Shown here piece by piece: positions 1 through 64,000 of a DNA stretch of 64,000 bases (its first letter is position 1; every line of letters begins with the position of its first letter). The notes under the pieces were generated by a model. The model did not search any database. It saw only the letters and a program-made list of their open reading frames with translations, and had not been told where the DNA came from. This stretch comes from a virus. Position numbers and translations under genes: made by a program. The stretch covers positions 35,814 to 99,813 of IMG/VR virus record IMGVR_UViG_3300030085_004215; one strand, written 5' to 3'.

Positions 1-33
1 AGGGAATGGATTACGGACAACTACTTTAGTCAT
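1..33 (-). CDS. 5' end of an unidentified gene (partial)
   Basis: The gene runs off the left edge; only the first 11 codons (MTKVVVRNPFP) are inside. The ATG is preceded by AGGAG seven bases upstream, an ideal ribosome site. A TTG further upstream (near 69) is in frame and has its own GAGG, so a longer N-terminus is possible. Function cannot be judged. Confidence 0.55.
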   Translation of the reverse strand, partial: MTKVVVRNPFP

Positions 34-155
34 TTTACTTCTCCTGTTTTGTTTACTTTTAGCCAAACTTATATCCTCACTTGAGCGATATAATTATTAT
101 AGTAATCAATCTCATACGAGCATTGAATTTTTACTACATATATAAATATATGTTG

Positions 156-329
156 TCAAACTTTTATTAAAATTTTTTTTGGTATATTCCAAATTCTACC
201 CATGCTATCCTTGACTCGAACCTCACTTACTTTAGATGAATCATCCCAAAAGTTTACTATTTCATCTTTGTATAAAACACCATCAGGTGTTGGGTAATCT
301 GATAATACTTTATATCTATTCTTCTTCAT
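156..329 (-). CDS. Hypothetical protein, 57 aa
   Basis: A small basic protein starting MKKNRYKVL and ending PKKILIKV, with no recognised domain. The start at 329 is chosen because GAGGGTGAG lies directly upstream inside the 3' end of the thioredoxin gene. The two genes overlap by 14 bases, implying translational coupling. A longer in-frame start exists but would extend deeper into the thioredoxin gene. The alternating hydrophobic and charged pattern suggests a small beta-rich fold, an inference only. Confidence 0.6.
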   Translation of the reverse strand: MKKNRYKVLSDYPTPDGVLYKDEIVNFWDDSSKVSEVRVKDSMGRIWNIPKKILIKV

Positions 330-642
330 CCTCACCCTCAATAGATTCATCTTGAGCAAAATCTTCTTCTTCTAAATCTATTGGATAGTAAAGTTGAAAT
401 TTAGATATTAGCAACTCTGGGTCTTGTACTCCAACCATAGTTTCTAATACTTTACCATCAGAAACTATTTTAATAGTAGGAACACTTTTTACTCGATAAC
501 TCTCAGCAAGTACAGGGTCTTCATCTATATCTTCAATGTAAAGGGGATAACCTAAACTATCTAATTTTTCTATTATGGGCTTAAATGTTGTACATGGCCC
601 ACACCATTTTGCACTAAAATAATAAAACCTAATATCATCCAT
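316..642 (-). CDS. Thioredoxin-like protein, 108 aa
   Basis: A thioredoxin-fold oxidoreductase. The WCGPC redox motif is at residues 13-17 and the cis-proline segment SVPT near 53-56, both hallmarks of thioredoxin. The last 15 or so residues are almost all acidic, an extension not usual in the family. It probably reduces disulfides in the cytoplasm, perhaps supplying a phage or host ribonucleotide reductase, although no such gene is in the window. Its ATG overlaps the stop of the 25-aa gene upstream (TAATG), and a second, shorter thioredoxin lies just beyond. The family call is firm; the physiological partner is unknown. Confidence 0.9.
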   Translation of the reverse strand: MDDIRFYYFSAKWCGPCTTFKPIIEKLDSLGYPLYIEDIDEDPVLAESYRVKSVPTIKIVSDGKVLETMVGVQDPELLISKFQLYYPIDLEEEDFAQDESIEGEDEEE

Positions 643-719
643 TATTCACTCCACTCTATATATTTGTAACTTTGTGTAGTAGTTTTGGTAGCGTAATCTA
701 CAACTATTTCATATATCAT
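642..719 (-). CDS. Tiny protein between two thioredoxins, 25 aa
   Basis: This short gene (MIYEIVVDYATK...) is supported by position rather than homology. Its ATG overlaps the upstream thioredoxin stop as ATGA, and its TAA overlaps the next thioredoxin ATG as TAATG, so it exactly fills the gap between them. Such coupling at both ends is typical of real phage genes. No domain is recognisable. Confidence 0.55.
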   Translation of the reverse strand: MIYEIVVDYATKTTTQSYKYIEWSE

Positions 720-964
720 TTTCCAATAGACTCCAATATTTTACTTCGTGGTTGAGCACCAATAAATCTACTGATTTCATTACCATTTTCTTCTATTACA
801 GTTGTGGGTACACTACGAACATTATATTGTCTTGCCATATCCTCTTGCGAGTCAATATCTATAAATTCGATATTATGACCCTCTGATGATAATTGTTCCA
901 TAATTGGTTTATATGATTGACAAGGCCCACACCAAGTTGCACTAAAATATTTTATCGATTTCAT
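716..964 (-). CDS. Short thioredoxin/glutaredoxin-like protein, 82 aa
   Basis: The redox motif WCGPC is at residues 11-15 and the cis-proline segment SVPTTV near 52-57. At 82 residues it is shorter than classical thioredoxin (about 105) and close in size to phage glutaredoxin-like proteins such as T4 NrdC, so it may be the nucleotide-reductase donor. AGGAAA precedes the ATG, which overlaps the stop of the upstream 38-aa gene (ATGA). It is distinct in sequence from the 108-aa paralogue downstream. Exact reductant and client are not shown by the sequence. Confidence 0.87.
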   Translation of the reverse strand: MKSIKYFSATWCGPCQSYKPIMEQLSSEGHNIEFIDIDSQEDMARQYNVRSVPTTVIEENGNEISRFIGAQPRSKILESIGK

Positions 965-1077
965 CGCTTTTTCCTAAATAGTATAGTTGGTGGTCCAACT
1001 CGTTTTTTCTTATCTAACAAAGATTCCTCTTTAACTTCCGAAGATTTTTTTCTTTTCACCGTGGTACTCGTAGGCAT
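961..1077 (-). CDS. Small very basic protein, 38 aa
   Basis: A short ORF read in another frame through the 3' end of the nuclease gene. It begins MPTSTTVKRKK and ends LFRKKR. AAGGA sits eight bases before its ATG, and its TGA overlaps the next thioredoxin ATG (ATGA). It is rich in Lys and Arg and could bind nucleic acid, an inference from composition only. The 47-base overlap with the nuclease gene is longer than most here. Confidence 0.55.
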   Translation of the reverse strand: MPTSTTVKRKKSSEVKEESLLDKKKRVGPPTILFRKKR

Positions 1078-1417
1078 GACCATTTTCCTTAAGCAATTCA
1101 TTTACGGATTTCTCGTGCCCCTTAACAAATATCTCTCCAAGTACACGACCATATTTACCACGACCATGAGATATAATACTGAACTTACCATCGTCTGAAT
1201 TTTCTAAAAGGTCTTTTACATATTCTTTTGCTGCCAAACCTTTTTTCTTTTCTTCCAAATCTCTTGTTCTACTTTCCCATGTATCAACACCATAAAATCT
1301 AATTCTTGATTTTACCCATACATCAAAACCTAAATCAATCATAGCATCACAGGTATCACCATCAACAACCCTATCTAACTTACAACTATAACCATGTTTT
1401 TTTACTTGTTTTCCCAT
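1031..1417 (-). CDS. Staphylococcal-nuclease-like (thermonuclease) protein, 128 aa
   Basis: A single SNase domain that would cut DNA or RNA with Ca2+. The calcium and catalytic residues of Staphylococcus nuclease have clear equivalents: the DGDT segment at 19-22, Arg40 in RFYGVDTWE, Asp45, Glu48 and Arg91 in KYGRVLGEI. No signal peptide is visible, so unlike secreted nucleases it should act inside the cell, perhaps in host-DNA breakdown or nucleotide scavenging. AGGAAA precedes the start. All active-site positions appear intact. Confidence 0.92.
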   Translation of the reverse strand: MGKQVKKHGYSCKLDRVVDGDTCDAMIDLGFDVWVKSRIRFYGVDTWESRTRDLEEKKKGLAAKEYVKDLLENSDDGKFSIISHGRGKYGRVLGEIFVKGHEKSVNELLKENGHAYEYHGEKKKIFGS

Positions 1418-1429
1418 AATATTTTCCTA

Positions 1430-1711
1430 TTAAAGCCTTCTAATTCCAAATTGGTGGCCTATCTTTTTTAGACAGACAGCACTATTATTAAATATACCAT
1501 CGTTAATAGATTCGACAGCATTTTCTAAATCTGCAAAATCAAAAGGGATTTCAAATATCTGGTTATTATATTCATATGTGGTATTTTTCTTTTTGTAAAT
1601 CAATTCACATTGTTCGAATACCTCTCTAAAATTTTGATACGCAGCATAGTCTCCAGCAAAACCTGCTACTTTATCTGATAAAATTAAATATTTGTTATAA
1701 TCAATCATCAT
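1430..1711 (-). CDS. Hypothetical protein, 93 aa
   Basis: No recognised family. The protein begins MMIDYNKYLILSDK and contains an aromatic, acidic middle section. Its ATG (1711, or the next codon at 1708) follows immediately after the stop of the upstream gene. It belongs to the run of small early-type genes reading toward the thioredoxins. Confidence 0.7.
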   Translation of the reverse strand: MMIDYNKYLILSDKVAGFAGDYAAYQNFREVFEQCELIYKKKNTTYEYNNQIFEIPFDFADLENAVESINDGIFNNSAVCLKKIGHQFGIRRL

Positions 1712-1996
1712 TTATTTACCTGCTTCCAATTCACAACTTAGATGGTTAGTTCCACTACCTATATAATCATAATCAACTTCTGAAGTATCTTCATCGCAGT
1801 ATTCACAAATCCATTCGTTTACTATTCCTTCTGCTAAATGATTAGCATGAAAGCGTATACCTGATGAAGTATTTAAATTATCTGATTTAATATTTTGTTC
1901 AATCTCAGATGCTAACTTAGTTCTGAACGCATCAGAACTAATATTAGCTTGTGAATCTTTATGTTTATCAATAGTGTATTTTATTACTTTATACAT
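1712..1996 (-). CDS. Hypothetical protein with a Cys pair, 94 aa
   Basis: No recognised family. The C-terminal half has WICEYC followed by a later HLSC, which could be a metal site, but the spacing is not a known zinc-finger signature. It directly follows a strong intrinsic terminator at 2033-2084, so it needs its own promoter or terminator read-through; no copy of the repeated promoter lies in the short gap. Only AAAGGA about 20 bases upstream is seen as a possible ribosome site, and the start is uncertain. Confidence 0.65.
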   Translation of the reverse strand: MYKVIKYTIDKHKDSQANISSDAFRTKLASEIEQNIKSDNLNTSSGIRFHANHLAEGIVNEWICEYCDEDTSEVDYDYIGSGTNHLSCELEAGK

Positions 1997-2032
1997 AACT
2001 AAAAATAAATATCAAGTTCCTTTCTCAAAATG

Positions 2033-2084
2033 TAAAAAAAATGGCGGGATGGAAAAGAAAGGAAAATAAAAAAACCACCCCGCC
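2033..2084 (-). terminator. Intrinsic terminator after the AAA+ gene
   Basis: Read leftwards, GGCGGGGTGG (2084-2075) pairs with CCATCCCGCC (2052-2043) in a ten-pair stem with one G-T wobble. The loop is pyrimidine-rich and a run of eight T follows. It begins nine bases after the AAA+ stop codon. It is the clearest classical terminator in the window, and few gene junctions here have one. Confidence 0.85.
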
Positions 2085-2093
2085 TGGTCAACA

Positions 2094-3251
2094 TTAGCTG
2101 ACCGAATCTGTATCTGCTTCGTTAAACAAATCGTCAGAAGAACCATCAGAAATATATTTCTGAACTAATTGTTTTACAAAAGTTCTCTCGGAATCAATCC
2201 CACCTTCATCAGCAAATTGAGGATAGATACTAACCTCTGCAGCTTCATCAAGTCCAAAACCATCATAAATTAAACCAGTCATTTCAACTGATGTTCTTGT
2301 AGATACACCATTTGAAACTTTACCAGTATCAGATTTGGATTCCATACGAGTAGTATGAGCAATTTCTGAAACTGCTTTTAGTAAATCTGGTTCTACATTA
2401 GGAAACATATAACTTAGTAAACCTAATTCTTGCTCATCATCAAGAACATCCATCTCAACGATAGTGAATCTATCCATAAGAGCTTTATCCATAACACGAG
2501 TAGAAGTATACTCGTTACCAATGTTAGCAGTTGCTACAAAGGTAACACCCTCAGCGACTGGGATAGTTTCCTGTCCACTAGCCTCATCAAGCCTTAGGTA
2601 TCTTTGACCTTGGTCAAGAACTGTCATCAAAATATTCCAAGCATCTGGATGAGCTCTTGATAACTCATCAAGAAGAATCACAGCGTTAGGTGTTTGAATA
2701 GCCTTTACAAAAAGTGATTCTGAAAAGTAAGTACCTTTCTTCTTATCAAAGTGAACATTACCAATCAAGGTAGCTCTTGGGTCTTGAGTAGAACCCATAT
2801 TGAAATAAAAGTCAGGCCTATCAAGAGAATTAACCAATGATTTAGAAGCCATGGTTTTACCACAACCAGCCGGGCCAGTCATCAAAATATTCTTACCACG
2901 AACAGCAGAACGGATAAGGTACTTCCACTTAAGTTCACTCATAACCAAACCTTTAGGTTTTAGGTTATATGAAGAGTGAATAAAATTTAAGATTTCAGCG
3001 TGTTCACTTGGAACCTCAACTGAAGATAAATCAATTGTAGGAGCCGAAGTTTTTTCGAACTCACTCATTGGTACAACCCACCAATAGGTTTTACCAGATT
3101 TATTAACTCTCTGTTCAAGAGCCATACCCTTTTCAAAAGCTCGTTTACGAGCTGATATTGAAATTGATGAGGTATGTTTGTTTCCATCGGCATCCCATGC
3201 GTTGAAACGATTACCAGATTTTTCTACTTTTACGATTAGTGATTTATTCAT
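2094..3251 (-). CDS. MoxR/CobS-like AAA+ ATPase, 385 aa
   Basis: A AAA_5-type P-loop ATPase. Walker A GPAGCGKT is at 126-133, Walker B VILLDELSRA at 191-200, sensor 1 ATANIG at 240-245 and an arginine-finger segment around MDKALMDRF at 254-262. About 110 N-terminal residues are unrelated to the ATPase core. Relatives in T4-like marine phages are often labelled CobS, but cobalt chelation is unlikely without the rest of that pathway. MoxR-type ATPases work with VWA-domain partners to remodel proteins, and a large VWA protein is encoded at 4806-6869 in the same region. It has its own promoter (3301-3330) and terminator. Enzyme class is firm; substrate is unknown. Confidence 0.88.
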   Translation of the reverse strand: MNKSLIVKVEKSGNRFNAWDADGNKHTSSISISARKRAFEKGMALEQRVNKSGKTYWWVVPMSEFEKTSAPTIDLSSVEVPSEHAEILNFIHSSYNLKPKGLVMSELKWKYLIRSAVRGKNILMTGPAGCGKTMASKSLVNSLDRPDFYFNMGSTQDPRATLIGNVHFDKKKGTYFSESLFVKAIQTPNAVILLDELSRAHPDAWNILMTVLDQGQRYLRLDEASGQETIPVAEGVTFVATANIGNEYTSTRVMDKALMDRFTIVEMDVLDDEQELGLLSYMFPNVEPDLLKAVSEIAHTTRMESKSDTGKVSNGVSTRTSVEMTGLIYDGFGLDEAAEVSIYPQFADEGGIDSERTFVKQLVQKYISDGSSDDLFNEADTDSVS

Positions 3252-3300
3252 ATTTATTTTCCTTTTGTTTTCTTTATTTTTTCTTTATTTTCGATACCTT

Positions 3301-3330
3301 AATATAAGGCTTTTTGCCTATACGAGTCAA
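3301..3330 (-). promoter_or_regulatory. Sigma70-like repeated promoter, copy upstream of the AAA+ gene
   Basis: Read leftwards: TTGACT (3330-3325), an 18-base spacer, TATATT (3306-3301). An A-tract precedes the -35, as in UP elements. Initiation about seven bases on would give a leader of roughly 40 bases before the AAA+ ATG. The spacer holds a small GGC/GCC palindrome. Confidence 0.82.
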
Positions 3331-3359
3331 GTGTTTTTTTCACTTTTTTTAAATTATTT

Positions 3360-3458
3360 TTAAACATTAACTAATACCATCCAAAAATAAAATGTAGCAA
3401 ATATTAAACTACAAGTTAAAAACTCTGCTATTCTATAACCAATTAATTTCCAATTCAT
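3360..3458 (-). CDS. Single-pass membrane mini-protein, 32 aa
   Basis: The ORF begins MNWKLIGYR and is followed by one long hydrophobic stretch, so it should be a small inner-membrane protein. GAGG lies about ten bases before the ATG, and the ATG is two bases after the stop of the upstream 61-aa gene. No family is recognised. It is one of at least six such mini-proteins in this half of the window. Confidence 0.6.
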   Translation of the reverse strand: MNWKLIGYRIAEFLTCSLIFATFYFWMVLVNV

Positions 3459-3460
3459 AA

Positions 3461-3646
3461 TTATTTTTCCTCTATTGTTAATTCTGAGTTTTCTAAAGTA
3501 TCTTTTAAAGAGTATAAACTATCTAATGCAGAATCTATTGATACACGAGCATCTGAATTTGCGTTGTACTCTGGCATCTGAATGATAGCATCATCGAGTT
3601 CTGCTTCAATTATTTCTAATTCTACTAATATTTCTTTTTTAGTCAT
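3461..3646 (-). CDS. Hypothetical acidic helical protein, 61 aa
   Basis: A Glu/Asp-rich, probably all-helical protein (MTKKEILVELEII...). AAGGAG precedes the ATG, which overlaps the stop of the 30-aa gene upstream (TAATG). It belongs to the three-gene unit read from the promoter at 3777-3806. No family is recognised. Confidence 0.7.
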   Translation of the reverse strand: MTKKEILVELEIIEAELDDAIIQMPEYNANSDARVSIDSALDSLYSLKDTLENSELTIEEK

Positions 3647-3738
3647 TACTTTTTCTCCTTATTTGGGTAAACTATTTTATCCATTTCAGCAAAAAATTCA
3701 TCCATATCTTTTTGTATTTCTTCAAAAATTGTTTTCAC
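3646..3738 (-). CDS. Tiny acidic protein with GTG start, 30 aa
   Basis: First gene after the promoter at 3777-3806. AAGGA sits just before a GTG codon that opens VKTIFEEIQKDMDEF, and the TAA overlaps the next ATG. The leader between promoter and GTG resembles those of the other copies of this promoter. Function is unknown. Confidence 0.5.
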   Translation of the reverse strand: MKTIFEEIQKDMDEFFAEMDKIVYPNKEKK

Positions 3739-3776
3739 TTTCAAATCCTTTATTTTTTTCTCATTTTTCATACCTT

Positions 3777-3806
3777 AATATACGGCTTTTTTACTATATA
3801 AGTCAA
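3777..3806 (-). promoter_or_regulatory. Sigma70-like repeated promoter, copy for the 30/61/32-aa genes
   Basis: Read leftwards: TTGACT (3806-3801), 18-base spacer, TATATT (3782-3777). It overlaps the last bases of the methyltransferase-like gene. The following leader begins AAGGTATGAAAAATGAG, almost the same as at four other copies. Confidence 0.85.
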
Positions 3807-4522
3807 GTGTTTTTTTCATTTTTTTTAAAAAAAGTCGTAAAATTAGGCCCATAATCGTGGTTATTACCATATTTTTTCTTAAAATATTGAGTATAATACT
3901 CCCTTACACCTGGTCTACCATCAATAGATAAATCAAAATCCCTACCTACATAATCAGCTAATATCTTATAATTACCTGTCGTTCCCATTGTATCTGTTTT
4001 CCAAGAAGTGGTCAACATCACACCATCAGGCCCATCAAAGAATTTTCCTGGCCCATCTATGATAACTAAATCTACATTCTTGTGTTTTTCTAAATCATGT
4101 TTATATATAACTGAATTCCAATCAGGTTCTGTTTTATCATCAGTATAACATTCTACATATTCCATACAATTATCTGGGTCAAATCCAAGTTCTTTCAATC
4201 TATCATAATATACTTTAATATTTTCATAAGAGTAGTATTCAAAATTCCAATCTACTGTATGCTTAATCTTATGAAGTAACAATGTAGTAAATCCCGCACC
4301 ATACTCAATAACATGCTGTAGTTTTTGTTCTAAAATTTTCTTAACTTGTGAATGATAAAACTTAAAATGTGCACCGACTGGATTTGGGCCATGATAATCT
4401 AAATGACCATATTGTTCATGTATATCCAACATATATTGACAGTATAGTGGATATTCTGACATGAATAACTCCGTGCCACCACTTTTATTATTTTCCGTTT
4501 CTCTATATTCTTTTATATTCAT
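3803..4522 (-). CDS. Class I methyltransferase-like protein, 239 aa
   Basis: The middle of the protein has a Rossmann-methyltransferase-like pattern. HVIEYGAGFTT near residue 90 resembles the SAM-binding motif I, and VDLVIIDGPG further on resembles the strand 4 acidic motif. The substrate is not indicated. Similar stand-alone proteins occur in glycan clusters, where they methylate sugars, but this copy sits among early-type genes next to tRNA-Ala. The first 20 or so residues are polar and may be an extension. A degenerate fold without activity cannot be excluded. Confidence 0.55.
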   Translation of the reverse strand: MNIKEYRETENNKSGGTELFMSEYPLYCQYMLDIHEQYGHLDYHGPNPVGAHFKFYHSQVKKILEQKLQHVIEYGAGFTTLLLHKIKHTVDWNFEYYSYENIKVYYDRLKELGFDPDNCMEYVECYTDDKTEPDWNSVIYKHDLEKHKNVDLVIIDGPGKFFDGPDGVMLTTSWKTDTMGTTGNYKILADYVGRDFDLSIDGRPGVREYYTQYFKKKYGNNHDYGPNFTTFFKKNEKNT

Positions 4523-4532
4523 TTTTTAGGAG

Positions 4533-4605
4533 TGGAGCTGACAGGGTTCGAACCTGCGACCCCCACAGTGCAAGTGTGGTGCTCTCCCAACTGAGCTACA
4601 GCCCC
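4533..4605 (-). tRNA. tRNA-Ala (anticodon TGC)
   Basis: A complete cloverleaf of 73 bases. The acceptor stem GGGGCTG pairs with CAGCTCC and contains the G3-U70 wobble that identifies alanine tRNAs. The D arm is TAGCTCAGTTGGGAGAGCA, the anticodon loop CTTGCAC gives TGC, and the T arm carries GGTTCGAACC. The 3' CCA is not encoded (CTCC follows the discriminator A), so host enzymes must add it. It sits between two protein genes and is presumably cut from their transcript. Confidence 0.95.
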
Positions 4606-4623
4606 ATGTTATTATATATTTAA

Positions 4624-4809
4624 TTAATTACTTTTCTGCCACCAATGAAGTTTACCTTTGTCATCTTCAAAGCATTCCCAATCACAATATACCCAAACAC
4701 ATTTCCAAGAATAAATAATATATTGGTTTTCATCTTTTGGTTTCATACTCCAGCCACAAGGACAGACTGGAGTATTTCCGAACCATTTTTTTAATAACCA
4801 CTTTATCAC
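4624..4809 (-). CDS. Small Cys/Trp-rich protein, 61 aa
   Basis: A GTG start overlaps the stop of the VWA gene (GTGA). CPCG is followed by three more cysteines (C-x4-C-x3-C spacing, VYCDWEC), so zinc binding is plausible, and the protein is rich in Trp. No family match is recognised. Coupling to the VWA gene suggests co-expression. Confidence 0.65.
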   Translation of the reverse strand: MIKWLLKKWFGNTPVCPCGWSMKPKDENQYIIYSWKCVWVYCDWECFEDDKGKLHWWQKSN

Positions 4810-6869
4810 TTTTCCAAGAACTTTTTGTTCATTGTTTTAGCAACTTGTAAAACATTTTGAACATCAATATATTGAGCATCATTACCATACATTTTCTTAA
4901 AGTTTGATTTCTCGCTATCAGAACTGTAGCTTGAATCACTAACAAAGTAAGATAAAACCTTAACACCCATTTTACGAATAGCTTTAACTTGTTTGTTAGT
5001 ATGAATTAATGCCTGGCCATGATTGTAACTAATTTCATTGTTATTAAACATTGGCATTCCATCTGAAAAATTTAAGAAGTATGAATCACGATTTCTTGAT
5101 GTAGGAACAATATCTTTCAGTATTGCTTCAAAACATAAACCTTCTGGTGTTGTTCCGCCAGGGTGAATATTTTTAAACATATTTCTAACTTTCATAAAAC
5201 TATCAGTACGAGAATCATAACCAATTAAAATTAAAGGAAGCGTATCTGAATTTCTACCATAACTACGATTTGTATTGTGAGTACTTCTAAAACTAACAAC
5301 CACATCCACATTTGAAATCATGTCAACTGCCTTACAAATAGCAACAACTGATACCATTGTATTGAACCATTTATCCCCACCCATAGAACCACTAGCATCA
5401 ACTGAGATATGTAAGAACGCATCTGAATAAGATTCAACAAATGTTTGTTGAAAAACTCTATCATTACCAAAACCTAATTCAGCAATTAATCTCTTATCAA
5501 TACGACCAGAATCTAATCTGTTCCATTTTAAATCACGAGATTCTCCACGAACTTGTAACTTACGACCTAACTTACTACCAAGTTTAACACCCTTAATAAT
5601 AGCATCTTCATAACCTCTTGTCCAAGTAGTTAGTACTGATGGGAACATATTTTCATCAATCATAGTTTGAGTAAGTTTTTTTACATAGATACAAGCAACA
5701 CCTTTACCTGCAACATATCTACCTTGTTTATTATCCCAAACTTCACCAACACCCTCACCTGTATTAACTTTTTCAACACCAGCTTCTTCCATAGTTTTAA
5801 CAATTTGATTATCTTTTTTAGTGAGAGTACCTTGTTTTTTAGTATCACCATTTACAAAATCTTTTTGTTTTGAAAATTGTTTACTAAGTTGTCTTTTTTG
5901 ATTATTAGTAAGTTCTTCAACCTTACCTGGAATTTGTTCACCATCTTCATTACCACCCTCAGAACCTTCACCAGAACCCTCAAGTTGTGGATTATCACCA
6001 GTAACAGGTTGATTTTTTGTATCACCGAATTCATCAGTAACCTCTTTACCATCAGCCAAACAATCAAGAATAAGTTTGTATACTTGAGTTGCAACTTTAT
6101 ATGCTTCTTCAGTAGAATTCATTTTCTTGATATTACTAAAAATTAGTCTGTATATTTTATCAAGACCAGGTAGTACATCTAATCTACGATTTTCATTAGT
6201 TAGATTTAAGATTCTGAAAATGTATGAATCCCAATCTAAATCAGTATACTCATTTGTTTTAAGTGCTTTATCAACAACTTTAGAGTGAAAATACTTATCA
6301 TACATTGAATGATAATAACCTTTATAACCAGGTGAATTTGAGAACACATAATAATCAATTCTTCTATCTTCTACATAGTTCAATAAATTTTTAAGATGTC
6401 CAAGAATATCAAATCTATCAAAACCTTTCTTCTCACCTAATACAAAAAGTTCTTCAGGTGTATTTTGTTCAAGATTTCTTAAGAAATCAAAATCTGAAAG
6501 TTTAATATGAGAACCCTCATGAAGTGCTAACCCAACAACTGGGTCAAAGTTTTTCTCATCAATCTTGGAACCTATAACAACTGTTTTACCATCTGTATAT
6601 GAATCACCACGAGTTTGAAATTTAACATTTATATCAGAACGACTTGTTACAATAGTAACAAAGTTAGATATTGCTCTACGATAAGATGCCAATTGTACAT
6701 GGTCAGCACCTTTCTTGACTGGTTCATCATCAATGAACTCACTTCTACGAGTATCCCACTCAGTATCAGCCCAAAAAGAACTGAAAGGGTTTGTATTTTT
6801 AGATAGGTTTTTAGCACTATATTTTTCACGAAGTGCCATTGGGTTAAAATGTTTTAGTTTTGAATCCAT
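4806..6869 (-). CDS. VWA-domain protein with N-terminal HExxH, 687 aa
   Basis: The N-terminal half has LALHEGSHIKL (HEGSH at 117-121) followed by VEDRRID (167-172), the arrangement of gluzincin-type zinc peptidases with a downstream acidic ligand. An acidic Gly-rich linker lies near 297-310. A C-terminal von Willebrand A domain has the metal site DASGS at 491-495, Thr573/574 and SDG at 602-604. Such proteins pair with MoxR-type AAA+ ATPases, and one is encoded nearby (2094-3251); CobT and DUF2201-like VWA proteins are the closest concept. The start at 6869 is used because an earlier in-frame ATG lies at the predicted transcript 5' end, while AAGGAAAAA precedes this one. Peptidase activity is unproven. 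Confidence 0.8.
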   Translation of the reverse strand: MDSKLKHFNPMALREKYSAKNLSKNTNPFSSFWADTEWDTRRSEFIDDEPVKKGADHVQLASYRRAISNFVTIVTSRSDINVKFQTRGDSYTDGKTVVIGSKIDEKNFDPVVGLALHEGSHIKLSDFDFLRNLEQNTPEELFVLGEKKGFDRFDILGHLKNLLNYVEDRRIDYYVFSNSPGYKGYYHSMYDKYFHSKVVDKALKTNEYTDLDWDSYIFRILNLTNENRRLDVLPGLDKIYRLIFSNIKKMNSTEEAYKVATQVYKLILDCLADGKEVTDEFGDTKNQPVTGDNPQLEGSGEGSEGGNEDGEQIPGKVEELTNNQKRQLSKQFSKQKDFVNGDTKKQGTLTKKDNQIVKTMEEAGVEKVNTGEGVGEVWDNKQGRYVAGKGVACIYVKKLTQTMIDENMFPSVLTTWTRGYEDAIIKGVKLGSKLGRKLQVRGESRDLKWNRLDSGRIDKRLIAELGFGNDRVFQQTFVESYSDAFLHISVDASGSMGGDKWFNTMVSVVAICKAVDMISNVDVVVSFRSTHNTNRSYGRNSDTLPLILIGYDSRTDSFMKVRNMFKNIHPGGTTPEGLCFEAILKDIVPTSRNRDSYFLNFSDGMPMFNNNEISYNHGQALIHTNKQVKAIRKMGVKVLSYFVSDSSYSSDSEKSNFKKMYGNDAQYIDVQNVLQVAKTMNKKFLEK

Positions 6870-6895
6870 TATTTTTTCCTTATTTTTCATACCTT

Positions 6896-6925
6896 AATAT
6901 ACGGCTTTTTTTATATATAAGTCAA
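6896..6925 (-). promoter_or_regulatory. Sigma70-like repeated promoter for the VWA gene
   Basis: Read leftwards: TTGACT (6925-6920), 18-base spacer, TATATT (6901-6896), then the shared leader AAGGTATGAAAAATAAGG. The leader ATG would be at or next to the first transcribed base, so translation should begin at the second ATG. Confidence 0.87.
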
Positions 6926-6943
6926 GTGTTTTTTTTACTTTTT

Positions 6944-7468
6944 TTAATTTATTTTTTGTACCCATTTTCGTAATCTCTTTGGTAACATCTGTTGGTCGGT
7001 AATCATATTGGTAAGTTGATTCTTCATAACCATAGATATCTTATCATCTAAATACAACTCTTTACAATAATCTAATGTTGGCTGATATCCCCAATCATTA
7101 TAATACTGTTTAACCATTGATTCAGATTCACTCATGCTAAGGTAATTGACAGTTGGTGTTTTCCACACAACCTTTCGTTTAGGTTTGGGGTTGTTCTTAC
7201 TTTCCTCATATTGTTTCAACCACCTGTCCCAACTTTTATCGGAAACAATTCCTTTTGCAACTCTACCACTACCCGTAGAACGCCTATCCATTCTTTGTAA
7301 ATTCTTTTTAGTATCTGATTTGACTGGTTGAACATAACCACCTGTTTTATGTGGGTAAACTTGATGTGCAGAATATTTCTCTGTTTCAGAACATTCTATA
7401 CATTCAGTATATCCAAGATGGATTCGGTGGGTATCCATCTCAATTCCACATTTTTTACATTCATTCAT
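6944..7468 (-). CDS. Zinc-ribbon hypothetical protein, 174 aa
   Basis: The N-terminus has CKKCG and a later CIEC, a four-cysteine zinc ribbon in the first 30 residues. The rest is basic and Trp/Tyr-rich without a recognised domain. The start at 7468 (MNECKKCG) is preferred over a 12-codon longer version, because a matching promoter ends just upstream and the predicted transcript starts at or very near this ATG. A nucleic-acid-binding role is an inference from the zinc ribbon and charge. Confidence 0.7.
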   Translation of the reverse strand: MNECKKCGIEMDTHRIHLGYTECIECSETEKYSAHQVYPHKTGGYVQPVKSDTKKNLQRMDRRSTGSGRVAKGIVSDKSWDRWLKQYEESKNNPKPKRKVVWKTPTVNYLSMSESESMVKQYYNDWGYQPTLDYCKELYLDDKISMVMKNQLTNMITDQQMLPKRLRKWVQKIN

Positions 7469-7474
7469 ACTTGC

Positions 7475-7504
7475 AATATAAGTATAAAATATAATACAAG
7501 TCAA
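7475..7504 (-). promoter_or_regulatory. Sigma70-like repeated promoter, possibly giving a leaderless mRNA
   Basis: Read leftwards: TTGACT (7504-7499), 18-base spacer, TATATT (7480-7475). Only six bases separate the -10 from the ATG at 7468, so the transcript would have almost no leader and no ribosome site is seen. It overlaps the intergenic end of the sulfotransferase-like gene. Confidence 0.75.
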
Positions 7505-7507
7505 GTA

Positions 7508-8065
7508 TTATTTTGTATAATCGTAAATAATAAAATCTTTTTCAAATAGATTATAAACAAGTTCATATGTTTTATCTGTATAATACTTTTGATATGGTTC
7601 ATGTCTCGATAAATTCCACATTGGTAATTGATATTTATCTATATTAATCTTTTCACAAAACAAATCAAAACTATCTTGTAGGGATTCGTAACGACCTATC
7701 AAATCAATTTTTTCATTTAAATATTCAGATTGTAGTTTTGTTAAATTAGAATCTAACCCTTCATATAACCAAGTGGTAAAATCCATTTTCTGTGCAGTTG
7801 CTTTAAATTGATATTGTGGAGATTTGTGAAAGTGATAATAACTAACCATCCTATCATATGGATTTCTTACTACTGCAAATTTAAAAAACGAATTCCAAAC
7901 ACTATCACGGCAATATCGTTTTATTACATTGCAACTATCGTGAGGATATCTTTTTCGGACTACCTTTTTATCATATCCTTGTGTATCAAAAGAATTACGA
8001 ATACTCGTTCCAGCATTTTTTGGTATATGAATAAATATAAATTTATACTCGTGATTTATAAACAT
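7508..8065 (-). CDS. Sulfotransferase-family protein, 185 aa
   Basis: It resembles Sulfotransfer_2 enzymes. The 5'-phosphosulfate loop is IPKNAGTSI near residues 14-22 and the 3'-phosphate segment RNPYDRMVSYYHF near 67-79. These enzymes move sulfate from PAPS to a sugar or other hydroxyl group. A related P-loop protein is encoded at 39261-39833 inside the glycan cluster. The length is short for the family (200-300), but both PAPS motifs are present. The acceptor is unknown. Confidence 0.8.
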   Translation of the reverse strand: MFINHEYKFIFIHIPKNAGTSIRNSFDTQGYDKKVVRKRYPHDSCNVIKRYCRDSVWNSFFKFAVVRNPYDRMVSYYHFHKSPQYQFKATAQKMDFTTWLYEGLDSNLTKLQSEYLNEKIDLIGRYESLQDSFDLFCEKINIDKYQLPMWNLSRHEPYQKYYTDKTYELVYNLFEKDFIIYDYTK

Positions 8066-8298
8066 TAATTTAAATCAGGTTTTACTTCGTAATCATCCAA
8101 CACCCTAAATGTTAATATAACCTTTTCATCTTCCCATGGCTCATAACTTTCCAACAAACAATTATCAGTAGTCATTTTCTCTACTACTTTTTTTTGCTGA
8201 GATTCCTTATGACAGATAATATAAATTAAATCACCATCTGTCCTAACCATTACACTATTATCAGGTTTATTATATATTACATCATCTTTAAGTTTCAT
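8065..8298 (-). CDS. Hypothetical protein, 77 aa
   Basis: No recognised family (MKLKDDVIYNKPD...). The pattern of short strands suggests a small alpha/beta fold. The start overlaps the end of the nucleosidase gene by 11 bases and the stop touches the sulfotransferase-like ATG, so it sits inside a tightly coupled run. Confidence 0.65.
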   Translation of the reverse strand: MKLKDDVIYNKPDNSVMVRTDGDLIYIICHKESQQKKVVEKMTTDNCLLESYEPWEDEKVILTFRVLDDYEVKPDLN

Positions 8299-8983
8299 TT
8301 AATTTATCAAGAACTAATGTTTTAAATTCAACAATACCTTTACTTACATTTTCATCCCAATCAGTACCCGCATCTCCATCTGCACCATCTGATATATACT
8401 TAAAAGATATAAAAGGAATATCATATAAATAACAAACCTTTGCTAAAGCATATGCTTCCATATCTACAACCTCACCATAATAATTAGTCTTATCCTCTAC
8501 AAAACTATCTCCACTACCACAAGTTGCATTTTTACCTATAGGATTGAACTCTATATGTTGTGGTTGAATAATAACTGGTGGGTCTTGTTCGAATGGAGTT
8601 TCACCTTTTAAAAATCCAAGACCAGTAACATCCATATCTCTCTGTACAAACTTTGTACAATCCACTAACTCACCTTGTTTATATTTACGACTTCCAGCAG
8701 TTCCATAGTTGATTACTAAATCGTATGGAATATAACTACCAAACTTACCAAACTTCTGTGTAAGTGCAAATGTGGCATTGACCTTACCAACACCAGTATA
8801 TAATATATTATATGGTTCTAATTGTCCTTGTGTTTCTACTTCAAGTGCAGATACAAAAAGAATGTTTTCTATTTTACCCATAAGTTTAGTATTACCCTTT
8901 ATATGTTTAGGTTCGTATGGACACATCAAACATCCGTGTCCACAACAATAACCTCGTTCTGTTAAAAACTCTCGTGATAACAT
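8288..8983 (-). CDS. MTA/SAH nucleosidase with N-terminal DUF5522-like Cys motif, 231 aa
   Basis: Residues about 36-231 are a PNP/UDP-family nucleosidase. VSALEVE is near 44-50, the substrate signature VVDMEAYA at 172-179 and the catalytic SD at 198-199. The family cleaves methylthioadenosine or adenosylhomocysteine to adenine. The first 30 residues contain GYCCGHGCLMCPY (11-23), the signature of DUF5522, normally a separate small protein. Adenine phosphoribosyltransferase is encoded directly upstream, so the two would make AMP from MTA or SAH by-products of SAM use. Internal Met35 with AAGGG upstream could be an alternative start lacking the Cys motif. Confidence 0.85.
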   Translation of the reverse strand: MLSREFLTERGYCCGHGCLMCPYEPKHIKGNTKLMGKIENILFVSALEVETQGQLEPYNILYTGVGKVNATFALTQKFGKFGSYIPYDLVINYGTAGSRKYKQGELVDCTKFVQRDMDVTGLGFLKGETPFEQDPPVIIQPQHIEFNPIGKNATCGSGDSFVEDKTNYYGEVVDMEAYALAKVCYLYDIPFISFKYISDGADGDAGTDWDENVSKGIVEFKTLVLDKLNET

Positions 8984-9465
8984 TAGTCATATTTTAATAC
9001 TGATTTTACTTTATCACTATTCAAAAAACTTAAATTGATTAAATAGACTTCATCCACTACATCGTATCCAGCTTCTTGACATAATTCTCGTGTGGCTTTT
9101 GCAGTACCACCTGTCGCATATACATCATCCACAATTACTACCGAACCCTCACCAGGTTTAATCTCTAATGTATCAGTACCATATTCTAATTCATAATCTT
9201 TACTGATTACTGGTGGTGGAAGTTTACCTTTTTTCCTAACTGGTACAAAACCTACTCCCATTCTCTTTGCAAGATAGGCACCAAATATAAACCCTCTTGC
9301 TTCACATCCTACAATGTAAGTTGGATTATGTTCTAATAATCCCCTCATGAGTAAAGTGGAATGATTGAGTGCATTTGCATTTGCCAATAGTGGGGTAATA
9401 TCTTTAAATGTAACACCTTCTTTTGGCCAATCTGGCACATCTATTATATAATCGTTTAAGTTCAT
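8983..9465 (-). CDS. apt: Adenine phosphoribosyltransferase, 160 aa
   Basis: It joins adenine to PRPP to give AMP. The PRPP-binding signature IVDDVYATGGTA is at about 111-122 and the N-terminal segment PKEGVTFKDITPLL is typical of bacterial Apt. Length is slightly under the usual 170-180. The start at 9465 is chosen for its GGAG ribosome site; the frame is open a few codons further up, but that version overlaps the membrane-protein gene. The stop is coupled to the nucleosidase start, making a two-step adenine salvage unit, probably for SAM-derived adenine. Confidence 0.92.
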   Translation of the reverse strand: MNLNDYIIDVPDWPKEGVTFKDITPLLANANALNHSTLLMRGLLEHNPTYIVGCEARGFIFGAYLAKRMGVGFVPVRKKGKLPPPVISKDYELEYGTDTLEIKPGEGSVVIVDDVYATGGTAKATRELCQEAGYDVVDEVYLINLSFLNSDKVKSVLKYD

Positions 9466-9466
9466 G

Positions 9467-9826
9467 TTATTCTCCAATGACATTAGTTACCTGTATTAAT
9501 ATAATTGATAATGCTAACAATAAACATATGATGGTTTTAACCGTAGGAATCTCTCGTAAAAATAAATAGGACATAATACCAAAAACAACTGTTCCTATAC
9601 CAAATCCTATCATTCTAATATTCCAAGTAAATCCAAAATATTCATAACTTAATCGTGTTGCTAAAAAAAATAAATAACCTATTGGTATACCGAATATGGC
9701 CATCCACTCTGGTGAACTCCAAAACCAATGACCCTTAAATCTATTAGTGAACTGAGCATTTAGTTGCCACCATGCGAATATGTTACTAATAAATAATAGT
9801 GCAATTGCACTAACTAATTTATTCAC
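9467..9826 (-). CDS. Small four-helix membrane protein, 119 aa
   Basis: Four hydrophobic segments are visible, with the layout of a half-size EamA/SMR-type transporter or similar small integral protein. No conserved Glu as in SMR efflux pumps is evident in the first helix, so transport is speculative. GTG is the start codon, right after the upstream stop (TAA GTG), with GGAGAAG just before. A related but unidentified role in the host inner membrane is likely. Confidence 0.65.
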   Translation of the reverse strand: MNKLVSAIALLFISNIFAWWQLNAQFTNRFKGHWFWSSPEWMAIFGIPIGYLFFLATRLSYEYFGFTWNIRMIGFGIGTVVFGIMSYLFLREIPTVKTIICLLLALSIILIQVTNVIGE

Positions 9827-10057
9827 TTAATACTCTTCTCCATAAAGTGAGTACTTCTTAATAGTAGGTGGTTTCTCTTTACCATCCTCTACATGAACTT
9901 CACCCTTTTGTGCATCAATATAGAATTCAGTCATTTGAGTTTCCATAAAGATAGCATTTAAAACTTCAGTAAGTGATGCATAAATTTTATCATCACCACC
10001 ACTAACAATACTCCACCTATCACCAGGTGGTACACGAGTTGCTTTAAGTTCCTTCAT
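9827..10057 (-). CDS. Hypothetical protein, 76 aa
   Basis: A small protein with the segment RVPPGDRWSI near the N-terminus and an acidic C-terminus; no family recognised. AAGGAA precedes the ATG, inside the end of the upstream gene, which it overlaps by 14 bases. It is part of the small-gene run between apt and the HNH gene. Confidence 0.65.
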   Translation of the reverse strand: MKELKATRVPPGDRWSIVSGGDDKIYASLTEVLNAIFMETQMTEFYIDAQKGEVHVEDGKEKPPTIKKYSLYGEEY

Positions 10058-10289
10058 TTATAAGTTCCTTTTTTGGATATTCCATGAAAAAGTATTTATC
10101 CAATATTTCTAACTTATCATCATATTCAGCCATAATCTCTAACTCTTTTTCTATCGTTTCCATAATATCAGGATGTTCAGCAACACCTACAGTATTCTGT
10201 AATAAGTTCTCTACATTGATTCGATGTTTTTCAATATGTGCTTTAAAATGCAATCTACTTGCTTTTAATATTTGTTTTCTTATTGCCAT
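10044..10289 (-). CDS. Hypothetical helical protein, 81 aa
   Basis: A helix-rich protein with NVENLLQNTVGVAEHPD in the middle, a pattern I associate with small conserved hypothetical proteins of T4-like marine phages. No function is known to me. It overlaps the HNH gene end by ten bases. Confidence 0.65.
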   Translation of the reverse strand: MAIRKQILKASRLHFKAHIEKHRINVENLLQNTVGVAEHPDIMETIEKELEIMAEYDDKLEILDKYFFMEYPKKELINEGT

Positions 10290-10771
10290 TGTTTTGTTCC
10301 TTTAAAATTAAGTTTTCGTTTCTTCTTAAGATGAACCTCTGAGTTAGTTTTTTTTCTATGACAAGGTTTACATAATGTCTGTAGATTCTCTAACTTATAA
10401 TAACTCCAATCTAAATCTTTTGCCTTTACTCCCTTTTGTTCTACTAATGGTCTGATATGGTCACAATCCCATCTTCTTGTTATCACACCACAATGATTAC
10501 ATTTCCCTCTATCTCGTTTTCTCAAATGTGCTCTTTGTTCTCTTGAATGATATATTATCATATACTCCGTAGCACAATCTTCATGCCAACTCTTTCTCTC
10601 ATTGATGGTTCCATCTTCTTTGATAATCATCTTACCACACCATCTACACATTCCTTTTATTTTCGTATAATAACTATCAGGTTTTGGTGGTTTTCTAAAA
10701 TCACCATCCCACTCCTCTTTTTCTTTTCCAAATGTTCTCTCGTGTCTCCTACCAAATCTACTTAATGGCAT
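10280..10771 (-). CDS. HNH endonuclease, 163 aa
   Basis: A ββα-metal HNH nuclease. CxxC pairs occur at CRWCGK and CNHCGV, the catalytic segment is RWDCDHIRPL, and the closing part is NLQTLCKPCHRKKT. The Cys4 zinc knuckle plus HNH layout is that of stand-alone phage HNH enzymes. It lies between ordinary genes with overlaps and does not interrupt a host gene, so it may be a free-standing homing endonuclease or a nuclease serving packaging. Activity looks intact. Confidence 0.88.
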   Translation of the reverse strand: MPLSRFGRRHERTFGKEKEEWDGDFRKPPKPDSYYTKIKGMCRWCGKMIIKEDGTINERKSWHEDCATEYMIIYHSREQRAHLRKRDRGKCNHCGVITRRWDCDHIRPLVEQKGVKAKDLDWSYYKLENLQTLCKPCHRKKTNSEVHLKKKRKLNFKGTKQWQ

Positions 10772-11020
10772 TCAAACCTCTTCTCCATCTGAATCATCCC
10801 AATAATTATTGAATGGGTCATTAATCTTAGTTTCCCAAATATCATCAGCACATTCCAACCCATCTTCATCTATACCAATATTGAAATATTCCCAAACATA
10901 TCTCTGTAAATCTTTTGGTTGTATGTATAACCCATTTGTATTTCTTGGTCTTGTTTTCCTAAAGTTATCTTGGTCTCTACAAATTCGTTTAAATAAATAT
11001 TCACCTAACTTATTTACCAT
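10772..11020 (-). CDS. Hypothetical acidic protein, 82 aa
   Basis: No recognised family. The N-terminal half is basic (RICRDQDNFRKTRPRN) and the C-terminal half strongly acidic (DDSDGEEV). Its start overlaps the end of the HAD gene by 11 bases and its stop abuts the HNH gene. Confidence 0.65.
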   Translation of the reverse strand: MVNKLGEYLFKRICRDQDNFRKTRPRNTNGLYIQPKDLQRYVWEYFNIGIDEDGLECADDIWETKINDPFNNYWDDSDGEEV

Positions 11021-11594
11021 TAATAATATTCATTGCCTCTTCTATACCATTTACCCTATTTGGGGTCTCGATATCTTGATTCCATGCTTGATTAATCAAC
11101 ATATAACCCTTATCATCTTTTCTATTCTTTTTCCAAAAATGATAGTTTGCAGGTGAATCATCAATTAAAAAATCACATTGTACAGTCCACTTAAATCTCC
11201 CTCTTCTAAAATAAACTGTTTCAAAGTTCAATCCCCTATCACCTAACCATTTCAATGTCCAATACCTACATATTGGTGCCTGAGATGTAATACAAACAAA
11301 CTTATGTTCTCCTAATTCTATTTGTTCTCTAAGATAATCCACCTCTGATTTAAATTCAGTTCCATTACCCAAGATAGTTTCGGCGTGCTCTTCTCGGTAT
11401 ATCTTTTGTATCTCTTCATTAGTACCTTGATAACAATGTTCTAAATCCCAATGAACTGAGGTTTCCTCAACGGAGTAAACTCCATCAGAACCTTTGCGTA
11501 TAAATTTGGGGTAATTCTTTTCTATAACTTTGTAGAGGTCTAATGAGAAATCTCTCAATACTCCATCTACATCTACACCTATTATGTATGACAT
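11010..11594 (-). CDS. HAD-superfamily phosphatase, 5'(3')-deoxyribonucleotidase-like, 194 aa
   Basis: HAD motif I is DVDGVL at 8-13 (nucleophile Asp8, acid/base Asp10), motif II is CITSQ, and motif IV is DFLIDDSPAN. The length and the DxDGVL form resemble small nucleotidases that dephosphorylate dNMPs. A polynucleotide-phosphatase role is an alternative. It has no neighbour that fixes the substrate, though the early region carries other nucleotide-salvage genes. Confidence 0.72.
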   Translation of the reverse strand: MSYIIGVDVDGVLRDFSLDLYKVIEKNYPKFIRKGSDGVYSVEETSVHWDLEHCYQGTNEEIQKIYREEHAETILGNGTEFKSEVDYLREQIELGEHKFVCITSQAPICRYWTLKWLGDRGLNFETVYFRRGRFKWTVQCDFLIDDSPANYHFWKKNRKDDKGYMLINQAWNQDIETPNRVNGIEEAMNIINGK

Positions 11595-11595
11595 A

Positions 11596-11670
11596 TTATT
11601 TTCTCTTGAAATAGTTTAACATCCAAATCCAATAGATAACACCTACCAGTAATATTAGTATCTCTCCCAT
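11596..11670 (-). CDS. Single-pass membrane mini-protein, 24 aa
   Basis: The ORF MGEILILLVGVIYWIW... has one hydrophobic helix and a basic C-terminus, and ends one base before the HAD ATG. No clear ribosome site is seen. An overlapping 36-codon frame in the same gap is also open, so which is used is uncertain. Confidence 0.35.
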   Translation of the reverse strand: MGEILILLVGVIYWIWMLNYFKRK

Positions 11671-11737
11671 GATGATTCATACAAACCATCATAACACTCA
11701 AGTATAAATATCGGATAAAAGTGCGAAACTTAATTAT

Positions 11738-13261
11738 TTATAAAACTTTAATTCCATATCGTTTTTCAAATCCAATACCATCATTATGGGTATTCACAAT
11801 TGGCATACCCTTTATATTAAGTGAGGTATTGAGTAACATCGGGCAACCTGTCTTCTTGTAAAATTCATTAATGAGATTATAAAAGTTCGGGTTATCATCC
11901 TTACTAACAGTCTGTACTCGTGATGTGTTATCAACATGACATATAGCAGGATATAAATCAGGTTGTTTACATTTAGCAACGAACTGCATATACTGAGACT
12001 TCCTAACTGGCATATCGAATATTTCGTGTGCGTGTTCCTCAAGTACTGCAGGTGCAAAAGGTCTGAACTCCTGTCGTTTCTTAATCTTATTAACTCTATC
12101 TTTGATATCATCACCACGCGGGTCTGCCAACAAAGAACGATTACCTAACGCTCGAGGACCAAACTCCGCTCGACCACTCGCCACACCAACGATATCACCT
12201 TTAAGAAGCTTTTTCAAAGTTTGCTTAATTGGATATTCTCCTTGTATATCATAACCCAAGAAAGTATTCTTCCAATCGAGATGTTTACCCAATACATATG
12301 CAGCACATCCCAACGATGAACCACCATCACCGGGATTTGGAATAATCCATATATTGGGATATCTTCTCGCCAATAAGGAATTCGCTACACAATTTAATGC
12401 AACTCCACCACCATATACAAAGTTATCTATATTGGGTAACATGGATTGTGCTAACTCAAATACTTTAAGTATCTCTTCTTCACATATTGCTTGTACATTT
12501 GCTGCTATATCAAACTTCCACTTATCACTTCCATCATCTGGATAACACTTAGGATTCCAATCCATACATCCTCGGTGTAGGTTTTGTTTAAACTCTACAA
12601 TACCCTCATTGAAGAATTCATCGCGTATCTCTTTTTGTAATGTGGTATCTAATGTTCCCCATCCTGCCATACCCATAAGTATGTATTCATCTTCTTGAGG
12701 TTTTAAACCCAACCTCTGTGTCATAGCACTATACCATAACCCTAATGAATGTGGATATTGACGATTCCACAACTTTTTAAATTGGGTTTCCCCATTGTGG
12801 TTTGTTCTGATATGCCATATAGTGGTGGTATCCCATTCTCCTATTGCATCAATCATCACACCAATACTCTCTCTATAGGGAGAGGTAAAATATGCTGCAC
12901 TCGCGTGTGATAAATGATGAGATATGTAATGGTTGGGTTTAAGATTAAATTGTTTTAAATACTTACTTGGTAGGTTCTGAAGAGTAAAGGTATCTTGAGT
13001 TTGACCTGCCCATAGTTGTCGTGATTTCTTTAACCAAGGCTGTTCAAACCACACGACTGTATCCCAATCCCCATAACGGCGTAATTGAGATAGTAGTTGT
13101 GGATTTAATAACTCATCATTTTTTATTTCTGAGTTTCGTTCACTATGGCCTGCAAACCTTATATCGGTATCGTGTATAAGTGCAGCAGTAGCATCATGAT
13201 TTAAACCAGTTAATCCAAGTATTCTTTTGTTTTGATTGGGTTTGGTTATGTAACATTTCAT
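11738..13261 (-). CDS. Carbamoyltransferase (NodU/CmcH/TobZ family), 507 aa
   Basis: It transfers carbamoyl from carbamoyl phosphate through an adenylate, usually to a sugar or antibiotic hydroxyl. The N-terminal Kae1-like ATPase domain has NHDATAAL at 21-28 and HHLSHASAAY at 115-124 (metal ligands). GGVALNCVAN and the C-terminal FGPRALGNRSLL complete the family signature. Length is close to the typical 520-600. The acceptor could be a nucleotide or a surface sugar, and phage homologues have been discussed for both. It lies 9 kb from the glycan cluster and has no clear ribosome site. A long structured leader (13262-13760) precedes it, so its translation may be controlled. Confidence 0.88.
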   Translation of the reverse strand: MKCYITKPNQNKRILGLTGLNHDATAALIHDTDIRFAGHSERNSEIKNDELLNPQLLSQLRRYGDWDTVVWFEQPWLKKSRQLWAGQTQDTFTLQNLPSKYLKQFNLKPNHYISHHLSHASAAYFTSPYRESIGVMIDAIGEWDTTTIWHIRTNHNGETQFKKLWNRQYPHSLGLWYSAMTQRLGLKPQEDEYILMGMAGWGTLDTTLQKEIRDEFFNEGIVEFKQNLHRGCMDWNPKCYPDDGSDKWKFDIAANVQAICEEEILKVFELAQSMLPNIDNFVYGGGVALNCVANSLLARRYPNIWIIPNPGDGGSSLGCAAYVLGKHLDWKNTFLGYDIQGEYPIKQTLKKLLKGDIVGVASGRAEFGPRALGNRSLLADPRGDDIKDRVNKIKKRQEFRPFAPAVLEEHAHEIFDMPVRKSQYMQFVAKCKQPDLYPAICHVDNTSRVQTVSKDDNPNFYNLINEFYKKTGCPMLLNTSLNIKGMPIVNTHNDGIGFEKRYGIKVL

Positions 13262-13300
13262 ATTAATATATATTAAGTTACATGAGGAAAATGTAATATT

Positions 13301-13326
13301 TTTTTACCTCGAAAGCGAGGTAAAAA
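13301..13326 (-). promoter_or_regulatory. 11-bp hairpin in the leader of the carbamoyltransferase gene
   Basis: A perfect inverted repeat: 11 paired bases around a four-base loop (CTTT on the transcribed strand), 40 bases before the ATG. U-rich 5' and A-rich 3' arms exclude an ordinary terminator in either direction. The CTCGCTT arm can also pair with AAGCGAG about 60 bases upstream, which would allow two exclusive folds. Confidence 0.5.
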
Positions 13327-13379
13327 TAAAAGTGTTAATACTATGTTTACCTCATAGGTAGGGGGTGATAATAACTCGC

Positions 13380-13559
13380 TTAGGTAAAAAAAGCCACGCC
13401 AATATAAGCACGAGTTTGGCATTCTGACATATTGTCATACATTCACCGATTCACGATTAATAGCCCGGCGTGGCCATGTTCGGGTGTTGGGGTCATACCT
13501 GAACTACCTGATTGACCTAATGTTACACTTTTATTTTTTACTAACCCGTATTTCGTCAT
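13380..13559 (-). other. Stop-interrupted 60-codon frame
   Basis: Read leftwards, ATG at 13559 opens 38 codons (MTKYGLVKNK...AGLLIVNR) ended by TGA. The very next codon is ATG in the same frame, opening 20 more (MYDNMSECQ...VAFFT) to TAA at 13380. The first ATG overlaps a preceding TGA (ATGA). It may be two coupled tiny genes, a decayed gene, or chance openness in a higher-GC stretch. No ribosome site is convincing. Confidence 0.25.
13386..13474 (-). ncRNA. Candidate structured RNA or long-loop terminator
   Basis: Read leftwards, GCCACGCC (13474-13467) can close with GGCGTGGC (13400-13393) in eight GC-rich pairs, followed at once by seven T. The 66-base loop contains a further TGACA/TGTCA hairpin. 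A closed stem with a U-run is the shape of a terminated small RNA, or of an attenuator in the carbamoyltransferase leader. It overlaps the short frame listed at 13380-13559, so only one reading may be correct. Confidence 0.4.
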
Positions 13560-13763
13560 AACTGACTTTTTGTCATGATTGGTATTTTATTTTTTGTAAG
13601 GGTGACGAACTCCAAATCTGGAGTCACTTAAAGTATTACTTGAAGCCCACAGTTAAAGTAGTACTTGAGGTCTGACAATGTGTCATTATATTTAATGTGG
13701 TTGGGTAAGTAATCCAAGTCAATTTCCCCAAAATGGACAAATAATAATAGACATAGCCACCTT

Positions 13764-13793
13764 AATTTACGAAAAAAATACTATACGAGTCAA
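13764..13793 (-). promoter_or_regulatory. Sigma70-like repeated promoter reading into the 13.3-13.8 kb leader
   Basis: Read leftwards: TTGACT (13793-13788), 18-base spacer, TAAATT (13769-13764), the one copy whose -10 differs. Just downstream AAGGTGG precedes an ATG with only 11 codons. The next substantial gene is the carbamoyltransferase 500 bases on. The stretch 13262-13763 contains the features listed above and otherwise only short, stop-broken frames. Confidence 0.72.
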
Positions 13794-13806
13794 GTGTTTT
13801 TTTTAA

Positions 13807-14475
13807 TTATTCTAAAGTTTTTTGAAATTCTTCGAATGGTATATACTCGACTTCAAGTTCTTCTTTAACCTCTACTTCAAGTGGTACTTTAAGTGTTTCC
13901 TGAATATTGACATTCTCGTCATTCTTTATATGGATATCACGAGGTATGTGGTCATCAATCACACTCACTAATGGTACATCTCTGTGTCTATACCAACCTT
14001 TCATAGTGGTTTGTAGTTCATATACACAATTCAAACAAAGGACTCGTAGGTTCTCTAACTTGGTATTTAGGTGGTCTTTGTCTATAAAATCCAATAGTAA
14101 AGGGTAGGTATCATCAGTTATGTGTGTGAAATCACACGGACAATTACTACACTTTTGTTCTAAATAACCCTCTTTAAAACATTTTTTCAGTAACACGGTC
14201 TCCCTATAGGGTGAGGGATTTTCACCTTGTAATATTTTTTTTAGGTCATAAGGTGATATACGAGTACTATTCCGTTTCCTAATCCCCTTACTGGAGGGTA
14301 GTGGGTTCCATAACCCGTATTCCTTACAATATTTTTTAAAGGTAATATAACTCATATTTAGGTATTCACTGGCCATTCTCATAGATTGGGTGGACTCTAT
14401 GGCCCACTTTATCTTGTTTTCGGTGGGTCTTTTACTCGGACGACCAACATTACTATTTTTTATACTAATACCCAT
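13807..14475 (-). CDS. HNH endonuclease-like protein, 222 aa
   Basis: A central HNH-type core: CSNCPCD, then DFIDKDHLNTKLENLRVLCLNC around residues 128-150. The last His of the usual C-x2-C-H is replaced by Val, so the final metal site may be altered. An N-terminal helix-turn-helix-like segment (MRMASEYLNMSYITFKKYC) may recognise DNA, as in phage homing enzymes. The acidic C-terminus is unusual. AAGGA lies 8-10 bases before the ATG. It sits alone between two promoters beside the structured leader, consistent with a mobile gene. Activity is uncertain because of the missing His. Confidence 0.75.
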   Translation of the reverse strand: MGISIKNSNVGRPSKRPTENKIKWAIESTQSMRMASEYLNMSYITFKKYCKEYGLWNPLPSSKGIRKRNSTRISPYDLKKILQGENPSPYRETVLLKKCFKEGYLEQKCSNCPCDFTHITDDTYPLLLDFIDKDHLNTKLENLRVLCLNCVYELQTTMKGWYRHRDVPLVSVIDDHIPRDIHIKNDENVNIQETLKVPLEVEVKEELEVEYIPFEEFQKTLE

Positions 14476-14498
14476 GATAAAAATCCTTAAAATAATAC

Positions 14499-14529
14499 TT
14501 GACTTTTAGATATAAATGGACAATATATT
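14499..14529 (+). promoter_or_regulatory. Rightward sigma70-like promoter
   Basis: TTGACT (14499-14504) and TATATT (14524-14529) with a 19-base spacer, the only rightward relative of the repeated promoter. It lies just outside the HNH gene start and points into the plus-strand island with the MscS-like gene. Confidence 0.5.
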
Positions 14530-14615
14530 TTCATATTTATATCATCTTTATTATTATACCTATCTATGATAATAACTATCCCGATAGGGTAAAAAGTGGG
14601 TAGAAGTGGTTAATA

Positions 14616-14705
14616 ATGTATAAGAAATTCGGTACACTACCATTTTCAGAATATTTCCACGAAGTGGTCCTTCAGGAAAAGTTCATGTATTATATTTATT
14701 TATAA
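14616..14705 (+). CDS. Possible tiny protein, 29 aa
   Basis: A plus-strand ORF (MYKKFGTLPFSEYF...) downstream of the rightward promoter, with only a weak GAAGTGG upstream. It would be the first gene of the small rightward unit. The rest of 14530-14768 holds no other ORF I can support; a short inverted repeat (TATCCCGATAGGG) is near 14576-14588. Confidence 0.3.
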   Translation: MYKKFGTLPFSEYFHEVVLQEKFMYYIYL

Positions 14706-14768
14706 GTGGAAACTTCTTCAGTATCGGAACCGTATAATCTATATATTCATAATCATTAAAGGAAAAAA

Positions 14769-15101
14769 ATGGAAACAATTAAAGAATTTATAAACGAATA
14801 CTCTTGGTTATTAGTGACAGGAGTAGGGTTATTATTGTTTCAAAACACCATAACTGAGATAGTTGAGGGAATTATGATATTCTTAGGTAATGATTATAAT
14901 GAGGATGATGTTGTCGAAGTGGATGGTTCTCCTGGTCGTATAGTACGAGTGGGAATGTGGAAAACCGTATTCTTTATATATCATATCGTAGATGGTAAAG
15001 TAGTAGGTGGTAGTAAATTAGTTGTCGTGAATTCTAAACTAAAGGATTTAAAAATAGAGAAACCCCTACCCAACTTGGATTTATCTAAGTATCAAAAATG
15101 A
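14769..15101 (+). CDS. Miniature MscS-like protein, 110 aa
   Basis: One predicted transmembrane helix (about residues 12-38) is followed by a small beta domain. GSPGRIVRVGMWKT and the later LVVVNSKLKDLKI match the MscS beta domain (the G-x-V strand, then the N-S segment). Full MscS has about 280 residues; this keeps only the pore-proximal helix and beta domain. It might form or modify a mechanosensitive-type pore, for example to help the cell survive osmotic stress or act in lysis, which is speculative. AAAGGAAAAAA precedes the ATG. It is the main plus-strand gene of the window. Confidence 0.65.
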   Translation: METIKEFINEYSWLLVTGVGLLLFQNTITEIVEGIMIFLGNDYNEDDVVEVDGSPGRIVRVGMWKTVFFIYHIVDGKVVGGSKLVVVNSKLKDLKIEKPLPNLDLSKYQK

Positions 15102-15235
15102 GGTCTTTCCTATACAAGATATTGTTTTATGAGATTAACTTGTTTAAACATAAGAACAAAACCCTTGATTATTTAAACTCCAGAAAACCACTTCGTATTC
15201 GTATACAAGAATATAATCAACTCCATAATAAATAA
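15098..15235 (+). CDS. Small basic protein, 45 aa
   Basis: The ATG overlaps the MscS-like stop (ATGA), and the frame MRSFLYKILFYEI... runs 45 codons, with a basic C-terminal half (NSRKPLRIRIQEY). It is probably co-translated with the MscS-like protein. Its 3' end overlaps by 19 bases the 3' end of a convergent minus-strand gene. Confidence 0.55.
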   Translation: MRSFLYKILFYEINLFKHKNKTLDYLNSRKPLRIRIQEYNQLHNK

Positions 15236-15360
15236 AGATACCCCAATCCAATCAATATCAAAATCACCATTTTAAAATACTCATAATACTCGTCTTGTTT
15301 TGAAAATTGAACTGGTCGTTTCTTCTTCTCTACCTTATCCCAATCACCTAATCTACCCAT
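15217..15360 (-). CDS. Small membrane protein with C-terminal helix, 47 aa
   Basis: A charged N-terminal 30 residues (MGRLGDWDKVEKKKRP) is followed by one hydrophobic helix (MVILILIGLGYLYLL) at the C-terminus, a tail-anchored layout. The ATG lies inside the last codons of the upstream 30-aa gene. It is the last gene of the leftward unit and converges on the plus-strand island. Confidence 0.6.
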   Translation of the reverse strand: MGRLGDWDKVEKKKRPVQFSKQDEYYEYFKMVILILIGLGYLYLLWS

Positions 15361-15445
15361 AAAACCACCACATTGCAATTATCCAACCTAATGGTATACC
15401 TATTGAGATACCCATTAAAATATACTCTATTCCATTATCATTCAT
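15353..15445 (-). CDS. Single-pass membrane mini-protein, 30 aa
   Basis: Nearly the whole ORF (MNDNGIEYILMGISIG...) is one hydrophobic helix ending in WWFYG. The ATG overlaps the upstream stop (ATGA), and the TAG overlaps the next start. It forms a chain of coupled small genes with 15217-15360 and 15442-15732. Confidence 0.55.
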   Translation of the reverse strand: MNDNGIEYILMGISIGIPLGWIIAMWWFYG

Positions 15446-15732
15446 TTTCTTTTCACCTCTACATCCAACATTCGACATAAATCCATTGTGAGATTATTGT
15501 ATTCGGGATATTTCACTAAGGTTTCTAACAACTTATCAACATACTCAATTGGGATTGTATCGAGTTCGGGATACTCTATCAACATCATACTCACTTGTAG
15601 AAATGTATGGATGGCCTCCTCTACCTCTTTTGGATGGCCTGGTTGAACTCCCTTTTTACCCGATTGATAATCCTTCATTAATCGTTCAAAATGTTCACGA
15701 AGTTCTTTTTCGTTGGGTTTATCGTTACTCAA
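15442..15732 (-). CDS. Hypothetical helical protein, 96 aa
   Basis: No recognised family; mostly helical, with a Leu/Glu-rich C-terminal half. A TTG at 15732 with AAGGAAG directly upstream is preferred, giving SNDKPNEKELREHFERL. The alternative ATG at 15786 would overlap the neighbouring gene by 62 bases. The start remains uncertain. Confidence 0.6.
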   Translation of the reverse strand: MSNDKPNEKELREHFERLMKDYQSGKKGVQPGHPKEVEEAIHTFLQVSMMLIEYPELDTIPIEYVDKLLETLVKYPEYNNLTMDLCRMLDVEVKRK

Positions 15733-16012
15733 CTTCTTCCTTATCCGTTGAGGTATCGTGAGTATTCCAATGATATTCACTTTCATATTGAGGTGTTGAA
15801 TTATATTCTTGTATTAATTGACCTCTCACTATACTTTCATCTTGTTCATTTAATTTAATATCTAAAAAATCCCAATCTATTGTGATATTATCTTTAAGGT
15901 AGTCACGAATCATTTCGTATTTTTCTTTTAACTCTTCACTCATTATCTTTCCTATAACTTGGATTAACTCTTTTATTGAAATCCAAAGTGTGTTTATATT
16001 ACTCTCTCTCAA
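15725..16012 (-). CDS. Hypothetical protein, 95 aa
   Basis: No recognised family. The frame opens at a TTG preceded by AAGGAG at good spacing. An internal ATG at 15943 (MSEELKEKYEM) also has AGGAAAG and would give 72 residues. The C-terminal third is acidic and polar. Either start is possible. Confidence 0.55.
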   Translation of the reverse strand: MRESNINTLWISIKELIQVIGKIMSEELKEKYEMIRDYLKDNITIDWDFLDIKLNEQDESIVRGQLIQEYNSTPQYESEYHWNTHDTSTDKEEVE

Positions 16013-16046
16013 GGTACTCTCCTTTCACGATTGACGATATTGATTT

Positions 16047-16071
16047 GGGTTGGTTCGTTAGAACCAATCCC
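16047..16071 (-). repeat. Intergenic hairpin, unassigned
   Basis: Read leftwards, GGGATTGGTTC pairs with GAACCAACCC around TAAC, ten pairs with one bulged A. No U-run follows on either strand, so it is not a classical terminator. It lies between the GHKL-like gene and the 95-aa gene and may protect or process the mRNA. Confidence 0.45.
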
Positions 16072-16149
16072 ATTAACTTATCGAGTCGTAACTTTGTTGG
16101 GTGATTCCACCTCTTATATATACATATATTTGTTTTGAAAAAATAGTCG

Positions 16150-17877
16150 TTACTTTGTTGTCAAATCGAATACTTTCATATTTTTCCACCCATTTACTTT
16201 GGTGAGGTCTTTCTTATCAATAACCACTATTCTTTCCACACCTCTTACTTTGTAATGTGTATTACCATAATCTCTGATATTGGTTTTGAGTTTATTAAAA
16301 TGGTTATCATTTTCTCCACCATGTACCCAAACCATAGTTCTGAAAGGTTTCATGTGGTCTGGAGTTTCCATCTGAATCCTGGCCAGAAATTCAGTATAGT
16401 GGTAATCATCCATTACATCTATCTGAAACTCTAACAAATCATATTTATCATTTTCATCCACTTGGTGAACCAAATCCAAATTATGTGGATACACTTTCTG
16501 TAAATCCTCTTTCCAACTACTATCTAATGTATCAACATTCCTGTCAAGTACTCTACCCATATTCAATAGTGTATTACTATGTAGTGGATGAGTATCATCT
16601 TGTAGAATTTTTACAATTTCGGATACCTCATTCTTCTCTTGTGATGAATGTACGGTTCCTTTAGTTTTATGTTCCCAACCCATATCCAATACGAGTTTTC
16701 TCAAAAATGTTTTAATTTTCTCTTGAAATTTGGTATCACTAATCTTGGTCTTATCACGACCAGAGGGATTATCTGGAGATGAGGGTAGTATTTGGATAAC
16801 TAATTTACGATAGTTATATCTTGAATCCCATGTACGAGTATGTTCACTATATAACCCAATTTCAAATAATCTAACCCTATTCGGTCCAAGTACATCAATG
16901 GTTGGGAAAGACCTATCTCCACCTTTGGAATCCCATAGAAATACATTATCCTCACCAACCCTATTCTTAAAATCCTCGAACTCGGCCGAGTTTTCAGGTG
17001 GTATCACATCCGTGTAATAAACTGATATATGATACTCCTTATCACCATCTTTAATTTTATGGAAATTACCTAAAACATCGTCCTCTTGGTTTACTGAGGG
17101 TATCATATCCTCAATAGTGGTAACAAGATTATCACCAAATACTGGTAAGTATAGTTTATTATTAGAACCAGTATTATCACCAATTTTGAAGTTTATACTA
17201 ACATCAGTATTGTTGAATCTTCTACGAGTAAATTTTCTAATCTTGTAAAAATCAAAATTAAGACCTAAATCACTATATAGATTTATCTTATCGAAGAAAC
17301 CAGTATATTCTCCACCTTGACCATGTAGTTTAAGAAAATCAACAAGACCAACAGAATAGAAATCTACTGAGATTCCTACACAATGATTCATAAATTGTCT
17401 TTTAGAAATATTATGAATATCATCCTCTAAAAAATTCTGATTATCGAATTCATAATTAAATTTACCAATGATATAAGTATCACCAGAAATTTTGAAACCA
17501 ACATAATCTCTAATCCCAATTTGATACATCCCTAATGAACCACCAATTCCGGCCAGGTCAATAGAGTAATCACTTGGTTTTTTCTTTTTACCAGTTTTTC
17601 TTCTGATAAAGTTACTTATCACAAAATTCATTCCAGAGTTTTCATCAACCACCTCTGGTCGTTTTGTTAATCCAACACCATTATCCGAATGGATAAATAT
17701 ATTATTATCAATATGGTTAAGAATCTTTCTTGATTCATAATCAAATGAGTTATCGTCTTGTTCGGCCGAGATATTCTCATCGGTGAAATCGTTCTCCAAT
17801 GGTTGGACAGTAATCCAACTATGTAAATCTTCACCAATATCATAACTACCGATTTTGTTTAATTTTGAAAAATCCAT
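16150..17877 (-). CDS. GHKL-type (Hsp90/MutL/MORC-like) ATPase protein, 575 aa
   Basis: The N-terminal part resembles a GHKL ATP-binding fold. FIHSDNGVGL (61-70) looks like the D-x-G-x-G box and DLAGIGGSLGMYQIG (107-121) like the following glycine-rich lid, with ESRKILNHIDNN before it where the N-box is expected. The remaining 400 residues have no recognised domain and include charged beta-rich stretches. Such proteins couple ATP binding to dimer closure, as in chaperones, topoisomerases or defence ATPases. It has its own promoter (17916-17945) and AAGGA eight bases before the ATG. The family call is moderate; an N-box is not certain. Confidence 0.5.
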   Translation of the reverse strand: MDFSKLNKIGSYDIGEDLHSWITVQPLENDFTDENISAEQDDNSFDYESRKILNHIDNNIFIHSDNGVGLTKRPEVVDENSGMNFVISNFIRRKTGKKKKPSDYSIDLAGIGGSLGMYQIGIRDYVGFKISGDTYIIGKFNYEFDNQNFLEDDIHNISKRQFMNHCVGISVDFYSVGLVDFLKLHGQGGEYTGFFDKINLYSDLGLNFDFYKIRKFTRRRFNNTDVSINFKIGDNTGSNNKLYLPVFGDNLVTTIEDMIPSVNQEDDVLGNFHKIKDGDKEYHISVYYTDVIPPENSAEFEDFKNRVGEDNVFLWDSKGGDRSFPTIDVLGPNRVRLFEIGLYSEHTRTWDSRYNYRKLVIQILPSSPDNPSGRDKTKISDTKFQEKIKTFLRKLVLDMGWEHKTKGTVHSSQEKNEVSEIVKILQDDTHPLHSNTLLNMGRVLDRNVDTLDSSWKEDLQKVYPHNLDLVHQVDENDKYDLLEFQIDVMDDYHYTEFLARIQMETPDHMKPFRTMVWVHGGENDNHFNKLKTNIRDYGNTHYKVRGVERIVVIDKKDLTKVNGWKNMKVFDLTTK

Positions 17878-17915
17878 TTCTTAATTCCTTGTATTTTCTT
17901 TATTTATTATACCTA

Positions 17916-17945
17916 AATATACGAACAAAAACATATATGTGTCAA
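17916..17945 (-). promoter_or_regulatory. Sigma70-like repeated promoter for the GHKL-like gene
   Basis: Read leftwards: TTGACA (17945-17940), 18-base spacer, TATATT (17921-17916). It is one of three copies with a consensus TTGACA -35, and it overlaps the stop of the 151-aa gene. Confidence 0.83.
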
Positions 17946-18397
17946 GAGTTTTTTTCATAAATTTTTATTTTATGGTACATTTTATTTAAGGCCTCTTTTT
18001 GTTTCGGTGTAACCCGACCATATCGTTTTACCCCTTTTAGAACACTAGTCAAAAAGGATAAACTACTATCTTTCCATTTATCAGTACCATCGGCCTCTTT
18101 TACTAAAAACATCAACTTAGTTATTTTTTCTTCTATACTCTGTATCTTCTCAACTCGTTTTGGGTCGTCATTTTCTTTTCTCCATTTCACATAACCATCT
18201 ATAATTTTTTGGATTGCCGATTCCATCTTAGGTGTTATAGTTCTACCACCACTAATTGCATTAGTCATACTATGGACAAATTCCTTGTAACCGTCATTCA
18301 TATAGTAATCACCGTCTGAGATGATGTAACTCAGTTGTTGGTGTTGTTTTTTGAATTTGTCCATATTATCGACAATCCTATGAGGGACTTTACTCAC
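17942..18397 (-). CDS. Protein with an internal 44-residue duplication, 151 aa
   Basis: Residues about 30-73 and 106-149 are two copies of one helical unit. The cores are GGRTITPKMESAIQKI and YGRVTPKQKEALNKM, joined by a helical linker. The TPKQ..AL pattern recurs in small domains attached to phage and plasmid DNA-metabolism proteins, so a nucleic-acid or protein-binding role is plausible but not shown. GTG is the start, with GGAGG twelve bases upstream in the end of the previous gene. Confidence 0.65.
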   Translation of the reverse strand: MSKVPHRIVDNMDKFKKQHQQLSYIISDGDYYMNDGYKEFVHSMTNAISGGRTITPKMESAIQKIIDGYVKWRKENDDPKRVEKIQSIEEKITKLMFLVKEADGTDKWKDSSLSFLTSVLKGVKRYGRVTPKQKEALNKMYHKIKIYEKNS

Positions 18398-18401
18398 TTA
18401 C

Positions 18402-18602
18402 TTAGAAATCCTCCAGGAGTTCATCAAGTTCACTATCCATTCCATCAAAATCATTGATGAATCCATCATTCAATGTATCGAACATCACATTATCCATCTT
18501 CATATCGTCAAGTGACATTTTTTTGGTTCCATATCCAACATCTTTAGTAGATGTATGTTTTTTGAGTTTTTTTGGTTTATTGACCATTTTGTTTTTCTTC
18601 AT
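18402..18602 (-). CDS. Small protein with basic head and acidic tail, 66 aa
   Basis: The N-terminus is Lys-rich (MKKNKMVNKPKKLKKH) and the C-terminus acidic (DSELDELLEDF). The ATG at 18602 is chosen because the promoter at 18629-18658 ends just upstream and AAGGAAAAAC precedes it. A 78-codon upstream extension is open by chance but lies before the promoter. No family is recognised. Confidence 0.65.
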   Translation of the reverse strand: MKKNKMVNKPKKLKKHTSTKDVGYGTKKMSLDDMKMDNVMFDTLNDGFINDFDGMDSELDELLEDF

Positions 18603-18628
18603 TGTTTTTCCTTTATTTATCATGGTTA

Positions 18629-18658
18629 AATATACAAAACTTTTACTATATGTGTCAA
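18629..18658 (-). promoter_or_regulatory. Sigma70-like repeated promoter for the 66-aa gene
   Basis: Read leftwards: TTGACA (18658-18653), 18-base spacer, TATATT (18634-18629). An A-tract precedes the -35. Confidence 0.83.
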
Positions 18659-18689
18659 GTGTTTTTTTCACTTTTTTAATTTTTTTTTT

Positions 18690-19200
18690 CGTAAGGAGTT
18701 GGTGGGAAGTACTCCGCCCTCCCACCATATGAGAATCAGAACTAACTACCGATATTAATTTCGCCACCTCGGTAGAGGGTGACCTTAAATCTTTCGATTG
18801 ATGTCCGATGTGCTCTTCCGTTCCACCTCGGTAAAACATTTTCTACAAAGGGTCTGTGTTCCCTATAGAAGTAATCAAACCATGTACCATCAATCTAAAT
18901 CTTAGTGTTGGACTGGTTCTCCTCTTTATTCGCGAGTTCAAGGATATTCCGAGTTGTCCGTAGACTTTCATTTTAAGGTTCTCACACCACTCAATCCCTA
19001 CTCCTCTTTCGTGAACTGAGCCAACAAAATCTTTGGTGGTCTTTGTCTATGAGTTCCACCTTCTCTCATCTGCCTCATTATTCTTGATTCTACCGAGGAC
19101 TTTAGTAGAACCCCACATTCTTCTTACCCTATCCCGTCTTTACCCAATGTGGTAGGTGGGATTCAACAGGTTTTCATTAGTTCATCGGTTTATTTTCTCC
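18690..19200 (-). other. Stop-riddled GC-richer island (decayed HNH gene or structured RNA)
   Basis: About 510 bases between two repeated promoters without a convincing gene. Read leftwards, one frame opens at an ATG near 19118 (MWGSTKVLGRIKNN...), meets TAG after 23 codons, then stays open for 67. Another frame holds VELIDKDHQRF near 19050, close to the catalytic segment of the HNH protein at 13807-14475, and a third holds DYFYREHRPFVENV. The island also has repeats of TACCGAGGTGG and a seven-pair GGTGGGA/TCCCACC hairpin near 18700-18725. A decayed HNH gene fits best, but a structured RNA made from the promoter at 19217-19246 cannot be excluded. Confidence 0.4.
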
Positions 19201-19216
19201 TCATTTATCATACCTA

Positions 19217-19246
19217 AATATACGGCTTTTTTACTATATAAGTCAA
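19217..19246 (-). promoter_or_regulatory. Sigma70-like repeated promoter into the 18.7-19.2 kb island
   Basis: Read leftwards: TTGACT (19246-19241), 18-base spacer, TATATT (19222-19217). Its -35 overlaps the stop codon of the 55-aa zinc protein. No intact gene follows for 600 bases. Confidence 0.82.
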
Positions 19247-19410
19247 GTACTTTTTTCATTTTTTTTCAATTTTTTTTTATCATTAATATCTAAATCTATT
19301 ACACACCCTAAACAAATTTCTGGATAAAAAATCATTTTACCATCTAATGGACCAGAACAAACCTTACAAGTAATTTCTTCCAGTCCGATAGTCATTAATG
19401 GTTTTTTCAT
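19243..19410 (-). CDS. Small zinc-ribbon protein, 55 aa
   Basis: Two CxxC knuckles, CKVC (15-18) and CLGC (33-36), form a compact zinc ribbon, followed by a Lys-rich tail. The ATG (MKKPLMTIGLEE) is two bases after the upstream stop, and GGAG lies about twelve bases before it. Nucleic-acid binding is likely for this shape. No specific family is recognised. Confidence 0.7.
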   Translation of the reverse strand: MKKPLMTIGLEEITCKVCSGPLDGKMIFYPEICLGCVIDLDINDKKKLKKNEKST

Positions 19411-19412
19411 TT

Positions 19413-19757
19413 TTAAAACAATTCTCCATTTACTTGGATTAAATCTTGTGTTAATGTACTTGGTTCATCAAAAGATGAAGTGATAAATGGACCATCTTCA
19501 TCTACATCTACATCCCATCCACACCCAACTCTGGCCATTACTTCGTCTACGATTTTATCCTCACCAAATGCAAGTTTATCAAACCAGTCGTACTTCATAT
19601 CTAATACTGAAGTAGGATTACTGAAATCAATATCACCATTTTCTAAAATTTTAAAGACATTACCATTAATGGTATCAATTACAGAATGGACTTGAAATAA
19701 AACTTTTATTTCACTTGTGTCACGATTGTTGTTTTCTAAATATGTTTCTAAGTTCAT
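19413..19757 (-). CDS. Hypothetical acidic protein, 114 aa
   Basis: No recognised family. It is acidic, with VGCGWDVDVDEDGPF in the middle. The start at 19757 (MNLETYLEN) is used: the frame also contains MKNKGKIM upstream, but that ATG lies at the predicted 5' end of the transcript, and GGAAAAATA precedes the chosen one. It is read from the promoter at 19784-19813. Confidence 0.7.
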   Translation of the reverse strand: MNLETYLENNNRDTSEIKVLFQVHSVIDTINGNVFKILENGDIDFSNPTSVLDMKYDWFDKLAFGEDKIVDEVMARVGCGWDVDVDEDGPFITSSFDEPSTLTQDLIQVNGELF

Positions 19758-19783
19758 TATTTTTCCTTTATTTTTCATACCTT

Positions 19784-19813
19784 AATATACAAAAGAAATA
19801 CTATATAAGTCAA
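19784..19813 (-). promoter_or_regulatory. Sigma70-like repeated promoter for the 114-aa gene
   Basis: Read leftwards: TTGACT (19813-19808), 18-base spacer, TATATT (19789-19784), then AAGGTATGAAAAATAAAGG. Confidence 0.86.
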
Positions 19814-19822
19814 GTACTTTTT

Positions 19823-20182
19823 TTAATTTTTTTCAGAAAGTTTTGAAAAATATTCATCCTTACTGATACCCAGTCTACCATTAGTTTTTCTACCCCAAGT
19901 AAACTCACTCTTTAGTTTTTTGTTAGACAATACATTAACAAAAAACTCATTAGTTGGATTCTCACAAACAAACTCATAGTTTTTTAAGAATCTATCCACA
20001 CCATTCATATCACTACTTTTTGTGAAATACATTCTTTCATATGGTAAATTTACAGTACTCATAGACAATTTGAAATTCTTGAAATACTTATTGTACTCAA
20101 CTCCGACATGTTGGATAGTACCACTTCTTTTATTTACCCAATAAGTGTAAGTACCTTCTTTTAGATGTTTTCTTGTATTCAT
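19823..20182 (-). CDS. Hypothetical protein, 119 aa
   Basis: A basic, aromatic-rich protein (MNTRKHLKEGTYTYWVNK...) without a recognised domain. The start at 20182 follows AAGGAAAAAATA; the earlier in-frame MKNKEKIM belongs to the promoter leader. It is a single-gene unit between two copies of the repeated promoter. Confidence 0.7.
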   Translation of the reverse strand: MNTRKHLKEGTYTYWVNKRSGTIQHVGVEYNKYFKNFKLSMSTVNLPYERMYFTKSSDMNGVDRFLKNYEFVCENPTNEFFVNVLSNKKLKSEFTWGRKTNGRLGISKDEYFSKLSEKN

Positions 20183-20208
20183 TATTTTTTCCTTATTTTT
20201 CATACCTT

Positions 20209-20238
20209 AATATACTAAAGAAATAGTATATGTGTCAA
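20209..20238 (-). promoter_or_regulatory. Sigma70-like repeated promoter for the 119-aa gene
   Basis: Read leftwards: TTGACA (20238-20233), 18-base spacer, TATATT (20214-20209), then AAGGTATGAAAAATAAGG. Confidence 0.87.
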
Positions 20239-20255
20239 GTGTTTTTTTCATTTTT

Positions 20256-20600
20256 TTATAAATAATTTGGACCCGTCCAACTATAATAATCTTGGTTCTT
20301 ATCAAAGATATTACCACGAGTATGTTTTGCTGCTGCATTATATCCTGCGGCCTTGAATACATCACCACACTTCATAGGTAGACCTTTATGTTGTCCATCT
20401 ACTTTTGCAACAAATCCCCAAACACGATTCCTCTCTACAATCTTGTCGAACTTACGACCTGGTTTTATGTCTAATTCTAAATCTCTGGCATGAGTATGTT
20501 TAGACCAGTTGTGATAACTCGTTTGAATACCTTTCAATAGGTTTTCAACACCTGTTTTGTAATCGTTTTTTGGTGGTAATGGTTTAATTCCGTTAATCAT
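20256..20600 (-). CDS. Hypothetical protein, 114 aa
   Basis: A basic protein with FVAKVDGQHKGLPMKCGDVFKAAGYN in its middle and NQDYYSWTGPNYL at the end; no family recognised. AAGGAGAAAATA precedes the ATG. It is read from its own promoter at 20627-20656, like its neighbours, which suggests individually tuned early genes. Confidence 0.7.
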   Translation of the reverse strand: MINGIKPLPPKNDYKTGVENLLKGIQTSYHNWSKHTHARDLELDIKPGRKFDKIVERNRVWGFVAKVDGQHKGLPMKCGDVFKAAGYNAAAKHTRGNIFDKNQDYYSWTGPNYL

Positions 20601-20626
20601 TATTTTCTCCTTATTTTTGATACCTT

Positions 20627-20656
20627 AATATACGAAGAAAATATAATACGAGTCAA
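20627..20656 (-). promoter_or_regulatory. Sigma70-like repeated promoter for the 114-aa gene at 20256
   Basis: Read leftwards: TTGACT (20656-20651), 18-base spacer, TATATT (20632-20627). The leader is AAGGTATCAAAAATAAGGAG, with ATC in place of the leader ATG seen elsewhere. Confidence 0.86.
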
Positions 20657-20704
20657 GTACTTTTTTTATATTTTTTGAAGTTTTTTAATGAATGGAATAA
20701 AACT

Positions 20705-20989
20705 TTATTTGTATAACATTTCCCATAGGTTTTTCAGAAAAAGTGATAGAAAACCAACTCCGATGACACCTCTCCATTTTGTCGTATTTTCTCTGAATTG
20801 AGTATTCTGTTTTGTCTCTGCCCATAATCCCTCGTGTGGATTAAATAGATTCTCCTTCAAAAACCTTAATGATTCATCTGTCCTACCATGTGCCATGGAC
20901 ATTTCGTGTTTCAACTCATCAAGTTTTTTTTCAATTGAATCAATCTTATTATGGACTAAATCAAATTCTTTTCTATCGGCTTGGTTCAC
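20705..20989 (-). CDS. Coiled-coil protein with C-terminal membrane helix, 94 aa
   Basis: The first 45 residues form a heptad-like coiled coil (FDLVHNKIDSIEKKLDEL). Near the end a hydrophobic segment (RGVIGVGFLSLFL) is followed by NLWEMLYK, giving a tail-anchored layout. Phage XhlA-like or holin-associated proteins look similar, but no lysis gene is beside it. GTG is the likely start codon. Confidence 0.6.
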   Translation of the reverse strand: MNQADRKEFDLVHNKIDSIEKKLDELKHEMSMAHGRTDESLRFLKENLFNPHEGLWAETKQNTQFRENTTKWRGVIGVGFLSLFLKNLWEMLYK

Positions 20990-21033
20990 CTTAACATACC
21001 CCTATGTTTAGTTGATAATAAATACTGTATATA

Positions 21034-21231
21034 TTAATTTCTGTACTTTCTTGGAGTTGGTTTTTTTGGTTTATATCCACTTTCTAAAACTTTTTTATCT
21101 TCAATCAAGTTATCAATCAATCTGTTCTTTCTTTCCATAGATTTTATAGTGAATAAACCCATTGACAAACCACCCATTATTACTCCAATAATAATACCAC
21201 AAAAAAATGCCAACCAAATAGGATTAATCAT
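21034..21231 (-). CDS. Single-pass membrane protein, 65 aa
   Basis: An N-terminal hydrophobic helix (PIWLAFFCGIIIGVIMGGL) with Gly-zipper spacing, then a basic cytoplasmic tail ending PTPRKYRN. Its start overlaps the end of the 40-aa membrane gene. No family is recognised; Gly-rich helices of this type often self-associate. Confidence 0.65.
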   Translation of the reverse strand: MINPIWLAFFCGIIIGVIMGGLSMGLFTIKSMERKNRLIDNLIEDKKVLESGYKPKKPTPRKYRN

Positions 21232-21346
21232 TTTGTCTTTGATGTTCGTATAACACTAATACATACATTAAAACACATCCCATTGCGATTAGTCCTACTG
21301 GAACCACATTAAGATATATTATTAAAATTGCCTCACTAATCGTCAT
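21224..21346 (-). CDS. Single-pass membrane mini-protein, 40 aa
   Basis: The ORF MTISEAILIIYLNVV... is nearly all one hydrophobic helix and ends in a polar tail (YEHQRQND). It overlaps the upstream gene by eleven bases and the downstream one by eight. Coupling supports it; no homology is recognised. Confidence 0.55.
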   Translation of the reverse strand: MTISEAILIIYLNVVPVGLIAMGCVLMYVLVLYEHQRQND

Positions 21347-21524
21347 CTGTTTCCTCGTTGGTTAAATACTCAGAATCTTGATGTACCACAATGACACTTC
21401 CACTTTCTTCACTTGGATTATCTTCATAATCTTTACGAAGTTCTATGGCCTCTTTTTCAATCTCTATCGAAAGGTTTTCAAGTTCTTTTAATTGTTCTTG
21501 TGTTAAAATTGGTTCTTTACTCAT
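21336..21524 (-). CDS. Hypothetical acidic protein, 62 aa
   Basis: An acidic helical protein (LTQEQLKELENLSIEIEKEA) with a serine-rich C-terminus. It overlaps both neighbours by a few bases. No family recognised. Confidence 0.6.
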   Translation of the reverse strand: MSKEPILTQEQLKELENLSIEIEKEAIELRKDYEDNPSEESGSVIVVHQDSEYLTNEETDDD

Positions 21525-21778
21525 CCTAATAACCTATCTTCATCATCAACTATATCTTTATCTTCTTTCCACCATTCTACCTGTCTATTCTGTAATGATG
21601 ACCTCAATCCTAAATCAAAATCATTTTCAGTCTGTACTTTCCATAATTTATCAAATTCACTTTCATCTATCTGTTTTCGTTTAACAAAATAGGTTTTTGC
21701 ACCCGATATACCAACATCATCCGATAAATCAACTTTATCAATTATCTCATCAAATTTATTAACTAATAAATACTTCAA
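21521..21778 (-). CDS. Hypothetical protein, 85 aa
   Basis: Starts MKYLLVNKFDEIIDKV and is acidic and aromatic throughout; no recognised family. AAAAGGAG precedes the ATG, and its stop overlaps the next start. It is co-transcribed with the upstream lipoprotein gene. Confidence 0.65.
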   Translation of the reverse strand: MKYLLVNKFDEIIDKVDLSDDVGISGAKTYFVKRKQIDESEFDKLWKVQTENDFDLGLRSSLQNRQVEWWKEDKDIVDDEDRLLG

Positions 21779-21790
21779 CTCAAACTCCTT

Positions 21791-22327
21791 TTATTCAAGG
21801 ACGATACCAATCATATCCCAACTCTCTCTATTGTATTGTGCACCGACCCATAGTGTATCACCAATCATATTTTGGACTGGTGCAATCATATTTACAACCT
21901 CACCATCATCACTATAACTGGCATAATTACTCGTTCTAACTTCATGACCAACAAAATGTGTTATATAAGTGGTATCATAACCGACCCATTGTACTTCATC
22001 ACTTAACCCACCATGAACATAATAACCCATAGTATCACCAACATGCCAATATAGATTACTTTCGAAATACACTTTCCATCTATCAACTGCCCCATCTTGG
22101 TCTGTTAAGAACCCCTCTAACCTATGTAATGTTTGCCATTTAAATCTATTGATTGTAAGATGATATAATCCGTTATCATCTTGTGGTAAACCCACTGTCC
22201 AAACAAATTCAAATTCTCGTTCCTCCTCATAGTGTTTATCTTCACACCCTATGAATATGAATAGACTAACGAGAACTATTCTTTTTATTAATCTTGAATG
22301 TCTTTGAATCTTTTTTACTAAATTCAT
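21791..22327 (-). CDS. Lipoprotein, 178 aa
   Basis: A basic N-terminus (KKIQRHSRLIKR), a hydrophobic helix and the lipobox IFIGC with Cys28 mark a lipoprotein processed by signal peptidase II. The mature part is acidic and rich in Trp and Tyr, with an alternating beta pattern, and has no recognised domain. A phage-encoded lipoprotein implies a Gram-negative envelope target, for example superinfection exclusion or surface alteration. AAGGAAGAG precedes the ATG, which lies inside the 3' part of the 55-aa gene. Confidence 0.8.
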   Translation of the reverse strand: MNLVKKIQRHSRLIKRIVLVSLFIFIGCEDKHYEEEREFEFVWTVGLPQDDNGLYHLTINRFKWQTLHRLEGFLTDQDGAVDRWKVYFESNLYWHVGDTMGYYVHGGLSDEVQWVGYDTTYITHFVGHEVRTSNYASYSDDGEVVNMIAPVQNMIGDTLWVGAQYNRESWDMIGIVLE

Positions 22328-22433
22328 TGTAACTCTTCCTTTTCTTTTTTGGTTTTTTCTTTGTTTGGATTGTTTCTCTGAAGGCCTCTTCTTCGAGTTC
22401 TTCCCAATCCAAATTGTTATGAAATTTACTCAT
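22266..22433 (-). CDS. Small Lys-rich protein, 55 aa
   Basis: The first gene after the promoter at 22446-22475, with AAGGAG at ideal spacing before its ATG (MSKFHNNLDWEELEEE). The second half is strongly basic (KKKPKKKRKS). It overlaps the lipoprotein start by 62 bases in another frame, long for this genome, but its ribosome site is the best of the two. Function unknown. Confidence 0.6.
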   Translation of the reverse strand: MSKFHNNLDWEELEEEAFRETIQTKKKPKKKRKSYNEFSKKDSKTFKINKKNSSR

Positions 22434-22445
22434 TTACAACTCCTT

Positions 22446-22475
22446 AATATAACACCAAAAATACATACGAGTCAA
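22446..22475 (-). promoter_or_regulatory. Sigma70-like repeated promoter for the 55-aa gene and lipoprotein
   Basis: Read leftwards: TTGACT (22475-22470), 18-base spacer, TATATT (22451-22446), then AAGGAG and the ATG. It marks the left border of the glycan cluster and overlaps that cluster's last gene. Confidence 0.84.
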
Positions 22476-22714
22476 CGCTTTTTTACTCTTAATTTCTCTA
22501 TGAAACTTAAAAACTCTTCTATACTATAAGTAGTACCCTGGTCATCGAAAATACTAAAATTTTCTAATGATTCTGGTTGGTTGTGAATCAGATTGTGTAG
22601 TGCAAGCATACCATCTCCTGCATACCAAGTTCCTAAACTCTCTTCACCTAAAATATTAGAATCAAACATTAAATTTTCTTTAGATTCATTTTTCCCTAAT
22701 ATGAAAAACGTCAT
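22472..22714 (-). CDS. Hypothetical acidic protein, 80 aa
   Basis: The last gene of the glycan cluster. It begins MTFFILGKNESKE and is acidic, without a recognised domain. It overlaps the glycosyltransferase gene by 29 bases, so a later start may be used. Confidence 0.6.
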   Translation of the reverse strand: MTFFILGKNESKENLMFDSNILGEESLGTWYAGDGMLALHNLIHNQPESLENFSIFDDQGTTYSIEEFLSFIEKLRVKKR

Positions 22715-23951
22715 TTACCATCCCCTCTTCAAGTGGTTTCACTCTTCTAATTTCAACATCAAATATATCTATCTCAAATCTTCCTTCTTCACCCGAATCA
22801 GAGAGTATATTTGATAAATTTTCAATAATATCTCTACTATAGTTCGTTATTCTATCACAATCAAATCTTAAAATAATATCATTATCTACTTCCGAATGAT
22901 GTGTCTTGATTTTTTTTGATAAATCGTACAATGTATTCTGTTGTTCTGAACTTATGTATTTATTTACACCATAACCTTTATGTCCAACCCAATCTCCATA
23001 AATTGTGGTACACCACGGTTCTAAATATTCTAAATTCTGTAAATTACAATTCTCTACCACAAAACCTATATCATATACTTTAGGTATGACTGGATGTAAC
23101 CATTCATCATGAGTTATTATTGCACCCCATTTTCTAATAAAGTTTCGTGTACTCCGTTGGTTCTGAGCCAACCACTCCGATGATTCTCTACCCTTCATAA
23201 AAACTTGACCTGCAGGATTTCTAATTGCACCATCTTTGAATCTACTACCTCTACAAGTCATATGATACACAAACCCTTTCCAAGTCTGTATCAACTCGTA
23301 TCCTGCCAAAAGAAATCTGTTGAATATATCAGAGTCCTCTTTGGATTGTGGTGCAAATAGTGGGTCATGTCCACCAACAAAATCCCAATCCTTTTTCATT
23401 ATGGCCCATGGTGCAAATATTCCTTTTGAAATCTCTTGATTGAGAGATAATGGCCCGTATAACAAACCATCCTTACCAGTTTGGATATCATCAACAAACT
23501 TTAATAATTCAGTTTCTTTAAACTCCTCTGGTTCTATTCCGAAATCTTCTAATATTTTTTCTTTACCATCTGGATGTAATGGTGGTTCTATTCTTGTTAG
23601 TGATACGACAGTTCCATCTTTAATAAGTTTATCTATCTGTACATCTGAATTAGGACAGAGATACATATCTGCATGAAATATCATAACTATATCATTACTT
23701 GAATACTCATTTATTAATGTATCATATAGAATAGTATGTCCTAATCTTTCTGGACCTGGATTGACATGTAATCTAACCTTTTTATCAGTTTTCATAATTT
23801 CCTCAACCCACTCAACTGTCCCATCTGTACTTGCATCACTTGCAATACAAATCTCGTGTTCTATAGATTGGTTCCTACGAATACTATTATATGCCTGTTT
23901 TAAATATTTTAAGTTATTCCTACTTGGTAATATAAAACTTATAGGTCTCAT
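22686..23951 (-). CDS. Family 2 glycosyltransferase, 421 aa
   Basis: A GT-A fold inverting enzyme. The N-terminal ISFILPSRNNLKYLKQA and the ASDASTDGT segment are the GT2 nucleotide-binding hallmarks, and the metal-site DxD is represented by HADMYL near residue 94. It is likely to add a sugar to the cluster's glycan in the cytoplasm. The C-terminal 150 residues are beyond the catalytic core and have no recognised domain. Acceptor and donor are unknown. Confidence 0.82.
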   Translation of the reverse strand: MRPISFILPSRNNLKYLKQAYNSIRRNQSIEHEICIASDASTDGTVEWVEEIMKTDKKVRLHVNPGPERLGHTILYDTLINEYSSNDIVMIFHADMYLCPNSDVQIDKLIKDGTVVSLTRIEPPLHPDGKEKILEDFGIEPEEFKETELLKFVDDIQTGKDGLLYGPLSLNQEISKGIFAPWAIMKKDWDFVGGHDPLFAPQSKEDSDIFNRFLLAGYELIQTWKGFVYHMTCRGSRFKDGAIRNPAGQVFMKGRESSEWLAQNQRSTRNFIRKWGAIITHDEWLHPVIPKVYDIGFVVENCNLQNLEYLEPWCTTIYGDWVGHKGYGVNKYISSEQQNTLYDLSKKIKTHHSEVDNDIILRFDCDRITNYSRDIIENLSNILSDSGEEGRFEIDIFDVEIRRVKPLEEGMVNDVFHIREK

Positions 23952-24859
23952 TTATTTGTCAACTCCCAATGTTCTTTCCATTTTTCTTCTGTATAGTTTT
24001 GTTCAAATCTCTTAAGTGTCGTATCACTACACAAATCCCAAAATTTTTGTGACCTTAGTTTTCTTGCAACTTCTTTGGCCCCTTCTAAATCACCAACCTC
24101 GACTGTAGTTAGTGGATGTAATATTTCTTGTGTATCCAATCCTTTGTATCCAATACAAGGTGTTCCATGAAACCCACAGTTCATGGCAAATGTACCAGCA
24201 GCATGTGTCCTCATCAGATGAACACCTATACTAAAACCACCTAATGTATCTAACCAATCTCTCCAATTCATATAAGGTAGGTAATCTATATCCTCAATGG
24301 CATCTTCTTGGTCTTGTTTTCTACCCATCGAGGGTGCCGACATAGGATATCCTATCTCTCTTGCCACTATGTAAGAATCAAAACCACCATACCAACTAAC
24401 AAAGTTACCACCAATCATTATACTGTTACTCCATCCAAACTCTCTTCTATTAAATCCATCAGTAATCATCAAACTTCTCATCACTCTTACATCCTTACAA
24501 CCTAAACCAAGATAGTAATTCACATCACTTTCATTGTGACAATATACCCAATCTGCATCTGTTATCGTATTATAGTATTTGAATTGATTTTCAATGGTGT
24601 AATCTTGAAAATACCAATGTGGTCCTTCCTGCATTACTGCAACTTTATCACAACATTCTCTGTATGTATTTAAATCTACATTAGGATTTGTTTTTGGTAT
24701 TATAACAATACCCAAATCAAACTTTTCACTCGGTATGTTGTTTATATTATAATGTGGTGCATCTAATGCCATCATCCAACCATATTCAGTTCTGGCATTG
24801 GGAAAATCTCTTGGTATTTTACCTTCTATTTGACTTTCTGAAAAAAATACAACCTTCAT
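23948..24859 (-). CDS. GT-B-like glycosyltransferase, 303 aa
   Basis: The protein has the look of a compact GT-B enzyme: an N-terminal Rossmann-like start (MKVVFFSESQIEG), then in the C-terminal half a SWYGGFDSY stretch and a GVHLMRTHAAGTFAMNCGFHGTPCIGY segment like the donor-binding loop. Clear EX7E is not seen. Gene overlap of four bases on both sides keeps it within the cluster's translation chain. Confidence 0.55.
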   Translation of the reverse strand: MKVVFFSESQIEGKIPRDFPNARTEYGWMMALDAPHYNINNIPSEKFDLGIVIIPKTNPNVDLNTYRECCDKVAVMQEGPHWYFQDYTIENQFKYYNTITDADWVYCHNESDVNYYLGLGCKDVRVMRSLMITDGFNRREFGWSNSIMIGGNFVSWYGGFDSYIVAREIGYPMSAPSMGRKQDQEDAIEDIDYLPYMNWRDWLDTLGGFSIGVHLMRTHAAGTFAMNCGFHGTPCIGYKGLDTQEILHPLTTVEVGDLEGAKEVARKLRSQKFWDLCSDTTLKRFEQNYTEEKWKEHWELTNK

Positions 24860-25521
24860 TTTATCTCTGATATTGTAACAAAATTTAATTTATATTGTGA
24901 TAATAAATATTCTAAAACCTGTTCAAAATGTAGAAAATTTTCTTCATTCCACACATTTTGATTGTGTGTTCCATTGATATGTGATTGAAACATAAATGTA
25001 TTTCCATATAAACTTAATGAATCTGGTTCATTAATACCATCACACCCCTCAAAAAAATTACATCCCCATTTTATTCCTTGATTTATTTCACTATGTCCTG
25101 CAACCCACTCAAAATTACCACTAATTGCATCTGCACTTTGTTGGTTCACTCCCCAACCTGGTGCCCTAAATCCATTTGGTTTGTAACCACACTTCTCCCA
25201 CAAGTTTAAACTTTCTTGAACCCGTTCCATTGCAAGACCATAACTTAATTCGTAAAACTCCATCTCACCCAAGTTTTCGGTTTTACATGCATGATAATGA
25301 CCATGATTACTCATTTCAATCCAATCATATTGTTTCCAAAAATCCACAAACTCTTTTGTGATTGGATACTTACCATGATAATTACTCGGAATAAATAAAT
25401 TAAATTTTACTCCATAATTGTGGTGTAGATTTTCAAGATATTGTATTTGGACATCACCCTCAACACCCCACTCTTTTTCTGGATGTACATCATCAATTGC
25501 CACAACTACATTTGTTTCCAT
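24856..25521 (-). CDS. Polysaccharide deacetylase-like (NodB fold) protein, 221 aa
   Basis: Motifs of carbohydrate esterase family 4 are visible: the metal/catalytic Asp pair in AIDDVHPE near the N-terminus, SNHGHYHA (His-x3-His) and FRAPGW. These enzymes remove N-acetyl groups from amino sugars using a metal. It has no signal peptide, so it would act on nucleotide sugars or cytoplasmic lipid-linked intermediates. The start at 25521 is ATG overlapping the upstream stop (TAATG). Confidence 0.75.
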   Translation of the reverse strand: METNVVVAIDDVHPEKEWGVEGDVQIQYLENLHHNYGVKFNLFIPSNYHGKYPITKEFVDFWKQYDWIEMSNHGHYHACKTENLGEMEFYELSYGLAMERVQESLNLWEKCGYKPNGFRAPGWGVNQQSADAISGNFEWVAGHSEINQGIKWGCNFFEGCDGINEPDSLSLYGNTFMFQSHINGTHNQNVWNEENFLHFEQVLEYLLSQYKLNFVTISEIK

Positions 25522-25919
25522 TACCAACTCACTTCCCAGTCCTCAAATTCAGCAGCAATACAATCTATCTTGTAGTCCTTACGTCCTTCTCCAACCTGGT
25601 CTTGTATCACATTCTTTGCAGTATTTCTAATACCATTTAATCCGTGAGTTAAACCAAGATTACCATCACCTTCCCCTGCTCGATATGAAGACTCATTATA
25701 CCATATATGTGTATTCATCTGTGCCAATACTATAATTGCCCTAATCATCTCACCTGTAGGTTTTTCCCAATTCAGTAACATATCTAAATCATGAACTATA
25801 TCCTTGATTTCTTTTGCATACTCTTCTTTATGTTCTGGTATCTTTACCTCTTTTAATTGTATTATTGATAACCTGTCAATTAACTCTGAAATCGTTGGTA
25901 AATATTTTCTATCTGCCAT
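25521..25919 (-). CDS. Hypothetical helical protein in glycan cluster, 132 aa
   Basis: Helix-rich, with ISELIDRLSIIQLKEVK near the N-terminus. This resembles short helical proteins encoded next to glycosyltransferases (DUF4254-like), though I cannot assign it. It overlaps the epimerase gene upstream and is coupled to the deacetylase downstream. It may be an accessory factor of a neighbouring transferase. Confidence 0.6.
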   Translation of the reverse strand: MADRKYLPTISELIDRLSIIQLKEVKIPEHKEEYAKEIKDIVHDLDMLLNWEKPTGEMIRAIIVLAQMNTHIWYNESSYRAGEGDGNLGLTHGLNGIRNTAKNVIQDQVGEGRKDYKIDCIAAEFEDWEVSW

Positions 25920-26721
25920 CTAATTGTTCCTTATATTTTTTAATACCTATTAATGGGTCTGTTGGTGTCCAATTAGGTAAAAAAGTATGTGTTGCAGCAC
26001 AAGTATAATCTTGATACCCAATTGGTTTTTGATTCACATTTGTAAAATGATATGGTACATCTAACACATCACATATATCATTATATGATGTTGGTTTACC
26101 AGTACCTACATCGTAAATACCACTTATATTACCATTAATTGTTGTATATTCTTTCATTGCAAGTATACATGCATCAACTACATCCTCAACCCAAATAAAA
26201 TCTCTTTGTGGTGATTTATGTTCATTACCATCTTGTGGAAATATTCCAAAATTATCTGATTTATATATTTGATATGGTATTGATGACATTAAACCTTTAT
26301 GTTCCTCTCCGATTCCATATGTATTGAAAAATCTCAATGATATAAATTTATCACCTAATAATGACATACCAAGTTTTTCTGCACAATATTTTGACCAAGA
26401 ATATGAATTAGTAGGACCAGAACTCCTTACAAGAGAACCACCATATCCATAAATTGCAGAACTACTTGCAAACACCACCCTCTTATCGTATTTTTTTGCA
26501 AATTCAAACACCACTCTACTACGAACAAAATTATGATAAAACATATTATTAATATCGGGTTCTCTTAAATCTGCACAGGCACCTATATGAAAAATACCAT
26601 CACACTCCTTGAAGGCATTTTCATCATAATTATCATCAATACCAAACCCAATATATTCATCGAACCTATTTGCAAGATTTTTTCCTATGAACCCTTTGTG
26701 ACCAGTAATTATGTAACTCAT
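25909..26721 (-). CDS. NAD-dependent epimerase/dehydratase (extended SDR), 270 aa
   Basis: The Rossmann motif GHKGFIG is at 7-13 and the catalytic YSWSK with preceding Ser (SSSAIYGYG) is present. Length and the N-terminal IITGHKGFIG resemble short nucleotide-sugar epimerases; the ADP-heptose 6-epimerase HldD is one possibility given the HldE-like kinase at 61608. It produces or converts an NDP-sugar in the cytoplasm. The substrate is not fixed by sequence. Confidence 0.78.
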   Translation of the reverse strand: MSYIITGHKGFIGKNLANRFDEYIGFGIDDNYDENAFKECDGIFHIGACADLREPDINNMFYHNFVRSRVVFEFAKKYDKRVVFASSSAIYGYGGSLVRSSGPTNSYSWSKYCAEKLGMSLLGDKFISLRFFNTYGIGEEHKGLMSSIPYQIYKSDNFGIFPQDGNEHKSPQRDFIWVEDVVDACILAMKEYTTINGNISGIYDVGTGKPTSYNDICDVLDVPYHFTNVNQKPIGYQDYTCAATHTFLPNWTPTDPLIGIKKYKEQLDGR

Positions 26722-27713
26722 TTTTTTGCCTCTTTTAGAAAATCTTCATAAGTAAAAAATTTAGATTGATTGTTGAGTAACTTTGCCTCATTGTGTTTAG
26801 ACATCTGAGATATAATATCCCACCAATTTCCCTTTTTATCAACATAACCTCGTTGATTAGTTTCATCCTTAATATATAATCGTTTTCTTGGGTGTCGTCT
26901 GTTGTGTACTCTCAAAATATTTTTAACAACAAATTGTACATAAGAATCACCAAGAACTAATTTTGCCATTCTACCAAAACTTGTATCCTCTGCACACATC
27001 AATAACGAATGTGGTATATTAACACCAGATTTTATAACATCCGATTTAATTACAAGACAACTACCATCAAACTTTGGGTAATCTATAATTTTAATATCTA
27101 ACTCATCACCCATCTCATTAATTTCGTTCATCCTATCAATAGTCATATAGGCTTTTTCTGATGCCTCATGGTTATCTGTCCACTCTTGTTTATCCACATA
27201 CTCAACATCTTCAAAATATGGATGTTCTAAAACTTTCCAAGAATCATCCCAATTTTTTCTGTATCCGAATGTAAGTACATATCTGTTGATATTGTTTTGT
27301 TTAGCATACTCATCAACACTTTCTATGGTCGTTAGTGTTTCTTTTGGGAATAGACTATCTGTCTCACCCCATAAAACAAAATCAACATCCTCACAATAAT
27401 TGTGATTCAAATCTCTTCTGTAACCTGGTATGTTATAGATTGGGTCATCGTTGGTTTTTGTAGTTACATTTACTTTATATCCTGCACTTTCCAACCGTCT
27501 TGTCTTGTTAAAAAAACTTACAAATATTTTCTTTTCATCACCATCTATTCTTTCTAAATATTCAGAGATATTCCAAGTGAAATCAAATATAATGTTTTCC
27601 TTATTTTCTACTCCATCACAAAAATTTAAACATGATTGAATATATTCATCAACCATTTCTATTTCGTAAAACATTACATGACAACCAACCACATATTTAT
27701 TTTTCAATAACAT
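26718..27713 (-). CDS. Glycosyltransferase-like protein, 331 aa
   Basis: The N-terminal 120 residues read as a GT-A-type nucleotide-sugar fold, with FVLWGETDSLFPKET where a DxD-like metal site is expected. The C-terminal part is basic (RRHPRKRLYIKDE). No numbered GT family is recognised. The start overlaps the upstream gene by 17 bases. It is likely one of the transferases that build the glycan. Confidence 0.5.
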   Translation of the reverse strand: MLLKNKYVVGCHVMFYEIEMVDEYIQSCLNFCDGVENKENIIFDFTWNISEYLERIDGDEKKIFVSFFNKTRRLESAGYKVNVTTKTNDDPIYNIPGYRRDLNHNYCEDVDFVLWGETDSLFPKETLTTIESVDEYAKQNNINRYVLTFGYRKNWDDSWKVLEHPYFEDVEYVDKQEWTDNHEASEKAYMTIDRMNEINEMGDELDIKIIDYPKFDGSCLVIKSDVIKSGVNIPHSLLMCAEDTSFGRMAKLVLGDSYVQFVVKNILRVHNRRHPRKRLYIKDETNQRGYVDKKGNWWDIISQMSKHNEAKLLNNQSKFFTYEDFLKEAKK

Positions 27714-28473
27714 AATTATCCTTTATTGTATTCCACACATTTTTCATCAAATCATTTCTTTGTGTTTTATCAAACCCATTAAAATGCCAAACCCAACCTG
27801 TCTCAAAAAGTAGGTTTCCTTGTAGTACACCTCTCATATGTAGTTGTGAGAGATTGAACTTATCACTTAAAAATTTCAATTCATAATCACTTGCACGAAT
27901 CATATAATTTATAGGAGTTTGGTCTGAACCCTTTTTCAATGTATTATGTTGTCGGTTTCTGAGTTCATCTTCATTCTCGTAATAGAAATCAGTAACAGTT
28001 TTACAAAACTCCTTATGTTTTTTATTCATAACAATGAACCCACAATTAAAATATGTAGTCCAATCAAATTTTACATCGGGCCAGAAATCTTGATAACCTT
28101 TTATACTATTATGACTCCATTCTATGAAAAATTTATCTTGAACTGCACCAAACTCACCACCTGCCTCATCAAAGAAATTAGGACAATCCCAATGAACCAT
28201 AGTATCTATATCAACCAATGCAACATTTTCATAATCAACATCATTTGCATCTAATACATCAAATACATGCCACCTTTGCCAAGTTGGTTTCATACCTTCA
28301 CCATCACCATATACACCACCACCCGAAGGTCTTAGTTCATCTTGAAGTATAATTAATTCAACATCATTTTTCTTACACCAATACTCCCAAGTTTTAAAAC
28401 ACCATTCTTTATAATCAAGAAAATCTGGTGCATTTTCAAAACATGTCATAAAAACTACATTCTTACCCATCAT
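27697..28473 (-). CDS. GT8-like nucleotide-sugar transferase, 258 aa
   Basis: VALVDIDTMVHWD is a DxD metal site of the GT8 (glycogenin/LgtC) style, and YFNCGFIVMNKKHKEF is the matching acceptor-side strand. The chosen ATG (MMGKNVVFMTCFE) lies in the overlap with the upstream methyltransferase gene; two codons further up are possible starts. It would transfer a sugar with retention of configuration. Donor unknown. Confidence 0.65.
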   Translation of the reverse strand: MMGKNVVFMTCFENAPDFLDYKEWCFKTWEYWCKKNDVELIILQDELRPSGGGVYGDGEGMKPTWQRWHVFDVLDANDVDYENVALVDIDTMVHWDCPNFFDEAGGEFGAVQDKFFIEWSHNSIKGYQDFWPDVKFDWTTYFNCGFIVMNKKHKEFCKTVTDFYYENEDELRNRQHNTLKKGSDQTPINYMIRASDYELKFLSDKFNLSQLHMRGVLQGNLLFETGWVWHFNGFDKTQRNDLMKNVWNTIKDNYVIEK

Positions 28474-29074
28474 ACCACTCATTATTATATTTTGCAATTA
28501 TTCCTTCAACATCTGTTAAAGGACCTCCACTACCTCGGATTTCACCTGCAGGTAATCCTATTTCTTTTATCACATTAAACCCATCTATTTCAGATTCAAA
28601 TCGTTTTACTGCACCTTTTACTCCATCATCGTAATACATATGTCCCTTTCCATAATCATCAAAGATAAAATATGATGTCTCATTGGATAGGTTTGCACAA
28701 TTAATGATATCACTATATACATTAATATTATCATGAACACAATCGATAAAAAATACATCAAATTTATCTTCTAAATTCCATTCACCATCATATAAATCTT
28801 TTTGTATGTAGGTTATATTATCTCTGTCTGAATTTAATTCACGAGCCATTCTTAGATTCGGTTCTTCTCTCCAATCCATAGTTACAACCTCTTTGAATAA
28901 AAAAGATAACACTCTCGTAGTATGACCGTGATTAGTACCACACTCTAAAACTTTTAGTTCACTTGGGTTCTTATCTTTAAAAAAAGATAAAACATCATTC
29001 TTAAAAGTTATACTGGTCGTTTCTTTATAATCTCTCTTTCGTGGTATATCCTTAAAAACACTATCTTTGTTCAT
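28463..29074 (-). CDS. SAM-dependent methyltransferase, TylF/macrocin-like, 203 aa
   Basis: A class I methyltransferase fold: LKVLECGTNHGHTT (motif I, about 40-53), VTMDWREEP (acidic end of strand 2) and FDVFFIDCVHDN (strand 4). In glycan clusters such proteins O-methylate sugars. It overlaps the next gene by ten bases and the previous by 14. Methyl acceptor unknown. Confidence 0.7.
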   Translation of the reverse strand: MNKDSVFKDIPRKRDYKETTSITFKNDVLSFFKDKNPSELKVLECGTNHGHTTRVLSFLFKEVVTMDWREEPNLRMARELNSDRDNITYIQKDLYDGEWNLEDKFDVFFIDCVHDNINVYSDIINCANLSNETSYFIFDDYGKGHMYYDDGVKGAVKRFESEIDGFNVIKEIGLPAGEIRGSGGPLTDVEGIIAKYNNEWYDG

Positions 29075-29939
29075 CTACAACTCCCAAAAATCTATGAAAA
29101 ACACCCTTGTTAAAATTTTCTAAAACACCCTGTCTAAAACTACTTGATGATACATACTCTGAGTTCATTCTCCCTCGTTCACCCTCAATACAAAATTCAC
29201 TTACTCTGTAATAAGGTGATAGAAATCTAAGTTTTGGGTATAAGTTATTGCCCTCTATATATTTCATAAACTTAACACATTGCATATTCCAATTCTGCAT
29301 TAGGGAATCACTATATTGTTTGGCATCAGTTTTACCTAAACGAGATTCCATATCACAACCAGTAAAATCAAATACCCCACCTAAATCATCCATAACCTTT
29401 CGTTTTATAAAATCAAAAGAACCTCTTATCATACCCCTATCTTGAGGACAGTTATTTGATAATACTATCCATTCATCATCATATGGCATTTCATTTCTAA
29501 CATAATTACCGACATCACCATTATTATAAAACTTTGTTAATTTATTTCCCAACACTAAATTTAGTAAATCATCACGAAGTATAAAGTTATCATCACCAGA
29601 TAATAAAAACATATCATAATCTTTGTAATCATAATCTTCTGCCCATTGATTATAAACTCCCCAATCACCTAATGTGTTTGGTTTTTTAATGTAATTCCAA
29701 CCAAAACTTTCTATGGTTTCTATTGTGGCAATATCTTTGTAGTAGAAATTATCAAGTGATACGAGTATTTCATCACTACCTGGATGTATAGTTTTTTCTC
29801 CTACTGCATGTTTTGGGTCTCTATGTGATACACAAAAATAATCCACTTCCCAATCATTTGGAAATGGTTGTCTTGGTAATTGTTTATAGAAATATTCTGG
29901 ATAATGCCACCCACAAACTATAACCGCTAATTTTTTCAT
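29061..29939 (-). CDS. Glycosyltransferase-like protein, 292 aa
   Basis: A Rossmann-like start (KKLAVIVCGWHYP) and FLLSGDDNFILRDD, a GT-A-like acidic cluster, point to a nucleotide-sugar-binding transferase. No named family is recognised. It lies between two methyltransferase genes in the cluster. Confidence 0.5.
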   Translation of the reverse strand: MKKLAVIVCGWHYPEYFYKQLPRQPFPNDWEVDYFCVSHRDPKHAVGEKTIHPGSDEILVSLDNFYYKDIATIETIESFGWNYIKKPNTLGDWGVYNQWAEDYDYKDYDMFLLSGDDNFILRDDLLNLVLGNKLTKFYNNGDVGNYVRNEMPYDDEWIVLSNNCPQDRGMIRGSFDFIKRKVMDDLGGVFDFTGCDMESRLGKTDAKQYSDSLMQNWNMQCVKFMKYIEGNNLYPKLRFLSPYYRVSEFCIEGERGRMNSEYVSSSSFRQGVLENFNKGVFHRFLGVVDEQR

Positions 29940-30533
29940 TTAATATCCCACAATTTTAGAAATACAACTTTTTTCTGTATGACCATAAACACATTCTATC
30001 TTACAATCAACTTCAGTTATTGGTTTTTCATTTCTTTTTAAATTTATCTCATCCCTAAGTTTAGAACCACCACAAAAATATATATTTACACCTCGTTCAA
30101 CCGCCTCTTTTATTACTGGTTGATTGAAAACATTATTTAATTTATCACCATCATTATCAATATCAACAAAACACATATCAAAATCATGTGGTGCATTAAA
30201 CCAATCAAATATATCATCAACTTGATAAAATTTAACAAATGGAATAAGGTCATATTTATGTAAATGTCCACCAACTCTGTCCACATTATTATCGGATACT
30301 TGCCAGATATTATTTGGTTTATATGAATCATATGTGTTTACAACTCCATTTTCAGATACATCTCTTACTCCCATTGCAAGTGCACTTGTAACATATCCAA
30401 AACCAGTACCAAACTCTAAAATATTTTTTGCATTATTTGTAACCACTTCATCGTAAATAAATTGTAAAAACCCTTGTGGATATCCTGTCCATTGATGTTT
30501 AGTGTTGTTATCACTAATTTGTTGAAACGACAT
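29940..30533 (-). CDS. Class I methyltransferase-like protein, 197 aa
   Basis: NILEFGTGFGYVTSAL near residues 36-51 is a good SAM-binding motif I, and DFDMCFVDIDNDGDKL resembles strand 4. It is followed by about 60 residues without a recognised domain. Probably a sugar or small-molecule methyltransferase working with the paralogues at 28463 and 34824. Its stop abuts the next start. Confidence 0.65.
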   Translation of the reverse strand: MSFQQISDNNTKHQWTGYPQGFLQFIYDEVVTNNAKNILEFGTGFGYVTSALAMGVRDVSENGVVNTYDSYKPNNIWQVSDNNVDRVGGHLHKYDLIPFVKFYQVDDIFDWFNAPHDFDMCFVDIDNDGDKLNNVFNQPVIKEAVERGVNIYFCGGSKLRDEINLKRNEKPITEVDCKIECVYGHTEKSCISKIVGY

Positions 30534-31465
30534 TATAAAAAACTCTTTACTTTATCAATAACATATTCCAAATCAACCATAGACATTGTTTCATTCATTG
30601 GTAAACTTACTGTTCTATCCTTAATTCGTTCAGATTCTTTATATGTACGATATCTTTTTGCCAAATTTAATTTACTATATACAGAATTTAAATGTAAAGC
30701 ATCATAATGAATTCCACAAGTTATTCCAACATCTTTCATCTTTTTAATAAATGATACATTGTCCGTAGTTTCTATTCTATATAAATGTTTACTTGAATTA
30801 CTATAACCAAGTTCTTTATTATAAGTATCAACAATATAATCCAAATACGACATTTTTTCTTCGAAGTTTTTAAAATTATTTTGTATTATTTTTGCCTGTA
30901 TTGAACTCATATACATTTTATAACCAGGAAAAGATATACCCCTTTCCCAATTGTTATCGGCATAGGTCATTCCATTCAATACTGCTTCCTTAAACCATTT
31001 ATATTTGTTATAATCATCAGTTACAATCATACCACCATCTGCACCACCAAGTGGTTTAGTTGGATAGTGACTGAATATCATTAAATCATTTGGTTCACAT
31101 TCTTTTTTGAATTGATTTGGTTCTAACTTTTGTGCAGAATCAACAATCTTATAATCTTTAAATTGATGTAATACATATGAATCTCCAACCCATTCAGTAT
31201 CGTCTATGAATTTAAATTCATTACCACTCGTGATTATTGCATTAACCACAACTGGTGGTAAAACACTTGGTAGATTTGGAACTACATTTTTATTAACAAA
31301 CGATAAGAAGATGGCACTTGTAGCACTATTAACTGAACAGGCATACTTTGCACCAACATATTCTGCAATTTGTTTTTCTAAATCTGATACTACATCTGCA
31401 TGTAGATAATGATTAAACTCTGAAGTATCTATAATGTGGTGGTCTAAATTAAATAACTGAATCAT
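30533..31465 (-). CDS. DegT/DnrJ/EryC1 aminotransferase-like protein, short form, 310 aa
   Basis: A PLP-fold sugar aminotransferase relative: VGAKYACSVNSATSAIF is the phosphate-binding segment, and IFSHYPTKPLGGADGG holds the Lys that would bind PLP. At 310 residues it lacks 50-70 residues relative to typical members and to its paralogues at 31449 and 36771. It may be specialised or of reduced activity. The overlap with 31449 is 17 bases. Confidence 0.72.
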   Translation of the reverse strand: MIQLFNLDHHIIDTSEFNHYLHADVVSDLEKQIAEYVGAKYACSVNSATSAIFLSFVNKNVVPNLPSVLPPVVVNAIITSGNEFKFIDDTEWVGDSYVLHQFKDYKIVDSAQKLEPNQFKKECEPNDLMIFSHYPTKPLGGADGGMIVTDDYNKYKWFKEAVLNGMTYADNNWERGISFPGYKMYMSSIQAKIIQNNFKNFEEKMSYLDYIVDTYNKELGYSNSSKHLYRIETTDNVSFIKKMKDVGITCGIHYDALHLNSVYSKLNLAKRYRTYKESERIKDRTVSLPMNETMSMVDLEYVIDKVKSFL

Positions 31466-32615
31466 TTAATACCTTTCGTATATTATCACATATAAATTTC
31501 ATATCATAATCATCTAACCTGGCAGAACCTGGAAGATTTACACCCCTATTAGAAATATCGTAACTAACTTTATTTTCAGAATAAACTTCACCATCTGATG
31601 TATGAATTGCAAATGGTGGTAACATAGATAATGGATAAAAGAATGGTCGAATAGGAACATCAAGTTCTGCCATCTTTTGAATAAAAGTTTCTTTATCTAT
31701 ATTATAAGATTTACCGATTACCATTGTCGTAATCCATGCACCATTCTCTACAACCTCTGATGATTCATTGAAATATAAATCATCCAAATCTGATAATGCT
31801 TCTCTATAAAATTGTAACTGATATTGTTTCTTCAAAACTATCTCATCTAATCTTTGAAATTGTGCATAACCTAATGCAGCTTGTAAATTGAATGGCATGT
31901 ATTTATATGTTACAAATTCATTGAAATACATTTTTTGGTTTGGGTCTCTCATATGTGGTGGTAATGCACCATCTCTACCATGGTCTCTCCAAATCATACA
32001 CTTTTTATACAACTCTTCATCATCCAACAATAACATTCCACCTTCACCCGTTGTTAAGGTTTTAGTTCTATGAAAACTAAATACTGAACCAATACCGAAC
32101 TTACCTGCAGGTATATCTTTATACTTAGAACCCAATGCTTCTGCTGCATCTTCAATCAAGGGTATATCGTATTTTTTAGATATTTCTGTTATCTCATCCA
32201 TATGTGGCATGTTACCAAAAATATCAACAACTATTATTGCTTTAGTTTTTTCTGTTATACATTTCTCAATTGATTGTGGTGATGAACACCAATTATGTTC
32301 ATCAATATCACAGAACACGGGTTTTGCATTTAAATATGTTACTGGTGCTGCAGTTGCAATCCAAGTTATATCTGGTACTATTACTTCATCACCTTCACCA
32401 ACTCCTAAACATTTTAATAACAGATGAATCGCAGTAGTACAATTTGGAGTCATTATTCCAAATTTTCTATCATGATATTCTGCAAACTCATTTTGAAACT
32501 TTTCTACATAGTAATATGGTTTTTCATACCAACCAGTTTTCATTGCATCTACCACGATATCTATTTCGTGTTGTGTGATATCTGGTCCAGCCATATCTAT
32601 ATTTCTACCACTCAT
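31449..32615 (-). CDS. DegT/DnrJ/EryC1 sugar aminotransferase, 388 aa
   Basis: A full-length PLP enzyme that aminates NDP-keto-deoxysugars, like perosamine or Fuc3N/Qui3N aminotransferases. TPNCTTAIHLLL binds the PLP phosphate, IEDAAEALGS holds the catalytic Asp region, and FSFHRTKTLTTGEGG contains the Schiff-base Lys. It sits directly next to the formyltransferase gene, which would act on the amino sugar it makes. Confidence 0.88.
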   Translation of the reverse strand: MSGRNIDMAGPDITQHEIDIVVDAMKTGWYEKPYYYVEKFQNEFAEYHDRKFGIMTPNCTTAIHLLLKCLGVGEGDEVIVPDITWIATAAPVTYLNAKPVFCDIDEHNWCSSPQSIEKCITEKTKAIIVVDIFGNMPHMDEITEISKKYDIPLIEDAAEALGSKYKDIPAGKFGIGSVFSFHRTKTLTTGEGGMLLLDDEELYKKCMIWRDHGRDGALPPHMRDPNQKMYFNEFVTYKYMPFNLQAALGYAQFQRLDEIVLKKQYQLQFYREALSDLDDLYFNESSEVVENGAWITTMVIGKSYNIDKETFIQKMAELDVPIRPFFYPLSMLPPFAIHTSDGEVYSENKVSYDISNRGVNLPGSARLDDYDMKFICDNIRKVLNDSVI

Positions 32616-33369
32616 TTTCTGCCTCTATTTTTATTGATACAAAATATTTTTTTCCTTTATCATAAAAAAAGGTTCCACCCTTATTACCAAAGGTTCTACC
32701 TCTAATTCTATTTAATAAATCTCTTGCAGTATACTTTTCATCCAATTCTAAACAAGAATGTTTATCCAATTCTTTTTTCAAATGAAAATTACCTTTACTA
32801 TTATCAACAACTTTGGTTGTATAATCAGATGTGATTATCCTTTCAAAATTTGATTTAAATAAATTTATAGTGTTTATTAAGTTTGCTTGGTAAACACTAC
32901 CACCTGTATCTGTCCAATTATACCTTATTTCATTTTGAAATAAAATCTCACCCTCATCAATATTTTCATTAATAAAATGTATTGTAGTTCCCGCAGCAGT
33001 TCCATCCACAAGTGACCAGTAGTAAGGATGCATTCCACGATTCCACGGTATCATACTTGGGTGTAAATTAATAAAACCAATTTTTACAGATTTAATACTT
33101 TCTTTTTTAACAATGGTAGGAAACCATAATAGTAATACTAAATCAACATTATTATCTTTATTTAATTGTCTGAATTCGTCTGAATTTACACTTAATGTAC
33201 CTTTAAAATTTACACCCCTGTCAATAGAAAGTGCTTTTATATCTTCCTCATAAGGTAACTCTGCAGTTACAACATATGATATATTAAAATCAAGCCAATC
33301 TTGGGCATCAATAACAAAATCTAATAATTCGTATCCAACTTCATTTGCTGCACAAATTCCGATGTTCAT
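32605..33369 (-). CDS. Sugar N-formyltransferase (WlaRD/VioF/QdtF-like), 254 aa
   Basis: FINLHPSMIPWNRGMHPYYWS is the formyl-transferase core, with the Asn-x-His pair, and NIDEGEILF holds the catalytic Asp. The pattern matches enzymes that put a formyl group from N10-formyl-THF on a 3- or 4-amino-6-deoxysugar. It follows a matching aminotransferase, giving a two-step formamido-sugar route. Length agrees with the family. Which amino position is modified is not shown. Confidence 0.85.
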   Translation of the reverse strand: MNIGICAANEVGYELLDFVIDAQDWLDFNISYVVTAELPYEEDIKALSIDRGVNFKGTLSVNSDEFRQLNKDNNVDLVLLLWFPTIVKKESIKSVKIGFINLHPSMIPWNRGMHPYYWSLVDGTAAGTTIHFINENIDEGEILFQNEIRYNWTDTGGSVYQANLINTINLFKSNFERIITSDYTTKVVDNSKGNFHLKKELDKHSCLELDEKYTARDLLNRIRGRTFGNKGGTFFYDKGKKYFVSIKIEAENEW

Positions 33370-34061
33370 TTTGAATCGTGCTCACTATCACGGCCGTCGA
33401 ACTGCAGGTCATTATTGAACTCTGCCTTCACTGCAGTTTGTTTATCTTCTTCACTAGCGATTGACCAGTACATTACACCTAAAGTCTTTCTATCCATACC
33501 CTCTGTTATGGTAGGGAATCCGTGCCAGGATGTATCAGAACACTTAAACACATTTAAACAATTAAATTTATATGGTAGTGTGGTGTGTTCTTTACCATTA
33601 TGTAACCTCAAATCAAATGATGAATCGTATTCTTCTGATACACATAATATTGCAGAGTATTCTCGTTTCCAATCAGTATTTTTTCCATGAATGGTGGCAT
33701 CTCTATGCATTCCAAGATACCCACCCTCACCATATCTATTTGGTGTAATCATCATACCACCACCATAATGTGAAGTATCAGGAAAAGCATTCTCAGTTAA
33801 ACCAAATACCTCGTTAGGGTCAAAGTGTGTTGCGATATAATCTAACACTAATAGTGCAGGTGGTGGTACATTTTCTCTACCTAACTTTGAACAATATTGT
33901 ACCTGTCCATCACCTTCACCATAACGAACCCAATCATCTACTTGATTAAAACTTTCTGCTGCTGCTAAAACTAAACTACGAGATGGAATAAAATCCTCAA
34001 TCGATACTGCAGGATATGGTGTATCAATTCGTTTTAAGTTTTTTGAATTCATCATAATCAT
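33366..34061 (-). CDS. Fe(II)/2-oxoglutarate oxygenase-like protein, 231 aa
   Basis: HRDATIHGKN (His-x-Asp) and SWHGFPTITEGMDRKTLGVMY (His then Arg) fit the HxD...H...R layout of the family. It may hydroxylate a sugar or nucleotide-linked precursor. The start is uncertain: several close ATGs (34061, 34055, 34052) lack a ribosome site, and the gene overlaps the isomerase gene by 38 bases. It is one of five such genes in the window. Confidence 0.68.
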   Translation of the reverse strand: MIMMNSKNLKRIDTPYPAVSIEDFIPSRSLVLAAAESFNQVDDWVRYGEGDGQVQYCSKLGRENVPPPALLVLDYIATHFDPNEVFGLTENAFPDTSHYGGGMMITPNRYGEGGYLGMHRDATIHGKNTDWKREYSAILCVSEEYDSSFDLRLHNGKEHTTLPYKFNCLNVFKCSDTSWHGFPTITEGMDRKTLGVMYWSIASEEDKQTAVKAEFNNDLQFDGRDSEHDSK

Positions 34062-34443
34062 TTATATAATCTGTTATATCATACTTGGTATTTGCAAATA
34101 CCAATAATACTGAATCTTCTGTTAAATATTTTTGTTCATCCCATATCATTTCTGGTATCAATAACCCTTGTTGTGGGGATTCTAATAAAAATTTCTTTCT
34201 ATTTGTACCATCATCACAAGTAACTTCAATTTTACCATGAACACATATTAATAATTGCTTTGTTTTAAAATGTGAATGTTCACCCCTTACATCAGAATCT
34301 CTAACTCCATATACATAGAATACCCTACGAATAGGAAATGGCACATCTCCATTTGATTCAATCGGAACTAAATTACCATCTTGTTCTATAATAGTTCTCA
34401 TATTATAGAATAACACATCGTCTATATTTGTTTTTTTTCTCAT
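34024..34443 (-). CDS. FdtA/QdtA-like dTDP-4-keto-6-deoxyhexose 3,4-ketoisomerase, 139 aa
   Basis: A cupin-fold isomerase that moves the keto group from C4 to C3, so that a 3-amino sugar can be made. The motif RGEHSHFKTKQLLICVHG is the family's metal-free active-site segment (paired His, then Gln/Gly). Length agrees with FdtA. It lies next to a RmlC-like epimerase gene, and several PLP aminotransferases follow. It supports a 3-amino-3,6-dideoxyhexose product. Confidence 0.82.
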   Translation of the reverse strand: MRKKTNIDDVLFYNMRTIIEQDGNLVPIESNGDVPFPIRRVFYVYGVRDSDVRGEHSHFKTKQLLICVHGKIEVTCDDGTNRKKFLLESPQQGLLIPEMIWDEQKYLTEDSVLLVFANTKYDITDYINDYDEFKKLKTN

Positions 34444-34823
34444 TTATTTTCTGTCACCCATTCCTCTTTAAAAAATCCAACTGGTTTTCTGAACTCATCT
34501 TTTGGATTATATTTTTCTGTAAGGTAGTACATCAAAATAGAACCAGGTTCTAATGCTTTATACCCATGATAAATTCCTGGTTTCATTTCAATCACTCTTG
34601 GATTTTTATCTGATAAGTAAACAAACTCACACCCATCTTCTTCTGTTGCCATTCCTACTTTGAAAGAACCCTTCAAACAAGTCCAATAATCGGATTGTAT
34701 ATCATGTTTATGCCAGGCAACAATATGTTCTGTACTATTAACATATGAAACATTTATTTGTCCGTCTATAACTTCGAATACATCTAATAATCTTTGTGCT
34801 CTATCATCTTCATTATAGTACAT
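34440..34823 (-). CDS. RmlC-like dTDP-sugar epimerase (cupin), 127 aa
   Basis: Shorter than RmlC (about 180), but with the motifs WHKHDIQSDYWTCLKG, KPGIYHGYKAL and LTEKYNPKDEF, all typical of 3,5-epimerase/ RmlC-family cupins. It probably epimerises a dTDP-keto-deoxyhexose. It overlaps the isomerase gene by four bases. Confidence 0.72.
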   Translation of the reverse strand: MYYNEDDRAQRLLDVFEVIDGQINVSYVNSTEHIVAWHKHDIQSDYWTCLKGSFKVGMATEEDGCEFVYLSDKNPRVIEMKPGIYHGYKALEPGSILMYYLTEKYNPKDEFRKPVGFFKEEWVTENK

Positions 34824-35582
34824 TTATTTACCCCCTACAAAAAATAACAACATTGAATTTTTTTCAGACCTTGGGTGTATATTACCATTAAGACCTATTG
34901 ATAATTCTTTTCTATGTTCATTCAGTTCGTTGAATTGAGTTTCAAATGCACTTGATGGTGTAAAGTATTCTATTTCATTATCCTCTAACCAATTTAAAAT
35001 TACTTGTGAATCACCTGTCCCTATAGTGGTGTTCACAAATACATCGTGAAAAATTACTGGTATTTGTTTATTAGATGTAAGTAAAGGTTCTACCAACCAA
35101 TCTATTGCCCATTGGTGAAATTCAGTACTATGTATTGCATCCACAAATAATAAATCAACTTGTTTATTATTGAACAAATCATAATTTACAGTCTGTTGGG
35201 AATCTCCTATTGTTAGTGTTCTAATTGGTGGATTATCATGTGCAAAATCATCAACTCCAGCCAATTCTCTTAAATACCTACCTGATGCCCAATTGACTGT
35301 TGAATCTTTTATATCATAAGAATATATGTGACCAAATGGTTGACCATTCTCTCTTAATGCATTTAACAACCAACTTGTTGACCAACATGAAAGTGAACCT
35401 ATCTCAACACTAATTTGTGGTTTAATATCCTTACCCAACAAGTATAATATTTCTGATTCTAAATCATCGAATTGGTGTTCACCTACAAATTTTATAAACT
35501 CTCTTTGTTTACTTCTTACTTGTTTTAAATCTGAACTATGTATCTTATACAAATCCAATATGTATTGCTTAATATTAATCAT
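34824..35582 (-). CDS. Class I methyltransferase-like protein, 252 aa
   Basis: ISVEIGSLSCWSTSWLL and a later DLLFVDAIHSTEFH resemble motif I and strand 4 of cephalosporin-hydroxylase/CmcI-like methyltransferases. The first 50 residues are helical and unassigned. It is coupled to the C-methyltransferase upstream by overlapping codons. Target unknown; sugar or lipid-sugar is likely from context. Confidence 0.62.
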   Translation of the reverse strand: MINIKQYILDLYKIHSSDLKQVRSKQREFIKFVGEHQFDDLESEILYLLGKDIKPQISVEIGSLSCWSTSWLLNALRENGQPFGHIYSYDIKDSTVNWASGRYLRELAGVDDFAHDNPPIRTLTIGDSQQTVNYDLFNNKQVDLLFVDAIHSTEFHQWAIDWLVEPLLTSNKQIPVIFHDVFVNTTIGTGDSQVILNWLEDNEIEYFTPSSAFETQFNELNEHRKELSIGLNGNIHPRSEKNSMLLFFVGGK

Positions 35583-36766
35583 GAAAACACCATCACTTTC
35601 GGAACATGCGTTATAAACTTACCACCATTTTCTACAAACTCCCTTTCCTTATCTGCAATTAATTCCTTGAAATTCCATGCACCTAAAAACGCGTGAGTAT
35701 AATCATTTAAATTTATACTATCCCTATCAACAACTGGTATATGACTGCCAGGTGCTATCGTGTTTTGTTTTTCTGGAGTTGTATCTGTTATACATTCTAT
35801 ACTTGCTTCGTTGATGCCACAATAATTAAATACTGTAGTTGATTTAGAGGTTGCACCAATACTGATTATTTTACCACCACTTTCACGAATATCATAGATT
35901 AAATTAAGTAAATCTATTCGTGAATCCTCAACTCTCTTTGCAAATATTTTATATGTTTCAAAATTATCAATTCCAAAATCTTTTTCTTCCTTGATATTTT
36001 TATAATAATTTTGAGTTATAGTATTATCAGATGGTATGTTTGGTTTCTTTACATAAATTCTATTTGAACCACCATGAACAGAAAGATTTTCAACATCAAA
36101 TATCATCAGTCCATTTCTTTTTAATATGTTATCTAATGCGGTTACCGAAAATATATGTGCGTGTTCATCATAAATCTGGTCATAAGAACCTCGTTCTAAC
36201 ATTTTTAATAGAGATGGGTCTTCGAAAACAAAAACTCCTTTATCACTCAATAGGTTTCGAACCGCACTAAAACAATCATCTAAATCTTGAATGTGACAAA
36301 TACAATTCGCGGCATAAATTAAATCCATGCCTTCTGTAAAAGTATTTTTTATCTTATTTGATAATTCAGTATCCCAAAACTCTGTATATGTATTATATCC
36401 CATTTCACCAGTTATCTTAGCAAAATTATCACAAGGTTCAACACATACTGAATAATCGTTTCCAAAATTTTCTATAAATGTACCTGAATTAGAACCTATT
36501 TCTAAAACTGTTAGTGGATTAAATCTATCAGATAATTTATTCGCGGTCTCTCTGAAATGTTTAATCATAGGAGTTGATTGTGAAGTGTTATAAACATAAT
36601 TTTCATTAAACATCATTTCTGGTTTGACAAAATCTTTTAAAGACACTAAACTTGTATCCTCATCAAACACAACTTTCAAATCATACCAAAATTCATCTTC
36701 ACTCCATTTCTCAACGAAGTTGTTTGCAATTGGTTGTCTACCTAAATCTAAAAACTCTTTTTTCAT
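35579..36766 (-). CDS. Sugar C-methyltransferase (TylC3/Methyltransf_13-14 type) without zinc head, 395 aa
   Basis: The layout is that of SAM-dependent NDP-deoxysugar C-methyltransferases. The family's characteristic LGRQPIANNF is at residues 8-17, then a Rossmann core VLEIGSNSGTFIENF and a C-terminal domain. The usual N-terminal CxxC...CxxC zinc site before and after that segment is absent; the protein begins just after where it would be. So it is active-looking but structurally shorter. It would make branched (C-methylated) deoxysugars. Confidence 0.78.
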   Translation of the reverse strand: MKKEFLDLGRQPIANNFVEKWSEDEFWYDLKVVFDEDTSLVSLKDFVKPEMMFNENYVYNTSQSTPMIKHFRETANKLSDRFNPLTVLEIGSNSGTFIENFGNDYSVCVEPCDNFAKITGEMGYNTYTEFWDTELSNKIKNTFTEGMDLIYAANCICHIQDLDDCFSAVRNLLSDKGVFVFEDPSLLKMLERGSYDQIYDEHAHIFSVTALDNILKRNGLMIFDVENLSVHGGSNRIYVKKPNIPSDNTITQNYYKNIKEEKDFGIDNFETYKIFAKRVEDSRIDLLNLIYDIRESGGKIISIGATSKSTTVFNYCGINEASIECITDTTPEKQNTIAPGSHIPVVDRDSINLNDYTHAFLGAWNFKELIADKEREFVENGGKFITHVPKVMVFS

Positions 36767-36770
36767 TTAC

Positions 36771-37901
36771 TTACCTACTTTGTTCATGTATTAATCTAAT
36801 AGTATCAGAAATATACTTAATTTTATCATCTGATAGATTACTGGTAGAGGGTAAATATAAGCCGTTATCTCCTAACCAATCGGATACAGGATAATCCCCA
36901 CTACAATCAGCACCATACTTCTTTAAACTTGGTTGTCTATCCATTCCAGCAAAAAAGTGTCTGGTCTGTATCTTTTTATCTGATAACTTTTTCATTAAAG
37001 TATCCCTATCAATACCAAAATCTAATTTATCTACCACTACACAATTCATCCAATAAACATTTTTACCCCATTCTTTTTCAGGTTGAAATGTCAATCCCTC
37101 TACCCCTCTGAGATATTCCCTATACTTCTTATTATTATTTATTCTCATCTCAACATATTCATCTAACTTTTCAATTTGAGCTAAAACTATGGCTGAAGAA
37201 ATGTTTGATAATCTATAATTGTAACCTATATCATCATGTATAAAGTTTCTTGGGCCATCAAGAGAAAAACATAAGTTTTTATAATAACGACACTTATCTG
37301 CTAACTCTTTATCATCAGTCAATACTATTCCACCCTCACCCGATGTTATTAATTTGTTTGCAAAAAAACTAAAAATAGAAATATCTCCAAAAGAACCACA
37401 CTTTTTATTTTTATATTCACCACCATGTACTTCTGCTGCATCTTCAATTATTTTCAAATTATGTTTTTCAGCAATTTGTATTATGGAATCCATATCACAT
37501 GGATGGCCATAAATATGAACTGCCATTATTGCCTTTGTGCGACTTGTTATTTTCTCTTCTATTTTATTAACATCTATATTCCAAGTATCAGATTCTGCAT
37601 CAACAAATACTGGCATTGCTCCTTGATATGAAACTGCAAACGCACCATACACACCATTAAAATTTGGTACGATAACTTCATCACCCTTCTCTATTCCAAG
37701 TGCCTTCAATGCGATATGTAATGCAACAGTACCATTAGAGACTGTAATTCCGTGTTCACGATTACAATAAGAAGAAAATTGACTTTCTACTTTTGATACA
37801 TATTCTCCTGCAGATGATATCCAACCAGTGTCAAATGCATCTAATAAATACTTTCTTTCGTTTCCAATTAATGTTGGTTCACATACTGGTATAAATTCCA
37901 T
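36771..37901 (-). CDS. DegT/DnrJ/EryC1 sugar aminotransferase (perosamine-synthase-like), 376 aa
   Basis: Full-length PLP sugar aminotransferase. HGITVSNGTVALHIAL is the PLP-phosphate segment, IIEDAAEVHGG the catalytic-Asp region, and SFFANKLITSGEGG contains the Schiff-base Lys. The opening VCEPTLIGNERKYLLDA is typical of perosamine-synthase-like enzymes. It is the third DegT-type gene of the cluster, which implies more than one amino sugar. Confidence 0.88.
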   Translation of the reverse strand: MEFIPVCEPTLIGNERKYLLDAFDTGWISSAGEYVSKVESQFSSYCNREHGITVSNGTVALHIALKALGIEKGDEVIVPNFNGVYGAFAVSYQGAMPVFVDAESDTWNIDVNKIEEKITSRTKAIMAVHIYGHPCDMDSIIQIAEKHNLKIIEDAAEVHGGEYKNKKCGSFGDISIFSFFANKLITSGEGGIVLTDDKELADKCRYYKNLCFSLDGPRNFIHDDIGYNYRLSNISSAIVLAQIEKLDEYVEMRINNNKKYREYLRGVEGLTFQPEKEWGKNVYWMNCVVVDKLDFGIDRDTLMKKLSDKKIQTRHFFAGMDRQPSLKKYGADCSGDYPVSDWLGDNGLYLPSTSNLSDDKIKYISDTIRLIHEQSR

Positions 37902-37904
37902 CGA

Positions 37905-38321
37905 TTAACCTTTAAAATATGTTTTATCTTTTTCAACAGATACATAGGGCCCTTGTTTAATCTCAATTATTTTTGTTTCCTCTAACATATCCCATCTATG
38001 TCCACCACTAAGAAACAAAATAACTTCACCCGTAGTAAGTTCAACTTCTTTAATATACTCATTTTCATTAGAAAAAACAGTAAATTTAACTCTACCCTTA
38101 GATACTAATGCAAACTCTTGTGTTTTATCAATCACTCGTTCATGTCTATTATGATAATGTTCTTTGACATAATCTCCACTTTTATAAAAATTTATTCCAA
38201 GTTGTAATGGACTATTATTATCAGTAAGAAAATTATATTTTTCTCCTTCAAAATCATTGTAGACTGCTATGGCCATTATTTCACCATCTTTATCTTTTAC
38301 TTCTTCAAAACCTTTAGACAT
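37905..38321 (-). CDS. Cupin protein, 138 aa
   Basis: A single cupin barrel: EHYHNRHERVIDKTQEF and later GGHRWDMLEETKIIEI carry metal-site-like His/Glu residues. Such cupins act as sugar epimerases, isomerases or sensors; here it lies between an epimerase and an aminotransferase. The start at 38321 (MSKGFEEVK) is preferred because GAGGGG precedes it, in the end of the upstream gene. Confidence 0.7.
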   Translation of the reverse strand: MSKGFEEVKDKDGEIMAIAVYNDFEGEKYNFLTDNNSPLQLGINFYKSGDYVKEHYHNRHERVIDKTQEFALVSKGRVKFTVFSNENEYIKEVELTTGEVILFLSGGHRWDMLEETKIIEIKQGPYVSVEKDKTYFKG

Positions 38322-39264
38322 TACCAATCCCCTCATAATATTTTAAATACCATTCATAACTTTTACCTAAACCATAATCTAAATCAAACTTAGGTTCATA
38401 ACCTGTAACACTTTTTAAAAGGGTAATATCAGGACACCTTCTATCAACTGAACCCTCTGGTGGTTTTACCAACTCAACATTTGGATGATAACCACTTATA
38501 TCAAATAATTTAGTCACTAAATCTAATATTTTAGTCTCTACATCTGTACCAAGATGTAAAATTTTTCCATTACATTCATCACTATTCATTACCAACTCCA
38601 TTTGATTAATTGCATCATCAATGTAACAAAATGACCGTGTTTGATTATGACCATATATTTTAAATGGGTCTTCTTTACTATGAATTCTTTTTATCACCTG
38701 TGGTATTACATGCTCAAACCCCATCCTACCACCATAAAAATTATGTGGTCTAACAATTTTAACATCTAAATCATATTGTTTATGGTAATTTAAACATAAT
38801 AGTTCACCATATATTTTAGTACCTGCATAGGAAAATCGTGGATTAGAAACATCATCTATTGATACTACAACACTTTCATCAGTAGGTACATTTTTATCTT
38901 TTGTAGATGCATATACCTCTGAAGATGATGTTGATAATATTTTAATATCATTCTCAACACACCAATCTAATATGTTTATATTAATTAATGTATTTATTTT
39001 TAAAACTAAATGTGGTATTGAATAGAAATTACCAGTTCCGTTTATTGCAGCAAAATGGTAAACACAGTCATAATCTGTATCTAATTTACTCAACTGCGAC
39101 TTGTCCGTTAAATCACATTCTATAAACTTTATATGTTCTACAAAACTATCAAGAACTCCTCTTGAATTGTTATCACAAATAGTAACATCATGGCCAGTAT
39201 CATACAAATGATTTGCCATATATGAACCAATAAATCCTGTCCCACCTGTAATTAGTATTTTCAT
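38314..39264 (-). CDS. NAD-dependent nucleotide-sugar epimerase/dehydratase, 316 aa
   Basis: Extended SDR: the N-terminal GGTGFIG (7-13), STSSSEVY with the active-site Ser/Thr, and YAGTK (Tyr-x3-Lys). RPHNFYGGRMGFE follows the substrate loop. It could be a 4,6-dehydratase-like or decarboxylase-like enzyme; the sequence does not decide. It acts at an early step of NDP-sugar synthesis. Confidence 0.85.
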   Translation of the reverse strand: MKILITGGTGFIGSYMANHLYDTGHDVTICDNNSRGVLDSFVEHIKFIECDLTDKSQLSKLDTDYDCVYHFAAINGTGNFYSIPHLVLKINTLININILDWCVENDIKILSTSSSEVYASTKDKNVPTDESVVVSIDDVSNPRFSYAGTKIYGELLCLNYHKQYDLDVKIVRPHNFYGGRMGFEHVIPQVIKRIHSKEDPFKIYGHNQTRSFCYIDDAINQMELVMNSDECNGKILHLGTDVETKILDLVTKLFDISGYHPNVELVKPPEGSVDRRCPDITLLKSVTGYEPKFDLDYGLGKSYEWYLKYYEGIGNV

Positions 39265-39833
39265 TTATCTAAATAATATTTTGAGTTTTCATCCCTAAAA
39301 CCTATATCACTCAACTTGTTAAGTCCAAGTAAACTAAGCATTTCATTGAAATATTTTTCACCATTTATCACACAACTCTCATAATTTATAAGTACATAAT
39401 CTAAATTATATTTGTTTATAAATGAAAAGATAAATTTATAGGCTTCTTTTGTATTATGATAGGCCTTTTCAAGTGTTTGTGTGTGTGGTCTAAAACCCAC
39501 ATTAACACCTGACATTGATGTTGTATAAAAATCTCTCATGGTAACAACAACTTTAACTTGATAACCTAACTCAACTAACCTGGTATACATCCCATCTGTA
39601 TCGGGTATCCCAAATGTATCATTAACCACATAAGGATAATTATTCACATCATCCCATTTGTGTGGATATGTTCTTCTCCAAACTACTAAATCATCTGTTG
39701 GGTCTTTGAAATCGATTTCTTGTTCATGGTTTTGATTCCAAGTTCTACCACTACATCCAGCTTTTATCAGTAAATTAGTAATGAACCTCGTACACGATGA
39801 TTCTGCTCCCAATACTATATAAGCCCTTTTCAT
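39261..39833 (-). CDS. Sulfotransferase-like P-loop protein, 190 aa
   Basis: AYIVLGAESSCTRFITNLL near the N-terminus resembles the PAPS 5'-phosphosulfate loop, and VVVTMRDFYTTSMSG resembles the 3'-phosphate segment. No other catalytic residue can be assigned with certainty. It may sulfate the glycan, or be a nucleotide kinase-like protein. It lies between dehydrogenase and epimerase genes. Confidence 0.55.
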   Translation of the reverse strand: MKRAYIVLGAESSCTRFITNLLIKAGCSGRTWNQNHEQEIDFKDPTDDLVVWRRTYPHKWDDVNNYPYVVNDTFGIPDTDGMYTRLVELGYQVKVVVTMRDFYTTSMSGVNVGFRPHTQTLEKAYHNTKEAYKFIFSFINKYNLDYVLINYESCVINGEKYFNEMLSLLGLNKLSDIGFRDENSKYYLDK

Positions 39834-40633
39834 TATATTTCTCTCCTCATACCATCTGGTACTTTCATAACAAACTTCTCGTTTTCTTCAACTATCGTTT
39901 TAAAAATATTCAAATCAAGTTGTAGTTTATCAACTAAATCTGCTAGACCCTTTGTATCCTTTGGTAAACAAGTACCACCGAATCCACCAAATTCTTTATT
40001 AACATTTAAGTAATGTCCATCACCCACACAATGAAATAAAAATGCATCTTTAATCTTATCGTAATCTGCACCTAACTCTCCACAGATTTTATAAAAACTA
40101 TTTGCAAATGTAATTCTTAAAGCCTTATATGAATTACTGAAGTATTTCATCAACTCTGCCTCTATTGGTGATACTTGAACCACATGAACTGGTAAGTGGC
40201 CATGTGTCTTTTTTATTAAATCAAATGTTTCAGTATCTTCTGCACCGATAACTAATACATTATGGTTATAAATAAAATCCTCTACTGCACTTCTCTCTCT
40301 TAAGAATTCAGGTACAAAATAAATTTTTAAATTGGTATATCTTTCTCTAAAAACTTTAGTAGTACCTGGAACCACAGTACTTTTTATTGCAACCACACCA
40401 CTATAGTTTTTCTCACTCAAATCCTTAATTACAGATTCCACTATAGATACATCACAAGAACCATCGTCAGATGATGGTGTTGGTACACATATAAAACATA
40501 CTTCAGTATTTAACACATCATCAATCTTAGTATATAATTTTACATCATGATGTGATACTTCATGACCTACCTTTTCAAAACCCTCTTTACATGCAGAACC
40601 AACTACACCTAAACCAACTATACCTAATTTCAT
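39833..40633 (-). CDS. UDP-glucose/GDP-mannose dehydrogenase, short form, 266 aa
   Basis: IVGLGVVGSACKEGFE is the NAD-binding start, SPIEAELMKYFSNSYKALRITFAN the central helix and GGFGGTCLPKDTKGL holds the catalytic Cys. The family's C-terminal UDP-binding domain (another 130-150 residues) is missing. It should oxidise an NDP-sugar to a uronic acid if it can still bind it, or be a specialised form. No frameshift is seen at the end; translation passes on to the next gene. Confidence 0.8.
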   Translation of the reverse strand: MKLGIVGLGVVGSACKEGFEKVGHEVSHHDVKLYTKIDDVLNTEVCFICVPTPSSDDGSCDVSIVESVIKDLSEKNYSGVVAIKSTVVPGTTKVFRERYTNLKIYFVPEFLRERSAVEDFIYNHNVLVIGAEDTETFDLIKKTHGHLPVHVVQVSPIEAELMKYFSNSYKALRITFANSFYKICGELGADYDKIKDAFLFHCVGDGHYLNVNKEFGGFGGTCLPKDTKGLADLVDKLQLDLNIFKTIVEENEKFVMKVPDGMRREI

Positions 40634-41427
40634 TAAACTCCTCCTTTTTGTGATTGTCTCACTTTTATAAACTCACCTTTGTGGTGGTCGATAATACCTT
40701 CAAAATCTTTTGGTGCACCAGTTGCAACAGATAATGGCCCATTAGATACTTTTAATTTATCAACTAATGTATCGAATGTCCAACAATCATCCCACCTCTC
40801 TTGTTCAAATACTCTACCAGATACATATTGGTCAAAGAATTCTGTTATAAATTCTCTACCCCTCTTTTCTAAATTAAAAGATATATGTGAAGTCTCAGTA
40901 TGTATATTTCTATGTCTTGATAACACATCGTGTTTTTTTGCCCATCTTATATAATCAGAATCTAAATCACAACCATCTACACTATCTGAATTTTTTGGTG
41001 TCATACAAGTATCTGCATCTAAATAAATTAATAATGGAGTTTCACATAATTGTGATGCATGTAATATCGATGGAGCTTTTCTAAACCAATATATAGAATT
41101 CCTATTCCAATAATCAACTTCCCACTCTCCACTCATTTTATCACACTCGTTAAATCTTGATTCTTTTAAAAAATGTTCTGCACTTTCATATGGTGTTTCA
41201 TCCCACAACTGTGTTTCCTCAAAAATGTCATAAATATGATAAGTATCAGGTATATCTATTTCATTAAAGTTTATTGTGTTTTCTTTTTCAAAGGAGTTTT
41301 CGTGGTATAAATACCAATTGACTTTAGGATAGTATTTTTGTATTGTTTCCCATCCACCTGCATGTTTATCATAAAATAATCTTGCAGAAAATGTTGATAT
41401 AAAACTTACTTCTTCATGGATTTTCAT
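40633..41427 (-). CDS. GT-A-like glycosyltransferase, 264 aa
   Basis: LLIYLDADTCMTP (DxD) is the donor-binding site and the following His-rich segment (SRHRNIHTETSHISF) resembles the acceptor side of nucleotide-diphospho-sugar transferases. No GT family number is recognised. It starts and ends in overlap with its neighbours. Confidence 0.6.
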   Translation of the reverse strand: MKIHEEVSFISTFSARLFYDKHAGGWETIQKYYPKVNWYLYHENSFEKENTINFNEIDIPDTYHIYDIFEETQLWDETPYESAEHFLKESRFNECDKMSGEWEVDYWNRNSIYWFRKAPSILHASQLCETPLLIYLDADTCMTPKNSDSVDGCDLDSDYIRWAKKHDVLSRHRNIHTETSHISFNLEKRGREFITEFFDQYVSGRVFEQERWDDCWTFDTLVDKLKVSNGPLSVATGAPKDFEGIIDHHKGEFIKVRQSQKGGV

Positions 41428-42131
41428 AATAACTCGTGTTTTTTTAAATGTTTAATTATATTTGGATTTACAACCTTTTTAAATTTATTCCAAGCCTTTT
41501 TTTCAGTTGGTTTGAATGAACAAACTTTTAATGGTTTTGTCGCACTTTCATATCGTAAATCAAAATGTGTCAAACCACAGTTATAAGTAGTATCGATTGA
41601 ACTGAAAAGATGTTTTATTTCCTCTATCGCTCTAAGATTAACGATAACTTGTTCATCACTTGATATTGGTGTGTGTCGATTCTCTTCCATAGTTGAAACA
41701 ATTGAACCCAAAAATTGTCCTGCTTCTTTTTTAACAAAAATAGAACCACAATTCCACTGTGGTGTACCAATATACTCACAACCACCAATTAATCCATCAA
41801 ACTTTGGAAAAGTAAAAAATTCATTTGGCCAACAATCCTGGTCATGTAACCAAAAATCATCATCAATTATTTCTGCGGATAGTAGTTCATGTGCACCATA
41901 CCAAAAGTTATTAAATCCACTAAAATCACAAATGTTATAAAGGTGATAACTCTCTATACCTCTGTATTCAAAATCAAAATTTGTACCGATTATAATGTCT
42001 TCTTTTGTCCAACCAAGTTCTAATGACCAATCTATTTGTGCTCGAAAGTATTTAAATAATTCTTCATTCTCGTATCTCCCACCACCATGATATGTTGTAT
42101 TAATTTGTACAAATGGCATCACAAGTTTCAT
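41424..42131 (-). CDS. Glycosyltransferase-like protein, 235 aa
   Basis: DDDFWLHDQDCWPNEFF has an acidic HDQD motif in place of a DxD, and CGSIFVKKEAGQFLGS looks like the matching acceptor strand. Weakly similar in outline to the neighbour at 40633. Its exact class is unknown. Confidence 0.5.
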   Translation of the reverse strand: MKLVMPFVQINTTYHGGGRYENEELFKYFRAQIDWSLELGWTKEDIIIGTNFDFEYRGIESYHLYNICDFSGFNNFWYGAHELLSAEIIDDDFWLHDQDCWPNEFFTFPKFDGLIGGCEYIGTPQWNCGSIFVKKEAGQFLGSIVSTMEENRHTPISSDEQVIVNLRAIEEIKHLFSSIDTTYNCGLTHFDLRYESATKPLKVCSFKPTEKKAWNKFKKVVNPNIIKHLKKHELL

Positions 42132-42316
42132 TACTTTTTACTCCCTTGAATTTGTAGTACTCTTACCATCTCATCCCATCTTCTATCTCTTTCGTCCCTT
42201 CTCTTCTGTACATCTGGTCCCCATTGTTCCATAAACTCTTCGAATTTCTTTTCTAACCGTTCTACTTTCTTTTGTAAAACAGCAATTGCCAGTTCATTAC
42301 TTATTTTGTTTTTCAT
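42131..42316 (-). CDS. Small coiled-coil protein, 61 aa
   Basis: A charged coiled coil (VLQKKVERLEKKFEEF) ending LQIQGSKK. The start at 42316 (MKNKISNE) is chosen since it overlaps the epimerase stop as ATGA and has AAGGATG upstream; the longer frame would run into the epimerase gene. Function unknown, perhaps an accessory for a neighbouring enzyme. Confidence 0.6.
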   Translation of the reverse strand: MKNKISNELAIAVLQKKVERLEKKFEEFMEQWGPDVQKRRDERDRRWDEMVRVLQIQGSKK

Positions 42317-43191
42317 TTTACAACATCCTTGATGTAATCTTCTACATTTTTTGTTGCTTTCCAACCAAGTAACCTATTGGCTAAATCATCTTCACATAGT
42401 GTTGTAGGATATTCACCATCTCTTGCAGGAATATATTTTGTTGGATAATTTTCACCAAACATCTTTGCAAGTTCATTAATAGAATAATTAACACCCCTAC
42501 CCAATTCAAATTCTTCACCACTAACCTTTGCATTATATGCATTAGGAATCAGTAAGGAATTACCACACTTTACTAATCCATCAACAATATCCTCTACATG
42601 AGTAAAATCTCTTCTTTGTTCACCATCACCTGTAATTGTTAATTGTCTACCCTCACGATACTGTTTTTCAAAAATACCTAATACAGTCGCATAATCTCCA
42701 TCTTCAAGTTGATGTTCTCCATAGACATTATAAAATCTACAAGTTGCAGTAGGAACATCAAATACTTTGTTGAATAATTTACACAATTCCTCACCCTGCC
42801 ACTTAGACCATGCATAAGGACTACCATATAACCCGTGATGTTTAGAACTTGAACCCGCATAAACTATTGGTATATCTACCAACCTTACATACTCTAATAC
42901 ATTTAAAGTAGATAATAAATTATTATTTAAGTGTGGTTTTGGGTCTTTTAATGATGGTTGTATACGAGCCAATGCAGCCAGATGATATACCACATCTATC
43001 TCATCCTTAAATATCGAATACAAATCCATATTACATAAATCTGAATCTATATAATCACACCCATCTTGTTCATTTTCTCTTTTACCAGTTGAATAATTAT
43101 CAACCGATACAACCTCATGATTATCATTTAATAATCTTTTTATTAAATTGGTGCCTACAAAACCAGCACCACCAGTAACTAATACTCTCAT
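42313..43191 (-). CDS. NAD-dependent epimerase (UDP-glucose 4-epimerase type), 292 aa
   Basis: GGAGFVGTNL (7-16), GSSSKHHG with the catalytic Ser region and YAWSK (Tyr-x3-Lys), followed by the CRFYNVYG segment typical of GalE/Gne-like SDRs. It interconverts or modifies an NDP-sugar, and is the third SDR of the cluster. Coupled to a GT2 gene upstream. Confidence 0.85.
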   Translation of the reverse strand: MRVLVTGGAGFVGTNLIKRLLNDNHEVVSVDNYSTGKRENEQDGCDYIDSDLCNMDLYSIFKDEIDVVYHLAALARIQPSLKDPKPHLNNNLLSTLNVLEYVRLVDIPIVYAGSSSKHHGLYGSPYAWSKWQGEELCKLFNKVFDVPTATCRFYNVYGEHQLEDGDYATVLGIFEKQYREGRQLTITGDGEQRRDFTHVEDIVDGLVKCGNSLLIPNAYNAKVSGEEFELGRGVNYSINELAKMFGENYPTKYIPARDGEYPTTLCEDDLANRLLGWKATKNVEDYIKDVVK

Positions 43192-43823
43192 CTCATTGCC
43201 TTTACATACATATTATTTTGGTTCATTTGTTTTTCAATTGTCTTTGGGTGGTATAAACTCAATTCTTCTTGTGGTGGTAAATGTGCATATGTTTTACAAC
43301 CAACTATTTGTTCATGAACTGGTCTTGACCAACGAATTTCACTGTCACGGCGAAATACTCGTGATTGATAATCAGGATAATTAATCCAACCATTTTCCGT
43401 AGTTCTCCATCCCCATGCATTTAAATGTTCTTGTGTAATACCATCAACAGTATTTATTCGAGGAACCCAAATTAAATCGACAGGATTCATATCTAAAACT
43501 TGTTTTAATTGTTGTAAAAGAATTTCATTAGGGTATTCATCTGCATCTAAATGAAAAACATAATCACCCGTACATTGTTCTATAACAAAATTCTTGTGTT
43601 TTGCAAAATCTGGATTATGACTATTTAAAGATTTTTCGTGAAAAAATATATTAGGATACTGGTCGTGAATATATTCATCAAACACTCTCCAACATTGATA
43701 ATCGGAATGGTCGTCTACGATTACAATTTCATCATCTTCATCTTTATATTTAACTAATAACTTTAATAATCGTTCTATTTCTTCATGTTCATTATGAACA
43801 GTGATACCATATGAAATTTTCAT
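43188..43823 (-). CDS. Family 2 glycosyltransferase, 211 aa
   Basis: A compact GT2 enzyme: ISYGITVHNEHEEIERLL at the start, EIVIVDDHSDY in the nucleotide site and FHLDADEYPNE with the DxD motif. At 211 residues it is near the minimum for GT2. It is soluble, with no membrane helix, and transfers a sugar from an NDP donor. Confidence 0.82.
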   Translation of the reverse strand: MKISYGITVHNEHEEIERLLKLLVKYKDEDDEIVIVDDHSDYQCWRVFDEYIHDQYPNIFFHEKSLNSHNPDFAKHKNFVIEQCTGDYVFHLDADEYPNEILLQQLKQVLDMNPVDLIWVPRINTVDGITQEHLNAWGWRTTENGWINYPDYQSRVFRRDSEIRWSRPVHEQIVGCKTYAHLPPQEELSLYHPKTIEKQMNQNNMYVKAMR

Positions 43824-44314
43824 TCCGTTTCGTCTACTCCATATTTTGCTATCATCTCTTTTGCAAATTCATCAAGAGTATCTTTAGGAATCATTTTGTA
43901 TTTTAATTCAAGATATACCCTATTCTTCAGACACTTAATTCTATCATATGTTCTGAATAAATCATATTTTTTGTTTACTTCTTTTAAATCACGATAAATT
44001 TCTTTTAATTGTGCCCTACCCACAAATTCAGGTAAATCACCTTTGATTGCATTATCATCAATCTTCAAACCACCTAACTTTTGAAACAGAACCTCAAGTT
44101 TTGTTTGAGTGACTGGAGCAGTTATTGCAGTATCTAATTGTAACCCAACAACAAATCGTTTCACTCTCTTTGTACTTTTCTTTCTGATTGCATGGTCAGG
44201 TGATAGAATCAATACTGTACGACGTGCACTTCTTTTTTTAGATGCAGATTTATAAATAAAATTTACAATATCACCTGGTTCAAGTTTTGTCCATGCAGTA
44301 TTTCTTAATGCCAT
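43820..44314 (-). CDS. Hypothetical basic protein with SH3-like start, 164 aa
   Basis: The N-terminal LEPGDIVNFIYKSASKKR is like an SH3-type or MazF-like small barrel; the rest is basic and helical. It is more like phage core-replication accessory proteins than sugar enzymes, and I recall similar proteins of unknown function in T4-like marine phages. No function can be given. Confidence 0.6.
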   Translation of the reverse strand: MALRNTAWTKLEPGDIVNFIYKSASKKRSARRTVLILSPDHAIRKKSTKRVKRFVVGLQLDTAITAPVTQTKLEVLFQKLGGLKIDDNAIKGDLPEFVGRAQLKEIYRDLKEVNKKYDLFRTYDRIKCLKNRVYLELKYKMIPKDTLDEFAKEMIAKYGVDETE

Positions 44315-44316
44315 AA

Positions 44317-44811
44317 TTAATCTCTGTAATCGTCTATATGTTCATCAGTAATTATACCCATATCATAACACGCATCTACAAATTCATGTTGTCCATATAT
44401 CTTTGCATTCTCAATATCAAGTACTTCTTCGTAACCTTTATATTTAGGGTCTTTTTTTTCTAATTGAGTTAATTTTCTTATTGATGCAAATTTATAGTTC
44501 CAATTAGTAGGTGTTCCCTCTGGATAAATCATACCAAACTTACCCATATTTAAAACAGTAGGAAACCATAGTAGTTCTCTCTCCTCATCATAAAAAGAAA
44601 CTTCGTTAATTAGTTCTGTAGAGGATTTTCGTAATTGTTCAGTCTCTGGCGAATCGTGAGTGTATTGAGAGTTACTTGAAAACCCACACCTAAAACACAT
44701 ATATGAAGAAAATTCCATATTATTTTTTGAAAACTTTTCCTCAAAACAATTTTTAGATAAACAAACTGGACAAGTTATTTTAACTTCATTTATTTCAGTT
44801 TTCATTTCCAT
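44317..44811 (-). CDS. Zinc-ribbon hypothetical protein, 164 aa
   Basis: CPVC (near 14-17) and CFRCGF (near 39-44) make a zinc ribbon; the rest is polar and Trp-containing. It resembles a widespread T4-like marine phage protein of unknown function. It overlaps the start of the glycosyltransferase gene at its other end by one base. Confidence 0.68.
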   Translation of the reverse strand: MEMKTEINEVKITCPVCLSKNCFEEKFSKNNMEFSSYMCFRCGFSSNSQYTHDSPETEQLRKSSTELINEVSFYDEERELLWFPTVLNMGKFGMIYPEGTPTNWNYKFASIRKLTQLEKKDPKYKGYEEVLDIENAKIYGQHEFVDACYDMGIITDEHIDDYRD

Positions 44812-46139
44812 TATGATGTCCTTTTAAGTTTAGGTAATTTTAATTCTGATTTTGGTTTTTTATCATCAGATACCTTATTTAATTTAGGTAAATTTAATTC
44901 TACTTTCTTAGGTACTGTACTTAAGATATTATCCATGATTACTTTCAACTCACCTTTCATTTTTTCATATGAAAAATCTTTTGATGTAATTACTCGTAAC
45001 TTACTACTATTGGTCAAATACTTATCATAATTATTATAAATATCCTTCATTAACTGAGATGCATAAAGATAATTTACATTGAACCATTTATTCTCCTTGT
45101 TATCTACAAACCAATCTGGATTAAATGCATCTTTTGGTGCAGGTACTAAACTACCTTTCAAGGGTACACTATAGTTTTGTAGGAAATCAGCTTGACCAGA
45201 ATACACTGGTGCAATCACTGGCTTTCCACTTTGTGCAGCTTCTAATAAAGGTCTACCAAACCCCTCACCATGTGTAAATGAAATATGTGCTTTAATTTTA
45301 TCATGATTGTAGAGTTCATTCATTTGGTTATCTGTAAAATCACCGTGTAATAAATATACATTTGGTAGTTTTGCTTTTCCAAATTCTTCTTTTATTTGTC
45401 TAATTTTTTTCAAGAGGTTTTCTCTATCAAGTAAACTAAATCCAGCAGCACTTGTTTTCAACACAAGAGCAGGTGAGTTCTTTTTGTTTTTGAAAGATTG
45501 GTAAAATGTTTTTAGTAACATACCTACATCTTTTCTATCCTGTCCTATGTTTCCACCCAACCAATGACCAACAAATAAGTAACAGAAATCCTCTTCTATT
45601 ACACTCAATTTTTTAATAACAACTTCATCAGTAGTTTTAACTTTACGATAAACATCTACATCCACTCCCTCAAACAATACATCAGTATCACAAGTTAATT
45701 TTAAAACTTTACCAGGTTGTTCTTTAACATCAAATTCTGTATTTTTGTGTACATCTCGTGCAAAATTAGATGTGAATATTACTGAATCCATTTTATTACA
45801 ACCCTCAAGCCATTTTGGATGTGCAATAGAAGTTTCTATTCCTGCAGTAAATCCTATGTTCTTTTTAGCAATAGGAGTAAACTCTGGTGGAATTACTATA
45901 TGTATATGAACATCTGGTTGTCTACTCATTTGATTGGTGGTCATAATATGAGATTTTATTTTAGTGTGATGTTCGTTATTACTTTCAAGTGCAGTTCTTG
46001 GTGTAGTACCCCATGGCACAGAATTAATCTTTACATCATATTCATCAAGTTCAATCAATGCTCTACATATATCTCTTGCATGATTTCCATATCCACTTCT
46101 CGTGGTTACTGGTGCAGTTACTAATATCATTGGTTTCAT
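44811..46139 (-). CDS. Family 4 (group 1) glycosyltransferase, 442 aa
   Basis: A GT-B retaining enzyme: RSGYGNHARDICRAL near the N-terminus (acceptor domain) and FTHGEGFGRPLLEAAQSGKP (donor domain, E-x7-E). After the enzyme domain, two short basic LPKL repeats (NLPKLNK, KLPKLKR) end the protein. The next gene upstream also starts with LPKLKS, so this tail/head peptide is shared. It adds a sugar using NDP-sugar. Confidence 0.85.
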   Translation of the reverse strand: MKPMILVTAPVTTRSGYGNHARDICRALIELDEYDVKINSVPWGTTPRTALESNNEHHTKIKSHIMTTNQMSRQPDVHIHIVIPPEFTPIAKKNIGFTAGIETSIAHPKWLEGCNKMDSVIFTSNFARDVHKNTEFDVKEQPGKVLKLTCDTDVLFEGVDVDVYRKVKTTDEVVIKKLSVIEEDFCYLFVGHWLGGNIGQDRKDVGMLLKTFYQSFKNKKNSPALVLKTSAAGFSLLDRENLLKKIRQIKEEFGKAKLPNVYLLHGDFTDNQMNELYNHDKIKAHISFTHGEGFGRPLLEAAQSGKPVIAPVYSGQADFLQNYSVPLKGSLVPAPKDAFNPDWFVDNKENKWFNVNYLYASQLMKDIYNNYDKYLTNSSKLRVITSKDFSYEKMKGELKVIMDNILSTVPKKVELNLPKLNKVSDDKKPKSELKLPKLKRTS

Positions 46140-46142
46140 ATC

Positions 46143-47576
46143 TTACGCCTTATATATATTTATTTTTTCTCTTGGTGTCCACTTTTCAAATGCAGTTTCC
46201 ATATGGTCTATAAATAAACCACACATTGCTCTTGCACTCATATTTGCATCATCACTTGTTACAAACTCATGTCCTTTAATACCACATTCAGTTCGTTTAT
46301 CTGCACCCATATCATACCACTCTTTTAATTTATCTGCAGCATCCATCCAATCACATCTATCATCCATAATATATGGTGTAGGTACTGAACCCATCATTGA
46401 ACGAGTTCTTGGCCAAACTGGTTTTACCCATTCACCATGAGTTAAATCTTTATTGTTCTCCCACTTTCTCCAATCGTGAAGTGATTTAATTTCTTTGTAA
46501 TCTTCAGGAGTTAGTAACTTATCTTTAAGTCTAAAACCACATTGGTCTTGTAAACCACCTGTAACATTAACAATGATTGGTGTTCCTGCCATAAGAGATT
46601 CACAAGTACCCAATCCAAATCCCTCGTTAGATGCAAGATTCATTGTAACATCTGAAAGATTATACAGAAAATTCATATGTCTATCATCTAATTTTTGAGT
46701 AGAGAAAAATACATTTAAATCTGGATATAAATGTCTAATCATTCTTGGTAAATCAGTACCATTTTGGTCTGATGGTTGGGTATGCATAATATATGCAACT
46801 CTATCTTTTTTGTTTTCTGGCAACCTATCTCTGAATTCATTGAATGCCGTAATACAATCACTAGTCATTTTCCTACGAATGTTTCTATTAACATATAAAA
46901 GTATAAAATCATATGGTTTTTTATCAATTAGTTTTTGTTTGAAATTCCTCATTTCAAGTAATTCTTTTTCGTCTGTTATAGGATAAAAGAATTTTTCATT
47001 GATACCATGTGGAATGTATGTACAATCCCAGTCTGTTCTTGGTTTATTTTTAGCAACATCATTTACTATTGCAACAGTCTGTTTACTAATATTCATAATC
47101 AAATCAGAACACTCGTAAAAATTTTCATTGTATTGTGGTGCAGGCCAATCATCCCAAATATTATAATAGAAGATTGGAATGTTCTGTCTGATTTCATGTT
47201 CCATTTCATATAACCAAGTCCAAAATCTTGGGTCTGTATAATGCATTATTGCATCAGGTTTTTCAATCTCCATAACTTGTCTTAACATTGCCGGGTCACC
47301 ATAACCATTCGTTGGATAAATTTTTAAATACCCATCTTTGCCAGTTTCTTTCTTAACTGCTTCAGCCATATCTACTGTCTTACCTACATCTGGATGTTTT
47401 ATCGCACCTGCCATTTGTACCCAATCATATTTATCAATCGTACCCAAAACGAATTCACGAGACATGGTTCCAACACCAGAGGCCATCCTTAAATCATCTG
47501 ATAGGAGTAATATCTTTTTTTTCTTAATCCTATCTATCTTGACGGATTTTAATTTTGGTAATTTAATTTGTTCCAT
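46143..47576 (-). CDS. Family 4 (group 1) glycosyltransferase, 477 aa
   Basis: Starts MEQIKLPKLKSVKIDRIKKK, with the same LPKL motif that ends its neighbour, then LLSDDLRMASGVGTMSRE (acceptor side) and SNEGFGLGTCESLMAGTP (E-x7-E donor site). It is a GT-B enzyme, first of the two in the cluster's transcription order. The shared LPKL peptide may dock both on a common partner, an inference. Confidence 0.85.
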   Translation of the reverse strand: MEQIKLPKLKSVKIDRIKKKKILLLSDDLRMASGVGTMSREFVLGTIDKYDWVQMAGAIKHPDVGKTVDMAEAVKKETGKDGYLKIYPTNGYGDPAMLRQVMEIEKPDAIMHYTDPRFWTWLYEMEHEIRQNIPIFYYNIWDDWPAPQYNENFYECSDLIMNISKQTVAIVNDVAKNKPRTDWDCTYIPHGINEKFFYPITDEKELLEMRNFKQKLIDKKPYDFILLYVNRNIRRKMTSDCITAFNEFRDRLPENKKDRVAYIMHTQPSDQNGTDLPRMIRHLYPDLNVFFSTQKLDDRHMNFLYNLSDVTMNLASNEGFGLGTCESLMAGTPIIVNVTGGLQDQCGFRLKDKLLTPEDYKEIKSLHDWRKWENNKDLTHGEWVKPVWPRTRSMMGSVPTPYIMDDRCDWMDAADKLKEWYDMGADKRTECGIKGHEFVTSDDANMSARAMCGLFIDHMETAFEKWTPREKINIYKA

Positions 47577-47597
47577 TTATAACCCTTATTAATTTTA

Positions 47598-47792
47598 TTA
47601 GAATTTACTTCCACTTTGATATAAGTTATCGTGGTCTAAGATTTTTTCTCTAATATCCTCATCATAAACAAATAAATCTAAACTTCTGTTTACAAGTCGT
47701 TGTAAAGAGAACTCATTATCTATTGTTTTTTCTTTGAATTTTTTATATAACTCGGATATAACTTTGACCGAAGTCAGTTTTACATTGTCCAT
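47598..47792 (-). CDS. Ribbon-helix-helix-like protein, 64 aa
   Basis: MDNVKLTSVKVISELYKKF then FSLQRLVNRSLDLFVYD fits the strand-helix-helix plan of Arc/MetJ-type DNA-binding proteins. It would dimerise and bind operator DNA. It lies at the start of the glycosyltransferase run, a natural place for a local regulator, but no operator can be pointed to. Confidence 0.55.
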   Translation of the reverse strand: MDNVKLTSVKVISELYKKFKEKTIDNEFSLQRLVNRSLDLFVYDEDIREKILDHDNLYQSGSKF

Positions 47793-47831
47793 ATATTCCC
47801 CATTTGTATATACATATATATAAATATAAAG

Positions 47832-48239
47832 TTATGAAATTATAATCGATTTTTTATTTATTTTTTCCGCATATCTTAATGCAGAGAGTGTCCCATTTGT
47901 TACTTGATTATCAACTACGAATGCCACAACACTATCCGAATAATCTACTATATCTTTGTTTCTTCTATGGTAATTACCCACATTATATTGTTTACTGTAT
48001 CTAAATGCACCTAACACACAATGTTGATTATGAGGTTCGTGATATGCTGGAAACTCGGAATATTTTATACCAAATTCAAGTGAAAACTTTTTTGCATATT
48101 TATCTGCACCTTGTTTGGCTCCACCACTAACAATTTCTAAGTTATCCCCAAGTTTTTCTTTGAGATTGAATACGAAATCTTTTATTTTTCTTGTATTTGT
48201 ATATGTCCTACTCCCTATAATTGCTATCTTCTCCATCAT
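47832..48239 (-). CDS. SLOG-family protein (DUF2493/DprA-like), 135 aa
   Basis: IAIIGSRTYTN at the start and EIVSGGAKQGADKYA (GG-x4-AD) are the nucleotide-binding signature of the YspA/DUF2493 SLOG group. These folds sense or cleave NAD-, ADP-ribose- or cytokinin-type nucleotides. In phages they are sometimes linked to counter-defence, which would be speculative here. The start is one of two adjacent ATGs (48239, 48236) after GAGGA. Confidence 0.78.
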   Translation of the reverse strand: MMEKIAIIGSRTYTNTRKIKDFVFNLKEKLGDNLEIVSGGAKQGADKYAKKFSLEFGIKYSEFPAYHEPHNQHCVLGAFRYSKQYNVGNYHRRNKDIVDYSDSVVAFVVDNQVTNGTLSALRYAEKINKKSIIIS

Positions 48240-48651
48240 TCCTCTTTTGTTTTTTTATAACTGGTTTATCTGATTTCATAAAATCAAATATCTCTTTAAA
48301 TTTATCAATTCCGTCACATATTTGAGTAGGTTTAGAGTAATTATATGTAAATCTTACATACTGATTTACTGTAGTATTGGTTATTGGTTTGATATCAAAG
48401 AAAATAAAATCATTTTGATTATCAAATGATGTAGGTCTGATTATACTCTTTAAAGAATGTATATTATTTGATTGGTATTTCTCTACAAAATCCGTTATCT
48501 TTTTATCATCAAGTGAATCTTTGTCTGTCCAAAAATATATTCTTCCTGCATTAACCGTTGTGGATATCGTGGTTAATTTATTTAGGATGTTATCAGTATC
48601 TTGTAATACATCTGGTAAGTATAATCTTATGTTGGTCTTAATTGAAATCAT
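48208..48651 (-). CDS. Hypothetical protein, 147 aa
   Basis: No recognised family. Beta-rich (IRLYLPDVLQ, RIYFWTDKDSL), with a polar C-terminus that overlaps the SLOG gene by 32 bases. Coupled to the nuclease gene upstream. Function unknown. Confidence 0.62.
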   Translation of the reverse strand: MISIKTNIRLYLPDVLQDTDNILNKLTTISTTVNAGRIYFWTDKDSLDDKKITDFVEKYQSNNIHSLKSIIRPTSFDNQNDFIFFDIKPITNTTVNQYVRFTYNYSKPTQICDGIDKFKEIFDFMKSDKPVIKKQKRNDGEDSNYRE

Positions 48652-49511
48652 AGCATTTTCCTATCACATAAATCCTTATTATTCTTGAACTCACAATACT
48701 TACAGTTCTTTGTAGATACTATCTTCTTATACTCTTTTACATTGTGATTACCATCCTCATCAAAACAATCTTCAATAAACTCATTTAACCTATTCATAAC
48801 TTTGTTAATACTTGGTTTACCATTTGCTGGTGTAAAAACTTGTAATCTTTTTTGAGGATAGTCTAAGTTTTCATAGAGTTTTCTCTTCAATATTAAATAT
48901 TCAATATCTATTTTATCCTCTGAAATATCCCTTTGTTTAGAGAAAAACTTTTTATACAACAATAACTGATTAGTTTTGTTCTTATCTGCTTTTTGCCATT
49001 TGTTCCAACCCATAGTAGAAGTTTTAATATCTATAATTTTAACTCTACCAGTTTTTTTATTATGAATAACCACATCCATATAACCAATAAAATTTAAATT
49101 ATCGTGAATAGGAAATTTAATGTCTAATTCTATACCTAACAATTCATTATCTTTTTTAGGAAAGTAAGATGATTTTCTTTTTAAGAATTCATTTATTATA
49201 TTAATACCATCTTGATAAAACGATTTCATTTCTTCAAGTGTGACAGGTAACTCTTCAGAATTATTTTTGGTTATTTTATAATTCTCTTCCATCCTATATA
49301 GGAATATATCATTCAAAGGTAAACTATCTGCAACTTTAATAGTCTTTTCATAATATGCTACAAGATATGCCTGTATTGTTTCATGGAGTGCAGTACCAAA
49401 AATGGTGTATATATTACCTTGAAATGTACCAAGTTTATCTACATAGTTAAGTTTCCACATATGTGGACACTTATCCCATTGTGAAAATTGAGAATAACTT
49501 ATTTTTGCCAT
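48648..49511 (-). CDS. PD-(D/E)XK nuclease, Cas4/RecB-like, 287 aa
   Basis: ISYSQFSQWDKCPHMWKL is the family's N-terminal segment (with Cys), FGTALHE the conserved His region and VKIIDIKTSTMGWN the D...K catalytic motif. NCKYCEFKNNKDLCD at the C-terminus, with the N-terminal Cys, would hold a 4Fe-4S cluster as in Cas4/AddB. Such enzymes resect or cut DNA ends. It is likely to act in phage recombination or host DNA degradation; no CRISPR is present. Confidence 0.85.
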   Translation of the reverse strand: MAKISYSQFSQWDKCPHMWKLNYVDKLGTFQGNIYTIFGTALHETIQAYLVAYYEKTIKVADSLPLNDIFLYRMEENYKITKNNSEELPVTLEEMKSFYQDGINIINEFLKRKSSYFPKKDNELLGIELDIKFPIHDNLNFIGYMDVVIHNKKTGRVKIIDIKTSTMGWNKWQKADKNKTNQLLLYKKFFSKQRDISEDKIDIEYLILKRKLYENLDYPQKRLQVFTPANGKPSINKVMNRLNEFIEDCFDEDGNHNVKEYKKIVSTKNCKYCEFKNNKDLCDRKML

Positions 49512-49603
49512 TTTTCTTCTATCTTATCACACACCCAATCTATAACATCTACCGATAGTGCAAGTAAACATACAGTAAGAAATATCCAAAATCCAGTCTC
49601 CAT
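49499..49603 (-). CDS. Single-pass membrane mini-protein, 34 aa
   Basis: The ORF METGFWIFLTVCLLAL... is a hydrophobic helix followed by a charged tail (DKIEEKWQK). Its ATG overlaps the upstream stop (TAATG) and its stop overlaps the nuclease start, filling the gap exactly. Coupling at both ends supports it. Confidence 0.6.
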   Translation of the reverse strand: METGFWIFLTVCLLALSVDVIDWVCDKIEEKWQK

Positions 49604-49995
49604 TATTTACCCCACTTTCCATTCTTTACTATTGTAGCCATTATACCATAATTACTAATATCAAGATACGCATCTTCCATTGGTTCCCCCTCAACTGCGG
49701 ATTGTCTATTATTCATCAGTAGAGTTTTTAACCTCTGAATCTTATCGTTCATTCTAAACCACAAACCAGTAAGTGATAGATGTACTTCTTCATCAGTTTG
49801 TAATTGTGTTCCTACAGAAATATTACCTGGGCCATAATCATGTTGTTTTTTCAAAAACAATTCATATTGTTCTTGTTGCAATCGTTTGAACTCTTGTGTC
49901 ATTTCAGGCCATTCCTTTTCCATTTGTTCTACGATTGGATGTTGTTTGGCAACAACTTCTTTTCTTGTAGTATCTTTTATATATGTTTCACTCAT
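49603..49995 (-). CDS. DUF1599-like (nucleotide-modification-associated) protein, 130 aa
   Basis: QHDYGPGNI, then LTGLWFRMNDKIQRLKTLL and EDAYLDISNYGIMATIV, match the DUF1599 family found in phages with modified nucleotide pathways. The helical fold is related to MazG-like pyrophosphatases, so dNTP-related hydrolysis is possible. GGAG precedes the ATG and the repeated promoter at 50019-50048 lies just upstream. Confidence 0.72.
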   Translation of the reverse strand: MSETYIKDTTRKEVVAKQHPIVEQMEKEWPEMTQEFKRLQQEQYELFLKKQHDYGPGNISVGTQLQTDEEVHLSLTGLWFRMNDKIQRLKTLLMNNRQSAVEGEPMEDAYLDISNYGIMATIVKNGKWGK

Positions 49996-50018
49996 TTACT
50001 TCTCCAATTTGATACTTA

Positions 50019-50048
50019 AATATAACACTTTTTTACTATACAAGTCAA
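50019..50048 (-). promoter_or_regulatory. Sigma70-like repeated promoter upstream of the DUF1599 gene
   Basis: Read leftwards: TTGACT (50048-50043), 18-base spacer, TATATT (50024-50019). It is the only copy outside 0-23 kb. Since no other copy lies between here and 22.5 kb, it may feed the nuclease, SLOG and glycan genes. Confidence 0.85.
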
Positions 50049-50055
50049 GTACTTT

Positions 50056-50664
50056 TTATAATATTTTATCAATTATTCCATATTCTAAACACTGTTCGGC
50101 AGTTAAATATGTATCATTTCTTTGAATCATTTCCCAAAAGTTTGCATCTTTTTTAGTAACATCATCAAGTAATGAATTGATATCTTTTTGTAAATCCTTT
50201 AAATGGTCAACACCTTTCATGACATCACCCACTTTTCCTGCTTCAAATGCAGAACCCTCGTGAACCATAACTGTTGAATGTGCCGTCATTCTTCTTTCAC
50301 CCGTTCCACATGCTAATAAAACTGATGCAGCACTCATACAAGTACCTAACGCCAGTGTGTTTACCTTAACTGGTAATGTTCTGATATAATCGACCAACCC
50401 CAACATTGAATATACATCACCCCCATACGAAGCAATTACCAAAGTAATATCTCTATCTGGATTTACTCTCACTAAGTAATCTAATTTTACTATCGTACTA
50501 TACAAACAATCAATATCAAATTCCATTGTGAGGTAAGTTACATTACTACTTGAATTAACTCCCCACTCCATTTCTGACATTGAGAATCTATGTTTCTGTT
50601 TGAAGTCTTTATTTTTTTTATCTAAACTTGCAGCTGCCATACTTGGTCTATTTTGCATACTCAT
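50056..50664 (-). CDS. ClpP/SppA-like serine protease, 202 aa
   Basis: A ClpP-fold peptidase. ITLVIASYGGDVYSMLGLVDYIR is the oxyanion strand, LGTCMSAASVLLACGTGERR holds the nucleophile Ser111, and TVMVHEGS holds His135. YLTAEQCLEYGIID is the closing family segment. The Ser sits after Met instead of Ala (ClpP GQAASM), as in some phage ClpP-like proteins. It could process virion proteins or act with the AAA+ unfoldase family; no ClpX/ClpA is in the window. Confidence 0.88.
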   Translation of the reverse strand: MSMQNRPSMAAASLDKKNKDFKQKHRFSMSEMEWGVNSSSNVTYLTMEFDIDCLYSTIVKLDYLVRVNPDRDITLVIASYGGDVYSMLGLVDYIRTLPVKVNTLALGTCMSAASVLLACGTGERRMTAHSTVMVHEGSAFEAGKVGDVMKGVDHLKDLQKDINSLLDDVTKKDANFWEMIQRNDTYLTAEQCLEYGIIDKIL

Positions 50665-51092
50665 TATTTACTCCATATTTTTTTCAATTGTTTATCTTCA
50701 ACACCATATTTCATTAGAATGGTCTTTATTTGTTCTGGTGTTAATATTTCAAGGTGTTCTTCTACCTCTCGTGTACTACACTCAAAGTAATCAACAAGGT
50801 GTTCCATTGCCCATTTTTCTACTTTAGATTTTTTCTTCGATTTTACATATTTTAAAAAAACTCTTCCTTTAGGAAGTATATCAGTATAAAATTGATACAG
50901 ATTTTTTGGTTTTATCTGCCAGTATTTTTGTATTTCATTTACAACCTGAATCCAATCATCCTTCATACTCAAAAATCTATGAACCATATAATTACTCCAT
51001 GTCTTTTTATCACCCTCTTCAAGTGAATCCCAATACATAGTATTTTGTACATTTGTAATTTGTTTTATGTGGTCAAATAAACTCTTAGACAT
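50664..51092 (-). CDS. Clamp-loader small subunit (T4 gp62-like), 142 aa
   Basis: Its helical pattern, LPKGRVFLKYVKSKKKSK in the middle and LVDYFECSTREVEEHLEIL, fits what I know of gp62 in T4-like marine phages; similarity is weak, as it is in that family. With gp44 it would load the sliding clamp. The gp44 gene is 11 kb away instead of next to it, as in T4. No sliding clamp (gp45) gene lies in the window. Confidence 0.6.
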   Translation of the reverse strand: MSKSLFDHIKQITNVQNTMYWDSLEEGDKKTWSNYMVHRFLSMKDDWIQVVNEIQKYWQIKPKNLYQFYTDILPKGRVFLKYVKSKKKSKVEKWAMEHLVDYFECSTREVEEHLEILTPEQIKTILMKYGVEDKQLKKIWSK

Positions 51093-51136
51093 AAGATAAC
51101 CTTTGATGTATATAAATAGGGCACTTTTTTCTCAAA

Positions 51137-51979
51137 TCAATTTTTAATTTTGGTTCTACCAAATAGTTGCCATTCAGAATCATTCAATCTTAAAATACCT
51201 CTATCGTTAATATTCTTGTGGTTTTTATCACTTAAGTTTGAATGTTCCAATTCACAACCAAGATTCTCTGCTATCATACTAACAAGTTCTATCATAAATT
51301 TTTCTTGTTTTACTTTGGGATTAATCTCATGTAATCCACCGATTATATTTTTCAGAGGTATTTGTATATTGTTAAAAGAATCATAAAGTCGTTTAGCCTT
51401 TACTGCACGTTTTTCAGAATCTAATTTTATCACTTCTTCTCCTAAAGTACTATCAACTTGGAAAGATATTGAGATATCTGCTGTATTGAATTCGAAAACA
51501 TCACTCCAACCACAACCTACAAACTTTTTCCATCGACCGTCTTTTTTCATTAATGCATCATTTCTACGATTGAATTTGACATCGATTCCGTAATAATTAC
51601 AAATTTTAAGTAAACTTTTTTTTATTGCAGTATCCAAAGTATCCATATCAAAATCATGAACAAAATGTAAGTTTTGAACAGTAGGACATTCTAAGTAAAA
51701 TCCAACAGGACTCCACTCTGATTTTGGTGGAGGTTTAGTTCTAAAATCCTTTTCTACATTCAATGGTTGTTCAAATAATCGAAGAGCTTCTGGCATATTT
51801 GACATGATGTGTGATAAATCAATTTCGTAAACACTACTAAATGGTACAATCGGTTCTACGGCAGCAAATGACACCATATAAGGTGGTTTAATATCAACAA
51901 GGTGTTGTACTTCCCACAAACCCGTATAAAGTTCTCGTGTTACTAACCCACAATCAATATATTTAATCCGAGGTTCCAT
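51137..51979 (-). CDS. Lipoate-protein-ligase-like protein, 280 aa
   Basis: The middle part, RRNDALMKKDGRWKKFVGCGWSDVF, resembles the lipoate/biotin ligase core, where R-x-N-D and G-x-K-x-x-G bind lipoyl-AMP, and ISFQVDS then KAKRLYDSF resembles the following strand and Lys helix. The start at 51979 (MEPRIKYID) is used since a longer frame would overlap the SET gene by over 100 bases. Such a gene in a phage is unusual. Match is moderate; activity is unproven. Confidence 0.45.
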   Translation of the reverse strand: MEPRIKYIDCGLVTRELYTGLWEVQHLVDIKPPYMVSFAAVEPIVPFSSVYEIDLSHIMSNMPEALRLFEQPLNVEKDFRTKPPPKSEWSPVGFYLECPTVQNLHFVHDFDMDTLDTAIKKSLLKICNYYGIDVKFNRRNDALMKKDGRWKKFVGCGWSDVFEFNTADISISFQVDSTLGEEVIKLDSEKRAVKAKRLYDSFNNIQIPLKNIIGGLHEINPKVKQEKFMIELVSMIAENLGCELEHSNLSDKNHKNINDRGILRLNDSEWQLFGRTKIKN

Positions 51980-52436
51980 TCCACTCATAATCATAACTTT
52001 CAAATAATTCTTCACCTTCTTTAATGTCACGATTTGCGATGAAATAGAAATCCCTATCACCCCTCGTGTATCCATCAAGATTAGGTGTATCAGAGTGATT
52101 TTGAAAAAACCATGTGGATTGGTAGTTTAGTCCTTTAGTAGTGTACATCCAAAGTTGACCATCTGATTCACTCCATTCAAAGTCCTCATCCATTACTTTT
52201 AGTCCAGCCTGTGCTTGTACATCATATACACATCGTAATAAACCCTTTGGGAAATGAGAAATATCTTCCCACTCTACCCAAACCTTAACACTTTTTGGAG
52301 CTAAGTCCCATACACTCGTTCCCTTTGGTATATCTCTTATTGCGACAGCACCAACACCATCACATACTTTTGATGCACAAGGTCTAGCCCATATGTGGTT
52401 TTCAAACCAATTAATTACAAACTCTTTATTATTCAT
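51963..52436 (-). CDS. SET-domain protein (lysine-methyltransferase fold), 157 aa
   Basis: GVGAVAIRDIPKGTSVW (27-43), FFQNHSDTPNL with NHS at 113-115, and GEELFESYDY with SYDY at 147-150 form a complete small SET domain: SAM-binding start, NHS, then the catalytic Tyr. SET proteins methylate protein lysines. The target is unknown; a host ribosomal or phage protein are options. It is coupled to the DUF1989-like gene and the lipoate-ligase-like gene by overlaps. Confidence 0.8.
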   Translation of the reverse strand: MNNKEFVINWFENHIWARPCASKVCDGVGAVAIRDIPKGTSVWDLAPKSVKVWVEWEDISHFPKGLLRCVYDVQAQAGLKVMDEDFEWSESDGQLWMYTTKGLNYQSTWFFQNHSDTPNLDGYTRGDRDFYFIANRDIKEGEELFESYDYEWNGTSD

Positions 52437-53046
52437 ATACTGAAATACCTATTGGTTTTGAATTTTCTGGATTAAAATGATATTGTTTTTCTAAATGGTA
52501 ATCAACTACAGGACAGAGTGATACAGAAACTATTAAATCAATATAACTTTTAAAGGTTATGTAATCTCCCTTTTTACAATCAGATACTCTTCCCTCTAAT
52601 CTATATCCATCTGCTGCAGGTTTTACCTTTTCAAATAAATTTATAGTATTATCATTTAGATGTTCAACATCTAATTCAAAATCTTTGATACTATTAAGAA
52701 AATTTGTTTTACAACTTCCACGACCTTGGTTTTCCTCATCATCACAATATCCTTGTACTAAATGGTGAAAACACCCATCTTTTGATGATTCGTATTCAGT
52801 TTCATCTATACACTTTGCAATGATTCTTCGTACTTTATAATCCGACCAGAGAGTTGAACCCTTCGTAATTTTTCTATCATTCATCCATAGAGTTTGATGC
52901 ATACTTAGGAATTCTTTTTTTGGATTATCTTTACTCCAAATAGCAACATCTAATATTTGAGGACCTTCTAATAATTCAAATTTAAAAAAATGGTCTTTAG
53001 GTACTATGAATGCAAACCCATCTCTTTCAACTTTATACTTGGTCAT
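52429..53046 (-). CDS. DUF1989-like (urea-carboxylase-associated) protein, 205 aa
   Basis: KKGDYITFKSYIDLIVSVSLCPV near the C-terminus matches the conserved GDY...CP segment of DUF1989, an aminomethyltransferase-fold family usually beside urea or amino-acid transport and carboxylase genes. ILDVAIWSKDN and FLSMHQTLW also fit. Its biochemical role is unknown. A phage copy next to an EamA transporter suggests an auxiliary metabolic function. Confidence 0.65.
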   Translation of the reverse strand: MTKYKVERDGFAFIVPKDHFFKFELLEGPQILDVAIWSKDNPKKEFLSMHQTLWMNDRKITKGSTLWSDYKVRRIIAKCIDETEYESSKDGCFHHLVQGYCDDEENQGRGSCKTNFLNSIKDFELDVEHLNDNTINLFEKVKPAADGYRLEGRVSDCKKGDYITFKSYIDLIVSVSLCPVVDYHLEKQYHFNPENSKPIGISVYE

Positions 53047-53944
53047 ATACTACTTGTTTTTCCTTATAAACTAAAACCAAACCACTTGAAATCATTACAA
53101 GTCCAAGTATCTGCCATAATGATGGTGTCATTGATAAGAAAAAATAACCGAGTGTCACTCCAAATATAGGTGTTCCTAACTCAACCATACCTGTATTGGT
53201 AGCTCCAATATTTTTAACTGCTATCCAATAACAGAAGTAAGCTATAAAACTTGCCACAACTGAAATATAAGTGATTGCAAGTAACCCATTAAATGTTACC
53301 TCTGAAAGTGTTGTCATAGGTGATTGGAATAATGAAACATAAACAAAGACTTGTAAGAAGTCATAAAATACAATCGTAAGTGGTTTGTATTTTTTCATAA
53401 TACCTTGACCAACCACGAGATATCCAACCCAAGTCAAACAAGCGGCCACATCTAATAATATACCCTTAGCATTTAAACCTTCGGTTGAGAATGATGGTAT
53501 CAGTTCAATAGCAAACATACAACCAAGAGTTCCCAATCCTAAAGCAATCTTTCTATTATTACTAAATTTTTCTCCATAGTAAAATATAGAAATCAAACAT
53601 AGTATAAATGGATACATATAGAATATTGCGTAAATAACAGGTAAGTTCGGGTCAAGTAATTCCCAAGCAAACCAATACACCAATAAATGTACTGCCAATA
53701 TTACACCATTAATCAAGAATTGTTTTCTATCTTCCTTTTCAACATAAAACAAATTTTCACCTGTTGTCTGTTTTTTCCATAACATTACCCCACCAAACAA
53801 TAGTGTAGCGATTAAAAACCTAACCGATAAAACCGATACAGGCCCTGCACCTTCAGCAAATATAAAACTACCAGTAACTTCAAGGGTTGACCAAGCAAAT
53901 ACTGCAGTTGCTATTGCTAAAAATCCTTTTAAGAATTTATTCAT
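53033..53944 (-). CDS. EamA/DMT-superfamily transporter, 303 aa
   Basis: Ten predicted membrane helices in two halves, the layout of the drug/metabolite transporter family. EamA members export amino acids or similar small molecules. It starts MNKFLKGFLAIATAVFAWSTL, typical. It overlaps both the DUF1989 and porin genes, so all are made together. Substrate is unknown. Full-length transporters of this kind are rare in phages. Confidence 0.88.
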   Translation of the reverse strand: MNKFLKGFLAIATAVFAWSTLEVTGSFIFAEGAGPVSVLSVRFLIATLLFGGVMLWKKQTTGENLFYVEKEDRKQFLINGVILAVHLLVYWFAWELLDPNLPVIYAIFYMYPFILCLISIFYYGEKFSNNRKIALGLGTLGCMFAIELIPSFSTEGLNAKGILLDVAACLTWVGYLVVGQGIMKKYKPLTIVFYDFLQVFVYVSLFQSPMTTLSEVTFNGLLAITYISVVASFIAYFCYWIAVKNIGATNTGMVELGTPIFGVTLGYFFLSMTPSLWQILGLVMISSGLVLVYKEKQVVYDQV

Positions 53945-54752
53945 TTTTATTTCCTATATTTAAGTTAAAACCATAATACAACTTAACCCTTAAATCACCT
54001 TCTCCACTAAATTCAGCGGAAACAAATTGGTTGGGTTCTCCGTACTGATAAACAAGACCATAAAGTGCCTGTGTTTCATCTTCAGTTCTTTCAAAACCTG
54101 CTAATGCTGATAGACCATATTTACCACTCTTGATAATTGCTCTACCCCATTGATAATCTTCTCTAAATTCTGTAACATAATCAATATATTTACTATATCC
54201 ACTTACATCAAGAACTTGTCTATCTTGATTATCAACTGATACACCGATAAAATGAACATCACCTACCTCATAACTTAATCTTGCAGTAGTTAGTACATCA
54301 TATCCGTTTTCGATATCATTACCATAATAGGTTTCTAAAAACCACTTACCAACTCCACCATAGACACTAACACCATCTCCGAAATACAAGAGTCCAACAT
54401 CATTAGGTGTTGGTGTTGCGTAAGTAAACCTATCACCTCTTGTTAAATCTAAGTATGGTACATTAGAACCAAATGGAATTGCTTGTCGTCCTAAACCAAC
54501 TGTGAACTTATCACTATATGGTTTATAGAACAGTTCCTCAACATAAACGGATTTATCACTCCACGGTGCTTCAATCCAAATCGATGCCATCCATTTTGAA
54601 TTATCATCTTTTATGAATGACCAGAGTGCTGGTTTGTCAAAGGATACCGAATCACCGACTGTGGTATATCCAACTACACTATTTTTTATTATTGCAGATT
54701 GAGTTGATACAAATGAAACCATCATTATCAACATAACCATTATTTTCTTCAT
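53937..54752 (-). CDS. Porin-like outer-membrane beta-barrel protein, 271 aa
   Basis: An N-terminal signal peptide (KKIMVMLIMMVSFVSTQSA) is followed by a mature part of alternating hydrophobic beta strands with Tyr/Gly-rich turns, as in outer-membrane barrels. The C-terminus does not end in the usual Phe, however (KLYYGFNLNIGNKNE), so assembly by BamA may differ. A host-derived envelope protein is likely; phage use is unclear. It overlaps the transporter start by eight bases. Confidence 0.6.
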   Translation of the reverse strand: MKKIMVMLIMMVSFVSTQSAIIKNSVVGYTTVGDSVSFDKPALWSFIKDDNSKWMASIWIEAPWSDKSVYVEELFYKPYSDKFTVGLGRQAIPFGSNVPYLDLTRGDRFTYATPTPNDVGLLYFGDGVSVYGGVGKWFLETYYGNDIENGYDVLTTARLSYEVGDVHFIGVSVDNQDRQVLDVSGYSKYIDYVTEFREDYQWGRAIIKSGKYGLSALAGFERTEDETQALYGLVYQYGEPNQFVSAEFSGEGDLRVKLYYGFNLNIGNKNE

Positions 54753-54768
54753 ATATAACCTCTTATTA

Positions 54769-55293
54769 TTATTTTCTAATTGCTTCCATATTAATCGAAA
54801 TACGAAAATCTTTTCTCTCTATATAAGTAGTGGTATGATTTACGAAATTAGGAAAAAAAATTAAATTATTTTTCTTTGGTAGATATTTGTAAACCTTTTC
54901 TCTTTCTTCAAATAAAATATGTCCACCTGTCATATCATCTGGCACTTCTAAATAGTAAACACCGACCATATTTGATGTCATTGAATGGTTATGCCAGTTG
55001 ATTGGACAATAATCTTCATTACATACCATCAAATAATACATACTCTCATCCCTACCTATAGTGTAATCTTTACCATCAAATTTTTTTAATAAATCAACGA
55101 ACTTTTTATTTAATGTATTAAATACACCCACCTTAGTATTAATTGGCATATTATAACCAAATTGTAAGAGGTTTCTGTTTGCATTAAAGTGTTCAATACT
55201 ATGTGTTATTGATTCATTTATAGTATTATCATTCTTTAAAAAGTTTTCTACACAATATATGGGTAAATTTTTAAATATTCTATTGTATTTCAT
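54769..55293 (-). CDS. Fe(II)/2-oxoglutarate oxygenase-like protein, 174 aa
   Basis: INWHNHSMTSN has the first metal His as part of H-x-H, NLIFFPNFVNHTTTYI holds the second His and FRISINMEA the Arg. Those are the family's HxD/H...H...R positions, so it is a putative hydroxylase. The ATG at 55293 is in frame after the GTG at 55299, inside the GNAT gene's end. Confidence 0.62.
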   Translation of the reverse strand: MKYNRIFKNLPIYCVENFLKNDNTINESITHSIEHFNANRNLLQFGYNMPINTKVGVFNTLNKKFVDLLKKFDGKDYTIGRDESMYYLMVCNEDYCPINWHNHSMTSNMVGVYYLEVPDDMTGGHILFEEREKVYKYLPKKNNLIFFPNFVNHTTTYIERKDFRISINMEAIRK

Positions 55294-55720
55294 ATCCACA
55301 TTTTTTAAGTAAATTTATACTATTAATATTCCAATCATCAACCTCAGACCAAAGATAATCTAATTTCCTTAACTTACCTGCAGTAATACCTGAACTTACT
55401 AAATTAAAACCATAACCTTTATTTCTAAAATCCTTATGTACATATAAGTTTAAATATTCTTTAGTGTGATAATTTAACCAAGACCATCCTCTTACTTTAT
55501 CATCTATATTTAAAACGGATAAACACCATCCATCAGATAATCTCTCGTATGCATCAGATATACTCCACATACCATCCCAATTTAATTCTCGTTGAAATTC
55601 TTCAATTGCAATAGATAATTTATCTTCAGTATCCTTTGGAATTAGTTGATTCCAAAATTGTACTTCCTTGCATGTATTATAAAACTGATAGTTATCGAGA
55701 TAACGATGAAGTTTAATCAC
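55280..55720 (-). CDS. GNAT acetyltransferase, 146 aa
   Basis: LNLYVHKDFRNKGYGFNLVSSG is the acetyl-CoA-binding core (R/Q-x2-G-x-G), followed by DYLWSEVDDWNINSINLLKKCGYE, the family's strand 5 and closing helix. It N-acetylates an amine, maybe a protein or sugar. It overlaps the gene upstream by four bases. Confidence 0.85.
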   Translation of the reverse strand: MIKLHRYLDNYQFYNTCKEVQFWNQLIPKDTEDKLSIAIEEFQRELNWDGMWSISDAYERLSDGWCLSVLNIDDKVRGWSWLNYHTKEYLNLYVHKDFRNKGYGFNLVSSGITAGKLRKLDYLWSEVDDWNINSINLLKKCGYEIQ

Positions 55721-56376
55721 TTAAAATAACTCTCTAATCGTTCTTCTTTTAGTTCTTGTTCTGTTTTCTCAAAATCTTTTCTTTTCATACCAAGATTTGG
55801 TCGTTTATCATACTTATATTCTTTATACTTTCCGTCCTGTCTAACATAATGTATAAATAATTGAACACATTCAGTACCTTTATATGGTAATCTCCAATGG
55901 TTCATTTGTGTACCTTCATAAAAACATACATCACCATATGAAAGAGAAATGGATTTTGGTTTAGGTTTAGAATCTACTACTTGTTGAGCATGACCCTCTT
56001 CTCCATATTTATCAAAATCATATTTACACATTAATATTGGCCATTTCTCATCATATCTGATTGGTATAGTAGCCGAAAATTCACATGAAGGTCTATCGGT
56101 ATGTGGTTTTAAAAAATCAAGATTATTGTAAATTCTAAGAAATGAATAACAAGGAAAAAGTTTTTCACCAACCACCTTTTCTGCAAGTGGTGTTAGAGTT
56201 TTCATCAGAGTATCGTTTAAAGTATCACCATATAGTACAAGTGTACCTTGAACCTGGTTATCATCAAATAGAAGTTCATTATTTTCTGATTTTAATGTGT
56301 AGTATTCATACATCAAATCCAATACATCTTTATGTATGTGATTCTTTACAACCTTATAACCACTTTTATTAAACAT
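55717..56376 (-). CDS. Fe(II)/2-oxoglutarate oxygenase-like protein, 219 aa
   Basis: LKPHTDRPSCEF (His-x-Asp) and MNHWRLPYKGTECVQLFIHY (second His and later basic residue) fit the family. The C-terminal 40 residues are a basic helical tail ending ERLESYFK. Proteins of this shape occur in marine phages beside tail-fibre genes, where they may hydroxylate virion proteins, unproven. Confidence 0.75.
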   Translation of the reverse strand: MFNKSGYKVVKNHIHKDVLDLMYEYYTLKSENNELLFDDNQVQGTLVLYGDTLNDTLMKTLTPLAEKVVGEKLFPCYSFLRIYNNLDFLKPHTDRPSCEFSATIPIRYDEKWPILMCKYDFDKYGEEGHAQQVVDSKPKPKSISLSYGDVCFYEGTQMNHWRLPYKGTECVQLFIHYVRQDGKYKEYKYDKRPNLGMKRKDFEKTEQELKEERLESYFK

Positions 56377-56874
56377 TTACTCCCACTCAGGTATATTATA
56401 TCCAGCTATTGATTTAGTTGTTGGTATTAAATAACTCTCTACCAAAACCTCATCATAAAAATCTCTATATCGTATGTAGTGTCCTGCATCTACTGAACCC
56501 GAAACTGCATCATACCATTGATGTTCTGAATCTTCTATACGAAATCTAACAACCTCACCCTGCAAACTTTCAGGTACAAGAGATGAACTCCAAAACTTAG
56601 TTTTAAGAGATTCATCAGTTTGTAGTGATTGTGAAAAATAATCCCAACTTGCAGTTGCCTCATTTATATCATCAAATGTATGATGAAATCCTAATACAGA
56701 TACAACTGGTTTTTGGTCAAAAATATCTACAATTGTAAATGGATAGGATGAAGAATCATAACCAGTGTAGTCATTTTCATCTACACTAATATATCCAGTC
56801 TCTATACCACCACTTACTTCTGGTTCTGCAACATTGAGAGAAGCCTCTCCGTGAATTAAAAATGTTTTTGCCAT
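56377..56874 (-). CDS. Hypothetical protein next to the 906-aa protein, 165 aa
   Basis: Beta-rich, with ALNV, VSGGIETGYISV and many short hydrophobic strands, and no domain recognised. Its place between an oxygenase and the large Hint-containing protein, and its acidic Gly/Ser-rich start, suggest a structural or tail-associated protein, an inference. Confidence 0.55.
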   Translation of the reverse strand: MAKTFLIHGEASLNVAEPEVSGGIETGYISVDENDYTGYDSSSYPFTIVDIFDQKPVVSVLGFHHTFDDINEATASWDYFSQSLQTDESLKTKFWSSSLVPESLQGEVVRFRIEDSEHQWYDAVSGSVDAGHYIRYRDFYDEVLVESYLIPTTKSIAGYNIPEWE

Positions 56875-56880
56875 AATATA

Positions 56881-59601
56881 TTAAGGAGCGAGTGGCCCTC
56901 CGTTGAATTGTGGTCCACCCTCATGGTATGCACCATTATTAGGATGTCCTTGATGGACATATGTTGATTGGTCTCTTGAATCTGCAGAATCAAAAGATTT
57001 TTGCCATATTAGAATTTTACAAACATTATACGCACCATCTGATGAACTTGGATTTGGATATGAGTTACCACCAAATGCAAATCTATTACTTGGACTTCTT
57101 GGATTAGTTCCAGGTGTCGGAAAATTAAAAGAATTTTGCATATTAGCTGGAGGTGTTTCATAATTCTTGTAAACGGTGTAGTAAGGACTTGATTGGTCTG
57201 TTACCCAATAAGTAAATTTATGTTTACTAAAATACTGAGGAGATACTTTTGGGTTAGATGGATATAATCTGAACGCAGTATTACCTGCTGGTTGATTCCA
57301 TACTGCAGAATATGGACTTGGTGCCCATTGTGAACCATTGTACCAATAATATCTTGCACCTGGCCCGTTTGGATAAACAGCTATATCAAAATTTGCACCT
57401 GTTGCCATACCCATCAATCTTCTTCTGGTTGGAGAATTTGGTTGATAAGCTTGATTTGGTGGCCATGAAGTACCTGCCTGATATGGAGAAGCAGTAAAAC
57501 AAAGCATTACTGTCATTGGATATTGAGATGAAAACATAACTTGTGCATGGTATAAATTACTTGGCTGTCTCTGTAATCGTGCTCCTTTATAAGATGTGTT
57601 TAAAGGTACAGTTGAAAACTCTGGATTAGGATACTCACCTTGTATTGGTGCCAATGATGCTTTAGGTCTTGGTGTTGAGCTTAGTGGTGATGGTGCTGGA
57701 TGAAAAGTCAAATCTGCATTTAATCTTGAATCCATAGCATACCAAGTTGGACCTGCTGCAGGGAATGATTGTGGATTACCCGCATCGTAATTTCCTATAA
57801 CTTGATTCTCATCCAATAAATCAAATTGTGAAGGCCCATTATGAACTTTTAATGCATTCATAAAATAATTTTCTGTAGGTTTTATATCATAGATATCCCA
57901 ATGAGATTTTTTACCAACAACTTCTTTCATACTCACAATTTTACATGGAACCATTTCTCCATAAATAGCAGTTGTTACTTTCATATCTGGTCGTTTATAA
58001 GTTAAGCAAGTCATACCAGGTCGTAACCTCATAACTTCCATTCGCTTTTTAGAATAGGTTAGACTAGGGTCATAAGATGCCCAACCAAATGTAGGTTTAA
58101 TTTCATCTCTAATTCCTCTTTCAACTCCAGCCTCATTATGTGTACCAAAAGGTTCTAAACCATCTGTTCTATCCATACGAATATCATAATCCATCGAATT
58201 TATCACCTTGAGTGGTTTTTCAAATAAAAATTCACTTGTAAAATATGTACCACCAAGTTCAAATGTTATCTCAACTACTCGTTCTGGCATTTCTGCATCA
58301 GCAGCTTTTGCCATTGTTGCTTCAACTATTTCTTTTTCAGTTGAACTTAAAACAATATCTTCTTTAAATGGATTGGTTATAATACTATCCAATCCTTGAA
58401 CAAAATTTTCATGTTTGGCAGATATTTGAAACCCATTCAGATGAAGTACATTCTGAGGATTTGTAACTGTTTTTACTCTTACCCTTTCGGTAATTACTTC
58501 TAATTTTTTTATTTCATAATCCTTACCATCCTTTAACAATACATCACCAACTTCTAATAAATGTACAGGTACAAATCTACCACGATTATTTTCTTTTATC
58601 AGTACTGAAGCGGATGATAAAAATTTATGAGTATCATTTATTTTAATATAATGAAAGTGGTGGGGAAATTGTTGTTCAACCAAAGTATCATTTTCAGATA
58701 CTTCATCAGTATAGAATAAGTTTGCAGATGATACACGATGTAGTTCTCGTTGATTATTTCTTTCTTCATAATCCCAAAGTTGTGTATATAAATTTGGAGT
58801 TAAATTAAAGTAATCCTTACGAAACATCATTTTATAATGTTTAATTTCTACATTAAAACCTGTAACATGGTCTTTTTCCATATCTATAAAGTGTTCAACA
58901 TAATCATATTTCGATAGTCGTGTAAGAAATTTTCTCTTATCAGTAAATTTTTCTATATGAACTCCATGTTTTCTATCGATATTTCTTTTCTTAAAAACAA
59001 ACCATCTATTAGGTTCATATATATCATCGTAAAAACCAGCTGCTCTATCTGGTTTCTCAGTATAGGGTGCAGTGATTGAAGTACCTGCAAAATCATTTAG
59101 ATACTTTTTAAATGCAATTTTATCTGCTGCAAATTTATCAATAGTACAATTCTTATCCCATGCAATTCTTACTATTAAATCTTTTCTTTTATTATATTTA
59201 AAATCAAATATATCTGTTTCAGGATCAACTGTTTTTAATCTTAGGTTTACCTTATTTTTATCGGTAATTGTTTGAAATTCCCTATACCAATTACCTTGTT
59301 TAATCTTACCCTCTGCTTTTTCATTTATCAATAATATTATATTTTCATATTTCCATTTTTTTACAACATCCATTATAGGTTTAAAATCAAACCACTCTAC
59401 TATATCATTATCAAATGCAGAATTTGTATTAATTTCAGTTACATAACCTGTGTAATCATCAGGTAAGATATCATAGCAATACAAAAGTATTTCATTTTTT
59501 CGCAGATAGGTGGTGTCCATTAGAAACTCATCTATGTCGTCTGTCTGGCTATTAATGATATATTTGTATATAAACTTATCGAAAACTAAATCTTTTTTCA
59601 T
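56881..59601 (-). CDS. Large protein with a Hint-like module and Pro/Ser-rich C-terminus (probable virion protein), 906 aa
   Basis: The first 330 residues are unassigned. Residues about 333-610 carry a Hint (intein/hedgehog) outline: HKFLSSASVLIK, then HLLEVGDVLL at the start block, and ENYFMNALKVHNG as the terminal block. The usual first Cys is replaced by Ser, and no intact C-terminal extein nucleophile is required. The last 250 residues are Pro/Ser/Asn-rich and Tyr/Trp-studded, like an adhesin or tail-fibre knob. It is likely a surface or virion protein, with the Hint module degenerate or used for self-cleavage. Confidence 0.6.
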   Translation of the reverse strand: MKKDLVFDKFIYKYIINSQTDDIDEFLMDTTYLRKNEILLYCYDILPDDYTGYVTEINTNSAFDNDIVEWFDFKPIMDVVKKWKYENIILLINEKAEGKIKQGNWYREFQTITDKNKVNLRLKTVDPETDIFDFKYNKRKDLIVRIAWDKNCTIDKFAADKIAFKKYLNDFAGTSITAPYTEKPDRAAGFYDDIYEPNRWFVFKKRNIDRKHGVHIEKFTDKRKFLTRLSKYDYVEHFIDMEKDHVTGFNVEIKHYKMMFRKDYFNLTPNLYTQLWDYEERNNQRELHRVSSANLFYTDEVSENDTLVEQQFPHHFHYIKINDTHKFLSSASVLIKENNRGRFVPVHLLEVGDVLLKDGKDYEIKKLEVITERVRVKTVTNPQNVLHLNGFQISAKHENFVQGLDSIITNPFKEDIVLSSTEKEIVEATMAKAADAEMPERVVEITFELGGTYFTSEFLFEKPLKVINSMDYDIRMDRTDGLEPFGTHNEAGVERGIRDEIKPTFGWASYDPSLTYSKKRMEVMRLRPGMTCLTYKRPDMKVTTAIYGEMVPCKIVSMKEVVGKKSHWDIYDIKPTENYFMNALKVHNGPSQFDLLDENQVIGNYDAGNPQSFPAAGPTWYAMDSRLNADLTFHPAPSPLSSTPRPKASLAPIQGEYPNPEFSTVPLNTSYKGARLQRQPSNLYHAQVMFSSQYPMTVMLCFTASPYQAGTSWPPNQAYQPNSPTRRRLMGMATGANFDIAVYPNGPGARYYWYNGSQWAPSPYSAVWNQPAGNTAFRLYPSNPKVSPQYFSKHKFTYWVTDQSSPYYTVYKNYETPPANMQNSFNFPTPGTNPRSPSNRFAFGGNSYPNPSSSDGAYNVCKILIWQKSFDSADSRDQSTYVHQGHPNNGAYHEGGPQFNGGPLAP

Positions 59602-59634
59602 AACTATAAATATATATTAGTTAAAAAAAATATA

Positions 59635-60288
59635 CTATTTAAATGGAGGACCATGAAACCAAGTAACTATAGCATGTCGTGTACCTTTTGTTACTGGTGT
59701 TACTGCATGTTGTAAATATGATGGAAAAAATATTATAGTGCCAGGTGTTTTTGGATAATGTAAAATTGGGTTACCACTATCATCGGCGTGTTGCAAGTGA
59801 CCAAATAACAGTTCACCACCCTCATATTCCGATGGGTCATTTACAAGAATGGTGCTTGATAACTTTCTAAAACAAGTTGGTATATCACCACCAGCATCAA
59901 CATGAAAATCATACTTACCTCGTTCTGAGGATTCATATCTCAGTAGGATAGATGGTTCCATTAGGTTATCTAATTCAAATCCATAAAATTGCTCGTTGGC
60001 TTCATGAGTTAATTGTTCTAATTTATTGTAATACCACTCTGTAAACTCAGCAAAGGGGATTGCATTTTCGTATGCAACTCGTGGTGTATCATCACCACGA
60101 TAATTACCCATATCAGCATCACCCATTGTTAATGCAGGTCTATCTTCTGTATCGGTACGATTCATTAGTTCTTGAAGTCTTTTCAGTTCTAATGGATTAA
60201 ACGCACCCTCTATTGCAAATGGCATTGTTACATTTTCAGCATAGGTTGATTGTTTTTGATATCTTAAGGTGGATATATTATATCTCAT
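59635..60288 (-). CDS. PKHD-type Fe(II)/2-oxoglutarate hydroxylase-like protein, 217 aa
   Basis: YDFHVDAGGDIPTCF is the His-x-Asp site, FFPSYLQHAVTPV the distal His and KGTRHAIVTWF the Arg that binds 2-oxoglutarate. EYEGGELLFG is the family strand between them. It agrees with prolyl-4-hydroxylase-type PiuC/YbiX proteins and is the best preserved oxygenase of the cluster. Protein or metabolite substrate is not evident. Confidence 0.87.
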   Translation of the reverse strand: MRYNISTLRYQKQSTYAENVTMPFAIEGAFNPLELKRLQELMNRTDTEDRPALTMGDADMGNYRGDDTPRVAYENAIPFAEFTEWYYNKLEQLTHEANEQFYGFELDNLMEPSILLRYESSERGKYDFHVDAGGDIPTCFRKLSSTILVNDPSEYEGGELLFGHLQHADDSGNPILHYPKTPGTIIFFPSYLQHAVTPVTKGTRHAIVTWFHGPPFK

Positions 60289-60823
60289 TTTTAACTCCTT
60301 CTATTTTTAAATCTTTATACAACTTTTTATATGTATCTTTTGAACCTGAACTCACATCAATATTCCATTTATAAGCTGGTTTTTTAGAAAAATACAAATC
60401 TTTACTTGCTATAAACATACAATTATTTGGTAAATTATAAACTGCACAACTCTTACGAGCAAAAAATCCACCATAAGTTGATTGTATCTCTAATTTTGAA
60501 GTATCATGTTGAGTCTCTATAGTATCAAATAGATATATGGAAGTATTATAGTTTTGTCTACCTCGTTTATCATCAAGTTTATAATAAATTGTATCTAACC
60601 ATTTATTTTTATACCATGTATCGTTCTTATCATACCTACCTTGGTCACCCGCAGTATGAATGTAATATGTAGAAAATTGTTTTAAGTGCACTTCAAATAA
60701 CTCGGTAAACTCATCATCCCAAATTTTACCTCGTGTAATGTAATCCCTAATCAAATAAGTATCTGCAGTATAATAAATCATTACACCTAAACTGTTATCT
60801 AATACCTTATAATTATGACTCAT
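60278..60823 (-). CDS. Hypothetical protein, 181 aa
   Basis: No recognised family. It is basic and Tyr-rich, with RDYITRGKIWDDEF near the N-terminus. It sits between two oxygenase-like genes and overlaps both, so it is probably part of the same unit. Function unknown. Confidence 0.6.
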   Translation of the reverse strand: MSHNYKVLDNSLGVMIYYTADTYLIRDYITRGKIWDDEFTELFEVHLKQFSTYYIHTAGDQGRYDKNDTWYKNKWLDTIYYKLDDKRGRQNYNTSIYLFDTIETQHDTSKLEIQSTYGGFFARKSCAVYNLPNNCMFIASKDLYFSKKPAYKWNIDVSSGSKDTYKKLYKDLKIEGVKNEI

Positions 60824-61353
60824 CTTTCTATATTACCTGCAACAACATATCTGTCTTTAGAATAATGCCATTCTTTTTTCTTTACTTCGTGTACAACCCA
60901 GCCTGGAAAAAATACGAGTAATCCATAATCTGGCTCAACACTACCCCACCCATCAATTTCTAAAGTTGGGAAATCTACCCATTGATTTAAATAATAACAA
61001 AATGACCATGCAGCTGGAGAGTGACAATGTGGTTTGGCATAATCACCAGACGAATATTTTGCACACCAAATATCTTTAACTGATAATCCACCCAAATCAT
61101 TAGTCCTTAGAATATCATCTATTATACCTATAAAGGTTTCAAATGGTTTTTTATATTTAGGTTTAAGTTGAGATTTATATTCAGTCATTTCACAACGCAA
61201 GTTAGTATTATGAATCATTTCATCACCTGTCTCATCCATTATATTCCTAAATTCTTTTATTAATTTATCATCTCGGATATAATATTTTATGACAGCTGGT
61301 GGCATGGTTCTTTCATACCAAGGTCTATTTGGTGTTACTTCGGTTATTTTCAC
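60820..61353 (-). CDS. Fe(II)/2-oxoglutarate oxygenase-like protein, 177 aa
   Basis: AKPHCHSPAAWSFCYYL holds His-x-His in place of His-x-Asp, VFFPGWVVHEVKK the distal His and RYVVAGNI the Arg. The pattern resembles the small dioxygenases of T4-like marine phages (DUF6445/TIGR02466-like). The His for Asp change may alter iron binding. It is one of five such genes. Confidence 0.68.
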   Translation of the reverse strand: MKITEVTPNRPWYERTMPPAVIKYYIRDDKLIKEFRNIMDETGDEMIHNTNLRCEMTEYKSQLKPKYKKPFETFIGIIDDILRTNDLGGLSVKDIWCAKYSSGDYAKPHCHSPAAWSFCYYLNQWVDFPTLEIDGWGSVEPDYGLLVFFPGWVVHEVKKKEWHYSKDRYVVAGNIER

Positions 61354-61611
61354 TTATAACTTATCCTCTAAACCAGTACCCTTTAACATTGTTTTTGGTA
61401 CTTTACCACAATTACCACAACTATAAACATCAATTGGTATTAATGCCTCCTCGCCTGTTGGTGACATTAAAGGTGATATTCTTTTAATAATTGTTGAACT
61501 AATAAATAGTACATTGTTACAAGATTCACAAGCAACTGTATCTGCTTTTGATATATCTACTTTTACTTGTTGTTTATTTGGGAGAGGTGGTCTCATTGGT
61601 TTTGTACTCAT
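61354..61611 (-). CDS. Small zinc-ribbon protein, 85 aa
   Basis: CESC (near 28-31) and CGNCGKVP (near 65-72) form a zinc ribbon, a conserved layout among T4-like marine phages. The first 15 residues are Pro-rich (RPPLPNKQQ). No function is known to me. It overlaps the kinase gene by four bases. Confidence 0.72.
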   Translation of the reverse strand: MSTKPMRPPLPNKQQVKVDISKADTVACESCNNVLFISSTIIKRISPLMSPTGEEALIPIDVYSCGNCGKVPKTMLKGTGLEDKL

Positions 61612-62399
61612 ATTACTTCCTTAAGTTTAATTGTTGAAACTCCATGTTTTTGTACTACAGTAGTAGTACACTTTTGTGCAAATTCTATTGCACTTTCTAT
61701 ACTATTGGTATCTAAGTAACCACGAACTAATCCTGCAAGGAATGTATCCCCTGCACCACTAACATCTTTAACGGGTACTTCATCTACACGAAAATCTTTT
61801 TCATTCCATCTACAACCTTTACTACCTAATGTAACAATAAGTTTAGAATCAAACCCCTTTTCAGATAGTAATTCATGATTCTTTTTATATTCCAATTCAT
61901 TTATTTTTATAAAATCTGCAGATGCAATCCATTTTCCTAATCTCTTTTTTGTATCAACAAAAACATTTTTATTGTTTTCACAAATATAATTTATATCCTC
62001 TTCCTCTAAAAATCCTTTACAATAATCTGATATAATAATTGCATCTACTTTTGTTACATCATTAAAATATGGTTTACAAGTATTATCTTTTATCGTAAGT
62101 AGAGTATCTTTTTTAATTCTTTGACACCAATCATGTTCATCAACTCGTAAAACCATCTGACCACTACGATTATCTACAAATCGAGTTTTAATTATTGAAT
62201 TTAGATTAGTAATAGTATGTACTGTCATACCCAAATCTTCAACATTATTAGAAACATTTTTTGCCATACCATCATTTTTATTAGTGTGTGTAGGAATTAA
62301 GACAGGAACTGGTGCTTCTGGACTTACTCTAGCAATATCACCGTATACGAACACATCTTCACAACTATCTCCTATTACTAAAACTCTATATTCGTTCAT
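61608..62399 (-). CDS. PfkB-family sugar kinase, HldE/RfaE kinase-domain-like, 263 aa
   Basis: RVSPEAPVPV at 24-33 is characteristic of heptose 7-phosphate kinase (HldE domain I), and DVSGAGDTFLAGL near 214-226 is the PfkB signature. Length fits the kinase domain alone; the HldE adenylyltransferase domain is absent. It could phosphorylate D-glycero-D-manno-heptose-7-P for the glycan cluster, whose SDR at 25909 is a possible partner, or another sugar. Confidence 0.82.
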   Translation of the reverse strand: MNEYRVLVIGDSCEDVFVYGDIARVSPEAPVPVLIPTHTNKNDGMAKNVSNNVEDLGMTVHTITNLNSIIKTRFVDNRSGQMVLRVDEHDWCQRIKKDTLLTIKDNTCKPYFNDVTKVDAIIISDYCKGFLEEEDINYICENNKNVFVDTKKRLGKWIASADFIKINELEYKKNHELLSEKGFDSKLIVTLGSKGCRWNEKDFRVDEVPVKDVSGAGDTFLAGLVRGYLDTNSIESAIEFAQKCTTTVVQKHGVSTIKLKEVI

Positions 62400-63322
62400 T
62401 TTATAACTCCTATTAATTCTATAAACATTGCCATAGTATTTATTTCTTTATCCACCACAATAGAATCACTTTGTTGGTATTGTGATAAAATTAATATACA
62501 TTGTGCAACATTTCCTCTACCCCAATCATCGACTGTATCAAATAACAATCTGAATAAATCAGAGAAATCTGTTACCTTTGAATCTGCTAATAATTGTCTT
62601 ATGTTTTTAAAGGAATTCTTTTTATCTTGTGTTTTTAAAATCTCTAATACTTGATTCTTGTAATCATTCTGAATACTCATTCCCTCATCAATAACCAACT
62701 TACCATCCACTACTTGTCTTTGTGCAGCATTAATAACTCTACGGATATCAGGATAACCACCATTAACTATTGTAGCAATATCATTTACATCCGATTGTAC
62801 CTCTTCGTTTTTTAGTATACCAGATAAATGAACTGCAACTTGTTTCCTATCTGGTGGAATAATTTGAAAGGATTGACATCTACTTTGAATTGGGTCTATG
62901 ATTCTCTCAACATAATTACAAGTCAAGATAAACCTACAATTCTTACTAAATGTTTCCATGAGATTACGAAGTGCGGCTTGTGCGTTTGGTGTAATGTAAT
63001 CACACTCATCTAATATAATCACTTTCATTTCTTTAAATCCAAGTGTAGAAGCAAATGTTTTTACCTTATCTCGAACAACCTCAACACTATTCTCATCAGA
63101 TGCATTAATATATAAATAATCACAATCGATATTATGTACAAGTAGTTTTGCAAGAGTAGTTTTACCAGTCCCTGCACGACCATACAAAAGTAAGTGTGGT
63201 AAATCACCACTCTTTATATATACATCAACTTTACTTCTGAGATGTTCGTTACCAATATAACCATCTAATGAATTGGGTCTGTATTTTTCAACCCACAATG
63301 TATTTTTTACTTCTTTTTCCAT
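62396..63322 (-). CDS. 44: Clamp-loader ATPase (T4 gp44/RFC-like), 308 aa
   Basis: A AAA+ clamp-loader: WVEKYRPNSLDGYIG opening, Walker A GRAGTGKT at 48-55, Walker B ILDECDY at 104-109 (DECD box), and the SRC arginine-finger motif at 147-149. It forms the gp44/gp62 complex that loads the sliding clamp onto DNA at replication forks. Start ATG at 63322; a TTG two codons up is also open. A gp62-like gene is at 50664-51092. Confidence 0.93.
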   Translation of the reverse strand: MEKEVKNTLWVEKYRPNSLDGYIGNEHLRSKVDVYIKSGDLPHLLLYGRAGTGKTTLAKLLVHNIDCDYLYINASDENSVEVVRDKVKTFASTLGFKEMKVIILDECDYITPNAQAALRNLMETFSKNCRFILTCNYVERIIDPIQSRCQSFQIIPPDRKQVAVHLSGILKNEEVQSDVNDIATIVNGGYPDIRRVINAAQRQVVDGKLVIDEGMSIQNDYKNQVLEILKTQDKKNSFKNIRQLLADSKVTDFSDLFRLLFDTVDDWGRGNVAQCILILSQYQQSDSIVVDKEINTMAMFIELIGVIK

Positions 63323-64000
63323 ATCCAAATTGGTTCTCCAAATGCTACATTTTTTGTATGTTTTGTTTTATCTTTTAAATATTCTTTAAAATACTCACTC
63401 TTGGCATTACCTGCACCACCACTATTAAAACGCTTGGTCATTTCCATTCCAATACAACCAAAATAATACAACCCTTGTGATTTAATAAAATCATTCATCG
63501 GATTACATATATCAAAATAATCCTTATCCTTTGCGGAATATACATCTGCAATATTAATCGCAAGAATACCATCACTCTTTAATGTAAATATCACCTTGGC
63601 CAGTGTAGAATGCAAAAAATCTTTGTTCCAACTATCAATATTTTTATATCTGATATAACTTTGTGTGTCTTCGTCCGAATACTTCTCTACATTAAAATAT
63701 GGCGGTGATGTAAAGATTGTATCAAAATAATTTTCATATTTAGAATAATCTACATCCTCTGCTGGTTCACAAATTAAATCTACTTTTTTTTCTTCTTCAA
63801 ATAATGTCTGATGTTTTTTATAGAACTCAACTTGTCTTTTATAATTTGGATGATTGACGGTGTTGGGGTCAATCCCAACATATGATTTTGTTGTCTCTCC
63901 ACAATAAAACCCAGCCAACCTATCACCCCAACCAGCACTAAAGTCGAGTACATTAACACTTCCAAAATAGTCATAAAATGCCTTTGCTATACTTGGTTTG
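63307..64000 (-). CDS. DNA methyltransferase (TSPPY type), 5' end cut by window edge
   Basis: The frame is open to the right edge, so the true start is outside. The visible segment VLDFSAGWGDRL is SAM motif I; IFTSPPYF is the catalytic motif IV of N4-cytosine or N6-adenine methyltransferases. An internal ATG at 63918 would drop motif I and is not the start. It probably methylates DNA to evade host restriction, or adds a virion DNA modification. The target sequence is unknown. Confidence 0.82.
   Translation of the reverse strand, partial: KPSIAKAFYDYFGSVNVLDFSAGWGDRLAGFYCGETTKSYVGIDPNTVNHPNYKRQVEFYKKHQTLFEEEKKVDLICEPAEDVDYSKYENYFDTIFTSPPYFNVEKYSDEDTQSYIRYKNIDSWNKDFLHSTLAKVIFTLKSDGILAINIADVYSAKDKDYFDICNPMNDFIKSQGLYYFGCIGMEMTKRFNSGGAGNAKSEYFKEYLKDKTKHTKNVAFGEPIWIWKKK

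What the first reader, a model, noticed from the sequence alone, without database searches (positions are those of the whole stretch)
51137..54752. Coupled cassette: lipoate-ligase-like, SET, DUF1989, EamA transporter, porin-like
Five overlapping genes that are individually rare in phages: one modifies proteins (SET), one may attach a cofactor, one belongs to a urea-carboxylase-associated family, and two make a path across both membranes. Together they suggest import or export of a small molecule plus protein modification. The combination is not one I recognise.
Basis: partly seen in the sequence, partly recalled or inferred. Interest (0 to 1): 0.65.

Follow-up and report, generated by a model that had tools for sequence, protein, structure and literature searches.

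The report
Mobile phage envelope-transport gene cassette
A group of uncultured phages carries a compact, overlapping gene block for an outer-membrane pore and an inner-membrane transporter plus two or three enzymes; the block is kept together and swapped between otherwise distant phages, so it probably does a real but still unidentified job for the virus.

Summary
The five overlapping genes are real and on one strand. Domain calls hold for SET, DUF1989 and EamA. The 'lipoate ligase' has the LplA fold and invariant catalytic lysine but lacks the lipoyl-binding RRxxGGGxxxHD signature. The 'porin' matches no family by sequence; a low-confidence model resembles general porins. The cassette is absent from 50,697 phage records but occurs in 29 other IMG/VR contigs, always porin, EamA, slot 3, SET, ligase-like. 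Porin precedes EamA in all 27 contigs that reach that far; the ligase-like gene follows in 29/29, SET in 25/29. DUF1989 fills slot 3 in only 10/29; four hold an unrelated protein there and 15 nothing. EamA is 88-96% identical to most relatives whose clamp-loader neighbour is about 50% identical. EamA and porin distances correlate with each other (0.69) but not with the clamp loader; SET and ligase-like correlate with each other (0.50). So it is a mobile operon of two units: pore + permease (+ DUF1989), and SET + ligase-like. Best reading: a trans-envelope small-molecule route, probably amino-acid- or amine-like, with an optional zinc enzyme and a protein-modification pair. Direction, substrate and target are undetermined. 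New combination of known parts.

The parts
53937..54752 (-). porin-like outer-membrane beta-barrel protein, 271 aa with N-terminal signal helix; first gene of the cassette
   Evidence: ORF; no family hit; AF2 beta-barrel model, low confidence, best PDB matches OmpU/OmpC-type porins E 2.7e-7; upstream of EamA in all 27 relatives that reach it.
53033..53944 (-). EamA/DMT-family 10-TM permease, 303 aa; 8-nt overlap with porin
   Evidence: Pfam EamA 3.1e-28; TIGR00950 2.4e-16, below its cut-off; ten hydrophobic segments; 88-96% identical to most relatives.
52429..53046 (-). DUF1989 protein with intact zinc-cysteine triad C101/C112/C178; 14-nt overlap with EamA; optional slot-3 gene
   Evidence: Pfam DUF1989 2.1e-19; PDB 3di4 1.7e-13; invariant Cys; present in 10 of 29 relatives.
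51963..52436 (-). SET-domain protein, 157 aa, putative protein-lysine methyltransferase; 8-nt overlap with DUF1989
   Evidence: Pfam SET 1.4e-11; NHSxxPN and GEEL...Y motifs largely conserved in A3; present in 25 of 29 relatives.
51137..51979 (-). lipoate/biotin-ligase-fold protein, 280 aa, with N140-D141 and K152-x-x-G155 conserved but no RRxxGGGxxxHD motif; 17-nt overlap with SET
   Evidence: Alignment A1 and with E. coli LplA; AF2 pLDDT 86; Foldseek PDB 3r07/1x2g E 3e-13 to 7e-13; follows in 29 of 29 relatives.

Best explanation
This is a translationally coupled, horizontally exchanged phage operon made of two co-inherited units. Unit one, porin + EamA permease, makes a path for a small polar molecule across the outer and inner membranes of an infected Gram-negative host; by family it is most likely amino-acid- or amine-like, and export or exchange is more likely than uptake because the nearest named EamA families are mostly exporters. 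Slot 3 carries an optional cytoplasmic protein: in some phages a zinc-type DUF1989 protein that may hydrolyse or deaminate a C-N compound related to the transported one, in others an unassigned protein, in others nothing. Unit two, SET + ligase-fold protein, probably modifies lysines of a host protein: SET by methylation, the ligase-fold protein by transferring an unknown acyl group through an adenylate intermediate. Shown: gene order, coupling, conservation, co-inheritance, folds, several active-site residues. Inferred: substrate class, direction, enzyme reactions, host type, and that the two units serve one purpose.
For: Same order in 29 further contigs, including L011 and L020 where the block sits beside different genes. 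All 25 close SET relatives, all 10 DUF1989 relatives and all porin relatives not cut by a contig end lie in the cassette. EamA dN/dS about 0.05-0.16 and porin about 0.1-0.6, lowest for close relatives, so both make selected proteins. EamA dS 0.4-1.1 for most relatives against mostly 1.2-3.4 or saturated for the clamp-loader neighbour in the same contigs, so the block moved between phages. Mantel rank correlations: EamA-porin 0.69, porin-DUF1989 0.66, EamA-DUF1989 0.54, SET-lipo 0.50; EamA-gp62 -0.12, porin-gp62 0.00. EamA named relatives: amine/amino-acid transporter, O-acetylserine/cysteine exporter, YddG, YedA. DUF1989 keeps three cysteines that align with the zinc ligands of the family (PMC12560246). 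Ligase fold and lysine.
Against: No step is biochemically tested. The porin model is low confidence. The ligase-like protein lacks the lipoyl-binding signature and evolves fast (median identity 35%), and no lipoyl-domain or GcvH acceptor was found in the window record or seven related records. DUF1989 is missing from 19 of 29 relatives, so the core function does not need it. EamA/porin distances track SET and ligase-like distances only weakly (0.09-0.32), so the two units may do unrelated things. One control correlation is also not zero (porin with the c7 gene 0.42), so linkage to position is not fully excluded.
Confidence: 0.45

Rival explanations
1. Surface remodelling: the phage porin replaces or dilutes a host porin to block superinfection or change permeability, and the linked EamA and enzymes serve other purposes.
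For: Porin evolves faster than EamA (identity down to 35%) with a length-variable region near the N-terminus, as exposed loops do. Phage-borne porins that replace host porins are known from memory (lambdoid phage PA-2 Lc/NmpC).
Against: Porin is coupled to EamA by a conserved 8-nt overlap and their distances track each other (Mantel 0.69), which surface remodelling does not predict.
Confidence: 0.2
2. No joint function: the genes are independent accessory genes that share a hypervariable island between the clamp-loader genes and travel together by recombination in conserved neighbours.
For: The island between gp44-like and gp62-like genes is rich in variable enzyme genes; slot 3 content varies; correlation between the two units is weak.
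Against: Fixed order with fixed short overlaps in the relatives, also in the different contexts of L011 and L020, and strong porin-EamA co-inheritance.
Confidence: 0.2
3. Nitrogen salvage from guanidine/urea-like compounds: porin and EamA import the compound and DUF1989 acts as a carboxyguanidine-deiminase-like enzyme.
For: DUF1989 matches the urea-amidolyase-associated models TIGR03424 (3e-9) and TIGR03425 (1e-5) and has the zinc cysteines. That some DUF1989 proteins are carboxyguanidine deiminases is known to me; papers naming the enzyme are listed but were not read for it.
Against: Scores are far below the equivalog cut-offs (37 vs 285 bits; 25 vs 206 bits); the deiminase needs two subunits and a carboxylase (from memory), absent from the cassette; 19 of 29 relatives have no DUF1989; the two plasmid homologues looked at are not beside an annotated urea or guanidine carboxylase.
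Confidence: 0.08
4. Polyamine/SAM-linked module: the cassette handles an amine made from S-adenosylmethionine.
For: Seven relatives carry an AdoMet decarboxylase (SpeD) close upstream of the porin, directly so in six; SET uses SAM; EamA scores best to an amine/amino-acid transporter model.
Against: The window record has no SpeD, nor do most relatives; no polyamine synthase seen.
Confidence: 0.07

Closest known systems
Lipoate-protein ligase A (E. coli LplA, Thermoplasma Ta0514; PF21948, TIGR00545)
   Same: Fold; N-D and catalytic K-x-x-G core; position of the later lysine and the following loop
   Different: No RRxxGGGxxxHD lipoyl-binding signature; 15% identity to E. coli LplA; below the TIGR00545 cut-off; no acceptor domain found in the phage
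DUF1989 proteins (PF09347), incl. carboxyguanidine deiminase CgdA/CgdB and TMAO demethylase domain; PDB 3di4, 3oru
   Same: Domain over Pfam cut-off, three aligned zinc cysteines
   Different: Not an equivalog of TIGR03424/TIGR03425; no carboxylase or second subunit; 205 aa, so no GcvT domain of TMAO demethylase
EamA/DMT drug-metabolite transporters (TIGR00950, YddG, YedA, O-acetylserine/cysteine exporter, LicB 7b0k)
   Same: EamA domains, ten hydrophobic segments
   Different: Below every specific cut-off; paired with a porin in a phage
SET-domain proteins of cyanophages (e.g. Synechococcus phages S-B05, Sf-CH1b)
   Same: Short stand-alone SET domain
   Different: About 30% identity; the one cyanophage context read (Sf-CH1b) has no cassette
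Phage-encoded porins of the Lc/NmpC kind (recalled, not tested)
   Same: Phage gene for an outer-membrane porin
   Different: That one is a lone gene in a temperate lambdoid phage; here it is coupled to an inner-membrane permease in a phage with T4-type replication genes

Membership tests
Lipoate-protein ligase A | LPL/BPL catalytic fold | tested here: met
   AF2 pLDDT 86, Foldseek E 3e-13 to LPLs
Lipoate-protein ligase A | Catalytic lysine (E. coli K133) in K-x-x-G with preceding N-D | tested here: met
   K152, G155, N140, D141 invariant in 18 relatives and aligned with LplA
Lipoate-protein ligase A | RRxxGGGxxxHD lipoyl/adenylate binding motif | tested here: not met
   No counterpart in the alignment with E. 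coli LplA; the region reads xFYxEGPxxTNF
Lipoate-protein ligase A | NCBIfam TIGR00545 cut-off (280 bits) | tested here: not met
   19.7 bits
DUF1989 (PF09347) | Pfam gathering score and three zinc cysteines | tested here: met
   70.3 vs 27 bits; C101, C112, C178 invariant
Carboxyguanidine deiminase CgdA/CgdB | TIGR03424/TIGR03425 equivalog score | tested here: not met
   36.8 and 24.7 bits vs 284.7 and 205.95
Carboxyguanidine deiminase CgdA/CgdB | Two-subunit pair next to guanidine/urea carboxylase | tested here: not met
   One DUF1989 gene in the window record; no carboxylase among the cassette and its neighbours scanned
TMAO demethylase | C-terminal GcvT domain | tested here: not met
   Protein is 205 aa with DUF1989 alone
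SET lysine methyltransferase | SET domain with NHSxxPN and GEEL..Y motifs | tested here: met
   45.1 vs 22.4 bits; motifs in A3
SET lysine methyltransferase | Methylation of a protein lysine | not testable with these tools
   No target known
EamA/DMT transporter | EamA domains and ten transmembrane helices | tested here: met
   99.2 vs 28.2 bits; 10 segments by hydropathy
Bacterial general porin | Signal peptide and outer-membrane beta-barrel | tested here: inconclusive
   Helix 2-15 then mostly strands, pLDDT 57; porin hits E 3e-7; no Pfam, NCBIfam, PHROGs or PDB sequence match

The most novel reading that the evidence does not exclude
A previously undescribed virus-encoded trans-envelope transport system that spreads between phages as a unit and is coupled to a paired lysine-modification system: a SET methyltransferase and a re-purposed lipoate-ligase-fold enzyme with a new acyl substrate, both acting on host lipoyl-type lysines to reset central metabolism during infection.
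Probability: 0.1. Interest if true: 0.8.

Novelty: new variant of a known kind. Interest (0 to 1): 0.5.

Why it matters
Phage auxiliary genes are mostly described as single enzymes. A conserved, mobile operon that supplies its own outer- and inner-membrane path would show that some uncultured phages re-plumb the host envelope for a particular small molecule. It also offers two testable enzymes: a ligase-fold protein that keeps the catalytic lysine but lost the lipoate site, and a SET protein inherited with it.

Tried and rejected
Host or cellular source by genome-contig scans with EamA and porin alignments: nothing confirmed. Relatives of the window genome cannot be drawn for a virus record. 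DUF1989 single-sequence scan found nothing; the alignment scan found 10. Rfam found only a tRNA in the window. PADLOC found no defence model. Lipoyl-domain and GcvH acceptors: none in eight phage records. Slot-3 alternative protein looked like a 2OG oxygenase by eye (invariant H127, H193, R206) but no Pfam, PHROGs or useful PDB match supports it. 'Acinetobacter phage MD-2021a' DUF1989 hits lie beside urea-carboxylase-type genes and look like bacterial DNA in the record. No paper found on phage EamA, phage lipoate ligase as an auxiliary gene, SET in cyanophages, or a phage DUF1989. Of the Melnitz methylophage paper only a term search was made: no EamA or porin.

Full report
What is there. The window is bases 35814-99813 of a 120,405-base IMG/VR virus record. 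It has T4-type replication genes: a gp44-like clamp-loader gene at 62396-63328 and a gp62-like one at 50664-51092. The cassette lies between them on the '-' strand. Transcription order: porin-like 54752-53937, EamA 53944-53033, DUF1989 53046-52429, SET 52436-51963, ligase-like 51979-51137. Overlaps are 8, 14, 8 and 17 nt. The ligase-like start is corrected from TTG 52078 to ATG 51979 because relatives start there.

Identity of each gene. EamA: Pfam 3.1e-28, ten hydrophobic segments; all 17 members match TIGR00950 (carboxylate/amino acid/amine transporter) below its cut-off, and a few match RarD, YddG, YedA and O-acetylserine/cysteine exporter models. DUF1989: Pfam 2.1e-19, PDB 3di4 at 1.7e-13. 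Cysteines 101, 112 and 178 are invariant in ten phage sequences and line up with cysteines in 3di4; in TMAO demethylase, zinc is bound by three cysteines of this domain, C263, C279 and C343 (PMC12560246). SET: Pfam 1.4e-11 with the usual motifs. Ligase-like: weak by sequence (TIGR00545 4e-4; PF21948 in 6 of 19 members), but the AF2 model (pLDDT 86) matches lipoate ligases at E 3e-13. Against E. coli LplA, N140-D141 and K152-x-x-G155 align with the catalytic RND and K-x-x-G, whereas the RRSSGGGAVFHD stretch has no counterpart. Porin-like: no family or PDB sequence match; a low-confidence model with a signal helix and barrel strands matches OmpU and other general porins.

The cassette elsewhere. 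No DNA match in 50,697 phage records. No protein match for EamA, porin or ligase-like, three DUF1989 records, and seven cyanophage records with a distant SET. In IMG/VR, 29 other contigs carry EamA of this type. Porin lies directly before it in all 27 that extend far enough; the ligase-like gene follows in all 29 (in contig 3300030060_006977 it is seen in L122); SET lies between in 25. DUF1989 is there in ten: L003, L008, L009, L010, L012, L016, L018, L022, L024, L033. In L013, L014, L015 and L052/L107 the same slot holds another protein; in fifteen it is empty. Three pairs (L002/L023, L006/L007, L108/L109) look like near-duplicates, so about 26 are independent. In L011 and L020 the block is followed by different genes from the usual gp62-like gene, so it keeps together when its surroundings change.

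Exchange between phages. EamA is 88-96% identical between the window and most relatives, with dS mostly 0.4-1.0, while the gp62-like neighbour is about 50% identical with dS mostly 1.2-3.4 or saturated. Mantel tests on protein distances after dropping one of each near-duplicate pair: EamA-porin 0.69 (p 0.001), porin-DUF1989 0.66 (0.002), EamA-DUF1989 0.54 (0.004), SET-lipo 0.50 (0.001), DUF1989-SET 0.50 (0.004), EamA-SET 0.32 (0.005), EamA-lipo 0.16, porin-SET 0.15, porin-lipo 0.09; EamA-gp62 -0.12, porin-gp62 0.00, SET-gp62 0.00, lipo-gp62 0.38. Porin with the c7 gene after gp62 gives 0.42, so the decoupling from position is strong but not total. Eighteen pairs were tested. dN/dS is far below one for EamA and below one for porin and DUF1989; for SET and ligase-like dS is often near saturation and the ratio is rough.

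How it may work. Shown: order, overlaps, co-inheritance, purifying selection, folds and several active-site residues. Inferred: porin and EamA form a two-membrane route for a small polar molecule, probably amino-acid- or amine-like; family members lean to export, but LicB, the one PDB match, is a choline importer to my knowledge, so direction is open. DUF1989 is an optional zinc enzyme on a C-N compound. SET and the ligase-like protein are inherited together and both are of kinds that act on protein lysines, so a shared host target is plausible; no lipoyl-type acceptor was found in eight phage records, so the target would be a host protein. The host itself is unknown.

Comparison with the known. 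Each gene belongs to a known superfamily (the porin only tentatively), and none meets the definition of a named member: not a canonical lipoate ligase (signature missing), not a carboxyguanidine deiminase (equivalog scores and partners missing), not TMAO demethylase (no GcvT domain), no named EamA transporter. Searches of the held papers found no description of this combination; most subscription journals are not held. Verdict: a real, mobile, new combination of known parts; function undetermined; interest moderate.

Noticed in passing
window 50664-63328: The stretch between the gp62-like and gp44-like clamp-loader genes is a hypervariable enzyme island: three 2OG-Fe(II) oxygenases (54769-55299, 59635-60288, 60820-61353), a GNAT acetyltransferase (55280-55720) and a PfkB-type kinase (61608-62399).
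   Followed up: partly
window 56881-59601: A 906-aa protein without Pfam or PHROGs match whose middle part resembles a HINT/intein-like domain by eye; relatives at 33-52% identity sit in many related contigs.
   Followed up: no
L003:6790-7176, L013:6816-7172, L014:6810-7169, L015:6749-7114, L016:6750-7115, L022:3597-3956 (L021:4659-5024 with one gene between): An S-adenosylmethionine decarboxylase (SpeD) gene lies directly before the porin in six relatives, after a GNAT-QueC-like fusion gene; the window record has no SpeD.
   Followed up: partly
L014:8899-9618, L013:8899-9609, L015:8899-9612, L052 from 5271: An unassigned protein (alignment A7) takes the DUF1989 slot; other copies of its family occur elsewhere in the same islands. 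Invariant histidines and arginine suggest an iron enzyme but no library supports it.
   Followed up: partly
L130:1176-4660, L013:10899-13216: After the ligase-like gene some relatives carry radical SAM proteins, a sulfotransferase and a further family A7 protein, reminiscent of a small biosynthetic cluster.
   Followed up: no
window 50056-50664: A ClpP-type protease gene (Pfam 7.7e-30) lies next to the gp62-like gene and is conserved in relatives.
   Followed up: no
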